DNA from: Hyphococcus sp.
GTDB lineage: Bacteria > Pseudomonadota > Alphaproteobacteria > Caulobacterales > Parvularculaceae
Assembly: GCA_021776335.1 (NCBI GenBank)
Contig: JAJFGB010000005.1
Coordinates: 124,001-188,000, forward strand
Reading direction: 5' to 3'
DNA length: 64,000 nt
Part shown: piece by piece, positions 1 to 64,000 of the stretch
Layout: the number at the start of each line of letters is the position of its first letter
Numbering within the stretch: position 1 is the first letter of the stretch
Notes under the pieces: generated by a model
Database searches by the model: none
The model's input: only the letters and a program-made list of their open reading frames with translations
What the model was told of the DNA's origin: nothing
Position numbers and translations under genes: made by a program

Positions 1-2
1 AC

Positions 3-839
3 GTCTTGCAATCCTATGAAGCGTCGCCGGAGAAAGGCGGCCTTGGCGTCTATGATTTTGACAAGGCTGTGGATTGGGGTTTTCTTTTTCTTTTGACGAG
101 GCCGATTTTTTACACATTGAATTTCTTCGGCGATCTTATTGGTAATTTTGGCGTCGCCATTCTTATTCTCACGGTGATCATCAAAATCATCCTCTTTCCC
201 CTTGCTAACAAGGGCTATGAGTCGATGTCGAAGATGAAAAAACTGCAGCCGGAAATCGAGAAACTCAAGGAGCGCAGCGGGGACGACAAAGCGAAGATGC
301 AGCAGGAGATGATGGCGCTCTATAAAAAGGAAAAGATGAACCCGTTGGCGGGTTGTTTTCCAATCCTGTTGCAGATGCCGGTTTTCTTTGCGCTCTATAA
401 AACCCTTTTTATCACGATCGAGATGCGGCATGAGCCATTTATTTTCTGGATTAGGGATTTGTCGGCACCGGATCCGACAACGATTTTTAATCTGTTTGGG
501 CTCTTGCCGTTTGATCCGACCGCTGTGCCCGTTGTCGGGCTCTATTTGGGCATTGGCGTCTTGCCGCTATTGATGGGCGTCGCCATGTGGTTTCAAACCA
601 AGCTGAATCCACCGCCCGCAGATCCGACGCAGGCGCAAATTTTCGCGATGATGCCGTTTATATTTGTTTTTATCTTCGCGCCCTTTGCCGCCGGTTTGGT
701 GCTTTACTGGTTCTGGAACACGGCCCTTTCGATCTTGCAGCAATGGCTGATCATGAAAAAGAACGGCGTCTCCGTTGATTGGGGTGAGCGGTTTAAAATG
801 CCGGCGCTAAAGAAAAGCGCCGACAGCGAGCCCAAGTGA
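3..839 (+). CDS. yidC: Membrane protein insertase YidC, C-terminal part (5' truncated by window edge)
   Basis: YidC/Oxa1/Alb3 family insertase of the inner membrane; it inserts and folds membrane proteins alone or with SecYEG. About 278 C-terminal residues are visible; the large periplasmic domain lies upstream of the window, so the reading frame enters already open. The conserved core is clear: a first core helix with a Lys in [12 protein letters not shown] where E. coli has the groove Arg, a cytoplasmic helical hairpin starting [19 protein letters not shown], the [20 protein letters not shown] helix, and the final membrane pair with GLVLYWFWN. The stop overlaps the GTG start of engB (GTGA), so the two are translationally coupled. 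This yidC-engB order is common in alphaproteobacteria. Confidence 0.97.
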
Positions 840-1480
840 CGTCTCCGGCAGAATTTTCTCCTGACGAATTAGAGACGGGCCGACGATTATTTGCGCAGCC
901 TGCGGTTTTCATGCTTGGCGTCGTCAAGATGGATACATTGCCTGATGAAGGCCCGCCGGAAATTTGCTTTGCGGGGCGCTCAAATGTCGGCAAATCAACA
1001 CTTCTCAATGCGCTAACCGGCCAGAATGGTTTGGCGCGCGCGTCAAACACGCCTGGGCGCACGCGCGAAATCAATTATTTTGACCTGGTGGATACTTTGC
1101 GGCTGGTCGACCTGCCTGGTTATGGTTATGCGCGCGCCTCGCGAAAAGAGTCCGAAGCCTGGATGGCGTTAACGCGGGATTTTCTGCGTGGACGGTCGGT
1201 ATTGCGGAGGGTCTGCGTTTTGGTGGATTCGCGTCACGGTTTGAAATCGTCTGATATTGATGTGATGGATCTGCTTGATGAAGCAGCGGTCAATTATCAA
1301 ATTGTGCTCACCAAATCCGACAAGATTAAACCAACGGCGCTTGAGGCGCTCGTGACAAAGACCGGTGAGACAATTAAGCGGCGCGCGGCGGCGCATCCGG
1401 TTATTCGCGCTACTTCCTCTGAAAAAGGTGCGGGTATCGACCTGATGCGCGCTGATCTCGCGGCGTTGGCGGGGCAATAA
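836..1480 (+). CDS. engB: Ribosome biogenesis GTP-binding protein EngB/YihA
   Basis: TRAFAC-class GTPase needed for late ribosome assembly and normal cell division. The G motifs are all visible: G1 GRSNVGKS at residues 47-54, G3 DLPGYG, G4 TKSD, and a G5-like TSSEKG near the end. The 214-residue length is normal for the family. The GTG start overlaps the yidC stop. An internal ATG at residue 26 exists, but the sequence before it looks like a family N-terminus, so the GTG start is preferred. The start is inferred from the overlap rather than from a ribosome binding site. Confidence 0.95.
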
Positions 1481-1530
1481 ACTCCGGTGTAAAGACTTTA
1501 TTAACGATCCTCGCCGCCACTGTGGTTGTT

Positions 1531-2478
1531 ATGGGTTCCGCCGCAAAAACCACCGAGAATAATTCGCTGGCCGCATGGCGGGCGCGTTTTGATCAGCATT
1601 TGAAATCTGAAAAACGCGCCAGCCAGTATACCATGCGCAACTATGGGGCGACCCTTGAACGGCTTGACGGGTTTCTTTTGAATTATCACGGCGATGCTGC
1701 ATCGCTTGATACGCTGGCCGCATTGGAAACGAAAGATATCCGCGCTTTTCTTGCGCAACGCCGCAATGAGGGGCTGCAGCCGCAAAGCATCAAGCTTGAA
1801 TTGTCAGCGATCAAATCATTCTTTGCGTTTTTGCAAAAGCGAGCCGGCGTGGAAAATGACGCAGTGGAAATCATGCGCGGCCCCAAAGCAAAAGAACGTC
1901 TGCCGCGCCCGCTGGCGGCGGGTGATGCTGATCAATTGCTGGTGTCGGCGGCGATTGTCAAAACTTCGACATGCAAACAAGCGTGGGAGCAGGCGCGCGA
2001 CGTTGCGTTGTTAACGCTGCTCTATGGCGCGGGTTTGCGTATTTCCGAGGCACTCTCTTTGCGCCAGGCCCATGCGCCGTTTGGTGAAACGCTGCGCATT
2101 ACGGGCAAGGGTGGTAAAATGCGCGCCGTCCCGGTGATTGCTGCTGCACGGGATGCTGTCGACGCTTATGTCGCGCTATGCCCCTACGGGGCTGAACGCG
2201 ATGACCCATTGTTTTTTTCAACGCGCGGCAAGCCATTATCCGCGGCGGGCGCGCAGCGGACGATGCGCCAGCTGCGCCAGGGGCTCGGTCTTCCGGATTC
2301 GGCAACGCCCCACGCATTGCGGCATTCTTTCGCCACTCATTTACTGGCGGCGGGTGGCGATTTGCGGTCCATTCAGGAATTGCTCGGCCATTCCTCTCTG
2401 GCGGCGACGCAACGCTACACTAAAATTGATGCGGAGAACCTTTTGAAGGTTTTCGACAAGGCTCACCCGCGCGCGTGA
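1531..2478 (+). CDS. xerC: Tyrosine recombinase XerC
   Basis: Site-specific recombinase that with XerD resolves chromosome dimers at dif. It has an N-terminal SAM-like core-binding domain (about residues 12-100) and a C-terminal catalytic domain. The catalytic set can be read: Arg in GAGLRISEALSL, Lys in GKGGKMRAVP, His and Arg in HALRHSFATHL, His in LGHSSLAATQ, and the nucleophile Tyr in QRYTKID. A GTG nine bases upstream could also start the protein; the ATG is preferred, but no strong ribosome binding site decides it. It lies 50 bases after engB, probably in the same transcript. XerC rather than XerD or a phage integrase is supported by length and housekeeping context. Confidence 0.9.
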   Translation: MGSAAKTTENNSLAAWRARFDQHLKSEKRASQYTMRNYGATLERLDGFLLNYHGDAASLDTLAALETKDIRAFLAQRRNEGLQPQSIKLELSAIKSFFAFLQKRAGVENDAVEIMRGPKAKERLPRPLAAGDADQLLVSAAIVKTSTCKQAWEQARDVALLTLLYGAGLRISEALSLRQAHAPFGETLRITGKGGKMRAVPVIAAARDAVDAYVALCPYGAERDDPLFFSTRGKPLSAAGAQRTMRQLRQGLGLPDSATPHALRHSFATHLLAAGGDLRSIQELLGHSSLAATQRYTKIDAENLLKVFDKAHPRA

Positions 2479-2485
2479 TCACGCT

Positions 2486-3922
2486 CTAAGGTTTGATCTT
2501 CGCCTCATAGGCTTTGACGTCGCGCTTTAACTCCGGAAGCAACAGATAAAGCGCGATGATGTTCGGGATCGCCATTGCAAACAGCATTGAGTCAATGAAA
2601 TTGATGATCGCCGACAGTGACACGGCCGCACCGGTCGACAACAGAAAACACAAGGTCAGTTTAAAAATTACGTCAGTGCGTTTTGACGGCCCAAACAAAT
2701 AGGCGGCGGCTTGCGAGCCGTAAAATGCCCAGCTCACCAAGGTTGAAAAAGCAAACATGACCGATGCCAACAGCAGTACATAAGGGAACCAGCCAAAAGC
2801 GCTTTCAAAAGCGGCTGATGTAATCTCGATGCCGACAACATTTTGATTGAAAAGGAACGGCTCATAAACGCCGGTGACAATCACAACGAGGCCGGTGAGC
2901 GTGCAGACAACCACCGTATCAATAAAGGGCTCCAGCAGCGCAACATAGCCTTCGGTCAATGGCTCGTTTGTTTTGACCGCCGAATGAGCAATGGCGGCGG
3001 AGCCGACGCCAGCCTCGCTTGAATAGGTGGCGCGTCTGACGCCGTTGATAAGCGCGCCGATCAATCCGCCACCCGCTGCGTCGAGGCCAAAGGCGCTTTC
3101 AAAGATCGTTGCAATAGCAGCAGGGATTGCCGGGATATTCAGGGCCAGAATGATCAATGCTGAGCCGACATAGAGGACGCCCATAACAGGCACGATCAAT
3201 CGCGCCACGCCGCCGATGCGTTTGATGCCGCCAAGGATAATATAGGCGACTCCGATCGACATGATGATGCCGAAGGCAAGGGGCGCGGAAATGCCGGTGA
3301 CATTGGCGAATTGTGCGTGAGCCTGATTGACCTGAAAAACGCTGACCGATGCGCCCATGGCCATGATCGCGAAAAATATTGCCGCGCCCTTGCCGACAGT
3401 TTTTAGTCCGTGCCGGGAAAAAACCGCCTCGATATAAAACATCGGCCCGCCAAGGGTGCGCCCGTCCGGCTGGACTTTGCGATATTTCACCGCGAGGGCG
3501 CATTCGGCGAACTTTGCGGACATGCCGAAAAAGCCGGCTAAAATCATCCAGAAAATCGCGCCTGGTCCGCCAAGGGCAATAGCCACGGGCACTGAGGCGA
3601 TATTGCCAAGGCCGACGGTGCCTGAAAGGGCGGCGCTGAGCGCTTGAAAATGAGATATCTCGCCATCGACTGGATCGTCTTTTAAATGCTCGCGCGGGTT
3701 AAAAACCAGATGCCAGCCATGGCGGAAGCCACGCAGGTTGATAAAGCGCAGGGCAAAAGTGAGGATAATCCCGGCGCCGATCAGCCAGACAACAACCAGT
3801 GGCACAGAGACACCGGCGACATTGACCGAATAAAAAATGATTGAGGAAACAAAGTTGCTGACCGGCGTCAGTGTATTGTTAATGGCGTCGGCAAGGCTTT
3901 GGGACTGGTCAGCGTCGGCCAT
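2486..3922 (-). CDS. Alanine/glycine:cation symporter (AGCS family)
   Basis: Sodium- or proton-coupled small amino-acid importer of the inner membrane. The 478-residue chain has around ten hydrophobic segments. Family features include the signature stretch GTVGLGNIASVPVAIALGGP near residue 100 and the RRATYSSEAGVGSAAIAHSA region near residue 300. It is convergent with xerC, with only seven bases between stops, and is followed (upstream on the other side) by the cysteine operon. Alanine or glycine as substrate is a family-level inference; specificity cannot be read from sequence. Confidence 0.93.
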   Translation of the reverse strand: MADADQSQSLADAINNTLTPVSNFVSSIIFYSVNVAGVSVPLVVVWLIGAGIILTFALRFINLRGFRHGWHLVFNPREHLKDDPVDGEISHFQALSAALSGTVGLGNIASVPVAIALGGPGAIFWMILAGFFGMSAKFAECALAVKYRKVQPDGRTLGGPMFYIEAVFSRHGLKTVGKGAAIFFAIMAMGASVSVFQVNQAHAQFANVTGISAPLAFGIIMSIGVAYIILGGIKRIGGVARLIVPVMGVLYVGSALIILALNIPAIPAAIATIFESAFGLDAAGGGLIGALINGVRRATYSSEAGVGSAAIAHSAVKTNEPLTEGYVALLEPFIDTVVVCTLTGLVVIVTGVYEPFLFNQNVVGIEITSAAFESAFGWFPYVLLLASVMFAFSTLVSWAFYGSQAAAYLFGPSKRTDVIFKLTLCFLLSTGAAVSLSAIINFIDSMLFAMAIPNIIALYLLLPELKRDVKAYEAKIKP

Positions 3923-4025
3923 GGGGCATCATCATCCTTTGACGCGGCCGCAACGCTCGCCCGCAGAGCTCTGACAGCTTAACAAGTGTCGCCGCCATGT
4001 CACGCGTCAGCCGCTGATTGCCCTG

Positions 4026-5192
4026 TTAGAGCCCCGCCAGGGCGAGATCGAGATCGCGGCGCAGATCCTCAAGATCTTCGATTCCCACTGACAGACGCAC
4101 CAATGCGTCATCGACGCCCAGTTCGGCGCGGCGCTCCGGCGGGATTGACGCGTGTGTCATGATGCCGGGATGTTCGATCAGGCTTTCAACACCGCCGAGA
4201 CTTTCCGCAAGCGTGAATAGTGACACCCGCTCCAGCATTGTCCGGGCTGCATCGAGCCCGCCTTTGAGAAAAATCGTGATCATGCCGCCAAAGGCGCTCA
4301 TCTGACGCGCAGCGACGCTGTGTTGTGGATGAGATTTGAGCCCGGGATAGTTGACCCGGTCAATTGCCGGATGGTTTTCCAGCCATTCGGCGAGCGCCAT
4401 GGCGTTCTCGCTCGCGCGTTCCAGACGCAGGGCGAGCGTTTTCAAACCGCGCAGCGCAAGAAAAGAATCAAACGGCGCCTGAATGCCGCCAATAGAGTTT
4501 TGTAGAAATGCAAGGCGGTCGCCGAGATCCTTGTCATCGACGACAAGGATGCCGCCGATGACATCAGAATGGCCGCCGAGATATTTTGTCGCTGAATGCA
4601 TCACGATGTCGGCGCCAAAATCGAGCGGACGCTGGCAATAGGGCGAAGCGAAAGTATTATCGCAGCCGACCATTAAACCGTGTTTATGCGCAATCTTTGC
4701 AACGGCTTCGATGTCGACAATTTTGAGAAGGGGATTGGTCGGCGATTCGATCCAGACGAGTTTTGTTTCTGGTGTGATTGCCGCCTCAAGGTTTTCCGGT
4801 TTGGTCAAATCCACATACGTGAACGACATATTTGCGGAGTCTCTTCGCACCCGTTCAAAAAGTCGGAAGGTGCCGCCGTAAACGTCGTCCATGGCGATGA
4901 TATTGGAGCCCGCAGGAAACAGCTCCAGCATGGTTGCAATCGCCGCCATGCCAGAGGCGAATGCGAACCCCCGCGAACCGTTTTCAAGGTCGGCGATGCA
5001 GCGTTCATAGGCGAACCGCGTCGGGTTGGCGCCGCGCGCATAAACGAAACCTTTGTGAACGCCGGGGCTTTCCTGAGCGTAGGTTGAGGTCTGGTAGATC
5101 GGTTGCATGACCGCGCCCGTGGTTGGGTCATGTTCCTGACCGGCATGGATTGCACGGGTGGCAAAGGCGGGGCGGTTTTTAGTGTCGGTCAT
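4026..5192 (-). CDS. Cystathionine gamma-lyase / trans-sulfuration PLP enzyme
   Basis: Cys/Met metabolism PLP-dependent enzyme, 388 residues. The PLP lysine is K203 in SATKYLGGHSD, with upstream YARGANPTR and ASGMAAI motifs typical of the family. Sequence alone does not separate cystathionine gamma-synthase, gamma-lyase and methionine gamma-lyase. The context (same strand as cystathionine beta-synthase, 93 bases after the ArsC-like gene) favours gamma-lyase, cleaving cystathionine to cysteine, 2-oxobutyrate and ammonia. A good AAGGAAA ribosome binding site precedes the ATG, so it can be translated independently within the operon. Confidence 0.88.
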   Translation of the reverse strand: MTDTKNRPAFATRAIHAGQEHDPTTGAVMQPIYQTSTYAQESPGVHKGFVYARGANPTRFAYERCIADLENGSRGFAFASGMAAIATMLELFPAGSNIIAMDDVYGGTFRLFERVRRDSANMSFTYVDLTKPENLEAAITPETKLVWIESPTNPLLKIVDIEAVAKIAHKHGLMVGCDNTFASPYCQRPLDFGADIVMHSATKYLGGHSDVIGGILVVDDKDLGDRLAFLQNSIGGIQAPFDSFLALRGLKTLALRLERASENAMALAEWLENHPAIDRVNYPGLKSHPQHSVAARQMSAFGGMITIFLKGGLDAARTMLERVSLFTLAESLGGVESLIEHPGIMTHASIPPERRAELGVDDALVRLSVGIEDLEDLRRDLDLALAGL

Positions 5193-5285
5193 GAAGTTTC
5201 CTTGAGGCTGTTATGAGAGCCTTAACGTGGCGTACAGGGAAATTCCAGCGGCGGCATGCGCCGTCACGCAAATTTGCACACGGGC

Positions 5286-5630
5286 TTATTTCAATAGGGC
5301 GCCCTGGACGTCCTTGGTCCAACCGACGGTGATTTTGCCGCCTGCCTCAATGACTGGCCGCTTGATCAGCGCCGGGTGCGCTTCCATCAACGCGATAGCC
5401 TTTTTTTCATCGATGCCGGATTTTTCCTTGTCGGACAGACCGCGCCAGGTTGTGGAGCGCGTATTGAGGAGGGTTTCCCAACCCGCTGCCCTCGCCCATT
5501 TCGAGAGATAGGCTTTCGTAACGCCGTCAACGCGGACATCATGAAAATCCGGCGCGTGCCCTGCGCCTTGGAGAGCCTTCAGCGCTTTTTTGCAGGTGTC
5601 GCAGTTTTTAAGGCCGAACAGTTTCATCAA
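5286..5630 (-). CDS. ArsC/Spx-family (YffB-like) thioredoxin-fold protein
   Basis: A 114-residue member of the ArsC/YffB family. The N-terminus MKLFGLKNCDTCKKA carries a CxxC pair (C10, C13), followed by the family's WRGLSDKEK region and KRPVI motif. YffB-type proteins are not proven arsenate reductases; a glutathione-dependent reductase role is often suggested. The start codon overlaps the cystathionine beta-synthase stop by four bases, so it is translationally coupled to a cysteine-making enzyme. That suggests a thiol-redox function, but this is inference. Two adjacent ATG codons could start it; the first is used. Confidence 0.85.
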   Translation of the reverse strand: MMKLFGLKNCDTCKKALKALQGAGHAPDFHDVRVDGVTKAYLSKWARAAGWETLLNTRSTTWRGLSDKEKSGIDEKKAIALMEAHPALIKRPVIEAGGKITVGWTKDVQGALLK

Positions 5631-7015
5631 GCGACCTGCAGCCGCAGATAATTCAAGAGATCTGTCCGTGTGATCAGGCCTTCGAAATGGTTGTCTTTCA
5701 AGACAACCGCGACGTGGCCTTTGGCGAAGATCGGCAATAGCGACTGCATGTCCTGCGACGCTTCAACGGTTTCAACGCGGTAGGTCATGGCCGATTTAAC
5801 CGGGTCCTGAAATTTGTCGCGATTGCGGACAACCGCGAACAATAGATCTTCCTCGTCAAGAAGCCCTGACACTTTGCTGTCTTCGTCGAGCACCGGCAGC
5901 TGCGAGATGTCGTAAAGTTTCATCTTGCCATAGGCTTGCATCAGCGTGTCATCGGGTTTGACTGTGACGGTGGCGCGTTCTGAATGGCGGCGTGAAATGA
6001 GATCAGTGAGGTCACCTTTGGGCGGACGTTTTAAAAAGCCCTGATCGTACATCCAGTAGTCGTTGAACATTTTCGATAGGTACTTATCGCCGCGGTCACA
6101 AACGAAAGCGACCACACGCTTTTTCTCTTTTTGCGCGCGGCAATATTTAAGCGCGGCAGCGAGAATGGTGCCTGATGACGAGCCGCCAAGAACGCCTTCC
6201 TTTTTTAAAAGATCGCGCGCAGCTTCAAAGCTCTCCTTGTCAGTGATCTCATAAGCTTTTTTGATATGGGAAAGGTCGGCGATGTCGGGGATGAAATCTT
6301 CACCAATGCCTTCGACCAGCCAGGATCCGACTTCATTCGGAATTGATCCAGTGTTGATATAGTCCGCAAGGATCGAGCCTTTTGGATCCGCGAGAATGAT
6401 TTCAGTTTTTGGCGACTTCTCCTGATAAAAGCGCGAAAGCCCGGTGATGGTTCCAGCCGATCCGACGCCGCAGACAACGGCGTCCACATCGCCGTCCATC
6501 TGTCCGAGGATTTCCGGGCCGGTGCTTTCAATATGCGCTTGGGGATTGGCCGCATTGCTGAATTGGTTGACGAAAAATGCGCCGGTCTCTTCGGCGATGC
6601 GTTCGGCCATGTCCTGATAATATTCGGGATGGCCTTTGCCTACATCGGAGCGGGTCAGGCGCACATCGGCGCCGAGCGCCTGAAGATGAAAGATTTTTTC
6701 CTGCGCCATTTTATCGGGCACAACGATGATCGTCTTGTAGCCTTTTTGTGAAGCGACAAGGGCGAGGGCGAGGCCTGTATTGCCCGCTGTCGCCTCAATG
6801 ATCGTACCGCCAGGTTTCAACCGGCCGTCTTTTTCAGCTGCTTCGATCATGGCGACGCCAATGCGGTCCTTGATCGATCCGCCGGGATTATTGGCCTCGA
6901 GTTTTAAAAACAGCTCGCAAGGCCCGGTGTCGAGTTTGGAGACTTTGACCATAGGGGTCTTGCCAATGCCTTCCAGGACATTGTCGAGGACCGGCCCGAA
7001 CGGGGTTTCCTTCAT
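5627..7015 (-). CDS. Cystathionine beta-synthase with CBS-domain pair
   Basis: PLP fold-type II enzyme joining homocysteine (from serine) into cystathionine. K49 in NNPGGSIKDR is the expected PLP lysine; EATAGNTGLALA and GVGSAGTITG are the substrate and phosphate-binding loops. After the roughly 320-residue catalytic core there is a CBS-domain (Bateman) pair to residue 462, as in eukaryotic CBS. There is no N-terminal heme-binding extension. It is first gene of a CBS, ArsC-like, cystathionine gamma-lyase operon, which together form the reverse trans-sulfuration route from homocysteine to cysteine. An O-acetylserine-dependent variant cannot be excluded. Confidence 0.92.
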   Translation of the reverse strand: MKETPFGPVLDNVLEGIGKTPMVKVSKLDTGPCELFLKLEANNPGGSIKDRIGVAMIEAAEKDGRLKPGGTIIEATAGNTGLALALVASQKGYKTIIVVPDKMAQEKIFHLQALGADVRLTRSDVGKGHPEYYQDMAERIAEETGAFFVNQFSNAANPQAHIESTGPEILGQMDGDVDAVVCGVGSAGTITGLSRFYQEKSPKTEIILADPKGSILADYINTGSIPNEVGSWLVEGIGEDFIPDIADLSHIKKAYEITDKESFEAARDLLKKEGVLGGSSSGTILAAALKYCRAQKEKKRVVAFVCDRGDKYLSKMFNDYWMYDQGFLKRPPKGDLTDLISRRHSERATVTVKPDDTLMQAYGKMKLYDISQLPVLDEDSKVSGLLDEEDLLFAVVRNRDKFQDPVKSAMTYRVETVEASQDMQSLLPIFAKGHVAVVLKDNHFEGLITRTDLLNYLRLQVA

Positions 7016-7142
7016 GGAAAATTCCTTCGCTAAGAGATAGCGCGACTTACCCCAAATCTTCGGCCCGCTGCAAGGCGTGGCACAGAGTGTTTTCGGCGAT
7101 AGTCGCCCTAATTTGCGGCTCGATAGCGCTGCAAAAGAGAAG

Positions 7143-7172
7143 TTTAGAGCGGATCAGCTGACTTGCTCTAAA
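7143..7172 (-). terminator. Inverted repeat at the end of mnmC (possible terminator)
   Basis: Arms TTTAGAGC and GCTCTAAA (8 bp, perfect) flank a 14-base spacer and overlap the mnmC stop codon. On the minus strand it is followed by a pyrimidine-rich CTTCTCTTTT. It may be a weak intrinsic terminator; the long loop makes this uncertain. Confidence 0.35.
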
Positions 7173-9114
7173 GATCAGGATCAGCACGCTTGAGATCGCG
7201 GATAAAAAATCGCGCGGGGTGCAGGGCTTCTGCGACATTAACGTCAACGGGCGCAGGCTCGCCAGTCATTTCAGAGACGATCATTGCGGCTGCAAGTGGG
7301 GCCGTGACCAGCCCCCGCGAACCGAGACCGGTAAGGATAAAAAGGCCGGCCATGACTTCTCCGGAGAGATATTCTTTCCGCCGCCCGTGGCGGAGCCCGT
7401 CATAGGCGCCGGCATAAAATCCCCAATCGGGGACTGGCCCCACCACCGGTAGAAAATCCGGCGTTACGCAGCGAATGCTGGCGCGCGGCGTCGAACCTTC
7501 CGGTGTCAGGCCGTCGGCAAGGTCCGGGTTATGGCTGTGCACTGCATCGATGTTTTTTTGCGTTGCTCCGGCGTGCGGTTCGGGCGCCGTGTCATCGATC
7601 ATCGGGCTGTAGGTGGCGCCAATAATCAGTCCGGTGGTTTTGTGATCAGTTGACGGCGCCGGCGCCGCATAGGCGCCGAACACATGGGCATGGTCCGGCG
7701 CCTCAGCTTTTTGAAACCAGTCGACCTGTCCGGCGGAACCGGTGAGCGGCAACGATCGCGTTTGCTGGAACTTAAGTGCGTTGATGCCATTCGCAATAAC
7801 GATTGCATCAAAGCGATTCGTTGTTCCATTGCTTGCTTCAACGACCCAGTGCTCATCTGTTTTTGTCAGTCGCACCGCTTTGGCGTTGTGTACGGGCGTA
7901 TCCGCGATGAGCGCGTCTACAAAAGCAGCTGGACTAACAACACCGCCGCGCGGAAAGAATATACCGTCGTCACGCGCCTCCATCCAGTCGCTCGGCATCG
8001 GCGCTGCCGTCAGCAATTTATCCTGCCGCTGTTGCTCGCGTTCATCGGTTCGGCAGCGCAAAACCCCGCAGGGTTGGAACAAGGGCGTCTTGCATTGTTT
8101 CTGCACTGAATTGATCAGCGCAGTGGTGTATAGATAAGCGTTTAGGTGAAAGCGTCCTTCAGGCGTGTCATCAACATCAAGGCGTGGCATGATCAAGCCG
8201 GCAGGGTTTCCGGAGGCCCCGCTTGCCGGCCCGTCGGTTTCGTAGATTACCGGCTGAAACCCGGCACAGCGTAACGAGTGGGCAAGGCTGGCGCCCGCAA
8301 TGCCGGCGCCGATGATCGCTATGCTTGCGCCGGCTTTCAGGCGTCCCTTGTCACGGGTGTCGTACCACGGGAGCCGTGCGGGAGATCCCAGTGTAGACTT
8401 CATCAACTGTCCCGCCAGCATGTCGCGTTTGCGCCCGAAGCCAGTTGTTTTTTCTACTGTGAAGCCCGCATCGCCTAAGGCCTGGCGAACGGCGCCGGCA
8501 ACCGTGAACGTAGCTATGGTTGCTTGTTCAGCGGAGAGCCGGGCGAGCTGCGTAAAAAGCGCCGGTGACCACATGTCCGGATTTTTTGATGGTGCAAAAC
8601 CGTCGAGAAACCATGCATTGATGCTGCCTTCGGCGGCGGACAGCCCATCCTTTGCTCGTCCGTAGTAAAGCGTGAGGTTGACGTCGTCGCCTAACGAGAT
8701 GTGGTGAAAACCCGCGATGGGTGCGGGTAGGGCGGTCCGCAACTCGGCTGACAGCGCACTGAGCGATGGCCATGCGCCATGAGCGCGCGCCATGTCGTCG
8801 GGAGACAGGGGAAAAGCCTCGACTGAGAAAAAATGTAATTTGGCGCCGGCGGGTTTTGAGGTTTCGCGCCATGCGTTCCACGCAGCAAGGAAGTTCAGCC
8901 CTGTGCCGAAGCCAAGCTCGCCGATCGAAAACTGCTGTGCGGTTTTAAATCGCTGCGGTAGATCACTGCCTTCGACAAAGACATGGGCCGCTTCCGCCAG
9001 GCCGTCGCCGGAAAAATAGATGTCGTCAAATAAAAGGGAGTGGGGCGCGTTTGGCGTATCTGCCTCACCGTCCCAGCTCAGCTCTGCATTACTGATGCTT
9101 TTGTACCGTGCCAT
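7168..9114 (-). CDS. mnmC: Bifunctional tRNA mnm5U34 enzyme MnmC (MnmD methyltransferase + FAD oxidoreductase)
   Basis: Completes mnm5(s2)U at tRNA wobble position 34. The N-terminal methyltransferase part has the SAM loop GELGFGTGLNF (residues 65-75) and the conserved WFLDGFAPSKNPDMW segment. The C-terminal part opens with the dinucleotide fold IAIIGAGIAGASLAHSL near residue 265 and ends with GSRGLVTAPLAA, typical of DAAO-like FAD oxidases. Both activities are thus retained in one 648-residue polypeptide, the usual size. It stands alone on the minus strand between a transglycosylase and the cysteine operon. Confidence 0.94.
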   Translation of the reverse strand: MARYKSISNAELSWDGEADTPNAPHSLLFDDIYFSGDGLAEAAHVFVEGSDLPQRFKTAQQFSIGELGFGTGLNFLAAWNAWRETSKPAGAKLHFFSVEAFPLSPDDMARAHGAWPSLSALSAELRTALPAPIAGFHHISLGDDVNLTLYYGRAKDGLSAAEGSINAWFLDGFAPSKNPDMWSPALFTQLARLSAEQATIATFTVAGAVRQALGDAGFTVEKTTGFGRKRDMLAGQLMKSTLGSPARLPWYDTRDKGRLKAGASIAIIGAGIAGASLAHSLRCAGFQPVIYETDGPASGASGNPAGLIMPRLDVDDTPEGRFHLNAYLYTTALINSVQKQCKTPLFQPCGVLRCRTDEREQQRQDKLLTAAPMPSDWMEARDDGIFFPRGGVVSPAAFVDALIADTPVHNAKAVRLTKTDEHWVVEASNGTTNRFDAIVIANGINALKFQQTRSLPLTGSAGQVDWFQKAEAPDHAHVFGAYAAPAPSTDHKTTGLIIGATYSPMIDDTAPEPHAGATQKNIDAVHSHNPDLADGLTPEGSTPRASIRCVTPDFLPVVGPVPDWGFYAGAYDGLRHGRRKEYLSGEVMAGLFILTGLGSRGLVTAPLAAAMIVSEMTGEPAPVDVNVAEALHPARFFIRDLKRADPDL

Positions 9115-9245
9115 GTGTGACCGGCATAATCAGTGTCGGTGGTTTTGTCTTTACGTCTTTGAAAAGAACGGGAACACTTTTTCGTAAATGGATGCTTCAA
9201 AAAAATTATCAGACGCAGACGTGTATTAACGCAGAGTTTTCGCGT

Positions 9246-10445
9246 TCAGGAGGTAAGAGTTTCGAGGATTGCCGCTGACGGATAGCCGTCTGCTGGTAAT
9301 CCATTGTCTCGTTGCCAGGCGCGCAGCGCGCGTTTGGTGCCAGCGCCGATGATGCCGTCAACGGGCCCCGGATTATAGCCTCGATCAATCAGCGCCTGCT
9401 GCAGGGCTTTGCGCTCTGCAAAAGCGAGTGCGCGGTCGCCTCGAGGCCAGAGTGCGGTAACGGCGCCGCTGCGGCCAGCCGCTTCTTCGCTCAATAGGGA
9501 AACCGCAAGCGCGTAAGCCGTTGAGCGATTGTATTTCAAAATCGCGTCGAAATTTTCGAATGTTAAAAACGCCGGACCGGTGGCGCCCGCCGGCAAGATG
9601 AGACGGCCGCGCATATTCGGATCGAATCTGCCCAATAGGCTGGTCCCGGTTCCGGTTTTGACGCCGCCTGCCGCCCATTCAACAAGCGGCTTGTGAATAT
9701 TGCTATCGGCGAGTGCGTAATCAAACCCGTCTGGCAGCCGCACCTCTGCGCCCCAGGGTTCATTCTGGCGGTACCCTGAAGCGCTTAAATAGTTTGCCGT
9801 TGACGCGAACACATCGCCGAGATTAGTCCAGATATCACGACGTCCATCGCCATCATGGTCAACCGCATAGGTGAGATATGTTGTCGGAATAAACTGTGTG
9901 TGACCCATGGCGCCGGCCCATGAGCCTTTCAACTGTGAGCGTAACGCATAACCATTTTGAATAATTTTTAACGCGCCGATGAGTTGGCTGCGACCATAGC
10001 CGGTGCGCCGTCCCTCAAACGCCAGTGTCGCCAGCGCCTGTATCGCATCATAATTGCCGAGGATTGCGCCATATGAGGATTCAAGCCCCCAGATTGCAGT
10101 GATGATTTCTGCATCAACGCCGTAAGCCTGTTCGATGAGTGATAATAAGGCCCTATGTTCAGCCATTTTTGCGCGCCCATTGTCGATGCGCTGCGCCGAT
10201 ACGGCGCCATCTAAATAATCCCAAATCCTCCGTGAAAATTCAGGCTGATTGTCGTTCAGCTCGTATACGCGCTTATTGATGATGACGCCCTCAAACGCAT
10301 CGGCGATCACCTCGGCGCTGATGCCTGCGGCGGCCGCTTCTGCGCGAAACCCCTCGAGCCAGCTTTCAAAATCGGTTGATTGCGCGGAAGCCGCCCCCGC
10401 AAATGATGCGGCGCAAAAACTAATGACCGCCAGTAATCGTCTCAT
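9246..10445 (-). CDS. Lytic murein transglycosylase, MltB type with peptidoglycan-binding domain
   Basis: Periplasmic enzyme cleaving peptidoglycan with 1,6-anhydro products. A Sec signal peptide ends near residue 22 (GAASAQS). The SLT_2 domain contains IWGLESSYG, where E122 matches the catalytic glutamate, and GAMGHTQFIPTTY. The C-terminal 60 residues (DRGYNPGPVDGIIGAGTKRAL) form a PG_binding_1 domain. There is no lipobox, so it is likely soluble in the periplasm, unlike E. coli MltB. It is transcribed divergently from the M49-like gene. Confidence 0.93.
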   Translation of the reverse strand: MRRLLAVISFCAASFAGAASAQSTDFESWLEGFRAEAAAAGISAEVIADAFEGVIINKRVYELNDNQPEFSRRIWDYLDGAVSAQRIDNGRAKMAEHRALLSLIEQAYGVDAEIITAIWGLESSYGAILGNYDAIQALATLAFEGRRTGYGRSQLIGALKIIQNGYALRSQLKGSWAGAMGHTQFIPTTYLTYAVDHDGDGRRDIWTNLGDVFASTANYLSASGYRQNEPWGAEVRLPDGFDYALADSNIHKPLVEWAAGGVKTGTGTSLLGRFDPNMRGRLILPAGATGPAFLTFENFDAILKYNRSTAYALAVSLLSEEAAGRSGAVTALWPRGDRALAFAERKALQQALIDRGYNPGPVDGIIGAGTKRALRAWQRDNGLPADGYPSAAILETLTS

Positions 10446-10595
10446 CGAGGCCCCTCTGATGGCGCCGTACTCTATAACGCGCCCCGAAAATCAATATTCG
10501 AACCGTACCGCCGCCGCAAGGCGGGAATATGGCGGGCTTTATGCCCCGGCGGCAAGCATCTGCTGAAAATGCAAGTCCGGTGCTTGCGATAGGGT

Positions 10596-10640
10596 CGCAT
10601 CTGCTGGAGCGAAAACCGGTTCCCACTTTTGGTCGGGCGC
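10596..10640. repeat. Short dispersed-repeat core resembling part of the 28.9-kb element
   Basis: The core GAAAACCGGTTCCCACTTTT at 10611-10630 parallels, in reverse complement, AAAAGTGTGAATCGGTTTTC inside the element at 28887-29051, and both are flanked by a GCGCAT/GCAT-like block. It looks like a solo or degenerate member of the same dispersed family. It lies in the gap between two divergent genes, so it could affect their promoters. Family membership is inferred by eye. Confidence 0.45.
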
Positions 10641-10711
10641 TCTAGAGTGCGCCGCAAATAGGGGCTGCCCCTCGGGGCTTTTCGATCATTTGATAATTGA
10701 GGAAAATCTGC

Positions 10712-12400
10712 ATGAACAAGTTTCTGGCCATATCCCTGATTTCGCTCGCTGCGGCCTGCTCACAAGGCGAAAAAGATGCATCGGCGCAACCGGTTGAAGG
10801 CAGTAGCGCAGTTGCAGCGGCGGTTGAACAGTCTCCGTTGCAGGCGATGCGTGACCAGTTTGCCGTCGTGGAGATGGCGCCGGATGTTTCTTTCCTGAGC
10901 GATGAGGACCGCGCGGTCGTCAACAAACTCAATCAAGTCGGCGCATTGATGTCTGAAATCTATCTTCGCCAGCGCAGCGAGGAAAACCCAGCCTGGCGCG
11001 ACGCCATCGCCGATGACGCGTCAGCCGAAAAAGATCTTCTGCTCAATTTATTCGATTTGCATTTTGGCCCCTGGGATACGCTCAACGAAAACAAACCGTT
11101 TTACGGTGATGTCGCTATGCCTGACGGTGCGGCGTTCTACCCTGCGGATATGAGCAAGGAAGAATTCGACCAGTGGATCGCCGATCATCCCGAAGATGAG
11201 GCTGCGTTCAAGAGTGGCTACACGGTCATTCGTCGGGACGGGGACAGGCTCATCGCCATTCCCTATTCGACGCATTACCGCGAATGGCTGGAGCCAGCGG
11301 CGGCGCTTATGCGCGAAGCAGCGGCGATCACGACAAATGATAGCCTTAAAAACTTTTTGACGCTGCGCGCAGAAAGCTTTTTGACAGACGACTACTACGA
11401 GTCTGAAATGGCGTGGATGGACCTCAACGGCCCTATCGAAGCGGCCATCGGACCTTACGAGGTCTATACGGATAATCTCTTCGGTTACAAAACGGCTTAT
11501 GAAGCCTTTGTTACCATCATCAATCCGGAGGAGAGTGCGGCACTCGCGAAATACAAGGATTTTCTTCGTGATATGGAAGCAAATCTTCCGGTCGATGAAA
11601 AGTACAAAAATTTTAAGCGCGGGTTTGAATCGCCCATCGCCGTTACCTATCAGGTTCATGGCGGCGGCGACAATGTGCCGGGCGTTCAGACCATCGCCTT
11701 TAACCTGCCTAATGATGAGCGGGTGCGCGAAGCCAAGGGCGCCAAGAAAGTCATTTTGAACAATGTCCTCGGTGCGAAGTTCGACCGCATATTGGCGCCC
11801 ATGGCGGATATTGTGCTGGTTCCTGAACAGGCGGCGCTCTTGAAAAAGGCGCATATGTCCAACAAGACCCTGTTTCACGAACTCTCGCACAGCCTTGGAC
11901 CGGGGACGATTACCGTTGACGGCGAAGAGACGACGGTCAATGCGCAGCTTCAGGAACTCTACTCGCCCATCGAGGAAGGCAAGGCCGACATTATGGGCGG
12001 CTACAATGTGCTTTACATGATGGCGCGCGGCGAAATCCCTGACACCGAAAAGGAAAGCTATCTCGCGACGCATTTTGTCGGGCTGTTCCGATCCATGCGG
12101 TTCGGTGTTGCCGCTGCTCATGCACGCGGCGCAGCGTTTCAATATACCTACTTCAAAGACGCAGGCGCCTTTGAATGGGATGGCAATGAAAACAAATACC
12201 GTCTTGATTTTGCGGCGCTGGAAAATGCGATTTCAGATCTTACCCGTGACGTTGTGATCCTTCAGGCCAATGGCGACTATGACGCGGCAAAAGCATTTCT
12301 CGATCAATATACGGTTCTTGACGCGAACGCCAAAGCCGCGATTGCGGCGCTAACGGATTTGCCTGTGGATATTCAGCCAGTTTATGCGGATGAGCTTTGA
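10712..12400 (+). CDS. Dipeptidyl-peptidase III-like (M49-type) zinc metallopeptidase lipoprotein
   Basis: A 562-residue predicted lipoprotein: short hydrophobic signal and lipobox LAAAC with acylated C16. Zinc-site motifs are HELSH (H389, E390, H393) and, 28 residues on, EEGKAD (E421/E422), resembling the HEXXGH and EEXXAE pair of M49 dipeptidyl-peptidase III but with a one-residue-shorter HExxH. Bacterial DPP3-family homologues of this kind exist; the substrate is unknown. An upstream in-frame TTG is ignored because TGAGGAAAA serves as ribosome binding site for the ATG. Its stop overlaps the start of the following serine hydrolase (TGATG), implying coupled expression. An N-terminal low-complexity linker follows the lipobox. 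Confidence 0.82.
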   Translation: MNKFLAISLISLAAACSQGEKDASAQPVEGSSAVAAAVEQSPLQAMRDQFAVVEMAPDVSFLSDEDRAVVNKLNQVGALMSEIYLRQRSEENPAWRDAIADDASAEKDLLLNLFDLHFGPWDTLNENKPFYGDVAMPDGAAFYPADMSKEEFDQWIADHPEDEAAFKSGYTVIRRDGDRLIAIPYSTHYREWLEPAAALMREAAAITTNDSLKNFLTLRAESFLTDDYYESEMAWMDLNGPIEAAIGPYEVYTDNLFGYKTAYEAFVTIINPEESAALAKYKDFLRDMEANLPVDEKYKNFKRGFESPIAVTYQVHGGGDNVPGVQTIAFNLPNDERVREAKGAKKVILNNVLGAKFDRILAPMADIVLVPEQAALLKKAHMSNKTLFHELSHSLGPGTITVDGEETTVNAQLQELYSPIEEGKADIMGGYNVLYMMARGEIPDTEKESYLATHFVGLFRSMRFGVAAAHARGAAFQYTYFKDAGAFEWDGNENKYRLDFAALENAISDLTRDVVILQANGDYDAAKAFLDQYTVLDANAKAAIAALTDLPVDIQPVYADEL

Positions 12401-13782
12401 TGCGCCAAATGTTAAAAAAAACCGTTCTGACGATTGGTGTTTCTCTCTTGTGCAATGCGGCGTTTGCGCAAAACGCTGATCGGTCCCATCTGTCGCTTGT
12501 GGCTGGCTACAAGGCGGCCTTTACCTGTTCGGCGCATTTCAATGCAGGCCGCACAGTTGAGCAGATTGCTGGTGACGAGCTCAATCGTATCTATCGGGGC
12601 TATCGTGATGCGCTGGCGGATTTGCCGGATGCGGTGATCGATGAGAAGAAGAAGAGAGTGTCGGTCACTTATCTCGACGGTGCGCCGCCGCGTATCGCGC
12701 AATGGCGGCCGTATTTGGGCTGTGCGCAATTGCCGACGCGATCATCTGCATCGGCGGCGAAGAAGCTCCCCGTCGTCGCCATCAAACAAAATCGCGCTTT
12801 ACCAAGGCCTTTGGCCGAGGCGATGACGGATAGTGCTGAAGTGCTTGGTATTGTTTCAAGCGCTTTCGACCGTTCGACTTATGGCGAAGGCACAGAGACA
12901 ACGGCGGTGCTGGTCGTCAAGGATGACGCCATCATCGCGGAGAAATATCGCGACGGCTTTGACGCCGAGACGCCGCAGCGCACCTGGTCCGTTGCGAAAT
13001 CTATCGCCGCTACGATCATTGGCGCGGCGGTGGAGGACGGCATGATCGCCGTCGACAAGCCGACAGGACTGGCCGCCTGGTCTTCGCCGGGCGATCCGCG
13101 CGGGGCGATCAGTCTTCAAAACCTCTTGCAGATGTCGAGTGGTCTCACGTCACTTACAGCGGGTAATCGTACTGATGATGTTTATTTCGGCGGCGGCCGT
13201 GTCGTTGATCATGCCATCACAAATCGTCTTGTCGCGGAGCCGGGGACGCGCTGGCGTTACGCCAATAATGACACGATGATTGCGATGCATGCGCTTCGCG
13301 AACGCATGGACAACGATAAGGCGTTTCTTGAGTATCCCTTCAGCGAAGTTCTCCTGCCCCTCGGTATGGACCGCACCTTCCTGGAGACCGACTGGAACGG
13401 TGACTTCATTTTGTCGAGCCAGGTTTGGACGACTGCGCGCGATCTTGCGCGGCTGGGTATTCTCTATCTCAATGACGGTGTCTGGAACGGCAAACGCATC
13501 TTGCCGGAAGGCTGGGCGGCCTATGTCGCTACACCGGCGCCGGATCAGCCGGGACCTCGCGCCAATGGCAATCCGAGTCCCGGCTACGGCGCCCAGTTCT
13601 GGCTTTATGATGAAAGCTGGGGTCTGCCCGATGGGACTTATGCGGCAAGAGGCAATCGCGGCCAGTATCTGGTGATTATTCCGTCGCGAAATGTGCTGGT
13701 TGTTCGGCGCGGTTTCGATGATGGCGGTGGATTTGATGTCGCGAAATTCGCCAGCGATATCTTGGCGGCGTTGCCGGAGTAG
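12400..13782 (+). CDS. Secreted serine hydrolase, beta-lactamase class C-like
   Basis: 460 residues with a Sec signal peptide (cleavage after AAFAQ). The beta-lactamase/D-Ala-D-Ala-peptidase fold is shown by SVAK (S197, K200) as SxxK motif and YAN (Y287) as YxN motif. A region of about 100 residues rich in short predicted helices precedes the fold. Family members include 6-aminohexanoate-dimer hydrolase and esterase EstB; true beta-lactam resistance is not implied. The ATG overlaps the stop of the M49-like peptidase by one base, so both are likely made together and may act on the same peptide or amide substrate in the envelope; this is inference. Confidence 0.86.
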   Translation: MRQMLKKTVLTIGVSLLCNAAFAQNADRSHLSLVAGYKAAFTCSAHFNAGRTVEQIAGDELNRIYRGYRDALADLPDAVIDEKKKRVSVTYLDGAPPRIAQWRPYLGCAQLPTRSSASAAKKLPVVAIKQNRALPRPLAEAMTDSAEVLGIVSSAFDRSTYGEGTETTAVLVVKDDAIIAEKYRDGFDAETPQRTWSVAKSIAATIIGAAVEDGMIAVDKPTGLAAWSSPGDPRGAISLQNLLQMSSGLTSLTAGNRTDDVYFGGGRVVDHAITNRLVAEPGTRWRYANNDTMIAMHALRERMDNDKAFLEYPFSEVLLPLGMDRTFLETDWNGDFILSSQVWTTARDLARLGILYLNDGVWNGKRILPEGWAAYVATPAPDQPGPRANGNPSPGYGAQFWLYDESWGLPDGTYAARGNRGQYLVIIPSRNVLVVRRGFDDGGGFDVAKFASDILAALPE

Positions 13783-13908
13783 CGTTTCTTTTTCATCTAT
13801 TCAGCAACCTCCCTAACTAAAGTAAGGGTTGCCGCCGGTCATTCGACAGTCACGAATGGATGTGGCTTTTCTTATCTCCCGCGCTCGCGATGCAAAGGAG
13901 AGTAAGAA

Positions 13909-14844
13909 ATGGCGCGTTACAGAAACGCCCTGCCGCAATTGGGCGATGATTTATTCCTGACTGACGGCGGTATGGAAACTGTTCTGGTTTTTCATGAGGG
14001 GATCGATCTTCCGCATTTTGCGGCCATCGATTTGATGAAAAGCAAAACGGGCCGTGATGCTGCGCGCGCCTATTACGAGCGTTACGCGGACATCGCCTTC
14101 AGGCACAATCGCGGGTTTATTCTTGAAAGCCCCACATGGCGCGGGAGTATGGATTGGGGCGAGAAACTCGGATGTGATAAGGGTCAGCTCGAAGCGCTTA
14201 ACGCAAATGCAATCGCATTGCTCGCAGAAGTGCGCGGTGCGCTGCCATCACAGCAGCCCATGGTCATTTCCGGCTGTATCGGTCCGCGTGGTGACGGTTA
14301 TGATCCGGGCGCGGTCATGAGTAAAAAAGAGGCTGAAGCCTATCACGGGTTTCAGGCTGATATTTTTGCAAGGACGCAAGCGGACATGATCACCGCAATG
14401 ACCATCACCAATACGCCGGAAGCGATTGGTATTGCCCGGGCCGCCTCTTCGGCGGGCATGCCGGCGGTTATTTCCTTCACCGTCGAGACGGATGGAAAAC
14501 TGCCCACCGGTCAGCCGCTTGGCGAAGCGATCATGGAAACCGATTTCGAAAGCACAACCGCACCTGCCTATTACATGATCAACTGCGCGCATCCCACGCA
14601 TTTTGCCCATGTTCTTGAGAAGGGTGAACCTTGGCTTGGCCGGCTTAAAGGGCTTCGTGCGAACGCCTCAAAATGCAGCCACGCTGAACTTGATGAGGCT
14701 GAGACGCTCGACGATGGCGATCCGCTTGAGCTTGGCCGTGAGAACGCTGAATTGCGCCGGCTATTGCCCGGCCTGACAGTGCTTGGCGGATGTTGTGGCA
14801 CCGATCATCGCCATGTGGAGGCGATCGCAAAAGCCGCCGCTTAA
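13909..14844 (+). CDS. Homocysteine S-methyltransferase family protein
   Basis: 311-residue zinc-dependent methyltransferase of the betaine-homocysteine/S-methylmethionine-homocysteine methyltransferase family. The three zinc ligands are present: C226 in MINCAHP and C295-C296 in LGGCCGTD. The N-terminal LTDGGMETVLVFHEG is the typical strand with substrate-binding Gly/Asp. A strong AAGGAGA ribosome binding site precedes the ATG. The methyl donor (S-methylmethionine, betaine or SAM) is not readable. It stands alone, convergent with the leucine operon, and the nearby trans-sulfuration genes also use homocysteine. Confidence 0.9.
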   Translation: MARYRNALPQLGDDLFLTDGGMETVLVFHEGIDLPHFAAIDLMKSKTGRDAARAYYERYADIAFRHNRGFILESPTWRGSMDWGEKLGCDKGQLEALNANAIALLAEVRGALPSQQPMVISGCIGPRGDGYDPGAVMSKKEAEAYHGFQADIFARTQADMITAMTITNTPEAIGIARAASSAGMPAVISFTVETDGKLPTGQPLGEAIMETDFESTTAPAYYMINCAHPTHFAHVLEKGEPWLGRLKGLRANASKCSHAELDEAETLDDGDPLELGRENAELRRLLPGLTVLGGCCGTDHRHVEAIAKAAA

Positions 14845-14851
14845 ATCCGCG

Positions 14852-15760
14852 TTACATCTTTTGAATGGTCGCCGCCGTCTTTGCGTTTGTAACTTTCGAC
14901 GCCGGGTGGCGGCCAAGTTTTTCAGAAACCCAAACGCTGGTCCTGATCAGCGCGTTAAGGTCGGCGCCGGTATCAAATCCGGAACGCTCAAGCATATAGA
15001 TAACATCTTCGGTCGCCACGTTGCCCGATGCGCCGGGCGCATAGGGACAACCCCCAAGCCCCGAAACAGAACTGTCAAATGTCCGGACGCCTTCTTCAAG
15101 CGCTGCAAATATATTGGTGAGCGCCTGGCCGTAGGTATCGTGGAAATGCCCGGACAGCGCTGTGACTGGAACTTCGCTTGCGACAGCGCGAATCATTGCG
15201 CGCGCTTCGCCAGCAGCGCCGACGCCGATCGTATCGCCGAGGGAAATTTCATAACACCCCATCTCAAACAGCGCTTTTGAAACACGCATCACATTATCGA
15301 GCGGCACTTTGCCTTCATAAGGGCAACCAAGAACACAGGAAACATAGCCACGCACCCTGACGCCGTCAGTTTTTGCCGCTTCTATAACCGGCTTGAAGCG
15401 TTCAAGGCTTTCAGCGATGGAGGCGTTGATATTTTTCTTTGAAAAGCTTTCTGACGCGGCGCCGAAAACCGCCACCGTGTCGACTTTGCCCGCGCGCGCG
15501 CCTTCGTAGCCTCTCATATTAGGCGTCAACACCGGATAGGAAACGCCGGGCGCTCGTTTGATCGTCGCCAGCACGTCGTCGGACGCCGCCATTTGCGGCA
15601 CCCATTTCGGCGAGACAAAGGCGCCCGCCTCAACAGTTTTCAAGCCGGCATCAGCAAGCTGTTCGATCAGCGCAACTTTCGTTGCGACATCGATGGTCTG
15701 CTTTTCATTTTGCAGCCCGTCGCGGGGGCCGACTTCGACAATATTTACATGATTGCTCAT
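14852..15760 (-). CDS. Hydroxymethylglutaryl-CoA lyase
   Basis: Last step of leucine degradation: HMG-CoA to acetyl-CoA and acetoacetate. The HMGL-like TIM barrel starts with EVGPRDGLQNE (metal-binding Asp and Arg), has SGHFHDTYG with metal His residues, and the C-terminal signature GLGGCPYAPGASGNVATED whose Cys is catalytic. The 302-residue length fits bacterial HMG-CoA lyases (LiuE/MvaB). The start overlaps the mccA stop by four bases, making it the last gene of the leucine operon. Confidence 0.95.
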   Translation of the reverse strand: MSNHVNIVEVGPRDGLQNEKQTIDVATKVALIEQLADAGLKTVEAGAFVSPKWVPQMAASDDVLATIKRAPGVSYPVLTPNMRGYEGARAGKVDTVAVFGAASESFSKKNINASIAESLERFKPVIEAAKTDGVRVRGYVSCVLGCPYEGKVPLDNVMRVSKALFEMGCYEISLGDTIGVGAAGEARAMIRAVASEVPVTALSGHFHDTYGQALTNIFAALEEGVRTFDSSVSGLGGCPYAPGASGNVATEDVIYMLERSGFDTGADLNALIRTSVWVSEKLGRHPASKVTNAKTAATIQKM

Positions 15761-17766
15761 GCACTCTCCTCAAACGCCACGAGCAGGTCTCCGTCCTTCA
15801 CCTGATCGCCGGGATTAAAGTTATAGGCTTTAACGACGCCGTCATAGGGCGCCTTGATGGCGTGCTCCATCTTCATCGCTTCCATCACCAGCAGCGGCGC
15901 GCCGGCTTCGACACTATCTCCGGGTTGTGCCGACAACAACGTAATCACACCTGGCATGGGCGCCGTCAGGGAGCCTTCGCTTGAGTGATGGGCCGAGATA
16001 CCTTGAAGTGGGTTCGGAAATGTAACATCCCAATGATTAGCGCCGATCCAGATGCGCAGCCCGTCTCCATGCGGCGCCGCGAAGGCTGTGAGGCTTTCGC
16101 CGTCAACTGAAATCCGTATGCCGCCATCGGTGTCAGCGTGGCCTGAAAAGGAAAAATTGATCGGCGGCAAAGGATCATGACCGTCGCGGCGCGATGCAGC
16201 GGCGGCATCGGGTTCGAGCGTTGCGTCAAACATTTCGCCTTTGCGCGACAGGCGCAGGATCGCCGGGACGTCGTCATGTTCCATCCACAAAATCTCGCGA
16301 TGTGGGCGGTTGAGGCGAAACCCCGTAAGCATCGGCCATGGATCGTCGCTGGCGATCACAGAAACGCGGCGTTTCCATAGCGCCGCGGAGGCCCATATTT
16401 TCGGGCCGATGCTTTCGTTGGCAAACAGCGTATCATGGTGGTCGTCGATAAAGCGTGTTGAGACATTGCCTTCGATAAAATCCGGCGATGCAGCGAGGGC
16501 GTGAAGAAAGGCTGCGTTGGTTTCCAGACCGGCAACACGGGTTTCCGACAACGTTGAGCGCATGGCCCCAAGGGCCTCCGTGCGCGTTAGCCCATGGGTG
16601 ATCACTTTTGCGATCATCGGATCGTAAAAAGGGGTGATCGCCTGACTTTCTTCAACGCCGGAATCGATCCGCGCCAGTTTGTCAGGCAGGCGTAGGGTCG
16701 TCAGCGTGCCGATGGAGGGAGCAAAATTCTGCGCCGGGTTTTCCGCATAAAGCCGCGCCTCAAAGGCATGACCTTGTTCACGGATGCTGTCCTGCGCTAG
16801 CGGCAGACCCTCGCCGGATGCAATGCGCAGCTGCCATTCGACAAAATCAAGTCCGGTGATCATTTCAGAGATCGGATGTTCGACCTGCAGCCGCGTATTC
16901 ATTTCCATGAAATAAACGGCGTCGTCACCATCATAGAGAAACTCGACCGTACCGGCGCCGCGATAATCTACGGCCTTGCCGGCTTCGACGCCGGCCTGCA
17001 GTAATTTTTTGCGTATCGCTTCCGGCATGTTGGGCGCAGGGGCTTCCTCAATGACTTTCTGATGGCGGCGCTGCACTGAGCAATCACGCTCAAACATGTG
17101 CACAACATTGCCGTCGCCGTCGCCAAAAATCTGCACTTCCACGTGACGGGCGCGGGCAATATATTTTTCGATCAGGAACCTGTCATCGCCAAAGGCGGAT
17201 TTTGCTTCACGCTGTGCAGATTTCAGCGCCTCTTCGAGATCACTTTCTTTTTCGACCAGCCGCATGCCCTTGCCGCCGCCACCTGCTGTTGCTTTTAGGA
17301 GCACCGGATAGCCGATGCGTTTGGCTTCTTTTGTAAACGTTTTGATCGACTGATTTTCGCCCTGATAGCCGGGGGTCGTCGGCACCTTTGCCGCTTCCAT
17401 CAAATCCTTCGCCGCTGATTTTGACCCCATGGCGCGAATGGTTTTTGCGGTGGGTCCGATAAAGATGAGGCCCGCTTTTTCCAGCGCTTCGGCAAACTCA
17501 GCATTTTCCGATAAAAATCCGTAACCGGGATGCACGGCTTCCGCACCGGTTTGCTTGACGGCTTCGAGAATTTTTTCGGCCCGCAAATAACTTTCCGTCG
17601 CGGGGGAGGGGCCAATATGAACCGCCTCGTCGCAGGTCCTTACATGGGGTGCGCTGGCGTCAGCATCAGAATAAACCGCAACGGTTGCAATGCCCATGCG
17701 CCGCGCAGTTTTGGCAATGCGGCAGGCGATTTCTCCGCGATTGGCGATGAGGATTTTTTTGAACAT
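15757..17766 (-). CDS. Methylcrotonyl-CoA carboxylase biotin-containing alpha subunit
   Basis: Biotin carboxylase plus biotin carrier subunit of an acyl-CoA carboxylase, 669 residues. It has the N-terminal ILIANRGEIACRI fold, the ATP-grasp region with a glycine loop (KATAGGGGKGMRL) and carboxylase core, a middle BT-like domain, and a C-terminal biotinyl domain with K632 in MEAMKMEH as the biotin site. Context with a carboxyltransferase subunit, a hydratase and HMG-CoA lyase identifies it as 3-methylcrotonyl-CoA carboxylase rather than propionyl- or acetyl-CoA carboxylase. Confidence 0.93.
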   Translation of the reverse strand: MFKKILIANRGEIACRIAKTARRMGIATVAVYSDADASAPHVRTCDEAVHIGPSPATESYLRAEKILEAVKQTGAEAVHPGYGFLSENAEFAEALEKAGLIFIGPTAKTIRAMGSKSAAKDLMEAAKVPTTPGYQGENQSIKTFTKEAKRIGYPVLLKATAGGGGKGMRLVEKESDLEEALKSAQREAKSAFGDDRFLIEKYIARARHVEVQIFGDGDGNVVHMFERDCSVQRRHQKVIEEAPAPNMPEAIRKKLLQAGVEAGKAVDYRGAGTVEFLYDGDDAVYFMEMNTRLQVEHPISEMITGLDFVEWQLRIASGEGLPLAQDSIREQGHAFEARLYAENPAQNFAPSIGTLTTLRLPDKLARIDSGVEESQAITPFYDPMIAKVITHGLTRTEALGAMRSTLSETRVAGLETNAAFLHALAASPDFIEGNVSTRFIDDHHDTLFANESIGPKIWASAALWKRRVSVIASDDPWPMLTGFRLNRPHREILWMEHDDVPAILRLSRKGEMFDATLEPDAAAASRRDGHDPLPPINFSFSGHADTDGGIRISVDGESLTAFAAPHGDGLRIWIGANHWDVTFPNPLQGISAHHSSEGSLTAPMPGVITLLSAQPGDSVEAGAPLLVMEAMKMEHAIKAPYDGVVKAYNFNPGDQVKDGDLLVAFEESA

Positions 17767-17778
17767 TTGTTCGCCCGG

Positions 17779-18294
17779 TTAAAGTTCCGAAAATGCAGAA
17801 TGATAGTCAATCTTATATGCGTCATTGCCGGCGACATCGGCATAGTCAATCAACTGAAAAGCGTCGCCTGCATCCATCGCTGCCCAGGATATGTTGAATT
17901 TCGACGCCGGCTCAAAACCAAAGCGGCCATAATATGCCGGCTCGCCAAGGACAACGATTAATGCGGCGTCACGGGCCTGGCAAGAATTGAGGCCATATTC
18001 AACGAGCGCGTTGCCGACGCCCTTGCTTTGATAGCCAGGCGTGACGGCGAGGGGCGCCAACCCGAGCAGCAAACCACCGATGGCGGGTTTTGCTGTCACC
18101 TCACTGAACGCGCAATAACCGACGATCTCGTCATCCTGCACCGCTATAAATTCCAGCGTCACGGCGTCCGCAGCCCACAATTTTTTGACAAGTTGCGCTT
18201 CATCATCACGTCCGAAGGCGGCGTTGACAACCGAAAGGATGAAAGGCCGATCAGTTTCGTTTGCTGACCCTACGGCGTGTGTGCCGCCACTCAC
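17779..18294 (-). CDS. GNAT family N-acetyltransferase
   Basis: 171-residue acetyltransferase with the GNAT acetyl-CoA loop (VTPGYQSKGVGNALVEYGL) and the PAYYGRFGFEPASKF segment typical of the YhbS-like subgroup. The GTG start overlaps the hydratase stop (GTGA), so it is co-translated within the leucine operon between the hydratase and mccA. Its substrate is unknown. It could acetylate an operon enzyme or a small molecule, but could also be an unrelated passenger. Confidence 0.88.
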   Translation of the reverse strand: MSGGTHAVGSANETDRPFILSVVNAAFGRDDEAQLVKKLWAADAVTLEFIAVQDDEIVGYCAFSEVTAKPAIGGLLLGLAPLAVTPGYQSKGVGNALVEYGLNSCQARDAALIVVLGEPAYYGRFGFEPASKFNISWAAMDAGDAFQLIDYADVAGNDAYKIDYHSAFSEL

Positions 18295-19085
18295 TTTCCG
18301 GCGTTCCAGTTCGGTTTTCTCTTTTCTAGAAATGCGGTGATGCCCTCCTTGCCTTCCTTGCTGGCGCGGATGCGGGCGATGCGCTCGGCGGTGTCGTTGA
18401 GGACACCCTCTTCGATGGTGCGCCCGGCAACGGCCTGGATCAGCGCTTTCGCTTCACTTTGTGCGATGGGCCCGCAAACGAGAAGATTGTCCAGCACCGC
18501 GCCAAGGGTGCTTTCAAGACTGGCCGCAGGTTCGACCATATGGAGAAGGCCGATATCTTTGGCGGTTTGCGCGTCAAAGCGTTCGCCGGTCACAAAATAA
18601 CGCCTTGCCTGACGTGCGCCGATGGCTTGAATAACAAAAGGCGAGATCACGGCTGGCACCAGGCCGAGCCGCACTTCGGACAGTGCAAAAAAAGCGTCGT
18701 CCACACCGATCGCGATATCGCATGCCGCAATCAGACCGAGCCCGCCGCCCATGGCCGGTCCGTTAACGAGCGCTATGGTTGGTTTTGTTGAAAGATAAAT
18801 TGACGTCAGCATATGGGCGAGGCGCCGGGCGTCATCTTTGTTCTTTGCGGCAGAATAGTCGGCGACCTTGCGCATCATGTTAAGATCAGCGCCGGCAGAA
18901 AACGCTTTTCCGGCGCCGGTCAGGACGATGGCGCGGACTGCTTCATTGACACCAAGGCGGCCCATAGCCTCACATATCTCTTCAATCAGTTCCTGGTTAA
19001 AGGCATTGCGCAAATCCGGCCGATTCATGGTGAGCCGCGCGATGCCGGTCTTGTCGATGGTGGTGATAAGGAGTTGGTCTGTCAT
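18291..19085 (-). CDS. Enoyl-CoA hydratase, probable 3-methylglutaconyl-CoA hydratase
   Basis: Crotonase-fold enzyme, 264 residues. Oxyanion-hole and CoA-binding features are AFSAGADLNMMRKV and GPAMGGGLGLIAACD; the downstream ALSEVRLGLVPAVIS holds the second catalytic position. The gene lies 17 bases after mccB and upstream of mccA and HMG-CoA lyase, which is the position of liuC (gnyH) in leucine/isovalerate clusters. The product of MCC, 3-methylglutaconyl-CoA, is therefore its probable substrate, giving HMG-CoA. Confidence 0.9.
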   Translation of the reverse strand: MTDQLLITTIDKTGIARLTMNRPDLRNAFNQELIEEICEAMGRLGVNEAVRAIVLTGAGKAFSAGADLNMMRKVADYSAAKNKDDARRLAHMLTSIYLSTKPTIALVNGPAMGGGLGLIAACDIAIGVDDAFFALSEVRLGLVPAVISPFVIQAIGARQARRYFVTGERFDAQTAKDIGLLHMVEPAASLESTLGAVLDNLLVCGPIAQSEAKALIQAVAGRTIEEGVLNDTAERIARIRASKEGKEGITAFLEKRKPNWNAGK

Positions 19086-19102
19086 TGTGCCGAAAGCCCT
19101 CG

Positions 19103-20710
19103 TTACATCCTGAAAACGCCAAATTTTGTCTCTTCAACGGGCGCGTTCATTGAAGCAGACAGGCACAAGCCCAAGACGTCTCGCGTTTGTGCCGGATCGA
19201 TTACACCATCATCCCAAAGTCGCGCTGATGAATAATAGGGCGATCCTTGCGCATCATAGTCGGCGCGGATTTTCGCTTTGAATTCTTCTTCTTCCTTGGC
19301 GGGCCAGTCTTCGCCTTTGGCATCGGCGCCGTCGCGCTTAACAGTGGCGAGGACGCTCGCTGCTTGTTCGCCGCCCATGACAGAGATGCGTGCATTGGGC
19401 CACATAAACATAAAGCGCGGGCCATAAGCGCGTCCGCACATGCCGTAATTGCCGGCGCCATAAGAGCCGCCGACGACGATCGTAAATTTTGGTACGGCGG
19501 CTGTTGCAACAGCGGTGACAAGTTTTGCTCCGTCTTTGGCGATGCCGCCTTCTTCAGCGGCGCGCCCCACCATGAAGCCGGTGATGTTTTGTAAAAAGAC
19601 CAGCGGAATTTTACGCTGGCAGCACAGCTCAATGAAATGGGCGCCCTTTTTTGCGCTTTCGGAAAACAAAATGCCGTTATTGGCGAGGATACCGATCGGA
19701 AACCCATGCAAGCGCGCAAAACCGGTGACAAGTGTCGATCCATAAAGCGGTTTAAACTCATCAAACGCCGAGCCATCGACGAGGCGCGCTATAATCTCGC
19801 GTGCGTCGTAGGGTTTGCGCGCATCGGTCTCAACAACGCCATAAATTTCTTCTGCTTCGTAATTAGGCGGTGTCGGTTCGGCCATGGTGACGCTGCCAAG
19901 CTTTACCCAGTTGAGGCGCGAGACAATCTGGCGTGCAAGGCCAAGCGCATGATCATCGTCCTCGGCCAGATGGTCTGCAACGCCGGAAATTCGCGTATGG
20001 GTGTCACCGCCGCCAAGTTCTTCCGCCGTGACAATTTCTCCCGTGGCGGCCTTGACCAGCGGCGGACCGCCAAGAAATATTGTTCCCTGTTTTTTGACGA
20101 TGATGGCTTCGTCGGACATTGCCGGCACATAAGCGCCACCTGCAGTGCACGAGCCATGGACGACAGCGATTTGCGGAATGCCGCGCGCCGACAAATTCGC
20201 CTGATTGAAAAAGATACGACCGAAATCATCCTTATCCGGAAAAACCTCGTCCTGCATCGGCAAGAATGCGCCGCCTGATTCAACGAGATAAACGCAAGGA
20301 AGACGATTTTCGAGCGCGATCTCCTGAGCGCGCAAATGCTTCTTTACCGTGATCGGATGATAGGTGCCGCCTTTAACGGTCGGGTCATTGGCGACGATCA
20401 TGCATTCGATGCCAGCGATGCGGCCCACCCCGGCGATGACGCCTGCTGACATTACATCGCCGGAATACATCTCCCATGCTGCAAATTGCCCGATCTCAAG
20501 AAAAGGCGCGCCCTGATCCAAAAGCCGTGCAATGCGCTCGCGCGCCAAAAGTTTACCGCGCTTTTTGTGGCGCTCGGCTCTGGCGGCGCCGCCGCCTTCG
20601 GCGACGCGATCTGCATTCTTGTGTAATTGTGCGATGAGCGCTCGCATCGCCTTGTCATTGGCGGCGAAATTTTCTGAGCGGGGATCGATTTTGGACTGGA
20701 TGACAGACAT
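19103..20710 (-). CDS. Methylcrotonyl-CoA carboxylase carboxyltransferase (beta) subunit
   Basis: Transfers the carboxyl group from biotin to 3-methylcrotonyl-CoA. 535 residues with the two crotonase-like carboxyltransferase halves; visible motifs include [33 protein letters not shown] and [19 protein letters not shown]. It is first gene of the minus-strand operon mccB, hydratase, GNAT, mccA, HMG-CoA lyase. Isovaleryl-CoA dehydrogenase and a LiuR-type regulator, often clustered with these, are absent from the window. Confidence 0.95.
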
Positions 20711-20778
20711 GCGGCTGAGCGTTTCCTTATTGTTTTTGACGGTTTATCAAAGGGTTCAGGGAAAGGAAACCGGCACTC

Positions 20779-21621
20779 ATGAGCCTTGAGATCACCCCCA
20801 GCGGTGCGGCCTGCGGCGCGATGGTGCGCGGCGTTGACCTCACTCGGCCGCTTTCCGAATCAGCCATCGCCGATATCCGCGCCGCCTGGCTCACTCATCA
20901 TGTGCTCGCCTTTCCAGATCAGCCCATGAGCGATGATGATCTTGAACGTTTTACGCTTTCTTTCGGCCCTTTTGGCGATGATCCGTTCATTGCGCCGATT
21001 CCCGGACGAGATCATATTATTGCCGTCAAGCGCGAGGCAGCGGAGACAAGCCCGGTCTTTGCTGAGACCTGGCACACAGATTGGAGCTTTCAGAAAACGC
21101 CGCCCGCCGGCACATGTCTGTTTGCGATAACGGTCCCGCCGATTGGCGGTGACACGCTGTTCGCTAATCAGCATTTGGCGCTGCAAAAGATGCCCGATGA
21201 TCTGCGCACGCGTCTTGAGGGCAGGAGCGCGATCCATTCGGCCAGCGCGGCCTATTCAAAGGCCGGCGCCTATGGAGAGGCCGACAAATCTGTCCGGTCC
21301 ATGGACATCCGCCCTTCAGATGATGCGCAAACGGAGCAATGGCATCCGATCATTCGCGACCACCCGGAAACCGGCCGCGAGGGTATTTTCGGCTGCGCCG
21401 GATACATTACCGGCTTTGCCGATGTGGCGGCGGAAGAGAGCATGGCGCTTCTTGGGGCCCTCTATCAATGGCAGACCCGTAAGGAATTTCAGTATCGCCA
21501 TAAGTGGACAGAAAACATGCTTCTCATGTGGGACAATCGTTCTGTTTTACATATGGCAACGGGTGGCTATCAGGGTCACGGGCGGTTGTTGCACCGGACG
21601 ACCATAGGAGAGCGCCCCTAG
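20779..21621 (+). CDS. TauD/TfdA-family Fe(II)/2-oxoglutarate dioxygenase
   Basis: Non-heme iron oxygenase, 280 residues. The facial triad begins with H99 and D101 in WHTDWSF; the distal His and the 2-oxoglutarate-binding Arg lie in the C-terminal LLHRTTI region. Related enzymes oxidise taurine, alkyl sulfates or 2,4-D and some amino-acid derivatives; substrate cannot be inferred here. It is divergent from mccB with 68 bases between starts and stands alone, with no sulfonate transporter beside it. Confidence 0.9.
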   Translation: MSLEITPSGAACGAMVRGVDLTRPLSESAIADIRAAWLTHHVLAFPDQPMSDDDLERFTLSFGPFGDDPFIAPIPGRDHIIAVKREAAETSPVFAETWHTDWSFQKTPPAGTCLFAITVPPIGGDTLFANQHLALQKMPDDLRTRLEGRSAIHSASAAYSKAGAYGEADKSVRSMDIRPSDDAQTEQWHPIIRDHPETGREGIFGCAGYITGFADVAAEESMALLGALYQWQTRKEFQYRHKWTENMLLMWDNRSVLHMATGGYQGHGRLLHRTTIGERP

Positions 21622-21657
21622 AAATATTCGGGTGAAAGAGACACCGGCAATTCTGAT

Positions 21658-23505
21658 CTAAGCAGTATTGCGCAGCGCTGGGGCTTCGGTCGTTTCGTGA
21701 CCTTCTGCGGATTTTGGCTCTTCTTTTCGTTCGGAAGTGAGTTCTTTTACTTTGGAGACGAGGAGATCGAACTTGATCGGCTTTGAAACATAGTCGTCTG
21801 CGCCAATCTCCTTATAATATGCTGCAGCGCCATCCATCACATTGGCGGTCAAGGCGATAATTGGAATATTTGCATAGTTTTTCCCGGAACTACGGATTGC
21901 CCGAATGGCTTCATCGCCTGCCATAACCGGCATCTGAATATCCATGAGCACGATATCAAAATCGCCGCAATCAAGGCGCTCTATGGCCTCTGCGCCATTC
22001 TCAGACAATGTCGTCTCGTACCCTGCGCTGCTCATCGTCGCCTCGGCCACCATCCGGTTCACAGGATTATCCTCGCTTATCAGCACCCTGAGTTTTCGCG
22101 ACGGCTCTGTTTGATAATACTGTTCGTGAAAGATGATTTTTTCATCAACCTCTTCGCGCATCGTGGTTTGCTCAAGGGGAACTGCAAACCAGAACGCCGA
22201 TCCGACGCCGACTTGGCTTTTCACGCCATACTCGCCTTTCATCAGTTTGACGAATTCCGTCGAAATAGACAGGCCAAGCCCGGCGCCGCCATGCGCACGC
22301 GTTGATGACGTATCAGCCTGCTGGAAACGTGCGAACACACGTTTAAATTGATCATTGGGAATGCCGGGCCCGGTGTCGATGACGCAAAATCGCAGCATGC
22401 CGTCGGAACGTTTTCGAACATGCACGACGATGCGACCCTCATCAGTGAATTTGACGGCGTTGCCGACAAGGTTGGTCAGAATTTGACGCAGCCGCATCGG
22501 ATCGCCTCTGTAAAATCCATTTGCTGATTCTTGAAATTTTATATCAAGGGCAAGACCTTTTTGTTCAGCGACCGCCTCAAATGTATTTTTTACCTGATCG
22601 ACCAGCGAGCGTACAGAAAATGCCTGTAGGTCCAGTTCTATCCGGCCGGCTTCGATCTTCGATATATCGAGAACGTCATTGACGATATCCAATAAGGAAT
22701 TGCCGGACGAAATCATTGTATCGATGTGTTTCAAGCGGGTCGGCTCCGCCTCGTCCCTGCGCATTATTTGGGCAATGCCGAGCATACCATTCAGGGGCGT
22801 ACGAATCTCATGGCTCATATTCGCGAGGAATGCCGATTTCATTTCGCTCATGCGTTCAAGAGCTTCATTGCGGTGTGAAAGCTCTTTTCCTGCATCTGTC
22901 ACGCGTCGATATTGTTTTGAAATCGAATCGGAGATTCGCCATCCGATGATTGAGATCAGCACTGTTTTCAGCGTGATTAGGGAGATCGAAACGATCAGAA
23001 TAGTGTTGACGGTCTTTTTTACGAGTGGTTCGAAGGCGACAGAATTATCTCTGAATTGTGCGACCGTATCCTTCATAATCTCAGAAAATTCGCTTGGTGT
23101 TATCAATCCCTTTATACACAATTCGAGCGCTGCAAGTGCTTCGTCGGCGACGCGCATGTCCTGGTGGCAAATATCGATGGCGGACCGGGTCCCGATCAGA
23201 CTCATGGCGGCCTTTTCAATGAAATTGACTGCGGCAATGCACTTAACAGGCTGCATGCGTATTTCGAGCAACAGCGTTTTAATGGTCGCCTTTTTATTGT
23301 TGTCAGCATAGTCCGTTTTCGCCACCGCGTCCGCGAGCAAATGACTATATTTTACATGTTGGATGTTGAGTTCATGCAGGTGCGCGCCTTTTGCGATTTC
23401 CAGTGCGGCAACGATACTGACGATGCCCGCAATCAGGATCAGCGCGTTCATCCATATGAGCCGGTGGTGGATATTGTTTGGTCTTGAATGCACGAGACGG
23501 CCCAA
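21658..23505 (-). CDS. Hybrid sensor histidine kinase / response regulator
   Basis: 615-residue membrane sensor. Order of domains: TM1 about 18-38, a roughly 125-residue periplasmic sensor with three cysteines (C89, C113, C130), TM2 about 165-188, a DHp helix with the phospho-acceptor H232 in NMSHEIRTPLNG, an ATPase domain with N349 and DTGPGIP, and a C-terminal receiver with phospho-acceptor D522 in LMDIQMP. There is no HPt domain, so phosphotransfer needs a partner in trans. No output regulator is adjacent. The Cys-containing sensor domain is not a family I recognise. A palindrome (23535-23552) lies just upstream. Confidence 0.93.
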   Translation of the reverse strand: MGRLVHSRPNNIHHRLIWMNALILIAGIVSIVAALEIAKGAHLHELNIQHVKYSHLLADAVAKTDYADNNKKATIKTLLLEIRMQPVKCIAAVNFIEKAAMSLIGTRSAIDICHQDMRVADEALAALELCIKGLITPSEFSEIMKDTVAQFRDNSVAFEPLVKKTVNTILIVSISLITLKTVLISIIGWRISDSISKQYRRVTDAGKELSHRNEALERMSEMKSAFLANMSHEIRTPLNGMLGIAQIMRRDEAEPTRLKHIDTMISSGNSLLDIVNDVLDISKIEAGRIELDLQAFSVRSLVDQVKNTFEAVAEQKGLALDIKFQESANGFYRGDPMRLRQILTNLVGNAVKFTDEGRIVVHVRKRSDGMLRFCVIDTGPGIPNDQFKRVFARFQQADTSSTRAHGGAGLGLSISTEFVKLMKGEYGVKSQVGVGSAFWFAVPLEQTTMREEVDEKIIFHEQYYQTEPSRKLRVLISEDNPVNRMVAEATMSSAGYETTLSENGAEAIERLDCGDFDIVLMDIQMPVMAGDEAIRAIRSSGKNYANIPIIALTANVMDGAAAYYKEIGADDYVSKPIKFDLLVSKVKELTSERKEEPKSAEGHETTEAPALRNTA

Positions 23506-23534
23506 TAGGTTGAGATGAACCGTTTTCCTCCAAA

Positions 23535-23552
23535 TTGGTTAATATCAACCAA
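23535..23552. promoter_or_regulatory. Palindrome upstream of the hybrid kinase (candidate operator)
   Basis: TTGGTT and AACCAA arms flank an AATATC spacer, about 30 bases before the kinase start. The symmetry and position suggest a regulator binding site; no matching regulator is identifiable. Confidence 0.35.
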
Positions 23553-23594
23553 AAGTAGTGATTGTTGTTGACCACAACCTATTTAGATTCGGCA

Positions 23595-24077
23595 TTACCC
23601 TTCCGTCTCGCTGGCTACAATGGTGTTAATTTCCGTGGTGACGTGATGGCGAAAGCTCTGCGCGTAAACATCTTTGTTATCTTCCCACCAATCACGGATG
23701 CGCGGGTTGGACAGCATCCGTCGTAAACGTCCGGCAGCGCCCTGCCATAATTCTTCTTCATAGATGTCATAACGGCGATGGGCGTGCAGGACTTCGAGAT
23801 GGCGAAATCCTGTTGCGACAAAGTTTGAAACACGCAAACGTTCCGCATCAGTGAAATCGCCCAATGTTCCTCTTGCGCCCGTAAGGAGTTCGGCGAGATC
23901 CGGGCTGTCAGTAACGCGGCCCAAATTCTCAGCCAATAATTGTGCGCTTGTTTGTGCTGCGGTCATCCGCGCGATACGTGTGCTGTAGCGCACCTGCAAA
24001 CCAACAAAGATCAGCGTCGCAACGACGGCGATGGCTTGCACAATGTCCGCGATCAACGCAATATTTTCTAGTTGCAT
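23595..24077 (-). CDS. Small membrane-anchored protein of unknown function
   Basis: 160 residues. One N-terminal membrane helix (IALIADIVQAIAVVATLIFVGLQV) is followed by a helical cytoplasmic part with conserved-looking Trp and Arg residues (LWQGAAGRLRRML, WWEDNKDVY). Similar single-helix proteins are widespread hypothetical proteins in marine bacteria; I know no function. It lies between the kinase promoter and the thioesterase operon on the same strand with its own promoter space. Confidence 0.75.
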   Translation of the reverse strand: MQLENIALIADIVQAIAVVATLIFVGLQVRYSTRIARMTAAQTSAQLLAENLGRVTDSPDLAELLTGARGTLGDFTDAERLRVSNFVATGFRHLEVLHAHRRYDIYEEELWQGAAGRLRRMLSNPRIRDWWEDNKDVYAQSFRHHVTTEINTIVASETEG

Positions 24078-24141
24078 AGAGATAGCCTCCCGTTTCCTGT
24101 GAAACTGTAACAGTGACGCGGGATGGAACCCAAGTGTTCTG

Positions 24142-24567
24142 TCAGGTCAGTGCCTGCAACGCTGAGCGAAACGCGTCGGGCAGTGGGGTTGCCTTGCGAG
24201 TATCCCTGTCCACATAGACATGCACGAAATTGCCTTCGGCAACAGCGTCGTCTGTGCCTTCAACAAAGATGGCCAGCTCGTAGCGTACGGAGGAATTGCC
24301 GATCTGGGCAACGCGAAGGGCGCCCTCAAGTCGGTCGGGAAAAGCAATCGGCGCGAAATAGCGGCAGCCGGTCTCGACCACAAGACCGATGATGGCGCCG
24401 TTGTGAATATCAAGCATGCCAGACGCGATGAGATATTCGTTCACGATCGTGTCGAAAAACCCATAATAGACGACATTGTTCACATGGCCGTAGATATCAT
24501 TATCGGCCCATCGTGTCTGGATCGGCAGGATATGTTTGTAGTCGGTACGGCCAATGCGCTTGGTCAT
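24142..24567 (-). CDS. Acyl-CoA thioesterase, 4HBT/YbgC-like hotdog protein
   Basis: 141-residue single hotdog domain. The N-terminal [19 protein letters not shown] carries the Asp of 4-hydroxybenzoyl-CoA thioesterases (Asp in the place of YbgC Asp). It hydrolyses an acyl-CoA, substrate unknown. The start overlaps the DUF3052 stop by four bases, so it is the last gene of a five-gene operon running from the BASS transporter through amidohydrolase and Fe-alcohol dehydrogenase. Confidence 0.88.
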
Positions 24568-24995
24568 GATTTGCGATCCTTTACAGGGATAACCAGTTTC
24601 AGACCGGACCAGGTTTCATCAACGGCGCAGACTTTGACATCGATCAGCCCGGTTTTCAGTGCATGATGGCGGATATCATTTTCGCTCACTGTTGAGGCGA
24701 CGCCAGAAGATTTTTTGGGCCATGAAACCCAGATCAGACCATTTTGTTCGAGCTCTCTTTTTAGTTTTGGCAGAGCCGCAATAAGCGCTTGTTTATCGGA
24801 TGTGAAAAAATGAACGAAGTCATAGGGCCCGCCGCTGATGCCGCGCGGTGTCTTTGCAGTTTTCAAACGGCGCCAGCCGCCATGGCTATTTAGGGGGCGC
24901 ACCGTCTCAGGGACCGCAATCAGGAGCGCAGCTTGTCCGTCCTTAACGCCAAGCTTTTTAAGCAGCGGCGTTCCTGAATAGCCGGCATCAGCCAT
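24564..24995 (-). CDS. DUF3052 family protein
   Basis: 143 residues matching the DUF3052 pattern: [15 protein letters not shown] at the N-terminus, a central [12 protein letters not shown], then [21 protein letters not shown] and a closing segment on cofactor-like [15 protein letters not shown]. The family is of unknown function. It starts two bases after the alcohol dehydrogenase stop and overlaps the thioesterase start, so it is firmly in the operon. Confidence 0.85.
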
Positions 24996-24997
24996 GC

Positions 24998-26143
24998 CTA
25001 GAGCACCTCATGATACATGGCCAAAGCATCATCATAGGTAACTTTGCGTGGATTATTGCGGAGAACACGCTCGGCTTTCATCGCGTCTTCGGCCATGCGC
25101 GGCAGATCGTTGTGGGAAATGCCAAGTTGGGAGAGGCGGCGCTCAACACCTGTGGCCTCGACGATGGCGACCATTTTTTTGATGAATGCATCACAACGTT
25201 CGGTGTCGGCGCCATTGGCGCCGGGCGTAACAACATCAGCGAGCTCTGCATAAAGATGCGCCGCTTTGGGTGAATTGAACCGTAAGACTGGCTCCAGCAT
25301 CAGCGAATTGGAAAGCCCGTGCGGAATGTGAAAAATACCGCCGAGCGGATACGCCATGCCGTGGACCGCGCCCACAGGCGAATTTGCAAATGCTTGTCCC
25401 GCCAGCATGGCGCCGAGCAGCATGGCCTCGCGCGCTTTGACATCGCCCGGTGTCTCACAAGCGCGCACGACATTGGTTGATAGAAGCCTTAGAGCTTCGC
25501 GGGCGAGGGTGTCTGAGACCGGGTTTTTGCGATGAATATTTGTATAAGCCTCGATTGCATGAACCATGGCGTCGATGCCCGTTGCCGCCGTCACATGGCG
25601 CGGCAGGCCTAGGGTCAATAGCGGGTCGAGCACTGCCATATCCGGATAGAGGTGATTATCGACAATGCCGATTTTTTCGTCGGCCTCGGAGGTGATGACG
25701 GAAATCGACGTCACTTCGGAGCCGGTGCCGGCTGTTGTCGGCGCCAGCACCAGCGGCGCGCGGACGCCCGTAACCTGATCCATGCCATAAATATCCTCTA
25801 GGCTTTGATTAGAATTCATCAGGACAGCGACTACTTTCGCCGTGTCCATGGAGGAGCCGCCGCCAAGACCGATGACGCCGTCGGCCTTATGGGTGCGCGC
25901 GATCTCTATTGCTTCCTTGACGCGTGCTGCCGGCGGGTCGGCGGCGACGTCGTCAAACAGTAAGACTTCAAGGCCCGCAGCTTTTAGACTGTCAAGCGCT
26001 GGCGAAATAATTCCGGCCTCGATGAGGCCCTTGTCGGTAAGCAACACTGGGCGCTGCATGCGAGCTTTTACAAGGTCGCCTAATTCCGCGCTTGAACCGG
26101 ATCTGAAAATAATGTCGGGAACATTGTTGAAGGTGAAGTTCAT
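24998..26143 (-). CDS. Iron-containing alcohol dehydrogenase
   Basis: Group III metal-dependent alcohol dehydrogenase, 381 residues. NAD-binding features GLGGGSSMDTAK and TTAGTGSEVT are present; the metal site includes the HIPHG His pair and upstream D/H positions near MVHAIEAY. Substrate class ranges from 1,2-propanediol to gamma-hydroxybutyrate. It sits 26 bases after the amidohydrolase and two bases before DUF3052, so it likely oxidises or reduces a small product in the same pathway. Confidence 0.92.
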   Translation of the reverse strand: MNFTFNNVPDIIFRSGSSAELGDLVKARMQRPVLLTDKGLIEAGIISPALDSLKAAGLEVLLFDDVAADPPAARVKEAIEIARTHKADGVIGLGGGSSMDTAKVVAVLMNSNQSLEDIYGMDQVTGVRAPLVLAPTTAGTGSEVTSISVITSEADEKIGIVDNHLYPDMAVLDPLLTLGLPRHVTAATGIDAMVHAIEAYTNIHRKNPVSDTLAREALRLLSTNVVRACETPGDVKAREAMLLGAMLAGQAFANSPVGAVHGMAYPLGGIFHIPHGLSNSLMLEPVLRFNSPKAAHLYAELADVVTPGANGADTERCDAFIKKMVAIVEATGVERRLSQLGISHNDLPRMAEDAMKAERVLRNNPRKVTYDDALAMYHEVL

Positions 26144-26169
26144 GATAAATACCTTCCTTCGCCGGGAAT

Positions 26170-27921
26170 TTAATGAAACCGTACTAGTCGGCCGGGCCGC
26201 GCCTCGGTGACTTTATCATTCGCAATCACTTGTTCGCCTGCGACGAGGGTCGCGCGATAACCGGAAACGGGCTGCAGCAATCGTTGTCCGCCTGCAGGAA
26301 GATCTTGCACCATGCGCGGCGCGCCAAGGGCGAGCTTGTCGTGATCAATGACATTAATATCGGCGCGGGCGCCGACTTTCAGGCGTCCGCGATCACGAAG
26401 CCCCAAATAATCGGCGCCGTCGGCGGTGAGCATCTGGATAGCGCGAGCGAGGTCGATTTGCCCGTGATCGCGATCCCGGCACCAATATGAAAGAAGATAT
26501 GTAGGAAAGCTGGCGTCGCATATAGTGCCTACATGGGCGCCGCCATCGGAAAGCCCCAGCATTGCATTGGGATGCGTCAGCATTTTATGAACATTTTCGT
26601 AGTCGAACTCAGTGAAATTATAAATCGGGAAGTAAATCAGCTGGCGCCCGTCAAGCTCTAAAAGCGTATCATAGAGTTTTTCCATCACTGAAACGCCGTC
26701 GCGGCGCGCTTGTGCGCCAAGAGATTGATCAGCGGACTGCTCATAATTCGGTTTGTCGCCAAGCCGGAAGAATTTGTTGGCGACAAGGTTGATTGCCGCG
26801 ACCATCGTGTCGGCGATAGGCGGCACGGATGAGCCTTCGCCTGCGAGTTTGACGGGTTTCTCTGCGAGGCATTTTTCTTTGAAAGCAGGATCGCGCAGGA
26901 TGCGTACACGTTCATCAAGAGTTTTGTCCTTGATCTCGATATAGCTTGGTTGCGCCATTAAGGGGTGGAAGGTGCATTGCAGACCCTGAAAAACGCCGAT
27001 ACCGCGTGGTGCGACCTGTGTGCGGAAATCGACGCCGTCCGCATTCAGGCGTTCTGTGGCGTTTAAAATGCGCGCCCATTGATCCGGCGCCATGTCCCGT
27101 TGCATCAGCGATATGGACGCCGGTCTCCCGCCGGCGCGCACAAAAGCTTCGACAACGGCAAATTCGTCATCAAACTGATCGCCTTCGCGCTCAAGATTAA
27201 AGTCGCAAACGATCTGCATGACGCCGTGATCAAGTCCGTCGAACGCGGCGGCGATGCCCGTCAGCTCACGCATGCTGGCTTCTGAACTTGGTGTCCAGTC
27301 GCCGTCAGCGGTACGGTGGACATCGGTGCGACCGATGGAAAAACCGGCAGCGCCCGCATCAAGCGCTTCACGCACCAGAGTGCGCATCATTGCGATGTCG
27401 TCATCGGTTGACTGTTCAAAAGCGCTGGCGCGCGCGCCCATGGCGTATACCCGGATGGGGTCATGGGGGACCATCACGCCAAAATCGATGGTGTGCGGCA
27501 TCGCGTCGATAGCGTTCATATAATCGGCAAAACTTTCCCAGCCCCATGTCAGCCCTTCATGAAGCGCTGTGCCTGGAATATCTTCAACACCTTCCATCAG
27601 GCGAATGAGGCGGTCGTGGTCTTGTGGCTTGACCGGTGCAAAGCCAACACCGCAATTGCCCATCAGGATTGTAGTGACACCGTGATTGACGGATGGTCTG
27701 AGTTCTTCATCCCATGAAACCTGGCCGTCATAATGGGTATGGAGATCGATAAAGCCTGGCGTTACGATGGCGCCCGCAGCGTCAATCATGCGGTCAGCCG
27801 TTCCCGCGCATTGGCCGATCTCGGCGATGCGCCCATCCTTGATGCCGATATCAGCTTCTGAAGGTGCGCCGCCGTCGCCATCGTAGATTTTTCCGCCCGT
27901 GATTTTGACATCGAATGTCAT
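26170..27921 (-). CDS. N-acyl-D-amino-acid deacylase-like amidohydrolase
   Basis: 583-residue metal-dependent hydrolase of the D-aminoacylase/D-glutamate deacylase group. The N-terminal beta-sandwich is followed by [18 protein letters not shown] (HxH metal ligands) and [25 protein letters not shown] near the C-terminus gives the catalytic Asp. An in-frame upstream extension exists, but the ATG that overlaps the transporter stop (ATGA) and is followed by the normal family N-terminus is used. Substrates may be N-acyl amino acids or related amides; D-specificity is only a family inference. Confidence 0.88.
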
Positions 27922-28835
27922 TGCTTTGCCTTTCGCCAATCCAGATATCGGAAGAAAGTGATCATAACGCCGCCGGAAACGAAGTGCCAAATACCCCATA
28001 CAGCTGCGATCGCGGCGGCGCCGCCCAGACCCTTCAACTGACCGAGCAGCAGCACAACAGCGAGGCCAGCGTTTTGAATGCCGACCTCGAAGGTAAGAGA
28101 GCGCCGCCGCGCCGGTTCTTTTGTTATCAATCGCCCAGCGCCGGCGCCAAGCGCAAACGCGGCTGCATTATGGACGATCACCGGCAGCGCGATCAGCATC
28201 CAGCCATCTCGTAAGAGCCACCAATAGCCGATGACGCCGTCAATGATGACAAAGGCGAGGATCGCAAGACCTAACAGGCCGAGCGGCGCGCCTATGCGAT
28301 CGGACAGTTTTGGAAAATAGTGTGCTGCAACCATTCCTGCCGCCAGCGGTCCGGCGAGCAGAACCGTTGTTTGTGCAATGAACGCAGCGCGATTAAAGTC
28401 GATCGTTGCAAGAAGGTCTGCCGTGGGCGGATAAAGTCCAGACCAGAACAAAATTGCCGCCGGCGTCCAGAAGGCGGCAATGACGCTTGATCCGGCGGTG
28501 AGTGAGACCGAATAGGCTGCATCGCCGCGCGCAGCAAAAGTCATAAAATTCGATACATTGCCGCCAGGGCAAGCAGCGACAACAATCATCCCGAGCGTGA
28601 TGGACGGCGAGGCATTGATGAGCGCCGCCAACGCAAGGGTCATTGCCGGAAGGCCAATGATTTGAGTGGCCAGACCGCCCCAGAACTGACCCGGCGCCGT
28701 GCGGAGGAAGGAAAAATGCTCGCGTTTTAAACCGAGCGCGATGGCGAACATCATCAGTATGATGGCGAGCGCGAGCAGCGCCTGCGCGTTTGGATCCAAG
28801 ACAATAGTGATCTGATCGAGCGCTTCAGGACTCAT
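27918..28835 (-). CDS. Bile acid:sodium symporter (BASS/ArsB-like) family transporter
   Basis: 305-residue integral membrane protein with nine to ten hydrophobic helices. Family motifs include GLATQIIGLPAMTLALA, VVAACPGGNVSNFMTFAA and the paired discontinuous helix region FEVGIQNAGLAVVLL. BASS members carry organic anions such as bile acids, pantothenate or pyruvate with sodium. It is first in the operon and its stop overlaps the amidohydrolase start, so it probably imports the amidohydrolase substrate. Confidence 0.9.
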   Translation of the reverse strand: MSPEALDQITIVLDPNAQALLALAIILMMFAIALGLKREHFSFLRTAPGQFWGGLATQIIGLPAMTLALAALINASPSITLGMIVVAACPGGNVSNFMTFAARGDAAYSVSLTAGSSVIAAFWTPAAILFWSGLYPPTADLLATIDFNRAAFIAQTTVLLAGPLAAGMVAAHYFPKLSDRIGAPLGLLGLAILAFVIIDGVIGYWWLLRDGWMLIALPVIVHNAAAFALGAGAGRLITKEPARRRSLTFEVGIQNAGLAVVLLLGQLKGLGGAAAIAAVWGIWHFVSGGVMITFFRYLDWRKAKQ

Positions 28836-28886
28836 ATATGCGGCTTAGCTGTTTATCGCGGAGAATAATATCGCGTTGCGCATATG

Positions 28887-29051
28887 CTAGCGCATTTCCG
28901 GAAAAGTGTGAATCGGTTTTCCGATAAGAAATGCGCATAGGTATGAATCTGGGGTGTTTCCCGCGCGCGAAGGCGCGCTAAGCAATATTTTGACCGCGTT
29001 CGCGGTCGGGAACGATAAACCGGGAACCACTTTATCTCGGAAACACCCTAG
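28887..29051 (-). mobile_element. MITE-like element, copy 1 (inverted relative to copy at 59.8 kb)
   Basis: 165 bp bounded by CTAG at both ends (28887-28890 and 29048-29051). Imperfect terminal inverted repeats: CGCATTTCCGGAAAAGTG at one end and GGTGTTTCCGAGATAAAGTG at the other. Internal palindromes are GACCGCGAACGCGGTC and GCGCGCCTTCGCGCGC. It matches the element at 59788-59916 at almost every position but keeps about 36 extra bases (a GCGCAT...TCGGAAAACCGATTC block). It encodes no transposase. Its CTAG end supplies the TAG stop of the DUF3429 gene. CTAG/TA ends suggest an IS630-type mobiliser; this is inference. Confidence 0.7.
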
Positions 29052-29533
29052 TAAAACCCCCAAACAAAAAGCCGTATGATGATGAGCATGATCGAGAGGC
29101 TCATCCATAAAGTCACGCGCGTGCGCAGATTTCCATACCAGATTGGCGTCAGTCCGGCCTTCACGCTACGCAGGTCGCGCAGCAGCAAGTAAATTAAGAG
29201 AGCAAGAATGAATAAATGGCGCCATGCAGCGCCGATTGAAAAGAAAAATGTACCGCTCGGCAGCATCACCAGGAATGCAGCGAGTGTGACCATCATGCCG
29301 GGTAAGAAGCTGCGTGTGTGTTTTGTTTGTATCGTTAGCAATGCCCCTGCCTCGATGCCTGATAGATAAACGACAACAACACCACCATAAATCAGCGCCA
29401 GCTGATGAAAATCAAGCGCGATATATTGGGGCAGCAGTACAGGACTGATCCACAGGGCGACGGCCGCCGCTATGAACGGAATGACCCCGTATAAACCGAG
29501 CCGCGTCATTTGCTCACGTTGGTCCGCCGCCAT
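29048..29533 (-). CDS. DUF3429 family membrane protein
   Basis: 161 residues with about five hydrophobic helices; the N-terminal half (GLYGVIPFIAAAVALWISPV, LIYGGVVVVYLSGIEAG) matches DUF3429, a conserved integral membrane family of unknown role. It is on the same strand and 90 bases after the TIGR02186 gene. Its stop codon is the first TAG of the MITE-like element. Confidence 0.85.
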   Translation of the reverse strand: MAADQREQMTRLGLYGVIPFIAAAVALWISPVLLPQYIALDFHQLALIYGGVVVVYLSGIEAGALLTIQTKHTRSFLPGMMVTLAAFLVMLPSGTFFFSIGAAWRHLFILALLIYLLLRDLRSVKAGLTPIWYGNLRTRVTLWMSLSIMLIIIRLFVWGFY

Positions 29534-29623
29534 CAGGCCCCGCCCCGTATGTGCAATCGACTGAATAAGCTGTGATTGAAAGTCGCCATATGCCCCTCCA
29601 TTAGGGACATTAACTCATAAAAC

Positions 29624-30394
29624 TCATTTTCGGAATGCGAGCGCTGCGAGCCAGCCCGCAAAAAGAGACAACACAACGCACAAAATTCCATAGGATACGG
29701 GTCGTTGGTGGGCGAGGTCGTAAATTCCCCTTTCCACCCCGACTTTATTGACGGTTAGTGTGGCGCTGTCCCGCCCAAGCAGCAGGCCATCGCGATAGAG
29801 ATAAACAGCCACGCCATAATCGCCGACCGGGGTTGTCGCTGGCAAATCGACGTTGACTGTAAAAAGAGCGCCCTTTTTGAAGCTGACGCCGCTCACCCTG
29901 TCATGGTAGAGCCCTTGATCCTCAATTTCAGTTAGAAACGCGTTTTTGTAGAGCGCATCATGTGTGGGCTCAGCGATTGCGCCGCCTGCCGTCTCGGTTG
30001 ATTTGCCTGCGGTGAATTCGAGGAAGTCGGCGCCGAGCCGATATGTTTCCTGATCAGAAAGGGGGGCTATATCAGCAATCGCACGCGTTGCATTCGTCAG
30101 ATAAAGACCTGGCGCCCCGTCAATGATATGCGTGTCGCCTGGCGCCCAAATCAGATTTTTCTTTTCGAGTTGACGGATCAGGAACCGCGACGCTGGGCCG
30201 CGAATGACCGTTATGATATCGATTTCTTCAGCGGCATTTTCAACGCCCGTAACGGCGCCGAACAAAGTTAAATGCGCGCCGGCGAAGCTTGTATCGACTT
30301 CTACCCGTTCATCCGTCAGGGCAATACTGATCTCCGCGGCGCCGGCGGCTGCCGTCATCCAAATTAGGCAAATCAGCGTTAGCAGAGGCCTCAC
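29624..30394 (-). CDS. TIGR02186 family membrane-anchored protein
   Basis: 256 residues, signal peptide (LLTLICLIWMTAAAGAAE) and a C-terminal membrane helix, with a mainly beta periplasmic domain (SIALTDERVEVDTSFAGAHLTLFGA) as in the TIGR02186 family found next to alphaproteobacterial TauE/SafE-like exporters. The GTG start overlapping the exporter stop (GTGA) is used instead of an upstream ATG inside the exporter gene. Role unknown; probable periplasmic partner of the exporter. Confidence 0.86.
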   Translation of the reverse strand: MRPLLTLICLIWMTAAAGAAEISIALTDERVEVDTSFAGAHLTLFGAVTGVENAAEEIDIITVIRGPASRFLIRQLEKKNLIWAPGDTHIIDGAPGLYLTNATRAIADIAPLSDQETYRLGADFLEFTAGKSTETAGGAIAEPTHDALYKNAFLTEIEDQGLYHDRVSGVSFKKGALFTVNVDLPATTPVGDYGVAVYLYRDGLLLGRDSATLTVNKVGVERGIYDLAHQRPVSYGILCVVLSLFAGWLAALAFRK

Positions 30395-31305
30395 GAGATT
30401 GCCTCCACGATAAAAGGAGATGGTGGATGCGCCACAAGACCGACCAGCAGCCGCGCGCAAACGGCAAGGACGATTAGCGCCAGTAATGCGCGCAAATGCT
30501 CAGCTTTCAATTTGACGCCGGCTCGTGCGCCGAGTTGAGCGCCAATGACGCCGCCAGAGAGCAATAAAAGAGACAAGACGATGTCGACTGTCTGATTGGC
30601 CGAGGCATGCAGGACCGTCGTTATTGCGGTGACGAAGATAATTTGAAAAAGCGAAGTGCCGACGACAATGTTGGTCGGTAATTTCAAAATGTAGAGCATT
30701 GCCGGAACCATGATGAAGCCGCCGCCAACACCCATGATCGCAGCCAGAATGCCGACCAGAAATCCGAGGATAATTGGCGGGATCGGGCTGATATAGAGTT
30801 GGGAGCGTCGAAACCGCATGGCAAATGGCATAGCCGCCATCCACCCGACGCTGCGGTGTCTGCGTCGGCGCGGCTTTGCATCGGGCGACCGCAGCAGCGC
30901 ACGCAAGCTTTCTGTCAGCATGAGGGCGCCGATGATGCCAAGAAATACGACATAGGAGAGCGAAATCAGAATTTCCACCTGGCCGATTTCTCGCAGATAT
31001 CGAAAGATCAAAATCCCTACAAGAGCGCCCGCTGCGCCGCCTAGAACCAGGAATCCGCCCATCAAAAAATCAACGGTTTGACGTTTGAGATGTGCTAGAA
31101 CACCGGAAACAGATGAGGCGACAATCTGAGAGGCCTCGGTGCCGACTGCGACAGCGGGTGGAATGCCGTAAAAAATAAGCAGCGGCGTCATCAGGAAACC
31201 GCCGCCAACGCCGAACATGCCAGACAGGAATCCAACAGCGGCGCCCATCACAATAATGATGAAGGGGTCAACTGGAATCTCCGCGATGGGGAGATAAATC
31301 TGCAT
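30391..31305 (-). CDS. Sulfite exporter TauE/SafE (TSUP) family protein
   Basis: 304-residue transporter with two repeated halves, each containing the TSUP signature: GMFGVGGGFLMTPLLIFYGI (first) and AIMGVGGGFIMVPAMLYIL (second). About eight membrane helices. Substrates of the family include sulfite, sulfoacetate and other organosulfur anions. It leads a small operon with TIGR02186 and DUF3429 proteins. A perfect long hairpin lies about 100 bases upstream. Confidence 0.92.
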   Translation of the reverse strand: MQIYLPIAEIPVDPFIIIVMGAAVGFLSGMFGVGGGFLMTPLLIFYGIPPAVAVGTEASQIVASSVSGVLAHLKRQTVDFLMGGFLVLGGAAGALVGILIFRYLREIGQVEILISLSYVVFLGIIGALMLTESLRALLRSPDAKPRRRRHRSVGWMAAMPFAMRFRRSQLYISPIPPIILGFLVGILAAIMGVGGGFIMVPAMLYILKLPTNIVVGTSLFQIIFVTAITTVLHASANQTVDIVLSLLLLSGGVIGAQLGARAGVKLKAEHLRALLALIVLAVCARLLVGLVAHPPSPFIVEAIS

Positions 31306-31405
31306 GACTGATAACGGCCGAAACTGGTGGAACGCTTTGACAATGTCTTATAGGCGCCGGTTATTCACCCACGCAAGCAACGCATTTTAGTTTTGTCGAT
31401 GTCAC

Positions 31406-31463
31406 AGCGTATTTCTCACCGGCGATCATCGCTGCTGCGATGATCGCCGGTGAGAAATACGCT
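31406..31463. repeat. Perfect inverted repeat, 27-bp arms with 4-base loop
   Basis: AGCGTATTTCTCACCGGCGA (first 20 bases of the left arm, 31406-31432) is exactly reverse-complemented at 31437-31463 with loop TGCT. It sits between the stop of the PodJ-like gene and the start of the TSUP gene (both minus strand). No T-run follows on either side, so it is not a canonical intrinsic terminator, though it may still end transcription or stabilise an RNA end. Confidence 0.8.
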
Positions 31464-31521
31464 CATGAATGAAGCTGACCTGTTTGCAGCACATAAACCG
31501 GCGCTGCTCTCTCCGATACGC

Positions 31522-34317
31522 CTAGTTTGTAACGGTCATTTCGTTTGCGGCTGAGTCTGGGGTCTGTGGAGCCCAGCTGGCGATTGCCGCATCAATGTCC
31601 TGACGTTGAGCCGCAGTCAGAGCCACAGCGACGCCAGCCGCCAGCGGCCCCGCCTGTTGGTCGCCATTTTTTGCAGCGAGAGAATACCAATAATAGGCCT
31701 GGCCAGCGTCCTGAATGGCGGAAGGCGCGCTGCCGCTGCTCGGGTGATAGATTGCGCCAAGATTATATTGTGAATCGACGAGGCCAAATTCTGCTGCGCG
31801 CTCGAACCAGCCGATGGCTTCGCGCGTGTCGGCTGCGCCGCCATCGCCGCGCGCTGTCATCACGCCGATCCGGTGTGTCGCCAGAACATTGCCGCCATTA
31901 GCCGCGCGACGGAACCACAGGCGCGCTTGCCCAAGATCCTGATCGACACCTTGACCGGTCTTGAAAAGCTCGCCGAGCTGCAATTGCGCCGGCGGGTAAC
32001 CAAGCGCGGCCGCATCTTGTAGCTTTTCTATTGATGCAGAATTGTCAGCATCACTTGCGGCGGCGCTGAGAGAGGCCATGCTTTCTATATAGAGCGTCCG
32101 CGGATTAATGGCCGGCGCAGTCGGCAGGGCGGCGACGGTTTCGACCTCGTTGTCGATTGCCCCTGTTGTTGCCGGCAGGGATGTTGCTATCGCTGCCGGC
32201 GCGTCGGCGGCGTCTGGTTTGAACACCAAATCTTTAATCAGGAAAAACAGCGCCGCTGCGGCGAGAACAATTGCCACGCCAAGGGCTAGTGTAACCGGTC
32301 GGGCTGCCGCCGTTGCTTTCAGTGTCGCAAATGCGGCTTTGTCTCCGGTTTGTGGGTCAGTCAAATCGACTTCTATGGCATCCGGTTTGGCATCCGGCTT
32401 TTTGTCATCCCCGTCGACTTCTTCTTTTCTGGAAAATCGACCAGTAATGGAAGAAAAGGCGTCCGAAATCTTTGAAAACGGTCCTTTGTCGTCATTAGTT
32501 TCGTCTGTGACGTCGGCCACAGGGGCCGCTGCAACAGGCATCGCTGGTGTTTCTTGTGAACTCTCTCCAGCCGCGGCGCGGCGTTTTTGCCGCGCGCGCG
32601 CGGCAAGGATCGCCTTTTGTTTTGGCGACAATTTGCGACGCGCAGACTTCCCTGTTTCGGCGGAACGCTGTGCGGCCTCTTTGGCGCGTCGCCTCGCGGC
32701 TTTCATATAGTCTTCTTCTTCCGCAGCTTCGGCAGGTGCTTCCGTGGAGATCGTTGGCGGCTTGCCCGCCAGCATCGCCTTGGCGGCGGCCCGGGACGAT
32801 TGCGGTTCTGTTTGTGCTTCACCTGTTTGCGTATCTTCTGATGTCGTATCTGAGCTTGCCGTCAGTGCATCGAGGTCGGCAAAGATCGAATCGAGATCGT
32901 CGTCGTCATCCTCTTCGGTCGTGTCGTCTTTGTCTGCGCTCATATCCGCGGCGTCATCACCTTCTGGTTTTCCACCGCTGAACGCTTCTTGAACCTCCGA
33001 TAACAATGCGCGCGCCGCATTCGCCTCCGACGGTTCGGATGGTTTTCCGCCGTCCGATTCATCGTCAAGATCGAAGCTGAAATCGTCGCCTTTCTCGGCA
33101 TCCGTTTCAGTATCCGTGGCGTCGGCGGTCAGGGGCTCGTCGTCGAACGAAAACGGATCCGCGCTGGAAACATCGCCCATATTATCGTCGTCGGCGTCTT
33201 TTTCGGAGAGGTCAGGCGTATCGCTGATGTCTTCGACCATTTGGTCGATGTCATCACTAATATCAAATGCCAACGGTGTCGTTGGCTCAGCATTGTCGCC
33301 ATCGTCGTCTTCAGTTTTTGGTCGGCCGCCAATCGTTTCCAGCCTGCCGATCAGGTCGGAAAAAGAGTTCTGTAGCGTCGATATGCGCGCATCCGTTTCA
33401 GTGCGTGCAGTATTGATTGCCTCATCAATTGCGGCGCGATTGTCATCCTGATTATTTTCACGCGTCATCCGCTCGCTTAATTCGGAGACCGACTCGGCAA
33501 CTTTTTGCACACCGTCGGCGCTGCGTAACTCCGCGGCGTCAATTTGTTCAGCGAGTTTGGTAACGACGCCTTCAAGCGAGCGAATCTGGTCGCCGCCGCG
33601 TTTGATTTCATCGCCAAGAATGCGCAGACGGGCGCCGGTCTGCTCTATGAATTCGGGGTCCGCAGATCCGTTGGCGCTGTTTGTTAGTTTGGCCGCCTCG
33701 CTTGCGATGCGTTCGGCGCGCGCGATGCGCGCGGAAAGACCGTCGATAGCGTCTTTCAAAAAAGTAACGCCGGATGATGCGTCGCTGTCTCCGCCGGCGC
33801 GGTCAATGCGTGCAGCAAGTTCCTGAAGCTGTCGCTCATTGGCGTCAATACGCTCCAGCGATGTCTTGTGGGCATTGTTGAACTGAACGGCGACCTGCGT
33901 CACCGCTTTTTCGAGCGCTTTTAATGCGTCAACGCGCTGGCGATCGCCTCCTGCGCGTTCCAGCCTGCCAAGTCGGTCCGCAAGATCGTCATTGGATCCT
34001 TCGGCGGGTTTGACGCGCTCCAGTCTTTGTGTGCGCTCGACGACACCGCCAATATTGCGCGATAATTCGCTGACCGCTGCCGCACTGGCGGTTTCCATTT
34101 CGCCAAGGCGCTTATTCAAATGCTCAATCGCCGTGACCAGATCAGCCGCTTTTAGTCCTTCAATCTCGCCATCGGAGCTCTGCGGATCGCCGGCGGTGTA
34201 TATCATTTGATTGAGCCACTCGCCGACCGTCATGCCCTCACGCCGCGCGGCATCCTTCGCCGTCTCGCGGGCGTCACGTTCAATACCTTTAACGCTCCAT
34301 GGGGCGTTTGATTTCAT
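31522..34317 (-). CDS. PodJ-like polarity/scaffold protein with Sel1 repeats
   Basis: About 931 residues. The N-terminus APWSVKGIERDARETAKDAA and MTVGEWLNQMI matches the start of Caulobacter PodJ-type localization factors. A long coiled-coil (about 60-340), an acidic disordered middle (runs of Asp and Glu), a Lys/Arg-rich patch, one membrane helix (VTLALGVAIVLAAAALFFLI) and periplasmic Sel1-like repeats (QLGELFKTGQGV, ARLWFRRAANGG, AIGWFERAAEFG) follow. The start chosen is ATG with MKSNAPWS; the frame stays open 27 codons further upstream. A perfect CtrA box lies 157 bases upstream. Confidence 0.85.
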   Translation of the reverse strand: MKSNAPWSVKGIERDARETAKDAARREGMTVGEWLNQMIYTAGDPQSSDGEIEGLKAADLVTAIEHLNKRLGEMETASAAAVSELSRNIGGVVERTQRLERVKPAEGSNDDLADRLGRLERAGGDRQRVDALKALEKAVTQVAVQFNNAHKTSLERIDANERQLQELAARIDRAGGDSDASSGVTFLKDAIDGLSARIARAERIASEAAKLTNSANGSADPEFIEQTGARLRILGDEIKRGGDQIRSLEGVVTKLAEQIDAAELRSADGVQKVAESVSELSERMTRENNQDDNRAAIDEAINTARTETDARISTLQNSFSDLIGRLETIGGRPKTEDDDGDNAEPTTPLAFDISDDIDQMVEDISDTPDLSEKDADDDNMGDVSSADPFSFDDEPLTADATDTETDAEKGDDFSFDLDDESDGGKPSEPSEANAARALLSEVQEAFSGGKPEGDDAADMSADKDDTTEEDDDDDLDSIFADLDALTASSDTTSEDTQTGEAQTEPQSSRAAAKAMLAGKPPTISTEAPAEAAEEEDYMKAARRRAKEAAQRSAETGKSARRKLSPKQKAILAARARQKRRAAAGESSQETPAMPVAAAPVADVTDETNDDKGPFSKISDAFSSITGRFSRKEEVDGDDKKPDAKPDAIEVDLTDPQTGDKAAFATLKATAAARPVTLALGVAIVLAAAALFFLIKDLVFKPDAADAPAAIATSLPATTGAIDNEVETVAALPTAPAINPRTLYIESMASLSAAASDADNSASIEKLQDAAALGYPPAQLQLGELFKTGQGVDQDLGQARLWFRRAANGGNVLATHRIGVMTARGDGGAADTREAIGWFERAAEFGLVDSQYNLGAIYHPSSGSAPSAIQDAGQAYYWYSLAAKNGDQQAGPLAAGVAVALTAAQRQDIDAAIASWAPQTPDSAANEMTVTN

Positions 34318-34473
34318 CGCTCTCACCGTTTTCGCTGGGGCGAAATTCCCCGTTTTTCGACCGTTGCTCGGGCGGTTGTTATCGCCAAGGCGAAACATTT
34401 CACGGTTAAGGTGCTTCGCGATTTCCGCAAAGCCTAATCCGCGTTATAGCCGCGCCACCACAACTTCTGGTCG

Positions 34474-34488
34474 TTAAGGAAAGGTTAA
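34474..34488. promoter_or_regulatory. CtrA box (TTAA-N7-TTAA) between PodJ-like gene and acyl-CoA dehydrogenase
   Basis: TTAAGGAAAGGTTAA is a perfect TTAA-N7-TTAA site of the cell-cycle regulator CtrA. It lies in the 210-base divergent gap, closer to the PodJ-like start. CtrA control of polarity genes is known in Caulobacter; binding here is inferred. Confidence 0.6.
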
Positions 34489-34607
34489 GGCTGATTCGGC
34501 GCGCCGGGCCTATATTTTCCGCGCTGCGATATGCGCTTTCGCCTGACAATTCATAGGTCTAGATTGACGGGTAACTGACAGGCTTCCGAATAACGGAGAT
34601 TTCCCCA

Positions 34608-36401
34608 ATGACGATTTATGCCGCGCCGCTAAAAGACATGCAGTTTGTGCTGAACGATGTTTTGCAGATTTCAAAATACTCTAACCTGCCAGGGTTTTCC
34701 GACGCATCAGAGGATGTCGTCGAGGCAATTTTAGAGGAAGGCGCCAAAATGGCTGCCAATGTCCTCCATCCGATCAATCAGTCAGGCGATAAAGAGGGCT
34801 GCACCCGCCATGATGACGGCTCGGTGACGACGCCGAAGGGATTCAAAGAAGCGTATCAAGTTTATAAGGACGGCGGCTGGCAGGGGCTGTCTTTCGATCC
34901 GGAATATGGCGGGCAGGGGTTGCCTTATATTCTGGCGGTGGCTGTCAGCGAGATGGTGTCGGCGGCGAATATGGCGTTCGGCATGTATCCCGGGCTCGCG
35001 CGCGGCGCAGCGGACGCGATTTATGCGCATGGCACTGACGAGCAGAAACAAAAATATCTGCCGAATATGATCGCCGGTGAATGGGGCGGCACCATGAACC
35101 TTACTGAGCCCCATTGCGGCACCGATCTTGGTCTGTTGCGAACGAAAGCTGTTCCGCAAGGTGATGGGAGCTACAAAATTTCCGGCACAAAGATTTTTAT
35201 TTCCGCTGGCGAGCACGATTTGACGGACAATATCATTCATCTTGTCATTGCGCGGATTGAAGGTGCGCCAGACGGCGTGAAAGGCATCTCGCTTTTTATC
35301 GTGCCGAAATTCCACATCAATGACGATGGGGCGGTCGGTGAGCGCAATAGCGTTTCTTGTGGCTCGATTGAAGAGAAGATGGGCATTCATGCCAATTCGA
35401 CATGTGTCATGAATTTTGATGAGGCGACCGGCTATCTTCTTGGAGAGGAAAACAAGGGCCTGAAAGCCATGTTCACAATGATGAATGAGGCGCGCCTCGG
35501 GGTCGGCATGCAAGGCATGGCGATTTCCGAAGTCGCTTATCAAAATGGCGCCGCCTACGCCAAGGATCGATTGCAGGGGCGGGCGCTTGTGGGAGGTCCG
35601 GCTGAGCCGGATAAGCCTGCTGATCCTATCATCGTCCACCCTGACGTGCGCCGCATGTTGATGGATCATCGCGCCTTTACCGAGGGCGCGCGCGCATGGA
35701 TGTATTGGTCTGCGCTTCACGCCGACCTGCAGCACAAGGCGGAAGACGAAGCAACGCGCCAAAAGGCCGAAGATTACATGGGATTGATGACGCCAATCCT
35801 GAAAGCCTATCTGACGGACAAGGGATACGCGCATGCAACCAACGCCCAACAGGTGCTCGGCGGGCATGGCTATATTCAGGAATGGGGCATGGAACAATTT
35901 GTGCGCGATGCGCGCATCGCTATGATCTATGAGGGCGCTAACGGGGTTCAGGCGCTCGATCTTGTTGGCCGCAAGCTGATGAAGGATGGCGGCCGCGCGT
36001 GGCAAAGCTTTTTCAAAGAGGTCGATGAGTTCGTTAGTGATAATCAAGGTAATGATGAACTAACGCCCTATCTCGAAGGCCTTTCCTTGGCCAAAAAAGA
36101 CGTTGAAGAAGCGACGCAATGGATGGCGGCGAATGCGATGCAAAATTTCAATAATGCCGGCGCCGGTTCGACGGACTATCTCAATATGTGGGCGCTGTTA
36201 TGCCTTGCCCATGGCTGGGCGCAGATGGCGAAGGTTGCGCTTGAGAAAAAGGCCGCTGGCGAAGATGACGCGTTCTTCGACAATAAACTCATCACAGGGC
36301 GATACTTCATGGAGCGTCTGTTGCCGGATACGGCCTCGCATCTGGCGAAGCTTAAGACCGGCGCTGATGCCATGATGGCTCTGCCGGCTGAGGCCTTTTA
36401 G
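34608..36401 (+). CDS. Acyl-CoA dehydrogenase with C-terminal domain (DmdC-like)
   Basis: 597-residue flavoenzyme of the large acyl-CoA dehydrogenase group. N-terminal APLKDMQFVLNDVLQI, FAD/substrate loops NLTEPHCGTDLGLLRTKA and the catalytic-Glu region MIYEGANGVQALDLVGRKL are typical, followed by the extra C-terminal helical domain. Close relatives include 3-methylmercaptopropionyl-CoA dehydrogenase (DmdC) and FadE5-like enzymes. No other DMSP or beta-oxidation genes are beside it, so specificity is open. It is divergent from the PodJ-like gene. Confidence 0.92.
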   Translation: MTIYAAPLKDMQFVLNDVLQISKYSNLPGFSDASEDVVEAILEEGAKMAANVLHPINQSGDKEGCTRHDDGSVTTPKGFKEAYQVYKDGGWQGLSFDPEYGGQGLPYILAVAVSEMVSAANMAFGMYPGLARGAADAIYAHGTDEQKQKYLPNMIAGEWGGTMNLTEPHCGTDLGLLRTKAVPQGDGSYKISGTKIFISAGEHDLTDNIIHLVIARIEGAPDGVKGISLFIVPKFHINDDGAVGERNSVSCGSIEEKMGIHANSTCVMNFDEATGYLLGEENKGLKAMFTMMNEARLGVGMQGMAISEVAYQNGAAYAKDRLQGRALVGGPAEPDKPADPIIVHPDVRRMLMDHRAFTEGARAWMYWSALHADLQHKAEDEATRQKAEDYMGLMTPILKAYLTDKGYAHATNAQQVLGGHGYIQEWGMEQFVRDARIAMIYEGANGVQALDLVGRKLMKDGGRAWQSFFKEVDEFVSDNQGNDELTPYLEGLSLAKKDVEEATQWMAANAMQNFNNAGAGSTDYLNMWALLCLAHGWAQMAKVALEKKAAGEDDAFFDNKLITGRYFMERLLPDTASHLAKLKTGADAMMALPAEAF

Positions 36402-36418
36402 ACGAGACTGAAGGATCA

Positions 36419-36847
36419 TTAATCCGGCGGCCGGATGTCGATGGCTGCCGGATCAAGATTTTTCAGCCTGCATTCCCAGATCGTGACCACGCGCCAGCCG
36501 AGCTTTCTCAATGCGGCGGCGTTTTTTTTGTCGCGGGCCTTGTTGCGTGCAACCTTTTCCAGCCAATAGGCGCGGTTTGTTTTCGGCACGCGCTTGCCGC
36601 GTTTGCAGTGGTGGCCGTGCCAAAAACAGCCATGGACGAAGATTATGGTGTGGTGTTTTGGAAAGACCAGATCCGGCTTTCCCGGTAAGGTTTTCACATT
36701 TAGTCTGTAGCGATAGCCGATCGCGAACAGCGCTTTGCGCAACGCGACCTCCGGCTTTGTATTTTCGGATTTTACGGCCCGCATAATGGCGGACCGTTTT
36801 TCGGGCGAGAAGACATCGCTGCGTTCGGGACTTATGAGCGCTATCAT
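36419..36847 (-). CDS. vsr: Very short patch repair endonuclease Vsr
   Basis: 142-residue mismatch endonuclease that nicks at T:G mismatches left by 5-methylcytosine deamination. Motifs: EKRSAIMRAVKSENTKPEV at the N-terminus, GKPDLVFPKH with the catalytic Asp, and VHGCFWHGHHC zinc/active-site segment. The start overlaps the dcm-like stop by four bases, the usual dcm-vsr coupling. Length is near that of E. coli Vsr. Confidence 0.94.
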   Translation of the reverse strand: MIALISPERSDVFSPEKRSAIMRAVKSENTKPEVALRKALFAIGYRYRLNVKTLPGKPDLVFPKHHTIIFVHGCFWHGHHCKRGKRVPKTNRAYWLEKVARNKARDKKNAAALRKLGWRVVTIWECRLKNLDPAAIDIRPPD

Positions 36848-37971
36848 GCCGCTTTGCGCGCGTGCGCCCTGAGCCCAGGCTCAAAAATATTCTCTGCGAG
36901 CCATTGCACTACTGGAACGCAAACACCGTCGCCACAGAGTTTTAACGCTGCGGTGGTGCTTTCCGGCAAGGAATAGTCTTCCGGCATTCCCATAAGGCGC
37001 GCTGCCTCTCTGGGATTTAACAGCCGCGAACGGACTTGTCCGTCTTCGATTGCGAAAATGATCTGCCGCGACGATCCTCCGGCCGGCGTGCGCAAACACC
37101 CTGCAAGGCCATCAAAACGCGCCTCCACGCGCTGGACTGTGCTGCCATCTTCAATCCGTGTGCGTCTGAATGCGGCGCCGACGCGCCGGGCGCGATGGCG
37201 CGTCAAGGCATTGATGCGATTACGTTGCTGCTGGCTCATCATGTCGAGCAGTTTTTTCGTTTGTTTAGGGCTATGCCAATCCGAGGCCGCCCAGTCGATA
37301 ATATCGGAAAGGCGGGTATTGCGACCGGTTATTTTCGGCGCCTGAAGCCAGCCCCAGTTTTGTCTGACTTTTGCCGGAAGGCGCTCAACCGCGTCACACA
37401 GAGATGTCAGCTCATTATTCGGCGCCGCCAGCGCGAAGGCTGGTTCCGCACCAGGAGAAAACCCCAGAATGAAAAGCCGTGGCCGTGATTGCGGCGTAAA
37501 GATTTTAGCATCGATTACCATTGCTGAAACACGGTAGCCGGCGCCCGCTATCAATTCGACAATCGTTGCAAAGTCACGCCCGCTATTTGAGGTGAGAAGC
37601 CCAGCGACATTTTCCAAAGCAATGATGCGGGGCATCCGGCCCGCCGCGGCGAGGTCTTCGGTTATTCGCCAAAACTCAAAGAAGGCGCCGCTTCGTTTAG
37701 CCTTAATGCCGCCGCGAGCGCCGGCGAGCGACAAGTCCTGGCAGGGAAAGGAACCCCACATCAGGTCGGGTGCAGCCTTGGGCAATTGCGCAAGCGTGAT
37801 GGCGGCGATATCGCTTTCGATTAAGTCCTCGCCGCCAAAATTGGCGCGATAGGCGGTGCATTTTTGCGAATCAATGTCGTTGGCGAGCGCGCATTGCCAT
37901 GAATTACCGAGCCCCAGGCGCGTCATTCCGCCGCCGGCAAAAAATTCCAGAAAAGAATATTCAGCGCCCAT
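36844..37971 (-). CDS. DNA (cytosine-5) methyltransferase
   Basis: 375-residue C5-cytosine methyltransferase. Motif I LEFFAGGGMTRLGLG, catalytic PC with C77 in GSFPCQDLSLAG, ENV in IALENVAGLL, QSRPRLF, and the C-terminal LNPREAARLMGMPEDY are all visible. The variable region between about 185 and 290 sets the target, which I cannot read. No restriction endonuclease gene is adjacent; only vsr follows, so this may be an orphan or solitary methylase. Confidence 0.93.
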   Translation of the reverse strand: MGAEYSFLEFFAGGGMTRLGLGNSWQCALANDIDSQKCTAYRANFGGEDLIESDIAAITLAQLPKAAPDLMWGSFPCQDLSLAGARGGIKAKRSGAFFEFWRITEDLAAAGRMPRIIALENVAGLLTSNSGRDFATIVELIAGAGYRVSAMVIDAKIFTPQSRPRLFILGFSPGAEPAFALAAPNNELTSLCDAVERLPAKVRQNWGWLQAPKITGRNTRLSDIIDWAASDWHSPKQTKKLLDMMSQQQRNRINALTRHRARRVGAAFRRTRIEDGSTVQRVEARFDGLAGCLRTPAGGSSRQIIFAIEDGQVRSRLLNPREAARLMGMPEDYSLPESTTAALKLCGDGVCVPVVQWLAENIFEPGLRAHARKAA

Positions 37972-38181
37972 CGATGTTACTCAGTCCAATCTCGCCGCAT
38001 TCCGGCCGCATTTATCCGCATACGCATTGTCGTCGCCGTATTTGCGACACATTCGCCGCGTTTCCGCCATATTTCAAGCACTTATCTCCCGTGAGTGTGA
38101 TGATGCTTTCATTGACGAATAGTAATTCCTGACGCACAACAAGGGTGGGTGTTAGGGGGCGTCGCGAGCAAGGAGAAGCGA

Positions 38182-39369
38182 ATGCCCTTGATGGAAATGG
38201 GACGCGCGGCCGCAGCCGCATCAGCGACGCTGGCTTTTGCAATATTAGCAATGCCGGCATCAGCAGCAACAACACAGTCAAATTCAGTAACGGCGCCGCC
38301 CGGCGCCGAACGAGTGCAGTCTTTCCAGGTCGCCATGTTGCAAGATGATCGACGCGGCAGGCGCGGAGACCGATCTGACCGCCGCGGCAATGGCGAACGC
38401 CGCACTGAGCGTGCGGACCGCCGGGACAGCGGCCAGCAACGCGGCGAACGCAGCAATCAAAGACGCGAAAACCGCGACAATGGTGAGCGCTCGGACCGAC
38501 GTCGCGATAATGGCCAGCAGGGTAATCGCCGCTCGGAAAGGCGGCGCGACGCCAATGGTGGCGGCGGACAAGGCCAACGGCGTGCAAATGGCGGCAATGG
38601 CGGGCGTCGCGACGCCAATGGTGGCGGCGGACAAGGCCAACGGCGTGCAAATGGCGGCAATGGCGGACGTCGTGACGCCAATGGCGGTGGTCGAGATGGA
38701 CGCCGCGCGGATCGTGGTTCCGACAGACGCCGTGACGCCAATGGCGGCGGTCGAGATGGACGCCGCGCGGATCGTGGTTCCGACAGACGCCGTGACGCTA
38801 ACGGCGGCGGTCGAGACGGACGCCGCGCGGATCGTGGTTCCGACAGACGCCGTGACGCCAATCGTGGTGGTCGAGACGGCCGCCGTGCGGATCGCCGTCA
38901 TGATCGACGTTCTGATGGACGCCGCGCGGATCGTCGCCATGATCGACGTTCTGATGGGCGGCGGCACGATCGCCGTGCTGACCGACGTCACCGTGATCGT
39001 CGCGCTGATCACCGTCGGCACGATCGCCGTGCTGACCGACGTCACCGTCGTTCAGGATCCTATCGCCATCCGTCCCGATATAATGGGCGCCATTTCCGGC
39101 ATGGCCATGGGCCGCGCAACGGTCATGGCTATTATTGCTCGTTCCACAGTCTTTTCCATTACCAAAACGGGTATAATCCGCTTGGCTGGCTCTATGCGGA
39201 TTTTGGATGGGACTATTATTCATCCGGTTATATCGGCGATTGCGATGTGGTTTCGCAGAATTTTCATCGGCGCGGCCGCCGATATCGGGAAATCGCGCTG
39301 CTTTGCTACGACAGCTATGGCTATGGCTATATTAAGTCGGGCAGTCGCCGCGTTTACCGCGATTATTAA
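38182..39369 (+). CDS. Secreted Arg/Gly/Asn/Asp-rich tandem-repeat protein
   Basis: 395 residues. Signal peptide (about 28 residues, LAMPASA cleavage), then a long low-complexity basic region: two 21-residue units of RDANGGGGQGQRRANGGNGG type, about four 20-residue units RDANGGGRDGRRADRGSD, then RRADRRHDRRSDG-like units. The last 95 residues are different: Tyr/Gly-rich with two Cys (GHGYYCSFHS, YIGDCDVVSQ, SYGYGYIKSGSRR) and may fold. AAGGAG precedes the ATG at correct spacing; the GTG further upstream is rejected. No known domain. A strong terminator follows. Confidence 0.8.
   Translation: MPLMEMGRAAAAASATLAFAILAMPASAATTQSNSVTAPPGAERVQSFQVAMLQDDRRGRRGDRSDRRGNGERRTERADRRDSGQQRGERSNQRRENRDNGERSDRRRDNGQQGNRRSERRRDANGGGGQGQRRANGGNGGRRDANGGGGQGQRRANGGNGGRRDANGGGRDGRRADRGSDRRRDANGGGRDGRRADRGSDRRRDANGGGRDGRRADRGSDRRRDANRGGRDGRRADRRHDRRSDGRRADRRHDRRSDGRRHDRRADRRHRDRRADHRRHDRRADRRHRRSGSYRHPSRYNGRHFRHGHGPRNGHGYYCSFHSLFHYQNGYNPLGWLYADFGWDYYSSGYIGDCDVVSQNFHRRGRRYREIALLCYDSYGYGYIKSGSRRVYRDY
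38545..39050 (+). repeat. Coding tandem repeats (63-, 60- and 54-bp units)
   Basis: Two near-identical 63-bp units (38545-38670), three to four near-identical 60-bp units (38671-38910), and later units with 54-bp periodicity (copies of GCACGATCGCCGTGCTGACC near 38964 and 39018). The DNA is nearly identical between units, so copy number may vary by slippage or recombination, and long open frames arise by chance in the other frames. Confidence 0.85.
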
Positions 39370-39392
39370 TCTTTCGCCACTCAATGAGAATG

Positions 39393-39423
39393 CGGGCGCC
39401 GGTTACTCGGCGCCCGTTTTCTT
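39393..39423 (+). terminator. Intrinsic terminator after the repeat protein
   Basis: Arms CGGGCGCCG and CGGCGCCCG (9 bp) with a six-base loop followed by TTTTCTT, 24 bases after the stop. Confidence 0.85.
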
Positions 39424-39516
39424 GCGCCCAGAGGCTATGGCTGTCTGCATTGACCAGAGCACCCGACTCTGACGAAGGTGCTCCTTTAGTTTTGCATCCC
39501 TTTGGCGCGATCGATC

Positions 39517-40527
39517 ATGGGCTTAAAAAAACGCGCAATGGCGCGCCTGTTTCTGGCTTGGGTGCTTTCTGCCGCCGGGATGGCGGCGGTTGCGTTATCC
39601 GCAACGCCCGAGGCTTCCGGGCTCCTGGACGTTCAGATTGGCGAACGCGGCAATCAGACCCGTATCGCGCTTCTTTGCGATACCGCCTGTAACATTGAAA
39701 AGCGCAGCAACACGGAATTCATGCTGCACGGCGTAGGCGCGGATATCTCCCTTAATCTCAGCGCGCGCAGCAAGTTCGTTTCTGCTTTCACGGCAGCATC
39801 GCAGGGCAGCGGCAGCTTGATGCGGGTCAATGTTAATAGCGCTGTTGAATATGCGAACACCAAATCCTGCACGGTCGGTGGTCGCGCGGCGGCATGCATC
39901 GATCTTTTCTTCGCATCAAGCGAGCCGCCTGAGCCAGCCGAGGGGCAAACCGCGACGTCGCCGGCGCCCGCCGCTTATAGAGATCAGCCGATTCAATCCT
40001 CAAAACCGTCATTACGGGAAGGCGCCTCGGAAAGGCTGAATAATTTCTCGCAAGTAAGGCCGCCGGAACGGCTCACGGCGCCGCCGATCGCGACGCTGGC
40101 CAAACTGCAGCCAGCCGAGGAAATTGTTGAGGTCGGCAAGCCTGCGATCCGCAACCACGATCCGATTCGGCCCGCCGCCAGCCTGAACTATAAGGCGCGG
40201 GTGCACTCCCTGCTTGGTAAAGATTTGACACCTGCCTATTGCAACAACGCGCAAGCGACCCTGCAGGCCGATCCCTGGGCGCTTGGCGCTATGGTTGATG
40301 TAGGGCTTTGCACCGCAGCGCGTGGCGACGTTGCGGAGGCGGAAGAAATACTCTCGCGTCTTCTTGAATACACGCCGGATAATTATGAAGCCCATGTGGG
40401 GCGTGCGCTCATCGCCGCGGATGCCGGTGAAAAAAGCGTTGCGCGCAAATATTTTCAGGATGCGCTGAACACGCCGCCGCCAATCGAGGAATCAAATCGT
40501 ATCGTTCAGGCGATGAACGCGCTTTAA
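39517..40527 (+). CDS. TPR-containing secreted/periplasmic protein
   Basis: 336 residues starting at ATG (an upstream TTG is ignored). Signal sequence or membrane anchor (LFLAWVLSAAGMAAVALSA) leads to a beta-rich N-domain with paired cysteines (LLCDTACN, KSCTVGGRAAACID), a Pro/Ala-rich linker and a C-terminal TPR-like segment (AEEILSRLLEYTPDNYEAHVG). The N-domain resembles AMIN-type beta domains but this is not certain. Likely envelope protein; its function is unknown. It follows the repeat gene with the terminator between. Confidence 0.8.
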   Translation: MGLKKRAMARLFLAWVLSAAGMAAVALSATPEASGLLDVQIGERGNQTRIALLCDTACNIEKRSNTEFMLHGVGADISLNLSARSKFVSAFTAASQGSGSLMRVNVNSAVEYANTKSCTVGGRAAACIDLFFASSEPPEPAEGQTATSPAPAAYRDQPIQSSKPSLREGASERLNNFSQVRPPERLTAPPIATLAKLQPAEEIVEVGKPAIRNHDPIRPAASLNYKARVHSLLGKDLTPAYCNNAQATLQADPWALGAMVDVGLCTAARGDVAEAEEILSRLLEYTPDNYEAHVGRALIAADAGEKSVARKYFQDALNTPPPIEESNRIVQAMNAL

Positions 40528-40582
40528 GCTAAATACCGATCGGCGAGATTTATCAGGCGCCTTAGGTAATAGGCGCTGAAGG

Positions 40583-41164
40583 CTAGGCCAAACGGTCCGC
40601 ACTGTTCCGCATCATGCGACGAATGAAAAACCGCCCGAGCCACTGCCCGCAGATGAGTGCAATGACACCAAGACCTGCTGCAACGGGAATGAGCCATGAG
40701 CCCAGCATTTCCGTCGCGGTCGCGGTAGAGTCTGGGTCAATAACGCCCATAAAAAATGCGCCCTTATCAGCATCCACCCAAAACCCCGCCAACTCCGGCG
40801 TGACGACCTCTGCGACGGCGGTAACCGCAAAACCTGCCGCCATCAAATAGAAGACACCGGCGGCGAGCAACCCGAATGCTGCAGTGATACGGCGGGAAGC
40901 GAGCGCGACCAAAGCGCCGATAGTTTTGGTTGGACCGCCATCCGTAAACGCTTCCTGAAGGCGGATTTCCTCATAAAAACCCCGCGCACATTCTTTTGCG
41001 GAGCCGAGTGACACGAGCGCTTCATCAAGGCGGCTTTCCTCTTTTCGATGCTCCAGATGTGACCGGATCTCGAGCAAGATGTCATCCCGATCGGTCTCTT
41101 TAAGACTGGATAGCGCGCGCGAAAGCTCCCGCATGAAGGGTTCAATTTTTTCAGTAGATGTCAT
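40583..41164 (-). CDS. HAAS-domain membrane protein
   Basis: 193 residues: an N-terminal helical HAAS-like domain (LSRALSSLKETDRDDILLEI, LVSLGSAKECA) and two C-terminal membrane helices (LLAAGVFYLMAAGFAVTAV, WLIPVAAGLGVIALICGQWL). HAAS (DUF1700-type) proteins are encoded next to PadR regulators and may act as membrane partners. The ATG overlaps the PadR stop (TGATG); an upstream GTG is one codon earlier. Confidence 0.82.
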   Translation of the reverse strand: MTSTEKIEPFMRELSRALSSLKETDRDDILLEIRSHLEHRKEESRLDEALVSLGSAKECARGFYEEIRLQEAFTDGGPTKTIGALVALASRRITAAFGLLAAGVFYLMAAGFAVTAVAEVVTPELAGFWVDADKGAFFMGVIDPDSTATATEMLGSWLIPVAAGLGVIALICGQWLGRFFIRRMMRNSADRLA

Positions 41165-41499
41165 CACTCATCTCCTACGATAGTTGTAAGTTGGACTTTG
41201 AATCCGTTCCAAATGGAGCTCATTACTTTTAGCGCGGCTCGGCCTTTCGGCGTAAGGCTGTATTTTTTTTGCCCGTGCCCGCCGGCTTTTGGGGTTACCC
41301 ACGCGCCTTTGATGCGACCTTCGCGTTCCAGGCGATTTAGGAGAGGGTAGATCGAGCCATCCGAGAGGCCGATCTCAGGTTTGGCGGATAATTCATCCAG
41401 CAATCCGATCCCTGACAGGTCCTTTTCGCGCAACATGCCCAGAACCGCCAGTTCGGCGGCGCCCTTTCGAAGTTGAGATTTCCAACTGTCTATGCCCAT
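41164..41499 (-). CDS. PadR-family transcriptional regulator
   Basis: 111-residue winged-helix repressor: LAVLGMLREKDLSGIGLLDEL (helix-turn-helix), SDGSIYPLLNRLEREGRIKG (recognition helix) and GQKKYSLTPKGRAALKVM (wing). The same frame runs on through the antisense strand of glyQ, but the natural start is the ATG giving MGIDSWKSQ. It is coupled to the HAAS-domain gene and divergent from glyQ. The region just upstream contains GTATTTTAATAC on the minus strand, a candidate operator. Confidence 0.9.
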   Translation of the reverse strand: MGIDSWKSQLRKGAAELAVLGMLREKDLSGIGLLDELSAKPEIGLSDGSIYPLLNRLEREGRIKGAWVTPKAGGHGQKKYSLTPKGRAALKVMSSIWNGFKVQLTTIVGDE

Positions 41500-41709
41500 A
41501 AGGTCTCTATACGTATTAAAATACTGCGTTGCCGCAATATGAACTGAGAAGCGTCGGTTCTCGCGCCTGCCAGAAACCTGGTATAGCAAGATAGTTTGCA
41601 TTGCAATGTAATGCGACCATATCCCGTCGACTATGCGACAGGCGGCGCGATCAGGGCGATGAAGCGACGCTTGACGCTTTTGAAAACCGCGCCTAGCGTC
41701 CGCCGGATC

Positions 41710-42648
41710 ATGACGAGCTCGAAGAAAAAACAATCCTTTCAGGGTCTTATCCTGACGCTGCAGCATTATTGGGCGGGCCATGGCTGCGTCATCCTGCAGC
41801 CTTACGACAAGGAAATGGGGGCGGGGACATTTCATCCAGCAACGACATTGCGGTCGCTTGGGCCGAAACCCTGGAAGGCGGCTTATGTACAGCCTTGCCG
41901 CCGGCCAACGGATGGGCGCTATGGCGCAAATCCCAATCGCTTTCAGCATTATTACCAGTTTCAGGTGGCCCTGAAACCGAGCCCGGACAATATTCAGGAG
42001 CTTTATCTTGGTTCTCTCGACGCTATTGGCGTTGATCGCACCGTCCACGACATCCGATTTGTCGAAGATGATTGGGAAAGCCCGACGCTCGGCGCCTGGG
42101 GGCTGGGCTGGGAGGTCTGGTGTGATGGGATGGAAGTCACGCAGTTCACCTACTTTCAGCAGGTCGGCGGATTTGACTGCAAGCCGGTTACTGGCGAGAT
42201 TACCTATGGCTTGGAACGTCTCGCCATGTATGTGCAAGGCGTCGATAACGGTTTCGACCTCGATTATAACGGCGCTGAGGGCGAGGACGCAGTCACTTAC
42301 GGAGACGTCTTCCACCAGCAGGAAGTTGAGTTTTCCGGTTACAATTTTGAGCTTGCCGATACGGATGTGCTTCTTGACCAATTCAAGGAAGCCGAAGCTG
42401 CCTGCCTGGCGGTGATCGAGGCTGGCAAACGGGAAGGTAAGTCGTATGCGCTGCCGGCCTATGATCATTGCATCGCCGCAAGCCACCTTTTCAATCTTCT
42501 TGATGCGCGCGGGGTTATTTCCGTAACTGAGCGGCAATCATATATTCTTCGAGTGCGGACATTATCGAAAGCGTGTTGCGAGGCTTGGCTCGCGAGCCCG
42601 CAAGGCCGCACCGAGGGTGCTGGGGTTGTTGATTTCGCGGAGGCTTGA
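41710..42648 (+). CDS. glyQ: Glycyl-tRNA synthetase alpha subunit
   Basis: 312-residue catalytic subunit (class II) of the alpha2beta2 Gly[42 protein letters not shown] and [17 protein letters not shown] are diagnostic. The start is ATG (MTSSKKK); the frame stays open 38 codons upstream without support. It is separated from glyS by 5.2 kb of unrelated genes, whereas these are usually adjacent or nearly so. Confidence 0.97.
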
Positions 42649-43122
42649 ATGACGAAAGTTTCTCTTCCTGTTGAGGGCGGATGCCAATGCGGTGAGCTGC
42701 GTTACCAGGTCAATCAGCCGCCCCTGATGATTTATTGTTGCCATTGCTCGAATTGCCAAAAAATTTCCGGCAGCGCCTTTGCGGTCTCCGCGACAATCAT
42801 GGAGGCATCGTTCGAATTTACGTCTGGTGAGCCGCGTAAAACGACGTGGACCTCGGACGCGGGCAATCAGCGTTATGGATATATCTGTGGTGAGTGCGGC
42901 ACGCGCATCGCCCACGGGCAGGAGCCGTCAATCGGCGTATTGAGCCTGCGCGCTGGAACCTTCGACGATACCAGTTGGGTAGAACCCGCTGGTCATATCT
43001 GGATAAAAAGTGCGCAAAGCTGGATGAATTTCGGCACCGACGACATTTTGTGTGATGTGCAGCCGACGGATTACACGCCCTTTGTCGAAAAGTTTAAAGC
43101 TCAGGGACATTTCGAGAGCTGA
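42649..43122 (+). CDS. GFA-family zinc-binding protein
   Basis: 157 residues of the GFA/CENP-V fold: GCQCGELRYQV, CCHCSNCQKISGSAF, GYICGECGTRIAH supply the Cys ligands for zinc. Some homologues are called glutathione-dependent formaldehyde-activating enzymes, but most are uncharacterised. The ATG follows the glyQ stop with no gap, so it is co-transcribed with glyQ. Confidence 0.9.
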   Translation: MTKVSLPVEGGCQCGELRYQVNQPPLMIYCCHCSNCQKISGSAFAVSATIMEASFEFTSGEPRKTTWTSDAGNQRYGYICGECGTRIAHGQEPSIGVLSLRAGTFDDTSWVEPAGHIWIKSAQSWMNFGTDDILCDVQPTDYTPFVEKFKAQGHFES

Positions 43123-43155
43123 TTGCTGCGCCGACTCCAGATCAAGGATTTTTTG

Positions 43156-43779
43156 ATGCAACATATCCGCAAGATTGCCATTGCTTTAGTTTTTTGCAGC
43201 GCTTCCAGCGTTGCCTGGGCGGATCAAGAAGCATCAAACGTCGCCCATGTGGCGACCGACGAGTATGGCCGGTGCTTTGCGCGGAGCATTCCATCTGACA
43301 CCTATGGGACGGCGGGCCGCACCGATATCTATCTCGTCGGTGAAGAGTTGGTTCCGTCATACAACTATGATTGGTATGCGCCGCAAATGCGCGTTGCCTG
43401 CAATATTTCCGACGGCAAAGGCCATCTTGCGCCGGCGATCGTTCAAATAGGCCCCTGGCCGCGTGGGCATAGTCCAGACCAAGAAACCCTGGCGATCGCA
43501 TTTCATTATAATGGCGCTCTGAAAGCCAGCTACTCCACGCTGGATATCGCGGATAATGATCCGGCAAATGCAAGCTGCAGCGTTTCTCATTATACCGTGA
43601 TTGAGGAGCTCGAAGGTTTTGTGCGTGGTAACGCTGATCATGAAACTGTGTTCCGCCTCAAGACGATTGATGGACGGCGATTAACGTTCAGCGCGGTAAC
43701 GGGCGCGCTCTTGAAAACCGAGCAGGATGCACCGCCGCAAGAGGGGCGTGGCGCCTGTTTTCGTGGGGCTGCGGAATAA
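43156..43779 (+). CDS. Secreted protein of unknown function
   Basis: 207 residues with a clear signal peptide (IRKIAIALVFCSASSVAWA, cleaved before DQ) and four Cys in the mature part (RCFA, VACN, ASCS, GACF), which could form two disulfides in the periplasm. No domain is recognised. The ATG used gives the signal peptide; the in-frame TTG upstream does not. It follows GFA by 33 bases. Confidence 0.72.
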   Translation: MQHIRKIAIALVFCSASSVAWADQEASNVAHVATDEYGRCFARSIPSDTYGTAGRTDIYLVGEELVPSYNYDWYAPQMRVACNISDGKGHLAPAIVQIGPWPRGHSPDQETLAIAFHYNGALKASYSTLDIADNDPANASCSVSHYTVIEELEGFVRGNADHETVFRLKTIDGRRLTFSAVTGALLKTEQDAPPQEGRGACFRGAAE

Positions 43780-43877
43780 TTTCATTGCAAGTCGAGCAAT
43801 CCTGCGGATTTTGCCAGCTTTTCAGATATGGCAAACAGCGCTATTGATATCGCTGCATATACGAAAGGGAGGGATAT

Positions 43878-44285
43878 ATGCCCAATATTTTTGGCTTAAA
43901 GCTTGTTCCCGTGCTCGTCGCGACACTGGTTTTTTGGATGCTCGGATATGTTTGGTACGGCGTCGTGTTTATGGACGCGTGGATGGCCGGACACAATCTG
44001 ACGACCGACAATGCGGGCGGATTTGACATTTATATGATCGGTGGAATTCTGACGACCTTTGTTCAGGTTATCGGCATCGGGCTTGTGTTAAAGTGGCGTA
44101 GCGTTGCGGGTATCGGGCCAGCTGTGAAGACGGCGGCGACGCTTTGGGCGGTTTTTGCGTTGCCGATCACAATGTATGCCTATCTCTATTTACCAGCGCA
44201 TAATTCAACATTGCTGATGATTGACGCGTCGCACCTGCTGACCGGCTGGATCGTTTCAGCGGTCATTTACGCAGTGATGAAATAG
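43878..44285 (+). CDS. DUF1761 family membrane protein
   Basis: 135 residues with four membrane helices (KLVPVLVATLVFWMLGYVWY, FDIYMIGGILTTFVQVIGIG, ATLWAVFALPITMYAYLYL, DASHLLTGWIVSAVIYAVM), matching DUF1761. Function unknown. A GGGAGGG ribosome binding site precedes the ATG, and a terminator follows the stop. Confidence 0.85.
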   Translation: MPNIFGLKLVPVLVATLVFWMLGYVWYGVVFMDAWMAGHNLTTDNAGGFDIYMIGGILTTFVQVIGIGLVLKWRSVAGIGPAVKTAATLWAVFALPITMYAYLYLPAHNSTLLMIDASHLLTGWIVSAVIYAVMK

Positions 44286-44309
44286 CGACAAAAATAGTGC
44301 ATGATGAGG

Positions 44310-44335
44310 AGGGCGGCGTTCGCGCCGCCCTTTTT
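44310..44335 (+). terminator. Intrinsic terminator after the DUF1761 gene
   Basis: Arms AGGGCGGCG and CGCCGCCCT with a TTCG loop and five T. It separates the glyQ-linked genes from mtgA and supports the later mtgA start. Confidence 0.9.
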
Positions 44336-44348
44336 CGTTGAGGGGCTG

Positions 44349-45086
44349 ATGGCGAAAGCAAAAAAGAAAAAGAGCCGGAAATGGCGCGATCTTGGCCCGC
44401 TTGACCGGCTGACCCTGATCTTTCGCGCCATGGCGTGGGGCGTTGCTTTTCTGTTTGTTGGGTCGATCCTGTGGGCCGGTGTCTATCGGTTTTCTGAGCC
44501 GCCGGGGACGCTGTTGATGCTGGAGCGCAAACTCTCCGGCGACACAATTGTCCATCCCTGGACATCGCTTGAGGATATCTCGCCACACCTGATCACCGCA
44601 GTTATTGCCGCAGAGGACACGCGCTTTTGCATTCATAACGGGATCGATTTTGAAGCGATCGACGAGGCTATAGAGGACGCGGAAAATGGCAAACGGTTGC
44701 GGGGCGCATCGACCATCTCGCAACAAACCGCAAAAAATGCATTTTTGTGGAGCGGGCGGAGCTGGCTGCGGAAGGGCAGCGAAGCATGGATGACGATGGT
44801 CATCGAAACCCTGTGGCCAAAGCGGCGGATCATGGAGATCTATCTTAATGTTGCTGAATGGGGCGACGGGCTCTTTGGCGCCGAGGCAGCAGCGCAAAAA
44901 CGTTTTGGGAAGTCCGCAAAAAATTTGACTCAACAAGAGGCTGCTTTGCTTGCGGCGGTCTTGCCTAACCCGCATAAATGGCGCGTCGATCCGCCGGGCG
45001 CTTATGTGCGCCGGCGCACACGAACGCTCCGGGGACGGATGGGCCAGGTGAAGCGCGATGGGCTTGATGCCTGCGTAGGGCGCTAA
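44349..45086 (+). CDS. mtgA: Monofunctional peptidoglycan glycosyltransferase MtgA
   Basis: 245-residue GT51 transglycosylase polymerising lipid II. A basic N-terminus and one membrane helix (about 28-46) precede the catalytic domain: AVIAAEDTRFCIHNGIDF with catalytic E89, and RGASTISQQTAKN. There is no transpeptidase domain. The start chosen follows the terminator and has TGAGGGG upstream. Confidence 0.95.
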   Translation: MAKAKKKKSRKWRDLGPLDRLTLIFRAMAWGVAFLFVGSILWAGVYRFSEPPGTLLMLERKLSGDTIVHPWTSLEDISPHLITAVIAAEDTRFCIHNGIDFEAIDEAIEDAENGKRLRGASTISQQTAKNAFLWSGRSWLRKGSEAWMTMVIETLWPKRRIMEIYLNVAEWGDGLFGAEAAAQKRFGKSAKNLTQQEAALLAAVLPNPHKWRVDPPGAYVRRRTRTLRGRMGQVKRDGLDACVGR

Positions 45087-45101
45087 AGCATAAAGGAGGA
45101 A

Positions 45102-45428
45102 ATGATGGGTGTTCTAGTGATTGCCTGCTACCGGCCGAAGCCCGGCAAGGAAGATGATCTTCACGTGTTGATGAAAACACATTTGCCGACATTGCGCGCC
45201 GAAGGCCTTGTGGATGATGGGCCGTCGCTTTGCGGTCGCGCGGTCGATGGGACTGTGGTGGAAATGTTCACCTGGAAATCCCAGGACGCAATCGACGCCG
45301 CCCATAAAAATCCGGCCGTGCTTGCCATGTGGGACGAATATGCCAAGTTTTGTGACTTCACGCCTATCGCTGATGTCGCTGAAGCGAAGGAATTATTTTC
45401 GCCGCTAACCCCGCTTGATCTGCAATAA
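45102..45428 (+). CDS. Antibiotic-biosynthesis-monooxygenase-like small protein
   Basis: 108 residues with the ferredoxin-like ABM/Dabb pattern: VIACYRPKPGKEDDLHVL, VVEMFTWKSQDAIDAAHKNP and AMWDEYAKFCDF. Strong GGAGG ribosome binding site precedes two ATGs. It follows mtgA by 15 bases, probably one transcript. Function unknown. Confidence 0.78.
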   Translation: MMGVLVIACYRPKPGKEDDLHVLMKTHLPTLRAEGLVDDGPSLCGRAVDGTVVEMFTWKSQDAIDAAHKNPAVLAMWDEYAKFCDFTPIADVAEAKELFSPLTPLDLQ

Positions 45429-45548
45429 GAAATTTACAGGGCCTCAGTTTGAATCGGGTTACGTACTAAAAATAGCCGAAAGCAGCAGCGAAGCCGCTTA
45501 TAGAATCTGTAGTTTTGCTTGGCGACCAAGCTGCACGGTTAGTGTTGC

Positions 45549-45576
45549 GCGAATTTTTAATGTCACTAAAATTCGC
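45549..45576. terminator. Hairpin at the end of the AT-rich orphan gene
   Basis: Arms GCGAATTTT and AAAATTCGC (9 bp, perfect) with a ten-base loop, ending at the stop codon region of the gene on the minus strand. No T-run, so termination is only possible, not shown. Confidence 0.4.
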
Positions 45577-46175
45577 TACGCCAAGTCATTATCGAAGTCA
45601 TCTTCTTCGTCAGAAAATTCACTCTGCAACGGCGCACGATCTTCAGGGCTGTTGTTTGTGATGTATCCCTTTGCATAGGAGATGACGTCTTTAACACTCA
45701 TGGCGGCAAGAGTGGTCAATGGCCCTTCCGGAATGTAGGAGATCTCGCGGGCGCTTGTCGATTTGCAAAAACCGAGCTTTCGGTTCACGATGCATTTAGC
45801 GGAAAAACTGAATTCATATTCTTTGTTATTGACCTTGATTTTCATTTTGAAGCGTTCTTCTGATGATTTCGCCTCTTCAAGCATCCAATCGCATTCGCAA
45901 CTTATCGCAGGCGTGCAGTTTTTTGTATCGATCCATTGGCGCCAAGTTTTCTTCGGTGGGCTGCCGGTTGTCCCGTCGGGCTTTTTGTAGTCGGGTGGTT
46001 TGTAATCTGTTAGTTTGGTAACTCTCTGTGTCCACTCGGTTGAACCCGTAAGTGTTCGCATCTTCAGATCTTCGCGTATGTCGGGCGCGGTTTGATCCGT
46101 TTTGACAACACCAGTGATCGTGATGCCTCTGAAAAAAAATTGTTCTTCAGTACAAATTCCACTGCAATCGGCCAT
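45576..46175 (-). CDS. AT-rich orphan protein, unknown function
   Basis: 199 residues with no recognisable domain or signal peptide, eight Cys (CSGIC near the start, NCTPAISCECDW, SAKCIV, GFCKS) and an acidic tail (SDEEDDFDNDLA). A good AAGGGGAGA ribosome binding site precedes the ATG. Base composition is unlike the surroundings: the stretch 45781-45840 has 21 G or C of 60. It runs against its neighbours between mtgA-ABM and CDGSH genes. Recent transfer is plausible; the PDYKKPDGTTGSPPKK linker suggests two parts. Confidence 0.7.
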   Translation of the reverse strand: MADCSGICTEEQFFFRGITITGVVKTDQTAPDIREDLKMRTLTGSTEWTQRVTKLTDYKPPDYKKPDGTTGSPPKKTWRQWIDTKNCTPAISCECDWMLEEAKSSEERFKMKIKVNNKEYEFSFSAKCIVNRKLGFCKSTSAREISYIPEGPLTTLAAMSVKDVISYAKGYITNNSPEDRAPLQSEFSDEEDDFDNDLA

Positions 46176-46294
46176 TGTATTCTCCCCTTGTCTTGTGGAT
46201 TTCTTTATTTTAGCAGTTTGGTGTGGCGTCCGCTACTCTATACCGTGTTGTCCAATGCGGTCGGTAGATTATTACGTTTGAGGAGCAGTTAAAT

Positions 46295-46534
46295 ATGACC
46301 GATCCTGTAATTGCCCAGAAATCACCCATCCCTGTCGACGTGGAGGCGGGCAAAACCTATTTCTGGTGCGCCTGCGGCAAGTCTGCAAAGCAACCCTTTT
46401 GCGATGGCTCACATGGCGGCACGAGTTTCGCGCCAATGGAATGGAAGGCGGGTGAAACCAAACGCGTCTTTTTTTGTGCGTGTAAACATACAGACGGCCA
46501 GCCGCTCTGTGACGGCAGCCATAACAAGCTTTGA
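46295..46534 (+). CDS. CDGSH iron-sulfur domain protein (two motifs)
   Basis: 79 residues with tandem CDGSH motifs: CACGKSAKQPFCDGSH and CACKHTDGQPLCDGSH, each expected to bind a 2Fe-2S cluster by three Cys and one His (mitoNEET-like). There is no membrane anchor. Bacterial tandem-motif proteins like this are soluble and probably monomeric. It is followed by the thioesterase six bases after its stop. Confidence 0.93.
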   Translation: MTDPVIAQKSPIPVDVEAGKTYFWCACGKSAKQPFCDGSHGGTSFAPMEWKAGETKRVFFCACKHTDGQPLCDGSHNKL

Positions 46535-46540
46535 AATTTG

Positions 46541-46987
46541 ATGACCAGAACAACCTCCGCACGCCACACTGACATTCTCAACGGCTATAAGGCCGGCGGC
46601 TCGCGTTTTAGCGAGTGGGCCGAAGAACATCTCGGCGTTCTCGCGCTCACCGATTGGGAATGGGGCGCAGTCAATTTACGCTGGGATATTGATGATCGTT
46701 TCGTGATGCCGGACGGGGTAATGTTTGGCGGACATATTGCCTCTGTCGCTGATCATGTGGCGGGACTCGCCGCCATGACGGTGCTGACGCAGGATAATGA
46801 GCGCTTTCGCACCTCGCGGCTGGAGACCAATTATTTCCGGCCTCTGACCATGCCACTGGCGACCATCGAAGGCCGCGTCACCAACGCTTCGAAAACCCTC
46901 ATCCACGTGGAGGCGGATTTTTATAACGCTGACGAAAAACTGGCGGTCAGGATTGCCGCTGTCCAAGTGCGGCGGATGACCGGCTAA
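46541..46987 (+). CDS. PaaI-family hotdog thioesterase
   Basis: 148 residues; VMPDGVMFGGHIASVADHVAG is the hotdog helix with the conserved H-G-G-x(4)-D-like pattern, and SRLETNYFRPL the following strand. Expected to hydrolyse acyl-CoA. The ATG six bases after the CDGSH stop is used; a TTG three bases earlier is an alternative. Confidence 0.86.
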   Translation: MTRTTSARHTDILNGYKAGGSRFSEWAEEHLGVLALTDWEWGAVNLRWDIDDRFVMPDGVMFGGHIASVADHVAGLAAMTVLTQDNERFRTSRLETNYFRPLTMPLATIEGRVTNASKTLIHVEADFYNADEKLAVRIAAVQVRRMTG

Positions 46988-46995
46988 TCAGTTTT

Positions 46996-47442
46996 TCACG
47001 CAGCGTCGCGCATAAGAAAATCATCCAGCTTGCCAAGTCCCGCTGACCAGCCGCCGGTGACGATTTCGCTGAGTTCGCCTGGCAAACCGCTGTGAACCAG
47101 CGTGACGCGTGTCTTGCCATTTTCTTCCGTGAAGCTGACCACGACACTCATTTTCGGCGAATAGTCAGTCGCCTCGGTTTCATAGGCGAGCTGGTTGGGC
47201 GGATCATAGTTGGTGATGGTCGCAGCGGCATTGTGATTATTGCCGTGGATTGTCATGACGTGGCAGTATTTTCCGCCAACATGCCGGTCGATATCGGAAC
47301 GGACTTTTGTCGTATCGGCGCATCCCCACCATTGCTGGACTTTTGCGACCTCCACCCACGCTTCGAAAACAACCTCGCGCGGCGCATCATAAAGGCGCGA
47401 TATTGTGAGCGCGCCGTCTGCGTAATCTGTCGTCATGCTCAT
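46996..47442 (-). CDS. SRPBCC/AHSA1-domain protein
   Basis: 148 residues of the AHSA1-like START fold: TISRLYDAPREVVFEAWVEVAKVQQWWG, then CHVMTIHG, SFTEENGKTRVTLVHSGLPGEL. Function in such ArsR-linked proteins is unknown. Start overlaps the ArsR stop (ATGA) and a second ATG follows two codons later. It is convergent with the thioesterase. Confidence 0.88.
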   Translation of the reverse strand: MSMTTDYADGALTISRLYDAPREVVFEAWVEVAKVQQWWGCADTTKVRSDIDRHVGGKYCHVMTIHGNNHNAAATITNYDPPNQLAYETEATDYSPKMSVVVSFTEENGKTRVTLVHSGLPGELSEIVTGGWSAGLGKLDDFLMRDAA

Positions 47443-47777
47443 TTCTTTTTCTCCATGGTGTTTTTTATATAGTCGTCGACGGCGTCGAATTGCTGCTTCC
47501 AGAATTGCGTATAGTGAGCGATCCAGTCGCGCGCTTCTTCTGCACGCACCGTGTTGACGGCGACAAAGTTTTCGCGGCCGCGCCGTTCGCGCCGGATCAA
47601 TCCGGCTTTTTCCAACACACGCAGATGTTTCGAGACTGCGGGCTGAGACATTTGATAGGGCGCGGCGAGGGCGGAGACATTAGTCTCGCCAGCAGAGAGT
47701 TGGGCAAGGATGCCGCGTCTCGTCGCGTCCGACAAAGCGCCAAAGACCAGATCGAGATGATCTTGATTCATAACCAT
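47439..47777 (-). CDS. ArsR-family transcriptional regulator
   Basis: 112 residues with winged helix: FGALSDATRRGILAQLSAGE, SALAAPYQMSQPAVSKHLRVL and LIRRERRGRENFVAV. No metal-site Cys, so not a metal sensor of the ArsR/SmtB metal type; it is of the SdpR/AHSA1-linked type. The start lies in a perfect 18-bp palindrome, indicating autorepression. Coupled with the AHSA1-type gene. Confidence 0.88.
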   Translation of the reverse strand: MVMNQDHLDLVFGALSDATRRGILAQLSAGETNVSALAAPYQMSQPAVSKHLRVLEKAGLIRRERRGRENFVAVNTVRAEEARDWIAHYTQFWKQQFDAVDDYIKNTMEKKK

Positions 47778-47786
47778 ATGGTTATG
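47769..47786. promoter_or_regulatory. 18-bp palindromic operator over the arsR start codon
   Basis: CATAACCATATGGTTATG is a perfect palindrome and holds both candidate ATG start codons of the minus-strand arsR gene; the one at 47777 is at its centre. A repressor bound here would block both transcription start-proximal DNA and the gene start. Confidence 0.65.
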
Positions 47787-47887
47787 TGAAAAGAACAGCG
47801 ATGTCAATCGTCGCTGGGCGCCTGTGGGCGAAGAACTGAGCGTTTGAGTTGTTGCACCGCTGAAAAACGCCCCCTAGAACCCGGCTC

Positions 47888-50014
47888 ATGCCTGAATTAC
47901 TGCTTGAAATATTCTCCGAAGAAATCCCTGCACGCATGCAGACGCGCGCGGCCGTTGAACTTGAGCGCCAAGTGAACCAGCGTCTCATAGATGCGGGGTT
48001 TATGCCCGAAGGCGTCAAAGGCTTTGCCGGACCGCGCCGCCTCACGATTGTTGTGACGGGCCTGCCGCAGCAGCAGCCGGATCGGCGCGAAGAAAAAAAG
48101 GGCCCGCGCGCCGGCGCCCCGGAAAAAGCGGTCGCCGGATTTTTAAAATCCGCTGGACTGACGTCGCTTGATCAGTGCGAACAGCGCGAAGACAAAAAGG
48201 GCACTTATTACGTTGCGGTGATCGAGCAAAAGGGACGGCCGACGGCCGCGCTCATTGCTGACTTCGTCCCGGAGATCATACGCGGCTTTTCATGGGCGAA
48301 ATCCATGCGGTGGGGCGCGTCAAGCGGCGATGATGGTGATCTCAAATGGGTGCGGCCGATCCATGGCATCCTTTGCGCCTTTGACAATGAGATTGTTGAT
48401 TTTGAGATCGGCCGCATCAGGTCTGGTGACACGACGCAAGGTCATCGCTTCATGGCGCCTGAGGAATTGCAGGTGCGCAACTTCGACGACTATGCGGCGA
48501 AATTGCGCAACGCGAAAATTATTCTCGATATGCCGGAGCGAAAAGAAATTATCGCTGAGGACGCCGCGACTTTGTGCAAAGCGCAAGAACTAGAATTGAT
48601 CGAAGATGCGGGACTTTTAAACGAAGTTGCGGGGCTTGCTGAATGGCCCGTCGTGATGATGGGGACATATCCCGAAAAATTTCTTGCGCTGCCTGATGAA
48701 GTCTTGACGGCGTCCATGCGCGGCCATCAGAAATATTTTTCTGTTCGGAATCCAAAAACCGGAAAACTCGCAAACAAGTTTGTTTGCGTCGCCAATATTG
48801 AAGCGCCTGATGGCGGCAAGGCTATGCGCGCAGGTTATGAGCGTGTTTTGACAGCGCGGCTTTCCGATGGCTGGTATCTTTATAATCAGGATTTGAAAAA
48901 GCCGCTGGCGGCTCGCATTAGCGATCTCGACAAGGTGACTTTTTTCGAAGGACTCGGTTCGGTCGGCGACAAGGCGCGCCGCGTTGCGGCGCTTGCCAAA
49001 GAAATTGCACTGATGGTGGGCGCTGATCCCGACGCGGCGGAGAGCGCCGCGATGCTTGCAAAAGCCGATCTTGTGACCGGCATGGTCTATGAGTTTCCTG
49101 AACTGCAAGGCGTGATGGGCCGCTATTACGCACTTGAACAGGGCGAACCCGCCGAGATCGCTGATGCCATTCGTGATCATTACAAACCTGCGGGTCAGGA
49201 TGATATTGTTCCTTCATCGCCGGTTTCGGTTGCTGTCGCGCTTGCGGACAAGATTGATACGCTGACTGCATTTTGGGCGATTGATAAAAAGCCCACTGGC
49301 TCTAGTGATCCATTCGCGTTGAGGCGTGCGGCGTTGGGGGTTATAAGACTCGCATTGAAAATTGATGTGAGGCTTGGTCTCGCTAATACAATTCGTGTTC
49401 ACGGCGTAAACCGGATTGCGGATGTTGTTGCCGATCGGATGAGCACCGATCAGATTGTTGATCAGTTGTTTACCAACGATCCAATATTATCTTTTTTCCA
49501 CGACCGCCTGAAAGTTTACCTCAAAGGCAATGGCCATCGTCATGACGCGATTGATGCTGTGCGGTTTGGTGTTGATAGCATCCTTCAGGATGACATCGTC
49601 CTCATTGTTCGCAGGCTCAAGGCGCTGGAAGCGTTCCTGAAAACTGATGACGGGATAAATCTTGCGAGCGCCCATAAACGCGCAGCAAATATTTTGAAGG
49701 CTGAAGAAAAAAAAGACGGCGCTTCGGCGGATCCAGCGGGCGTGAAGGCGTCTCTTTTGAAAGAATCCCAGGAGAAGTTACTGTTTGCCGCACTGGCGGA
49801 CGCCGAAGCGAAGGTCGAGAAAACCATTCAGGCGGAAGACTTTGAAGGCGCCATGACGGCGCTGGCCATTTTGCGTGCGCCGCTCGATGCTTTTTTCGAA
49901 AAAGTCACGGTCAATGCTGATGACGCAGATCTCCGCGCCAACCGCCTGTCGCTACTGGCGCGTCTGCGCGCCGCGACCGCAAAAGTCGCCGATTTCTCAA
50001 AGCTCGAAGGCTAG
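47888..50014 (+). CDS. glyS: Glycyl-tRNA synthetase beta subunit
   Basis: 708-residue tRNA-binding subunit of GlyRS. LLLEIFSEEIPARMQ and GPRRLTIVVTGLPQQ begin the protein; the middle HD-like region and the C-terminal anticodon-binding helices (ANILKAEEKKDG, FEKVTVNADDADLRANRLSLL) follow. Start ATG 100 bases from the ArsR start, in the opposite direction. Full length for the family. Confidence 0.97.
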   Translation: MPELLLEIFSEEIPARMQTRAAVELERQVNQRLIDAGFMPEGVKGFAGPRRLTIVVTGLPQQQPDRREEKKGPRAGAPEKAVAGFLKSAGLTSLDQCEQREDKKGTYYVAVIEQKGRPTAALIADFVPEIIRGFSWAKSMRWGASSGDDGDLKWVRPIHGILCAFDNEIVDFEIGRIRSGDTTQGHRFMAPEELQVRNFDDYAAKLRNAKIILDMPERKEIIAEDAATLCKAQELELIEDAGLLNEVAGLAEWPVVMMGTYPEKFLALPDEVLTASMRGHQKYFSVRNPKTGKLANKFVCVANIEAPDGGKAMRAGYERVLTARLSDGWYLYNQDLKKPLAARISDLDKVTFFEGLGSVGDKARRVAALAKEIALMVGADPDAAESAAMLAKADLVTGMVYEFPELQGVMGRYYALEQGEPAEIADAIRDHYKPAGQDDIVPSSPVSVAVALADKIDTLTAFWAIDKKPTGSSDPFALRRAALGVIRLALKIDVRLGLANTIRVHGVNRIADVVADRMSTDQIVDQLFTNDPILSFFHDRLKVYLKGNGHRHDAIDAVRFGVDSILQDDIVLIVRRLKALEAFLKTDDGINLASAHKRAANILKAEEKKDGASADPAGVKASLLKESQEKLLFAALADAEAKVEKTIQAEDFEGAMTALAILRAPLDAFFEKVTVNADDADLRANRLSLLARLRAATAKVADFSKLEG

Positions 50015-50121
50015 GCGTCAGCTGTGCCGGTCTTTCTTGATGGCGGCTGCCGCTGCTTGGGCGAGTGGACGCGCCAGGCAGTCATTGCCTTGCGCGCCGG
50101 CCGGTGAGATGGGCGGATCGC

Positions 50122-50370
50122 TTAGTTTTGCTTCTTCTCTGCGGCGGCTTTCCATTGGGCGAATTCCGCTTTTGAAAGCTCGCCGGAAGTATCGCTGTCG
50201 AGTTTTGCAAAATCCAGTGCCGTCAGGTTCGGCGCAACCGCCAGTGCTTCGGCGAAAGACAATCCGTTCGAATTGTCTGCGTCGAGCGCGTTGAAGTTGT
50301 CGCTCTCGGCGTGTGCTGCGCTCGCCACAAGTCCAAACCCGAGCGTCAGAAAAATAGTTTTGGGGTTCAT
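50122..50370 (-). CDS. Small secreted EF-hand protein
   Basis: 82 residues: a signal peptide (LTLGFGLVASAAHA, cut before ES) then two EF-hand loops, DADNSNGLSFAE and DSDTSGELSKAE, each with Asp/Asn/Ser calcium ligands. Probable periplasmic calcium-binding protein. It is convergent with glyS. Small but well supported by the paired motifs. Confidence 0.82.
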   Translation of the reverse strand: MNPKTIFLTLGFGLVASAAHAESDNFNALDADNSNGLSFAEALAVAPNLTALDFAKLDSDTSGELSKAEFAQWKAAAEKKQN

Positions 50371-50988
50371 GTTCAGTCCTTTCCATTTCTACACAATTTA
50401 CGCGACCGACGTTGCCCCCGTCACTCGTTATGTTTTGAGTGCTCCAGTGCATCTTGTTGCACGCCGCTGCGCCTTTGATGCGCGCGAAGTATCAACAAGA
50501 AACTCGATAAAGTTCAAATAAACTACGTGTAAGGATGGATCAGGATTAATATTAAAATTCTGAAGGTAATGCGCAAGGCGATGTCTTGAGCGCCCAAACA
50601 CGCGATTTCCATCGCGGTGTTCGGTAAAAAAATAGCAGCACGCGCCGCGAGATAAGGATGAAGTTTTGTTCACGCCACAGCGTTGGTCGCGGGCTGGGCG
50701 TTGCGTCATGTGCTGACAGGCGATGACACAAAAGAAGAGATTTGGAGCAGCCTCAGCTGGCGTGCTGGTGTCGTCGCAGCTGCGTGCTCCCGGAGGCTTC
50801 ATGTCCTTGGGGCAATTTCCCGCTTGGAGCGGGCGGTTCGGCGCCCTATGCCATGGCGCGAAAACGCTGGCGTCGGGCACGGTCATTGCACGTCTGCTTA
50901 TTGGCGGCTTTCAAGCGCAAGAATCGCCGCAAAAGGGCGCTAAATGCCGATGCAGGCGTTAAGTTATAGGAAGACAGTGAAGGGTCAG
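50371..50988. other. Long gap upstream of ppdK without a convincing gene
   Basis: About 600 bases with no ORF that shows a domain, codon pattern or signal I can support. A 79-codon frame (50723-50962) beginning MTQKKRFGAASAG is open but without homology that I recognise. Hairpin-prone GTGCA/TGCAC repeats occur near 50447-50464. It probably carries the ppdK promoter and leader; a small RNA cannot be excluded. Confidence 0.4.
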
Positions 50989-53679
50989 ATGGGGAACGAT
51001 CAGCTAAGCAGCGAGAAATGGGTTTACAGCTTTGGGGCCGGCGCCGCCGAAGGCGACGCTTCAAAGAAGAATTTGCTCGGCGGCAAGGGCGCTAATCTTG
51101 CGGAAATGTCGAGCCTTGGTCTGCCGGTGCCGCCGGGCTTCACGCTCACCACCGAAGTCTGCACAGCCTATTATGCCAATAATCGGCAATATCCCGATAG
51201 TTTGAAGGCTGAAGTTGACGCTGCGCTCACAAAAATCGGTGAGGCGGTCGGCATGGTTTTCGGGGAAGCGAAAAATCCGCTGCTCGTTTCGGTGCGGTCC
51301 GGCGCCCGCGCATCGATGCCCGGCATGATGGATACGGTCTTAAATCTCGGCCTCAATGATGAAACGGTAAAGGGCCTGGCGGCGCTTTCCGGTGATGAAC
51401 GCTTTGCCTATGACAGTTATCGCCGTTTCATCCAGATGTATTGCGACGTTGTGCTCGGTGTGGAGCATTATGTCTTTGAGGAAATACTCGAGAGCTACAA
51501 GGAGGAGCGCGACTATTTCCTTGATACCGATCTCACGGCCGATGACTGGAAGAAAATTATCACCGGGTACAAAAAAGCCGTGGACGCCGCCCTTGGCGCC
51601 CCTTTCCCGCAGGATCCCGGCGAGCAGCTTTGGGGCGCGATTGGCGCCGTCTTTGGTTCATGGCGCAATGACCGGGCTGATACTTATCGTCGGCTTCACA
51701 ATATTCCGGAAAGCTGGGGAACGGCGGTCAATATTCAGGCCATGGTATTCGGCAATATGGGTGAAACATCCGCGACCGGCGTGGCCTTTACTCGCGACCC
51801 GTCGACCGGCGCCAATGAATATTACGGTGAGTTCCTGATCAACGCACAGGGCGAAGATGTGGTGGCGGGGATCAGAACGCCGCAGACGCTGACCAAACGC
51901 GCCCGTGAGGCCATGGGCGAGACTGCGCCGTCGATGGAAGAGGCAATGCCGAAGGCCTTTGACGAGCTGGCAAATGTATTCGACCAGCTCGAAAGACATT
52001 ACCGCGACATGCAGGATATTGAGTTTACCATCCAGCAAGGCAAATTGTGGATGTTGCAGACCCGCAATGGCAAGCGCACGGCGAAGGCGGCGCTGAAGAT
52101 TGCCGTTGATTTGTGTGAGGACGGGTTGATATCGAAAGATGAAGCCGTGATGCGGATCGATCCGCACTCGCTTGATCAGCTTCTTCATCCATCGCTGGAC
52201 CCTGACGCGCCACGTGATCTTATTCTTTCCGGCCTGCCCGCTTCACCTGGCGCTGCCTCGGGCGAGGTGGTTTTTAATTCTGATGAAGCAGAACGACTAA
52301 GCCAGGAAGGCCAAAAGGTAATCCTGGTTCGGGTTGAAACAAGCCCTGAGGATATTCACGGGATGCATGCGGCCAAAGCGATTATCACGGCGCGTGGCGG
52401 CATGACCAGCCATGCGGCGGTGGTGGCGCGCGGCATGGGTCGGCCTTGCGTTTGTGGCGCCGGCGATCTGAAGATCGACGCGTCTGGCGAGCATTTCAGT
52501 GTCGGCGGACGCGTCGTTAAAAAGGGCGACATTATTACCGTCGACGGTGGTGCGGGCAAAGTCTTTTTAGGCGAAGTTGCAACGCTTCAGCCGGAGCTGT
52601 CCGATGATTTTGCTCAATTGATGAAGTGGGCGGATGCGGCGCGCCGGATGCGCGTACGGGCCAATGCTGAAACGCCCTATGATGCGCAAGTTGCGCGCGA
52701 TTTTGGCGCGGAAGGTATCGGGCTATGCCGCACCGAACATATGTTCTTTGAGACGGACCGGATTATTGCGGTGCGCGAGATGATCCTTGCTGAAGACATC
52801 AGCGGCCGCGAAGCCGCGCTGTCGAAATTATTGCCGATGCAGCGGTCAGATTTTGAAGAGATTTTTCGCGTCATGCGCGGCTTGCCTGTGACGGTGCGAT
52901 TACTCGATCCGCCGCTGCATGAATTCTTGCCCCACTCTGATGAAGAGATTGAGGAAGTGGCGAAATCTTCCGGCATGGATCCGCAAAAATTGAAAGACCG
53001 CGCCCATAAGCTCGATGAGTTTAATCCGATGCTTGGTCATCGCGGTTGCCGCCTCGGCGTCTCTTATCCGGAGATTTACGAAATGCAGGCGCGGGCGATT
53101 ATCGAGGCAGCTTGCACAATCGCCGATGAGACCGGTGAGAAGGTCGTGCCGGAAATCATGATCCCGCTGGTCGCCAAGCGCGAAGAACTCGCATTTTTGA
53201 AGGCGCGTGTTGATGCGGTGGCTGCGGCAGTGCTTGAAGAGCGAAAGACGACACTGGATTATTTGGTGGGTACCATGATCGAGCTGCCCCGCGCCGCCCT
53301 GACCGCCGATGAGATCGCCCATGATGCGGCATTCTTTTCATTCGGCACCAATGATCTGACACAGACCACATTTGGCCTGTCCCGGGACGATTCCGCGTCT
53401 TTTCTGCCAGATTATCTGCGCCACGGCATTTTCGAGCGCGACCCCTTTGTCACCCTTGATGAAGCCGGTGTTGGCGCGCTGGTGGAAATCGCCGCGGAAC
53501 GGGGTCGGAAAACCCGTCCCGATCTGAAACTCGGTATTTGCGGTGAACATGGCGGCGATCCGGACTCAATCGCCTTTGTGGAGACCGTTGGGCTCGATTA
53601 TGTCTCGTGTTCGCCCTATCGAACGCCCATTGCGCGGCTTGCTGCAGCGCAATCAAAGCTCCGAAAAAAGTCAGCCTGA
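50989..53679 (+). CDS. ppdK: Pyruvate, phosphate dikinase
   Basis: Makes phosphoenolpyruvate from pyruvate, ATP and phosphate (896 residues with this start). WVYSFGAGAAEGD and GGKGANLAEM begin the ATP-grasp domain; H475 in GGMTSHAAVVARG is the phosphohistidine; C851 in GICGEHGGDP is the PEP-site Cys. An earlier ATG adds 15 residues; the later one sits next to an AAGGGT ribosome binding site and the family N-terminus. The next gene in the same direction is SleB-like. Confidence 0.95.
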   Translation: MGNDQLSSEKWVYSFGAGAAEGDASKKNLLGGKGANLAEMSSLGLPVPPGFTLTTEVCTAYYANNRQYPDSLKAEVDAALTKIGEAVGMVFGEAKNPLLVSVRSGARASMPGMMDTVLNLGLNDETVKGLAALSGDERFAYDSYRRFIQMYCDVVLGVEHYVFEEILESYKEERDYFLDTDLTADDWKKIITGYKKAVDAALGAPFPQDPGEQLWGAIGAVFGSWRNDRADTYRRLHNIPESWGTAVNIQAMVFGNMGETSATGVAFTRDPSTGANEYYGEFLINAQGEDVVAGIRTPQTLTKRAREAMGETAPSMEEAMPKAFDELANVFDQLERHYRDMQDIEFTIQQGKLWMLQTRNGKRTAKAALKIAVDLCEDGLISKDEAVMRIDPHSLDQLLHPSLDPDAPRDLILSGLPASPGAASGEVVFNSDEAERLSQEGQKVILVRVETSPEDIHGMHAAKAIITARGGMTSHAAVVARGMGRPCVCGAGDLKIDASGEHFSVGGRVVKKGDIITVDGGAGKVFLGEVATLQPELSDDFAQLMKWADAARRMRVRANAETPYDAQVARDFGAEGIGLCRTEHMFFETDRIIAVREMILAEDISGREAALSKLLPMQRSDFEEIFRVMRGLPVTVRLLDPPLHEFLPHSDEEIEEVAKSSGMDPQKLKDRAHKLDEFNPMLGHRGCRLGVSYPEIYEMQARAIIEAACTIADETGEKVVPEIMIPLVAKREELAFLKARVDAVAAAVLEERKTTLDYLVGTMIELPRAALTADEIAHDAAFFSFGTNDLTQTTFGLSRDDSASFLPDYLRHGIFERDPFVTLDEAGVGALVEIAAERGRKTRPDLKLGICGEHGGDPDSIAFVETVGLDYVSCSPYRTPIARLAAAQSKLRKKSA

Positions 53680-53760
53680 TCAGCCTCATAGATCATTACA
53701 ATTCATTTCAGTAAGGGTTTTCCCCAAGCGAATCAGTACTTTACACCCTGGTCATAAAGG

Positions 53761-53775
53761 TTAATAAAGGCTTAA
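53761..53775. promoter_or_regulatory. CtrA box (TTAA-N7-TTAA) upstream of the cell-wall hydrolase
   Basis: TTAATAAAGGCTTAA is a perfect TTAA-N7-TTAA site, 148 bases before the hydrolase start. A TATAAT hexamer follows at 53817-53822. Suggests cell-cycle control of peptidoglycan remodelling; binding not shown. Confidence 0.6.
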
Positions 53776-53830
53776 CGCTCTCCGAATTCATTTGCGTGGA
53801 GGGCATGGGGGCGCCATATAATGGCTTGAG

Positions 53831-53855
53831 AACGCGCTCCGAAGGCGCGTTTTTT
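53831..53855 (+). terminator. Intrinsic terminator between ppdK and the cell-wall hydrolase
   Basis: Arms AACGCGC and GCGCGTT with a seven-base loop and a run of T. It lies only about nine bases after the TATAAT hexamer, so it may be the ppdK terminator or an attenuator of the hydrolase transcript. Confidence 0.75.
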
Positions 53856-53922
53856 GCGTCTCTATGGACAGGGGCGTTGCGTAGTCCCTTCAGGGACATG
53901 GTGGAGAGAGAAGACAAGACCA

Positions 53923-54696
53923 ATGACCGGACGTTACGGACATAATGACCTTGAGGTCAGCTGGACCATGCGCAGCCTTCTGGCTGCGGGCATGATCTCT
54001 GTCTGTATTATGGCGACTGCCATGAGGGCGTCAGGCAATGCTGAGCGGCTGGCGGCGCAGGAAAATGCACAATTGGCGCTGGCTCAGGAAGCAGCGCTGG
54101 TTGCCGATCTTGCCAACTATCTGGCGGCGGAAACTGCAGCCGCGCGTGAAGCGCTTGATGCGCCGCGCCTGAAACCAGCAGTGCCGACAGCAGCAATGAT
54201 GACGTCAACCGACGCCATTGCAGCACTGGCGAATTTTGACTTTACCGAGCTGACGGTTGCGAAACTTGATGCGGAAGAACGCAATTGCCTGGCGCAGGCG
54301 ATTTATTATGAAGCGCGATCAGAACCGCGCGTTGGCCAGCTTGCCGTGGCGGATGTTGTTTTAAACCGGACACGCAGTGCGCTTTATCCGAATTCAATCT
54401 GTGAGGTTGTATTCCAGGGCTCCAAACGCAGAACCGGCTGCCAGTTTTCGTTTACTTGTGACGGCGCCATGCAGGCACGCCTCAATCGGGGTAAGTGGAA
54501 ATCGTCGGAAGATCTCGCGGGCGCTGTCCTTGCTGGTGTGCGGGTGCCCGTCAGTCGCAATGCTACGCACTACCATGCGACCTATGTGACGCCTTATTGG
54601 GCTAAATCGCTGACACCGACAGCGACCATCGGCACGCATAAATTTTACAAGTTCCCGAGCCGGCGCACGGTCGCTGCAGCGCCGGCGGCAATGTGA
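53923..54696 (+). CDS. Cell wall hydrolase, SleB (Hydrolase_2) domain
   Basis: 257 residues: membrane helix (about 17-34), coiled linker and a C-terminal SleB-type domain with catalytic E130 in LAQAIYYEARSEP, GQLAVADVVLNRTRS and CQFSFTCDG. Enzymes of this fold are lytic transglycosylases acting on peptidoglycan. A CtrA box lies upstream. The ATG follows GGAGAGAGAAG; earlier in-frame codons overlap the terminator. Confidence 0.9.
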   Translation: MTGRYGHNDLEVSWTMRSLLAAGMISVCIMATAMRASGNAERLAAQENAQLALAQEAALVADLANYLAAETAAAREALDAPRLKPAVPTAAMMTSTDAIAALANFDFTELTVAKLDAEERNCLAQAIYYEARSEPRVGQLAVADVVLNRTRSALYPNSICEVVFQGSKRRTGCQFSFTCDGAMQARLNRGKWKSSEDLAGAVLAGVRVPVSRNATHYHATYVTPYWAKSLTPTATIGTHKFYKFPSRRTVAAAPAAM

Positions 54697-54697
54697 T

Positions 54698-55666
54698 TTA
54701 GCCTGCCGACAGGCAGACCTCATCGCCCTCATTTGCAATATTAAACCCGGCATCCACAATTATCTTGCGTTCGCCTGCCTGCGGATCATGTAGCGGATTG
54801 GTGTGATTCATATGGATGAATCTCACCTTTGATTTTTCATCACTGGGCAAATCCGCAAATCGCTCCATTGAATGTGAAACAAATGGGTGTGGGAAACCGC
54901 TCATATCGCGACCGGGAATCTCGCCATTAGCAAAAAATGTCGCGTCGAGATAAGCGATGTCGACGCTGGCGATCATATCTTCAATGCGGGTTCCGGCATC
55001 ATCCCATTCCTCCCAGCTGTCGATATCGGGAATGAACAGCACGGATTTATCCTGGGTGTTTATTGTGTACCCCACGACTTCGGAAAATTCCTGGCGGTGT
55101 GGAACCAGAAACGGCGTTACGGAAACACCGTCGGCGATATCTTCGGCTTCATCGGTGTTCATGATCGCGAGGGTGATGTTGTAATATTTAACCAGCTGGC
55201 TCCACGGGCCGTTTGCAGAGAGATAATCCGCCATGCGCGGCATCGTATAGACCGGGATATTTTGCGCGCCTGCCGCTTCATGGCCGAGCATCATCAACCC
55301 AGCATAGTGACCAATGTGTGCATGGGTCAGAAATATGCCGTCGAGCTGCACCGGTTTTTCCACGGATGCGACAGCGTTAAGCGCGTGCAATTGTTGTTTG
55401 ATGTCGGGCGTTGCTTCAAACAGCCAACGCTTTGGCGTTTCTCCGCGCCGGTCGATCAACGCCAGTGATGTTGCCAATCTTTCCAGCGTGGGATCGGCCC
55501 AGGCAGGATCGTTCGGATTGCCGATTTGCGGCTTGCCGCCGTCCTGTGCGACGCCGAGAACGAGCAAGGAGATATCGCATTGTAGCGGCGTCTCAATTTC
55601 CGGCGCGTTTGAACACGCCGCCAGCAACATTGTTGCAGCCATCAATGCGCCCGCGCGCTTCATCAT
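54698..55666 (-). CDS. PqqB-like metallo-beta-lactamase lipoprotein
   Basis: 322 residues: signal with lipobox LLAAC (C18), then a metallo-beta-lactamase fold with FLTHAHIGHYAGLM (H115, H117, H120), the HIGHY variant seen in PqqB. No pqqA, C, D or E gene is near, so a role in PQQ synthesis is unlikely. The start overlaps the nadC stop, so it is fourth in the nadA-nadB-nadC operon. As a predicted lipoprotein it sits outside the cytoplasm, away from the soluble NAD enzymes; its substrate is unknown. Confidence 0.84.
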   Translation of the reverse strand: MMKRAGALMAATMLLAACSNAPEIETPLQCDISLLVLGVAQDGGKPQIGNPNDPAWADPTLERLATSLALIDRRGETPKRWLFEATPDIKQQLHALNAVASVEKPVQLDGIFLTHAHIGHYAGLMMLGHEAAGAQNIPVYTMPRMADYLSANGPWSQLVKYYNITLAIMNTDEAEDIADGVSVTPFLVPHRQEFSEVVGYTINTQDKSVLFIPDIDSWEEWDDAGTRIEDMIASVDIAYLDATFFANGEIPGRDMSGFPHPFVSHSMERFADLPSDEKSKVRFIHMNHTNPLHDPQAGERKIIVDAGFNIANEGDEVCLSAG

Positions 55667-56511
55667 TTAAAATCCAATCCCAGATCGAGGCTTGGCGCTG
55701 AATGCGTGATCCAGCCTGAAGAGATTACGTCAACACCAGTCTCGGCGATAGCGCGTACAGTGTCGATGGTGACATTGCCTGAGGCTTCGAGTATCGCGCG
55801 GCCGTTGTTGAGTGCGACTGCTTTTTTCAAATCATCGACTGACATATTATCGAGAAGGATAACATCGGCGCTTGCGCCGAGCGCTTCTTCCAATTGCGTC
55901 AGATCATCGACTTCAATTTCGATTTTCACCATGTGTCCGGTAGCAGAACGGGCTGCATGGAGCGCTTTGGCGATGCCGCCCGCTGCGGCGATGTGATTGT
56001 CCTTGATCATTACGGCGTCATAAAGACCGAAGCGATGATTGTGCCCACCACCGCAGCGTACAGCGTGTTTTTCAAACACTCTAAGGCCTGGTGTGGTTTT
56101 GCGCGTGCAAGAAATTTTCGAGTTTGTGCCTTTTACGGCGCTGACGAGAGCTGTGGTTGCGGTAGCGATGCCGGAAAGATGGCCGAGGAAATTAAGCGCT
56201 ACGCGTTCAGCGGATAAAATCCCACGCGAGGGACCCTTCAGGGACAAAACTACATCGCCATTTTCAACGCGTGCGCCATCACCCTTTTCAATTGCAACAT
56301 TGATTGCCGGGTCGACAAGGCGAAAAGCGGCGCATGCGAGATCGACGCCGGCGATTGCGCCTGATTTACGCGCGGCAATCATCGCCATTGAGGTTGCATC
56401 CGCCGGAATTGTCGCCTCAGTTGTAATATCGCCGGCATCGCCGAAATCCTCGCGCAATGCACGCGAAACGGCTTCTTCAACAACGAGCGGCGACAGGCGC
56501 GGCAGGGTCAT
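55663..56511 (-). CDS. nadC: Nicotinate-nucleotide pyrophosphorylase (quinolinate phosphoribosyltransferase)
   Basis: 282 residues; makes nicotinate mononucleotide from quinolinate and PRPP. N-terminal ALREDFGDAGDITTEATI, active-site CTRKTTPGLRVFEKHAV and CGGGHNHRFGLYDAVMIKDN are diagnostic. ATG overlaps the nadB stop by four bases; earlier in-frame start is inside nadB and rejected. Confidence 0.96.
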   Translation of the reverse strand: MTLPRLSPLVVEEAVSRALREDFGDAGDITTEATIPADATSMAMIAARKSGAIAGVDLACAAFRLVDPAINVAIEKGDGARVENGDVVLSLKGPSRGILSAERVALNFLGHLSGIATATTALVSAVKGTNSKISCTRKTTPGLRVFEKHAVRCGGGHNHRFGLYDAVMIKDNHIAAAGGIAKALHAARSATGHMVKIEIEVDDLTQLEEALGASADVILLDNMSVDDLKKAVALNNGRAILEASGNVTIDTVRAIAETGVDVISSGWITHSAPSLDLGLDFK

Positions 56512-58055
56512 GCATCGTCCTCGGCTTCTTCGTATTCTTCGTATGTTTCCGTGGCGCAAATTTCCGTATGAAACGTTTCTTTTTCAGTTTCGGGAAAATC
56601 ACTGCGGTAATGCCCGCCGCGAGATTCCTCGCGCATTAAAGCGCCTTGCGCGATCAATTCTGCAGAGACAAGCGCGCTTTTTAAGCCGCTGGTCATCGCT
56701 GGATGGCGATTAAGTTCCTCAATAACGCCAAGCGTATCGGCAAGGCTTTCCTCTGAACGTAAGAGCGCGCAGCCTGAAGACATGGCAGCGCGCAGTCGTT
56801 GCATCGCCGCAGGGTCGGCGGGTTTTGACGGCAGATCCATACGATCCGCGGGCGCGCCGGGCTCATGGGGCCGGGTGACGTCCTTTTCACGCAGCATGTC
56901 GGCGATGCGTGCGCCGAAGACGACAGCTTCGAGTAATGAATTTGAGGCCAGACGATTGGCGCCGTGAACGCCGGTGGACGCGACTTCCCCGATGGCCCAA
57001 AGCCCATCGATACTCGATTTGCCGTCAAGATCAGTTTTAACGCCGCCCATATGATAATGGGCTGCGGGCGCGATGGGCATTTTTTCTGTTCTCGGGTCAA
57101 TGCCAACTTTTTCGCAGGACGCGAAAACGGTGGGGAATTTTTCCGGAAATGCTGCGCCAATGGCTTTGGTTGCATCAAGACAGGCGCCGCGCCCGGCGGT
57201 AATTTCCGCCTCAACGGCGCGGGCGACGATATCGCGGGGCGCAAGGTCTTTGTCTTTGTGATAATCGGCCATAAAGGCGCGCCCGTCTGCATTCACAAGC
57301 GCTGCACCGTCGCCGCGCAGGGCTTCGGTGGCAAGCGGCGCCGGATCAGCGTTGATATCGAGCGCGGTCGGATGAAACTGAACAAATTCAGGATCACGAA
57401 TGATTGCGCCGGCGCGCGCCGCAAAGGCAAGACCGTGGCCCTGGGCCTGGACCGGGTTAGTGGTGACTGCATAAAGCCCACCAAGTCCGCCAGTGGCCAT
57501 AATCGTTTCTGCGGCGTCAAAGGCCGCGCGTTCACCGGCTGTGACGTCATAGACGAGCGCGCCGCCAACGACGCCATGATCATCCGTAAGGAGATCTTCA
57601 ACGACAAGGCGCTCAAGGATGGTGATATGATCAGCGCTGCGTGCGGCGGCTATCAGGGCATCCATAATCGCCGCGCCAGCCTGATCGCCCGTCGCATGAA
57701 CGATGCGATCCCGGCAATGGGCGGCCTCGCGCCCCACCGTTAGCTTGCCGTCATCGTCTTTGTCGAACTGAACGCCATAGCGGACTAAATCTTCCACCGC
57801 CGCTGGGCCGCCATCCACGAGGATGCTCGCTGCTTCTGCATCGACCAGACCTGCGCCGGCCTGCACCGTGTCTGCGAAATGAAGGTTTGGCGTGTCGTTT
57901 TCGCCAATTGCTGCCGCCATCCCGCCCTGGGCCCAGGGCGTTGACCCGCCCTGGCCGAGCGGGCGTGCAGTCACGATCGTCACAGGGCGCGGCGCCAGCT
58001 TCAGCGCTGTATAGAGCCCGGCAACGCCTGCGCCGATAATGAGGATGTCGGTCAT
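56508..58055 (-). CDS. nadB: L-aspartate oxidase
   Basis: 515-residue flavoprotein converting L-aspartate to iminoaspartate. ILIIGAGVAGLYTALKL binds FAD; GGSTPWAQGGMAAAIG, FVQFHPTALDINAD and GANRLASNSLLEAVVFG are family motifs. It is 90 bases after nadA and overlaps nadC. Confidence 0.96.
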   Translation of the reverse strand: MTDILIIGAGVAGLYTALKLAPRPVTIVTARPLGQGGSTPWAQGGMAAAIGENDTPNLHFADTVQAGAGLVDAEAASILVDGGPAAVEDLVRYGVQFDKDDDGKLTVGREAAHCRDRIVHATGDQAGAAIMDALIAAARSADHITILERLVVEDLLTDDHGVVGGALVYDVTAGERAAFDAAETIMATGGLGGLYAVTTNPVQAQGHGLAFAARAGAIIRDPEFVQFHPTALDINADPAPLATEALRGDGAALVNADGRAFMADYHKDKDLAPRDIVARAVEAEITAGRGACLDATKAIGAAFPEKFPTVFASCEKVGIDPRTEKMPIAPAAHYHMGGVKTDLDGKSSIDGLWAIGEVASTGVHGANRLASNSLLEAVVFGARIADMLREKDVTRPHEPGAPADRMDLPSKPADPAAMQRLRAAMSSGCALLRSEESLADTLGVIEELNRHPAMTSGLKSALVSAELIAQGALMREESRGGHYRSDFPETEKETFHTEICATETYEEYEEAEDDA

Positions 58056-58145
58056 GAGTGACTATGCCTGCGATTCGCCTCTCGAATAGCGCTCCAAAGG
58101 AAGAGGAGATCGCTTGGGGTTCGTTGCTTAGGAGCCACCCAAACC

Positions 58146-59246
58146 CTAAACCCGCGCTTCAATCGCTGCGACTTCCGGCGGGCGTTGATGATTATACATG
58201 GATTGGTGCTTTAGGGGCAGGGCGATCATGCGATCGATGGGCAGCCTTGCTTTGGCAATGATCTCGGGATCGATTTTGACTTCATGCTCCATGGTCTGGA
58301 GCGCGCGGAGAATACTCGGCAGAGTGATACGCTTCATATGCGGGCAGAGATTACAGGGCCGCACGAAATTCACGGCGGGGTTTTCCAGCGCCACATTGTC
58401 GGACATGGAGCATTCTGTGATGAGCACTACATTTTGCGGCTGCTTATCTTTTACAAAATTGCTCATGCCGCTGGTGGAGCCGGCGAAATCGGCTTCGGCG
58501 ATTACGTCAGGCGGGCATTCGGGGTGGGCGAGGACGATGACGCCGGGATTACCTTCGCGAATTTCGCGAATATCGTCAGCGCTAAACCGTTCATGGACCT
58601 CGCAGGCGCCGGCCCAGGTGACGATCTTCACGTCGGTCATCGCCGCTACGTTTTTGGCGAGATATTGATCCGGGAGAAACAGTACGGTATCGGATCCAAA
58701 TTCCCGGGCAGCATATTCAACGACCTCAATCGCATTGGACGACGTGCAACAGATATCGGTCTCGGCTTTGACGTCCGCTGTCGTGTTCACGTAGGTGACG
58801 ACCGGCGCGCCGGGATATTTCTGCTTTAAAAGCCGCACATCGGCGCCGGTGATCGATGCGGCCAAAGAGCAGCCCGCGCGCAAGTCGGGGATCAGTACCG
58901 TTTTTTCCGGACACAGAATTTTCGAGGTCTCGGCCATGAAATGAACGCCGGCCTGAACAATGATGTCGGCATCGGTACTTGCTGCTTCCTTGGCGAGTTG
59001 CAGACTGTCTCCCGCGAAATCGCCAACGCAGTTAAATATCTCCGGCGTCATATAATTATGCGCCAGGACAACCGCGTTCATTTCACGTTTGAGATCGTTG
59101 ATGGCGGCGATATAGGGCGCGTGCAGGCGCCACTCGATTTCCGGTATGAATTTCGCGACCTTCGGGTACAGATGGTCGGTTTTATGCCGGACCTCGTCTG
59201 TATAAGGCAGGGCGGTTTGTGCTTTTTCGTCACCAAAGGCAGGCAT
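58146..59246 (-). CDS. nadA: Quinolinate synthase A
   Basis: 366 residues, 4Fe-4S enzyme condensing iminoaspartate with dihydroxyacetone phosphate. [48 protein letters not shown] and [12 protein letters not shown] carry cluster Cys and motifs. The start is ATG ([10 protein letters not shown]) with GGAGG six bases before it; an open frame with a TTG 21 codons earlier is rejected. First gene of the nad operon. Confidence 0.96.
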
Positions 59247-59300
59247 TTGCGCCTCCGCTTTTGCCGCCCTGAAGATACGCTGCGCGGCTGTTCCAGTAAT

Positions 59301-59319
59301 TATGCTCAACTAGAGCATA
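59301..59319. promoter_or_regulatory. Palindrome upstream of nadA (candidate NadQ operator)
   Basis: Arms TATGCTC and GAGCATA with AACTA between, 55 bases before the nadA ATG and overlapping a TATATA-like -10 on the minus strand. A NadQ gene is 2 kb away. Confidence 0.6.
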
Positions 59320-59438
59320 TATAGGGTCCAAAAAACGCCCCGCAAGGGGGGTGGCTGGGACCGTAACAAAAAAAGATCAGCGGTCAAGAAGGGGCGCCGA
59401 TCAATAATTTATATCTCTGGTTACTTGGTTGGTTATTA

Positions 59439-59456
59439 CGTAAGTATTGACTTACG
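59439..59456. promoter_or_regulatory. ArsR operator, distal copy
   Basis: CGTAAGT and ACTTACG arms with an ATTG spacer. Same design as the copy over the arsR start, 35 bases away centre to centre. Confidence 0.6.
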
Positions 59457-59473
59457 GATATCGTGCAATTACA

Positions 59474-59491
59474 CGTAAGTCATGACTTATG
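59474..59491. promoter_or_regulatory. ArsR operator over the arsR start codon
   Basis: CGTAAGT and ACTTATG arms flank CATG; the arsR ATG (59482) is in the spacer. Near-identical to the distal copy, one arm mismatch. Confidence 0.6.
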
Positions 59492-59787
59492 AAATGAAGT
59501 TTGAAGCCTTGGCGGCGCCCACACGGCGAGCGGTCTTCGAAAAACTGCGCAGCGGGCCGATGGCGGTCAATGTATTGGCCGAGGGGTTGCCAGTGTCGCG
59601 CCCAGCCGTCTCGCAGCATTTGAAAGTTTTGAAAGAGGCGGGCCTCGTTACTGAACGGCGCGACGGCGTTAAGCGCATATATAGTCTTGATACGAAGGGT
59701 TTGTCTGAACTGAGAGAATATTTCGACCAGTTCTGGGATGATGCGCTTGACGCTTATCGTCGTTCGCTGGAGGCGAGCGACGCATGA
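59482..59787 (+). CDS. ArsR-family transcriptional regulator
   Basis: 101-residue winged-helix regulator: FEALAAPTRRAVFEKLRSGP, VLAEGLPVSRPAVSQHLKVL, LVTERRDGVKRIYSLDTKGL. No metal-binding Cys. It is the SdpR-like type associated with SRPBCC proteins. The start codon lies inside one of two operators, so autoregulation is likely. The partner SRPBCC gene follows after a MITE-like element. Confidence 0.9.
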   Translation: MTYEMKFEALAAPTRRAVFEKLRSGPMAVNVLAEGLPVSRPAVSQHLKVLKEAGLVTERRDGVKRIYSLDTKGLSELREYFDQFWDDALDAYRRSLEASDA

Positions 59788-59916
59788 CTAGGCATTTCCG
59801 AGATAAAGTGGTTCCCGGTTTATCGTTCCCGGCCGCGAACGCGGTCAAAATATTGCTTAGCGCGCCTTCGCGCGCGGGAAACGCCCCGCATTCACACTTT
59901 TTCGGAAATGCGCTAA
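59788..59916 (+). mobile_element. MITE-like element, copy 2
   Basis: 129 bp starting CTAG directly after the arsR stop and ending CTAA. Terminal inverted repeats GCATTTCCGAGATAAAGTG and CACTTTTTCGGAAATGC. It shares with copy 1 the palindromes CCGCGAACGCGG and GCGCGCCTTCGCGCGC and almost the whole sequence, but lacks the 36-base block. It sits between arsR and its SRPBCC partner. Confidence 0.7.
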
Positions 59917-59931
59917 CGGGAGAAGACATTA

Positions 59932-60381
59932 ATGTCCGATGCGATGCTGACCGAACCAATCGTTAAGACGCTGAACCTGAACGCATCGGTTGAAAAGGCG
60001 TTCAATCACTTTACCAAAAATATTCACCTCTGGTGGCCTTTGGCGAGTCATTCATTATCCCTTGGAGACGCCGCCTCGATTGTTTTCGAAGCAGCGCCGG
60101 GCGGGCGTGTTTATGAAATCGAAAAATCCGGTAAAAAACGCGAATGGGGCCGGGTAAGCGAATGTGAACCGCCGCACAGGCTGGTCTTTTCCTGGGTTTT
60201 AGAAGCGCCCGAACGAGCAACCGAGGTGGAGGTTACGTTTGTCGATGAAGGCGGCGGCAAATCATCCCTGACGCTTATTCATCGCGGCTGGGGCGCGCGT
60301 CCGGACGGTGAAGAATGGCGCGGAAAATATAATCAAGGCTGGGATGGTGTCTTGTCGAGTTACGAAGACGCGCTTGCGTAG
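59932..60381 (+). CDS. SRPBCC-family protein
   Basis: 149 residues with START-like fold: TLNLNASVEKAFNHFTKNIHLWWPLASHS, GRVYEIEKSGKKREWGRV, LTLIHRGWGARPDG. Paired with ArsR in other genomes. It keeps its own GGGAGAAG ribosome binding site just after the element, so it can be translated even with the insertion between. Confidence 0.88.
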   Translation: MSDAMLTEPIVKTLNLNASVEKAFNHFTKNIHLWWPLASHSLSLGDAASIVFEAAPGGRVYEIEKSGKKREWGRVSECEPPHRLVFSWVLEAPERATEVEVTFVDEGGGKSSLTLIHRGWGARPDGEEWRGKYNQGWDGVLSSYEDALA

Positions 60382-60389
60382 CAATCGGA

Positions 60390-61217
60390 TTATCGATCAT
60401 TGATCTCCCGTGTTTCGCCGGGATCCGTAAAAAGATCGCCGCCGGCACGCTCCCGCCAGTCATCGCCATTGCCGCCTGCGCGCTTGGGCACATGTACGCC
60501 CACTATCTGATCAGCGCCGATAATATCTTCGAGAATCATCTCGCCGTCTTCATGTCCGATAAACCAATAGGGCGGAAATGCGGTGTGCGTTTTGCGTGCT
60601 TTAAAATGCGCGAGATGGCGGGAAAAATCAGGGACAACCGGTCCGGCATCGCCCAGATGCATAACCGTCACATCACCATCAAGTGTTACGCGCCAGGCGA
60701 AGTTTTGTATCGTTGGCCGATTGCCGGCATGGGGAATCGCGACGACGTCAATATTGAGCGCGCCGACCTCAAAGCTTTCTGCTTCATCCTCAGGGGCCAG
60801 ATTAACACCATGAATCCGCGCCAGCAGCGGATCATCTGCCGTAACGCCAGCTGAAAGAATGGCGTCATAAACCTGTTGCGATCCGTAGAGATGAACGCCC
60901 TCATGCGTGCGCAGATAGGCAATTGCCGGCGCCGCGGTGAAATGATCGCCATGCACATGGGAAACGAAAATCGCGTCAACGCCATCATAGGGTGTTGTTC
61001 CCGCCATCATCGCCTCGCTGATATCGTCGGGGACCAGCGCATATTGTCCATAGGAATTGGCGTAGAAAGCATCGAAAAGAATTTTTGTTTGCTGATGGGT
61101 AATCATCACCCCTTCATTGCCCAGATAATGTGCTTTTGCCGGGTCGTCATGGGCGGCGGCATTCGCGAGAAGGGAGGCGCCCGCTAAAACTGTGTAATAA
61201 AATAATCGCATGATCAT
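60390..61217 (-). CDS. Metallo-beta-lactamase fold hydrolase, periplasmic
   Basis: 275 residues: signal peptide (VLAGASLLANAAA), then HVHGDH (H87, H89, D91, H92) as first zinc-site motif, IPHAG and HLGDAGPVV for the rest. Family members are L-ascorbate-6-P lactonase-like (UlaG-type). Substrate unknown. Convergent with the SRPBCC gene; follows nadQ. Two close ATGs at the start. Confidence 0.86.
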   Translation of the reverse strand: MIMRLFYYTVLAGASLLANAAAHDDPAKAHYLGNEGVMITHQQTKILFDAFYANSYGQYALVPDDISEAMMAGTTPYDGVDAIFVSHVHGDHFTAAPAIAYLRTHEGVHLYGSQQVYDAILSAGVTADDPLLARIHGVNLAPEDEAESFEVGALNIDVVAIPHAGNRPTIQNFAWRVTLDGDVTVMHLGDAGPVVPDFSRHLAHFKARKTHTAFPPYWFIGHEDGEMILEDIIGADQIVGVHVPKRAGGNGDDWRERAGGDLFTDPGETREINDR

Positions 61218-61248
61218 ATACTCCTGATGATATTTTCATGGGCTTTAT

Positions 61249-62262
61249 CTAATCGTCAATGCGGCGCATCCTTGGAACGGTCAATCCCGTTGCTGCGCGA
61301 TCCCGTAATCCGTCACGATCAATGCAAAAAAGCGCAGCGGGACGGCCCCCCGCTTCCTGGCTGGTCTCACTGGTTGGTTTAATGAAGCCTGACTTTTCAA
61401 CGCTGCGCCGGAAGTTCTGTTTGTGAAATTCAAAGCCAACAATGGCTTCTACTGTCCGTTGCAGCGCAAGCAGTGTGAACGCCGGTGGTGTCATCTCAAA
61501 AATGATCGGACGGTATTTAAGCTTGCCGCGCAAGCGGCCAATGGCCGTCGCCAGCATGCGCCGGTGGTCAGAAATCATTGGTGCGCCGGTCTCGTTGCCG
61601 CGTGGTCGTGTTCCTGATGGTGGATCGAGCCGTGCGTTCTCACGATCACGCCAGGCTTCAATCACAAGGCCGGTCTCATAGATAAGTTCATACCGGTCAA
61701 GAGTGCGTTCTTCTTCCCATGAAAATCCCTCAAGGCCGAATGCGATATTGACGCGCCGGCGCCGCGCTGCGTGCAGCGCCGCGTCCGCATTGTTGATCCA
61801 GATTTCCAGCGCCGGGATAATTCGCTCACGGAGGAGCGCGGGTTCACCGCTGCGCCAGTCTTCCCACGGGAAAAAAGCATACCACTCTCGCCAGACAGCA
61901 TCTTCCGCGAGGACGTCTACCGCTTCCTGCGTCAAGGCGAGATAGCCGACAGAAACAATGCGATCGCTGGCGCCGCCGCCAGCGAGTGCGGCAACCGGCG
62001 CCTCTCGGCCCTTATCGCCGAATGTGTAGAGCTGTTCGACATAGCCCAACGAAACATTTGTCTGACGTTCCACCCATTCGCGTACGCCAATTTCAAAAGT
62101 GCGATGGCGTTCCGGGTCAAATGGCCCGTAAGGAAGGCCGAGATCGCCGTCACCGGTGCGAACACACAAGACCTTGGGGCGCTCGTCCTCAATCACCGCG
62201 AGCACCGCATTAAGGGCGACAGCGACATTGGTGGCGATGGAACGAGTGCGCGGGTTTTTCAT
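61249..62262 (-). CDS. nadQ: NadQ-like Nudix/wHTH transcriptional regulator (COG4111)
   Basis: 337 residues: N-terminal Nudix-like domain lacking an intact Nudix box (DGDLGLPYGPFDPERHRTF), then a winged-helix part (GKLKYRPIIFEMTPPAFTLL, ALQRTVEAIVGFEFHKQNF, RRSVEKSGFI), as in NrtR-like regulators. NadQ proteins control nadABC in alphaproteobacteria. The nadABC operon is 2 kb away with a palindrome before it. Autoregulation not seen. Confidence 0.85.
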   Translation of the reverse strand: MKNPRTRSIATNVAVALNAVLAVIEDERPKVLCVRTGDGDLGLPYGPFDPERHRTFEIGVREWVERQTNVSLGYVEQLYTFGDKGREAPVAALAGGGASDRIVSVGYLALTQEAVDVLAEDAVWREWYAFFPWEDWRSGEPALLRERIIPALEIWINNADAALHAARRRRVNIAFGLEGFSWEEERTLDRYELIYETGLVIEAWRDRENARLDPPSGTRPRGNETGAPMISDHRRMLATAIGRLRGKLKYRPIIFEMTPPAFTLLALQRTVEAIVGFEFHKQNFRRSVEKSGFIKPTSETSQEAGGRPAALFCIDRDGLRDRAATGLTVPRMRRIDD

Positions 62263-62282
62263 CGCGCAAATCTATGGGCGAT

Positions 62283-62804
62283 TTATGCCGCTATGGGCAA
62301 GGTCACAATTGGCGCTGAGACCGTTGAGCAGCACGGACAGAGGTCAAGGACAGCTTCCACCATGCGGTCATTGCGGCCCAATAGGGCGTCAGCTTCTGAA
62401 ATCAGCAGAAGATTGGGGTCAGCATGGGGTGCAGCCTTTCTGAGGCGTTCGGCGATCTCTTTCTCAGAACGGGTCTCTTCAATGGTGCAGGCAAGGATAT
62501 AAGCCGCCGCCATGGATCGGGCGACGCCGAGATGACAGTGGATAAGGATCGGCGCTTTCGGACCTTTATTCTCAACCCAGCGCCGGGCGAGATCGACAAG
62601 CTTGCCAGACCGGGAAACGGCGCTGCCCGCGCTCTCGCCGCGGCTGCAATTTTCAATCAGACGGATATGGTTTTCCGGCGGCAACGTATCAAATACTGGC
62701 GGCGTCGGCTCATCATCATCAAGGATGGAGACCACATGAGACGGCCTATATTTCCGAAATGCCTCTTCGGAATGGCCGAGGGAACTTACAATAATCATCG
62801 TCAC
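62283..62804 (-). CDS. Protein tyrosine phosphatase-like protein
   Basis: 173 residues with a CX5R loop: HCHLGVARS (C90, R96). The N-terminal MIIVSSLGHSEEAFRKYRPS resembles the predicted phosphatases next to nadQ in other alphas. Substrate unknown. Transcribed ahead of nadQ, 20 bases between. Confidence 0.85.
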   Translation of the reverse strand: MTMIIVSSLGHSEEAFRKYRPSHVVSILDDDEPTPPVFDTLPPENHIRLIENCSRGESAGSAVSRSGKLVDLARRWVENKGPKAPILIHCHLGVARSMAAAYILACTIEETRSEKEIAERLRKAAPHADPNLLLISEADALLGRNDRMVEAVLDLCPCCSTVSAPIVTLPIAA

Positions 62805-62967
62805 GCTAACTTCTTGGCTCCGGCGTCAGGGGTGATCGACCGGGCATCATACTACTGCCTGTGTTGATCCCCAAATAAGACCTGTAAGCGCCTGATGAAA
62901 AGGTCTCCGTCATCACACACGCTTGATATCGCGCCGATGTTATCACGGGCCCTGCGGGCCCCAATCG

Positions 62968-63588
62968 TTAATTGCCGCAAGCGCTCATGAGATTGTGAAA
63001 TCGCTTAAGATAAGCGTTTTGGGCCTGGCTGGCAGTCATGGCCTTCAGCTCTACCGGCGCAATGCCACGCGGGGCCCCGAAGATTTTTCGCGCTTCTGCG
63101 ACGTCAAATCCGGCGAGCTGCGTGGCCTCGAAAAACGCGCTGGCGCGGTCGGCGCGTTTGATCAGTTTTTCGATTGCATCGGGCAAATCCGCGGGCAATC
63201 CGAAGCGTAAATGAATTGCCTGCTGCAGGCGATGTTCGATCACTTTATAGGGCCCGCCAAGTTGCGCCTTAAAGGGCGAGATCATATCGCCAATGACGAA
63301 TTCCGGCCCATCGTGGAGAAGCGCCGCAAGGCGCCATTTAGGTGGCCAGCCCGGCTTCAAGGCATCGCAAAACGCCTCAACGATAAGAGAATGTTGGGCG
63401 ACATTAAATGGTAACGGGCCGGTCGTCTGTCCATTCCAGCGTGCAACGCGCGCGAGACCGTGTGCGATATCGTCAATTTCGATATCGACCGGCGAAGGAT
63501 CAAGGAGATCAAGGCGCCGCCCTGACAGCATGCGCTGCCAGGCGCGGGGGGGCGCGTTTTTGCTCGATGCTGCTTTGCGCCCGGTCAT
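62968..63588 (-). CDS. HD-domain hydrolase (YfbR-like)
   Basis: 206 residues: H66 in NVAQHSLIVEAF and H92-D93 in LLHDGPEFVIGDMISPFK form the HD metal site. E. coli YfbR is a 5'-nucleotidase for dNMPs. Upstream of the phosphatase on the same strand. Contains DLPDAIEKLIKRADRAS helix. Length fits. Confidence 0.87.
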   Translation of the reverse strand: MTGRKAASSKNAPPRAWQRMLSGRRLDLLDPSPVDIEIDDIAHGLARVARWNGQTTGPLPFNVAQHSLIVEAFCDALKPGWPPKWRLAALLHDGPEFVIGDMISPFKAQLGGPYKVIEHRLQQAIHLRFGLPADLPDAIEKLIKRADRASAFFEATQLAGFDVAEARKIFGAPRGIAPVELKAMTASQAQNAYLKRFHNLMSACGN

Positions 63589-63866
63589 GGTTGCTCCGTG
63601 TGTTTTGGCGAGGCGTTCGCTTAGCCCATTTCCAGCGTTAAAAGCAAAGTTTTTGGCGGGAACTACTTTGTCTTTGTAGCACGATGAACCGCCCGCAAGC
63701 GCGCGACGAGCCGTTTGGCCATTCGACGAAGTGCATATTTTTTGCGCCGGGACGGCTTGAGCTTAACCGCCGACAAGATCAATATTGTGGACAGTAAAGA
63801 GTTCAAACAACGAACCGGAAACTAAAAGAAAAGGCGGGCGCAAAATCGCTCGAAGGGGTTACGGAA

Positions 63867-64000
63867 ATGGCAACCACTGATTATGGCTCTGAAAGAACAC
63901 GCAGCAGCGGCGCGTGGCTCTATGTACCAATTATCCTGATTTTGTTTGTAGGCGGCGCGATGTCCGTCGGCGTCTATTCCTATAGTGACACCGAGGTGAC
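63867..64000 (+). CDS. Membrane protein of unknown function (3' truncated by window edge)
   Basis: At least 44 residues: MATTDYGSERTRSSGAWLY then one helix (VPIILILFVGGAMSVGVYSY). GAAGGGG ribosome binding site precedes the ATG. No stop before the window end. Function cannot be told. Confidence 0.7.
   Translation, partial: MATTDYGSERTRSSGAWLYVPIILILFVGGAMSVGVYSYSDTEV

Follow-up and report, generated by a model that had tools for sequence, protein, structure and literature searches.

An exported arginine-rich repeat protein of the Parvularculaceae: sequence turnover at near-constant charge density and predicted ChvI-type operators

The locus described here lies in a 64,000-nucleotide stretch of DNA from Hyphococcus sp., called the window throughout, and is centred on a gene for a secreted, arginine-rich repeat protein (Table 1). 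The order of the locus is vsr and dcm, the latter a divergently oriented gene for a cytosine-C5 DNA methylase, then the Arg repeat gene, a gene for an AMIN-like tetratricopeptide repeat (TPR) protein and, further on, glyQ. The repeat gene is single-copy in its own genome when the C-terminal domain is used as the query, and this domain is matched in 26 of the 28 genomes of the genus (Marinicaulis, Parvularculaceae), the two genomes without a match being fragmented or incomplete. The vsr and methylase genes overlap by 4 bp, and their place beside the Arg gene is kept across most of the genus; synteny was judged where a contig extends far enough, and vsr is present nearly always. Outgroup genera retain all or part of the order of dcm, Arg protein and TPR gene. 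The Arg gene is missing from several genomes of genus g6, where dcm directly abuts the TPR gene, indicating that the Arg gene was gained or lost at the dcm/TPR junction. In the closest relative of the window (L037 in genome G017) an additional stretch of about 1.9 kb (10300-12234) separates the Arg gene from the AMIN-TPR gene. In the same neighbourhood in most relatives, and at 31522-34398 on the reverse strand of the window, lies a gene whose PodJ-like product combines Sel1-type repeats with a strongly acidic centre.

Table 1. Features of the Arg repeat locus and of the chvI locus; positions are those of the window unless another source is named.
Feature	Position	Strand	Description	Basis
vsr, behind dcm	36419-36847		Pfam PF03852	conserved synteny
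Cytosine-C5 DNA methylase (dcm), divergent neighbour	36844-37971	-	Pfam PF00145	conserved synteny
Distal GCC-N8-GCC direct repeat	37994-38007	+	GCCGCATTCCGGCC; predicted ChvI-type operator	orthologue enrichment
Proximal GCC-N8-GCC direct repeat	38055-38068	+	GCCGCGTTTCCGCC	alignment of 22 upstream regions
Promoter-like elements	38112-38140	+	TTGACG (38112-38117), 17 bp, CACAAC (38135-38140)	
Predicted leader hairpin	38154-38189	+	Shine-Dalgarno sequence in loop; AUG and codons 2-3 in stem	
CDS, secreted Arg-rich repeat protein	38182-39369	+	395 aa	
Sec signal peptide	38182-38265	+	28 aa; cleavage likely after ASA	read by eye
Basic low-complexity region	38320-39111	+	264 aa	Tandem Repeats Finder arrays at 38540-39048
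63-bp array	38540-38684		2.3 copies, 96% matches	Tandem Repeats Finder
60-bp array	38666-38894		3.8 copies, 92% matches	Tandem Repeats Finder
39-bp array	38881-38957		2 copies, 92% matches	Tandem Repeats Finder
54-bp array	38932-39048		2.2 copies	Tandem Repeats Finder
Conserved C-terminal domain	39064-39366	+	101 aa	alignment; AF2; class-wide distant relatives
Intrinsic terminator	39392-39417	+	11-pair stem, then TTTCTT	
AMIN-like TPR gene	39517-40527	+	AMIN-like fold (residues 36-132), Pro-rich linker, TPR	AF2, fold search, synteny
chvI with half-site array (L172)	own genome, C11:213000-218500, start near 3567	-		

The architecture of the gene can be read directly from the DNA. Its start codon is set by the ribosome-binding site AAGGAG (38170-38175) and by ATGCCCTTGATG, which is kept in nearly all orthologues. 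The signal peptide (MPLMEMGRAAAAASATLAFAILAMPASA, identified by eye) has n, h and c regions that are alike in the orthologues, in agreement with the export proposed in a preliminary description of this DNA. A lipobox cysteine is absent in and just after the signal peptide, and no secretion-system or anchor signal was seen in the protein. A short charge-poor stretch separates the signal peptide from the basic region, which is 34% Arg and 16% Asp plus Glu, contains no Lys and has a net charge of +47. The basic Arg/Asp/Gly tandem repeats with 63- and 60-bp units, already recognized in that description, were confirmed by Tandem Repeats Finder, which also reports a 27-bp array of three copies in the gene. 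Because every repeat period is divisible by 3, a change in copy number alters the length of the protein while the reading frame stays. In three other genomes (L007 in G011, L022 in G015 and L019 in G027) a contig end or an N gap falls inside the repeat gene, a hint that assemblies from short reads are often interrupted at this point.

The gene is framed by signals of its own. TTGAC and CGCANATT-like blocks are conserved upstream of the orthologues; CACAAC is too weak for a generic sigma-70 scan to call the TTGACG/CACAAC pair. A stem followed by a T-run also stands after the stop codon in most orthologues. With its own promoter and terminator the Arg repeat gene is probably a separate transcript, and a single operon transcript with the AMIN-TPR gene was rejected because the terminator lies between the two. 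The conserved leader reads GGGCGCTARGGGGGC...TCGCT...AAGGAGAAGCGAATGCCCTTG, and its hairpin is predicted in most orthologues and in the outgroups. Codons ATGCCCTTG at the hairpin are almost invariant, and the leader fold may explain the near-invariance of ATGCCCTTGATG. Standard pairs fill 93.6% of the pair cells; covariation is weak, with one pair changed on both sides, and the folding z score is -1.85 in the window and -0.31 and -2.52 in two relatives. Thermodynamics and covariation are thus too weak for the hairpin to be claimed as a regulatory RNA, and a search of Rfam returned nothing over threshold.

The C-terminal domain, which the preliminary description had set apart from the repeats, is conserved, and its dN/dS of about 0.05-0.10 across six sister pairs shows purifying selection. 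It contains two invariant cysteines and a beta-meander core (39241-39366), and its AF2 model has a mean pLDDT of 61, with about 80 in the core. The best PDB match, a PC4-like fold, is not significant (Foldseek E 0.4; VIA Z 4.9, rmsd 3.9, 51 aligned residues), and DNA binding is therefore not claimed for the domain. Searches against Pfam, NCBIfam and PDB sequences gave nothing significant, neither Pfam nor NCBIfam has a name for the domain, and phages and plasmids yielded no match. The proposed search with this domain alone was productive, as it found the domain across the genus and in other alphaproteobacterial families. A profile that includes the outgroups recovers it in at least 12 further sampled genomes from eight genera in six other families of the class, with E values down to 5e-12 before inclusion in the profile and 1e-24 after, and a search with a broader profile repeated the result. 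The shared motif, C-x2-V ... [MLI]C[YHW]D ... GS at the extreme C-terminus, is also present in the window protein; the endings vary around a C...V...CYD/CYN...GS type. By these sequence matches the domain represents a wider, uncatalogued alphaproteobacterial family.

Members of the wider family (L133-L151) resemble the window protein in having a signal peptide, a low-complexity arm and the domain at the C-terminus, and those reading frames that could be read are secreted-looking, with arms that are mostly Arg/Lys/His-rich. They differ from it in their His/Gly/Tyr/Lys-rich arms or, by eye in some members, a glycine-zipper-like segment, and they have no catalogued name. One member carries a separate RRADRRAER array. 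One alphaproteobacterial family has two adjacent C-domain genes, one with a long Arg/His-rich arm and the other with a glycine-zipper-like segment (the adjacent pairs are L133/L145 in G638, L142/L149 in G339, L144/L148 in G466 and L137/L150 in G562). The 17-kDa surface antigens and related glycine-zipper envelope proteins of Alphaproteobacteria are likewise small and exported with a C-terminal domain; however, there is no Pfam or NCBIfam match to them, and the window protein lacks a glycine zipper. The Pfam models for the 17-kDa surface antigen, RcnB and BA14K found no match in the repeat protein.

The downstream neighbour begins with a membrane segment or signal peptide, followed by an all-beta domain that is modelled by AF2 at a pLDDT of about 92. 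This domain matches the B2 domain of PilQ (4aqz, Foldseek E 4.7e-4) and AmiC (4bin, Z 12.5, rmsd 3.3, 104 aligned residues). None of 23 orthologues of the neighbour was matched by a Pfam AMIN model, even at E values up to 1, and the domain is called AMIN-like for this reason. AMIN domains of PilQ bind peptidoglycan (PMC5285504). The AMIN-TPR protein is present in 54 of 62 genomes of the family, many of which have no Arg gene, and is therefore a neighbour and perhaps a partner, though not an obligate one; given the terminator between the genes, the partnership is suggested by synteny only. The AMIN-TPR gene occurs family-wide in the Parvularculaceae and, in several genomes devoid of the Arg gene, adjoins dcm (L112-L131). 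Genome G061 has two adjacent AMIN-TPR matches, and in G017 a 635-aa frame elsewhere gives a second match, which is partial.

Direct repeats of the form GCC-N8-GCC occur upstream of all 22 complete orthologues (45 sites, against 0.93 expected from base shuffles), and GCC spacings other than N8 are not enriched there. The proximal repeat sits within a conserved block, CGACACATTCGCCGCGTTTCCGCCATATTTCAAG, and is unique in its own genome at up to 3 mismatches; the bare pattern GCCNNNTTNNNGCC is no rarity across the whole window, where 7 occurrences compare with 5.05 expected. A site of the TT-core type is absent from the locus in those g6 genomes that keep dcm and AMIN-TPR without the Arg gene and is seen in two g6 genomes that have it, and the sites thus go with the Arg gene. 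The upstream repeats match the published consensus for ChvI of S. meliloti, N-GCC-N8-GCC, which the Caulobacter ChvGI paper (PMC9731502) quotes, so that the N8 rule is that of another order; the motif proposed for ChvI of Caulobacter itself differs (TTGC-N3-GCAA; PMC9731502).

A candidate regulator is encoded in the same genome. The chvG gene specifies a 573-aa kinase (PF13755, E 4.5e-20), and beside it lie a chvI-type gene for a 231-aa OmpR-type regulator and an adjoining EIIA-Man-like gene; PF13756, the sensing domain of ChvG, was not detected. Upstream of chvI, four GCC half-sites and one GTC half-site follow one another at exact 11-bp steps, and four GCC half-sites at such steps arose in 1 of 20000 shuffles. 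This array is a candidate autoregulatory ChvI operator, and ChvI control of the Arg repeat gene is a prediction drawn from the shared site pattern. As ChvGI is tied to envelope homeostasis (PMC9731502), ChvI-type operators in the promoter point to the cell envelope. Neither the leader motif GGGCGCTARGGGGGCYTCGC, at up to 3 mismatches and with the window's own copy too divergent to be counted, nor the whole upstream region as a query has a second copy elsewhere in the genome, and no regulon was found by that route.

The repeat arm differs from species to species. Tandem Repeats Finder, run on each orthologue, gives units of RRDANGGGRDGRRADRGSDR in the window and units including RAQRQERRRSDSGGQRQQRQQRQAQRSDGER, SSGDHRSNRSGDHRR and RRYDHHRDHRRYDHRRDH in other species, and the arms of sister species share 60-83% identity in their repeats, with 33-75 gap columns and many indels. 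The recent expansion read from the near-identical DNA units can accordingly be described as lineage-specific, and the variable length foreseen in the preliminary description is borne out between species, with basic regions of 139 to 334 aa. In these regions basic residues make up 26-44% and acidic residues 5-25%, and the two fractions change together (r 0.95). Net charge per residue averages +0.189 over 22 orthologues (SD 0.0165, range 0.159-0.219), a constancy that is robust to five definitions of the basic region. The ordinary least-squares slope of acidic on basic fraction is 0.89 +/- 0.07 with a negative intercept, indicating that the difference between the fractions is held rather than their ratio. 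Outgroup copies at the same locus have net charges per residue of +0.13 to +0.20; a genus g7 homologue outside the locus (L127 1209-2132, G068) has -0.04 and an arm rich in Arg, Asp and Tyr.

An arm that is rewritten in each species while its net charge density stays nearly constant appears to be under selection for charge rather than for sequence. Conserved bulk features in disordered regions were read as stabilizing selection by Zarin and colleagues (PMC6634968), and by analogy the charge pattern of the arm is a signature of the type that they read in this way. Disordered regions such as that of Ste50 (PMC6634968) likewise keep their net charge while the sequence diverges; those regions, however, are eukaryotic and mostly intracellular, whereas the arm belongs to a bacterial exported protein and turns over by tandem repeats. 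The earlier idea of a polycationic exported protein, now backed by comparison between species, is plausible.

The reading to which we give most weight, at somewhat less than an even chance, is that the product is a ChvI-controlled exported envelope polycation that binds anionic envelope polymers. The Arg-rich repeat protein would be exported by Sec, and its C-terminal, disulfide-type domain would fold and probably anchor or dock the protein in the envelope. The arm, whose composition suggests disorder, would be kept by selection close to a net charge of +0.19 per residue and could act as a flexible electrostatic strap on peptidoglycan, lipopolysaccharide (LPS) or capsule, plausibly in the vicinity of the AMIN-like TPR protein from the adjacent gene. 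The protein would be made, or its level raised, under ChvI control. Since length and charge would be all that counts in the arm, repeat slippage could rewrite it without restraint.

A polycation acting further out, in the extracellular matrix or at the surface, might instead bind extracellular DNA, sulfated marine polysaccharides or other surfaces. The signal peptide, the use of Arg rather than Lys and the strong net charge would suit such a role, and there is a partial precedent in the Neisserial heparin-binding antigen (NHBA), an exported protein whose Arg-rich stretch binds heparin (PMC5079597). The window protein resembles NHBA in its export and its Arg-rich stretch (here extending over 264 aa), but NHBA, a lipoprotein, has a single short Arg-rich motif, and the window protein has a long repeat array and no lipobox. 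For the C-terminal domain, which in NHBA is a beta-barrel, the structure searches gave no significant match. The missing lipobox, secretion-system and anchor signals speak against a matrix or surface location, and both the AMIN-like neighbour and the ChvI-type operators favour a periplasmic or envelope location; a place outside the cell is therefore rather unlikely, if worth keeping in mind.

Less probable still is that function resides in the C-terminal domain alone, the repeats being a slippery, neutral linker with a charge that would simply mirror the limited codon repertoire of GC-rich repeats (CGN, GAY, GGN, AAY). Turnover of units is indeed seen between sister species, together with many gaps, and in the wider family the linker may instead be Gly/His/Tyr-rich. 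Yet codon-limited repeats by themselves do not predict constant charge density, and the charge statistics disfavour a passive spacer. When acidic fractions were permuted among species, the SD of net charge per residue averaged 0.071 and never fell below 0.039 in 20000 trials (p <= 5e-5), and sampling would give about 0.046; the observed value is 0.017. Basic and acidic fractions also covary along the tree, with r = 0.87 over 21 independent contrasts on one midpoint-rooted tree built from the Dcm, TPR, acyl-CoA dehydrogenase and C-domain proteins.

A periplasmic metal or stress buffer, analogous to RcnB-type or His-rich proteins, would fit the His content, which reaches 15% in the arms of some orthologues and 21-30% in those of two wider-family members; with no match to RcnB or another Pfam family, and with His-poor arms in the window protein and several orthologues, it is very improbable. 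An accessory role for the dcm/vsr DNA-modification pair, which lies beside the gene in divergent orientation at nearly every locus long enough to include it, was rejected and has next to no likelihood, since the product is exported, relatives keep dcm beside AMIN-TPR with no Arg gene, and the operators accompany the Arg gene and are absent where dcm stands without it.

The envelope-polycation reading can be drawn more fully, and more doubtfully, as an envelope-stress-controlled polyelectrolyte in which slippage would rewrite the arm, acidic and basic residues would compensate for one another, and the result would be a tunable strap on a C-terminal domain of an uncatalogued family. Most known cases of bulk charge being conserved while the sequence turns over are disordered regions of eukaryotes, and here the pattern is met in a core, single-copy, exported bacterial protein in which tandem repeats are the engine of turnover. 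The case is open to test by swapping arms between species and by changes of charge alone. It also brings to notice a C-terminal domain missed by annotation libraries, links a charge-conserved protein, by prediction, to the ChvGI envelope-stress system, and supplies an array upstream of chvI that could serve to predict the ChvI regulon of the Parvularculaceae.
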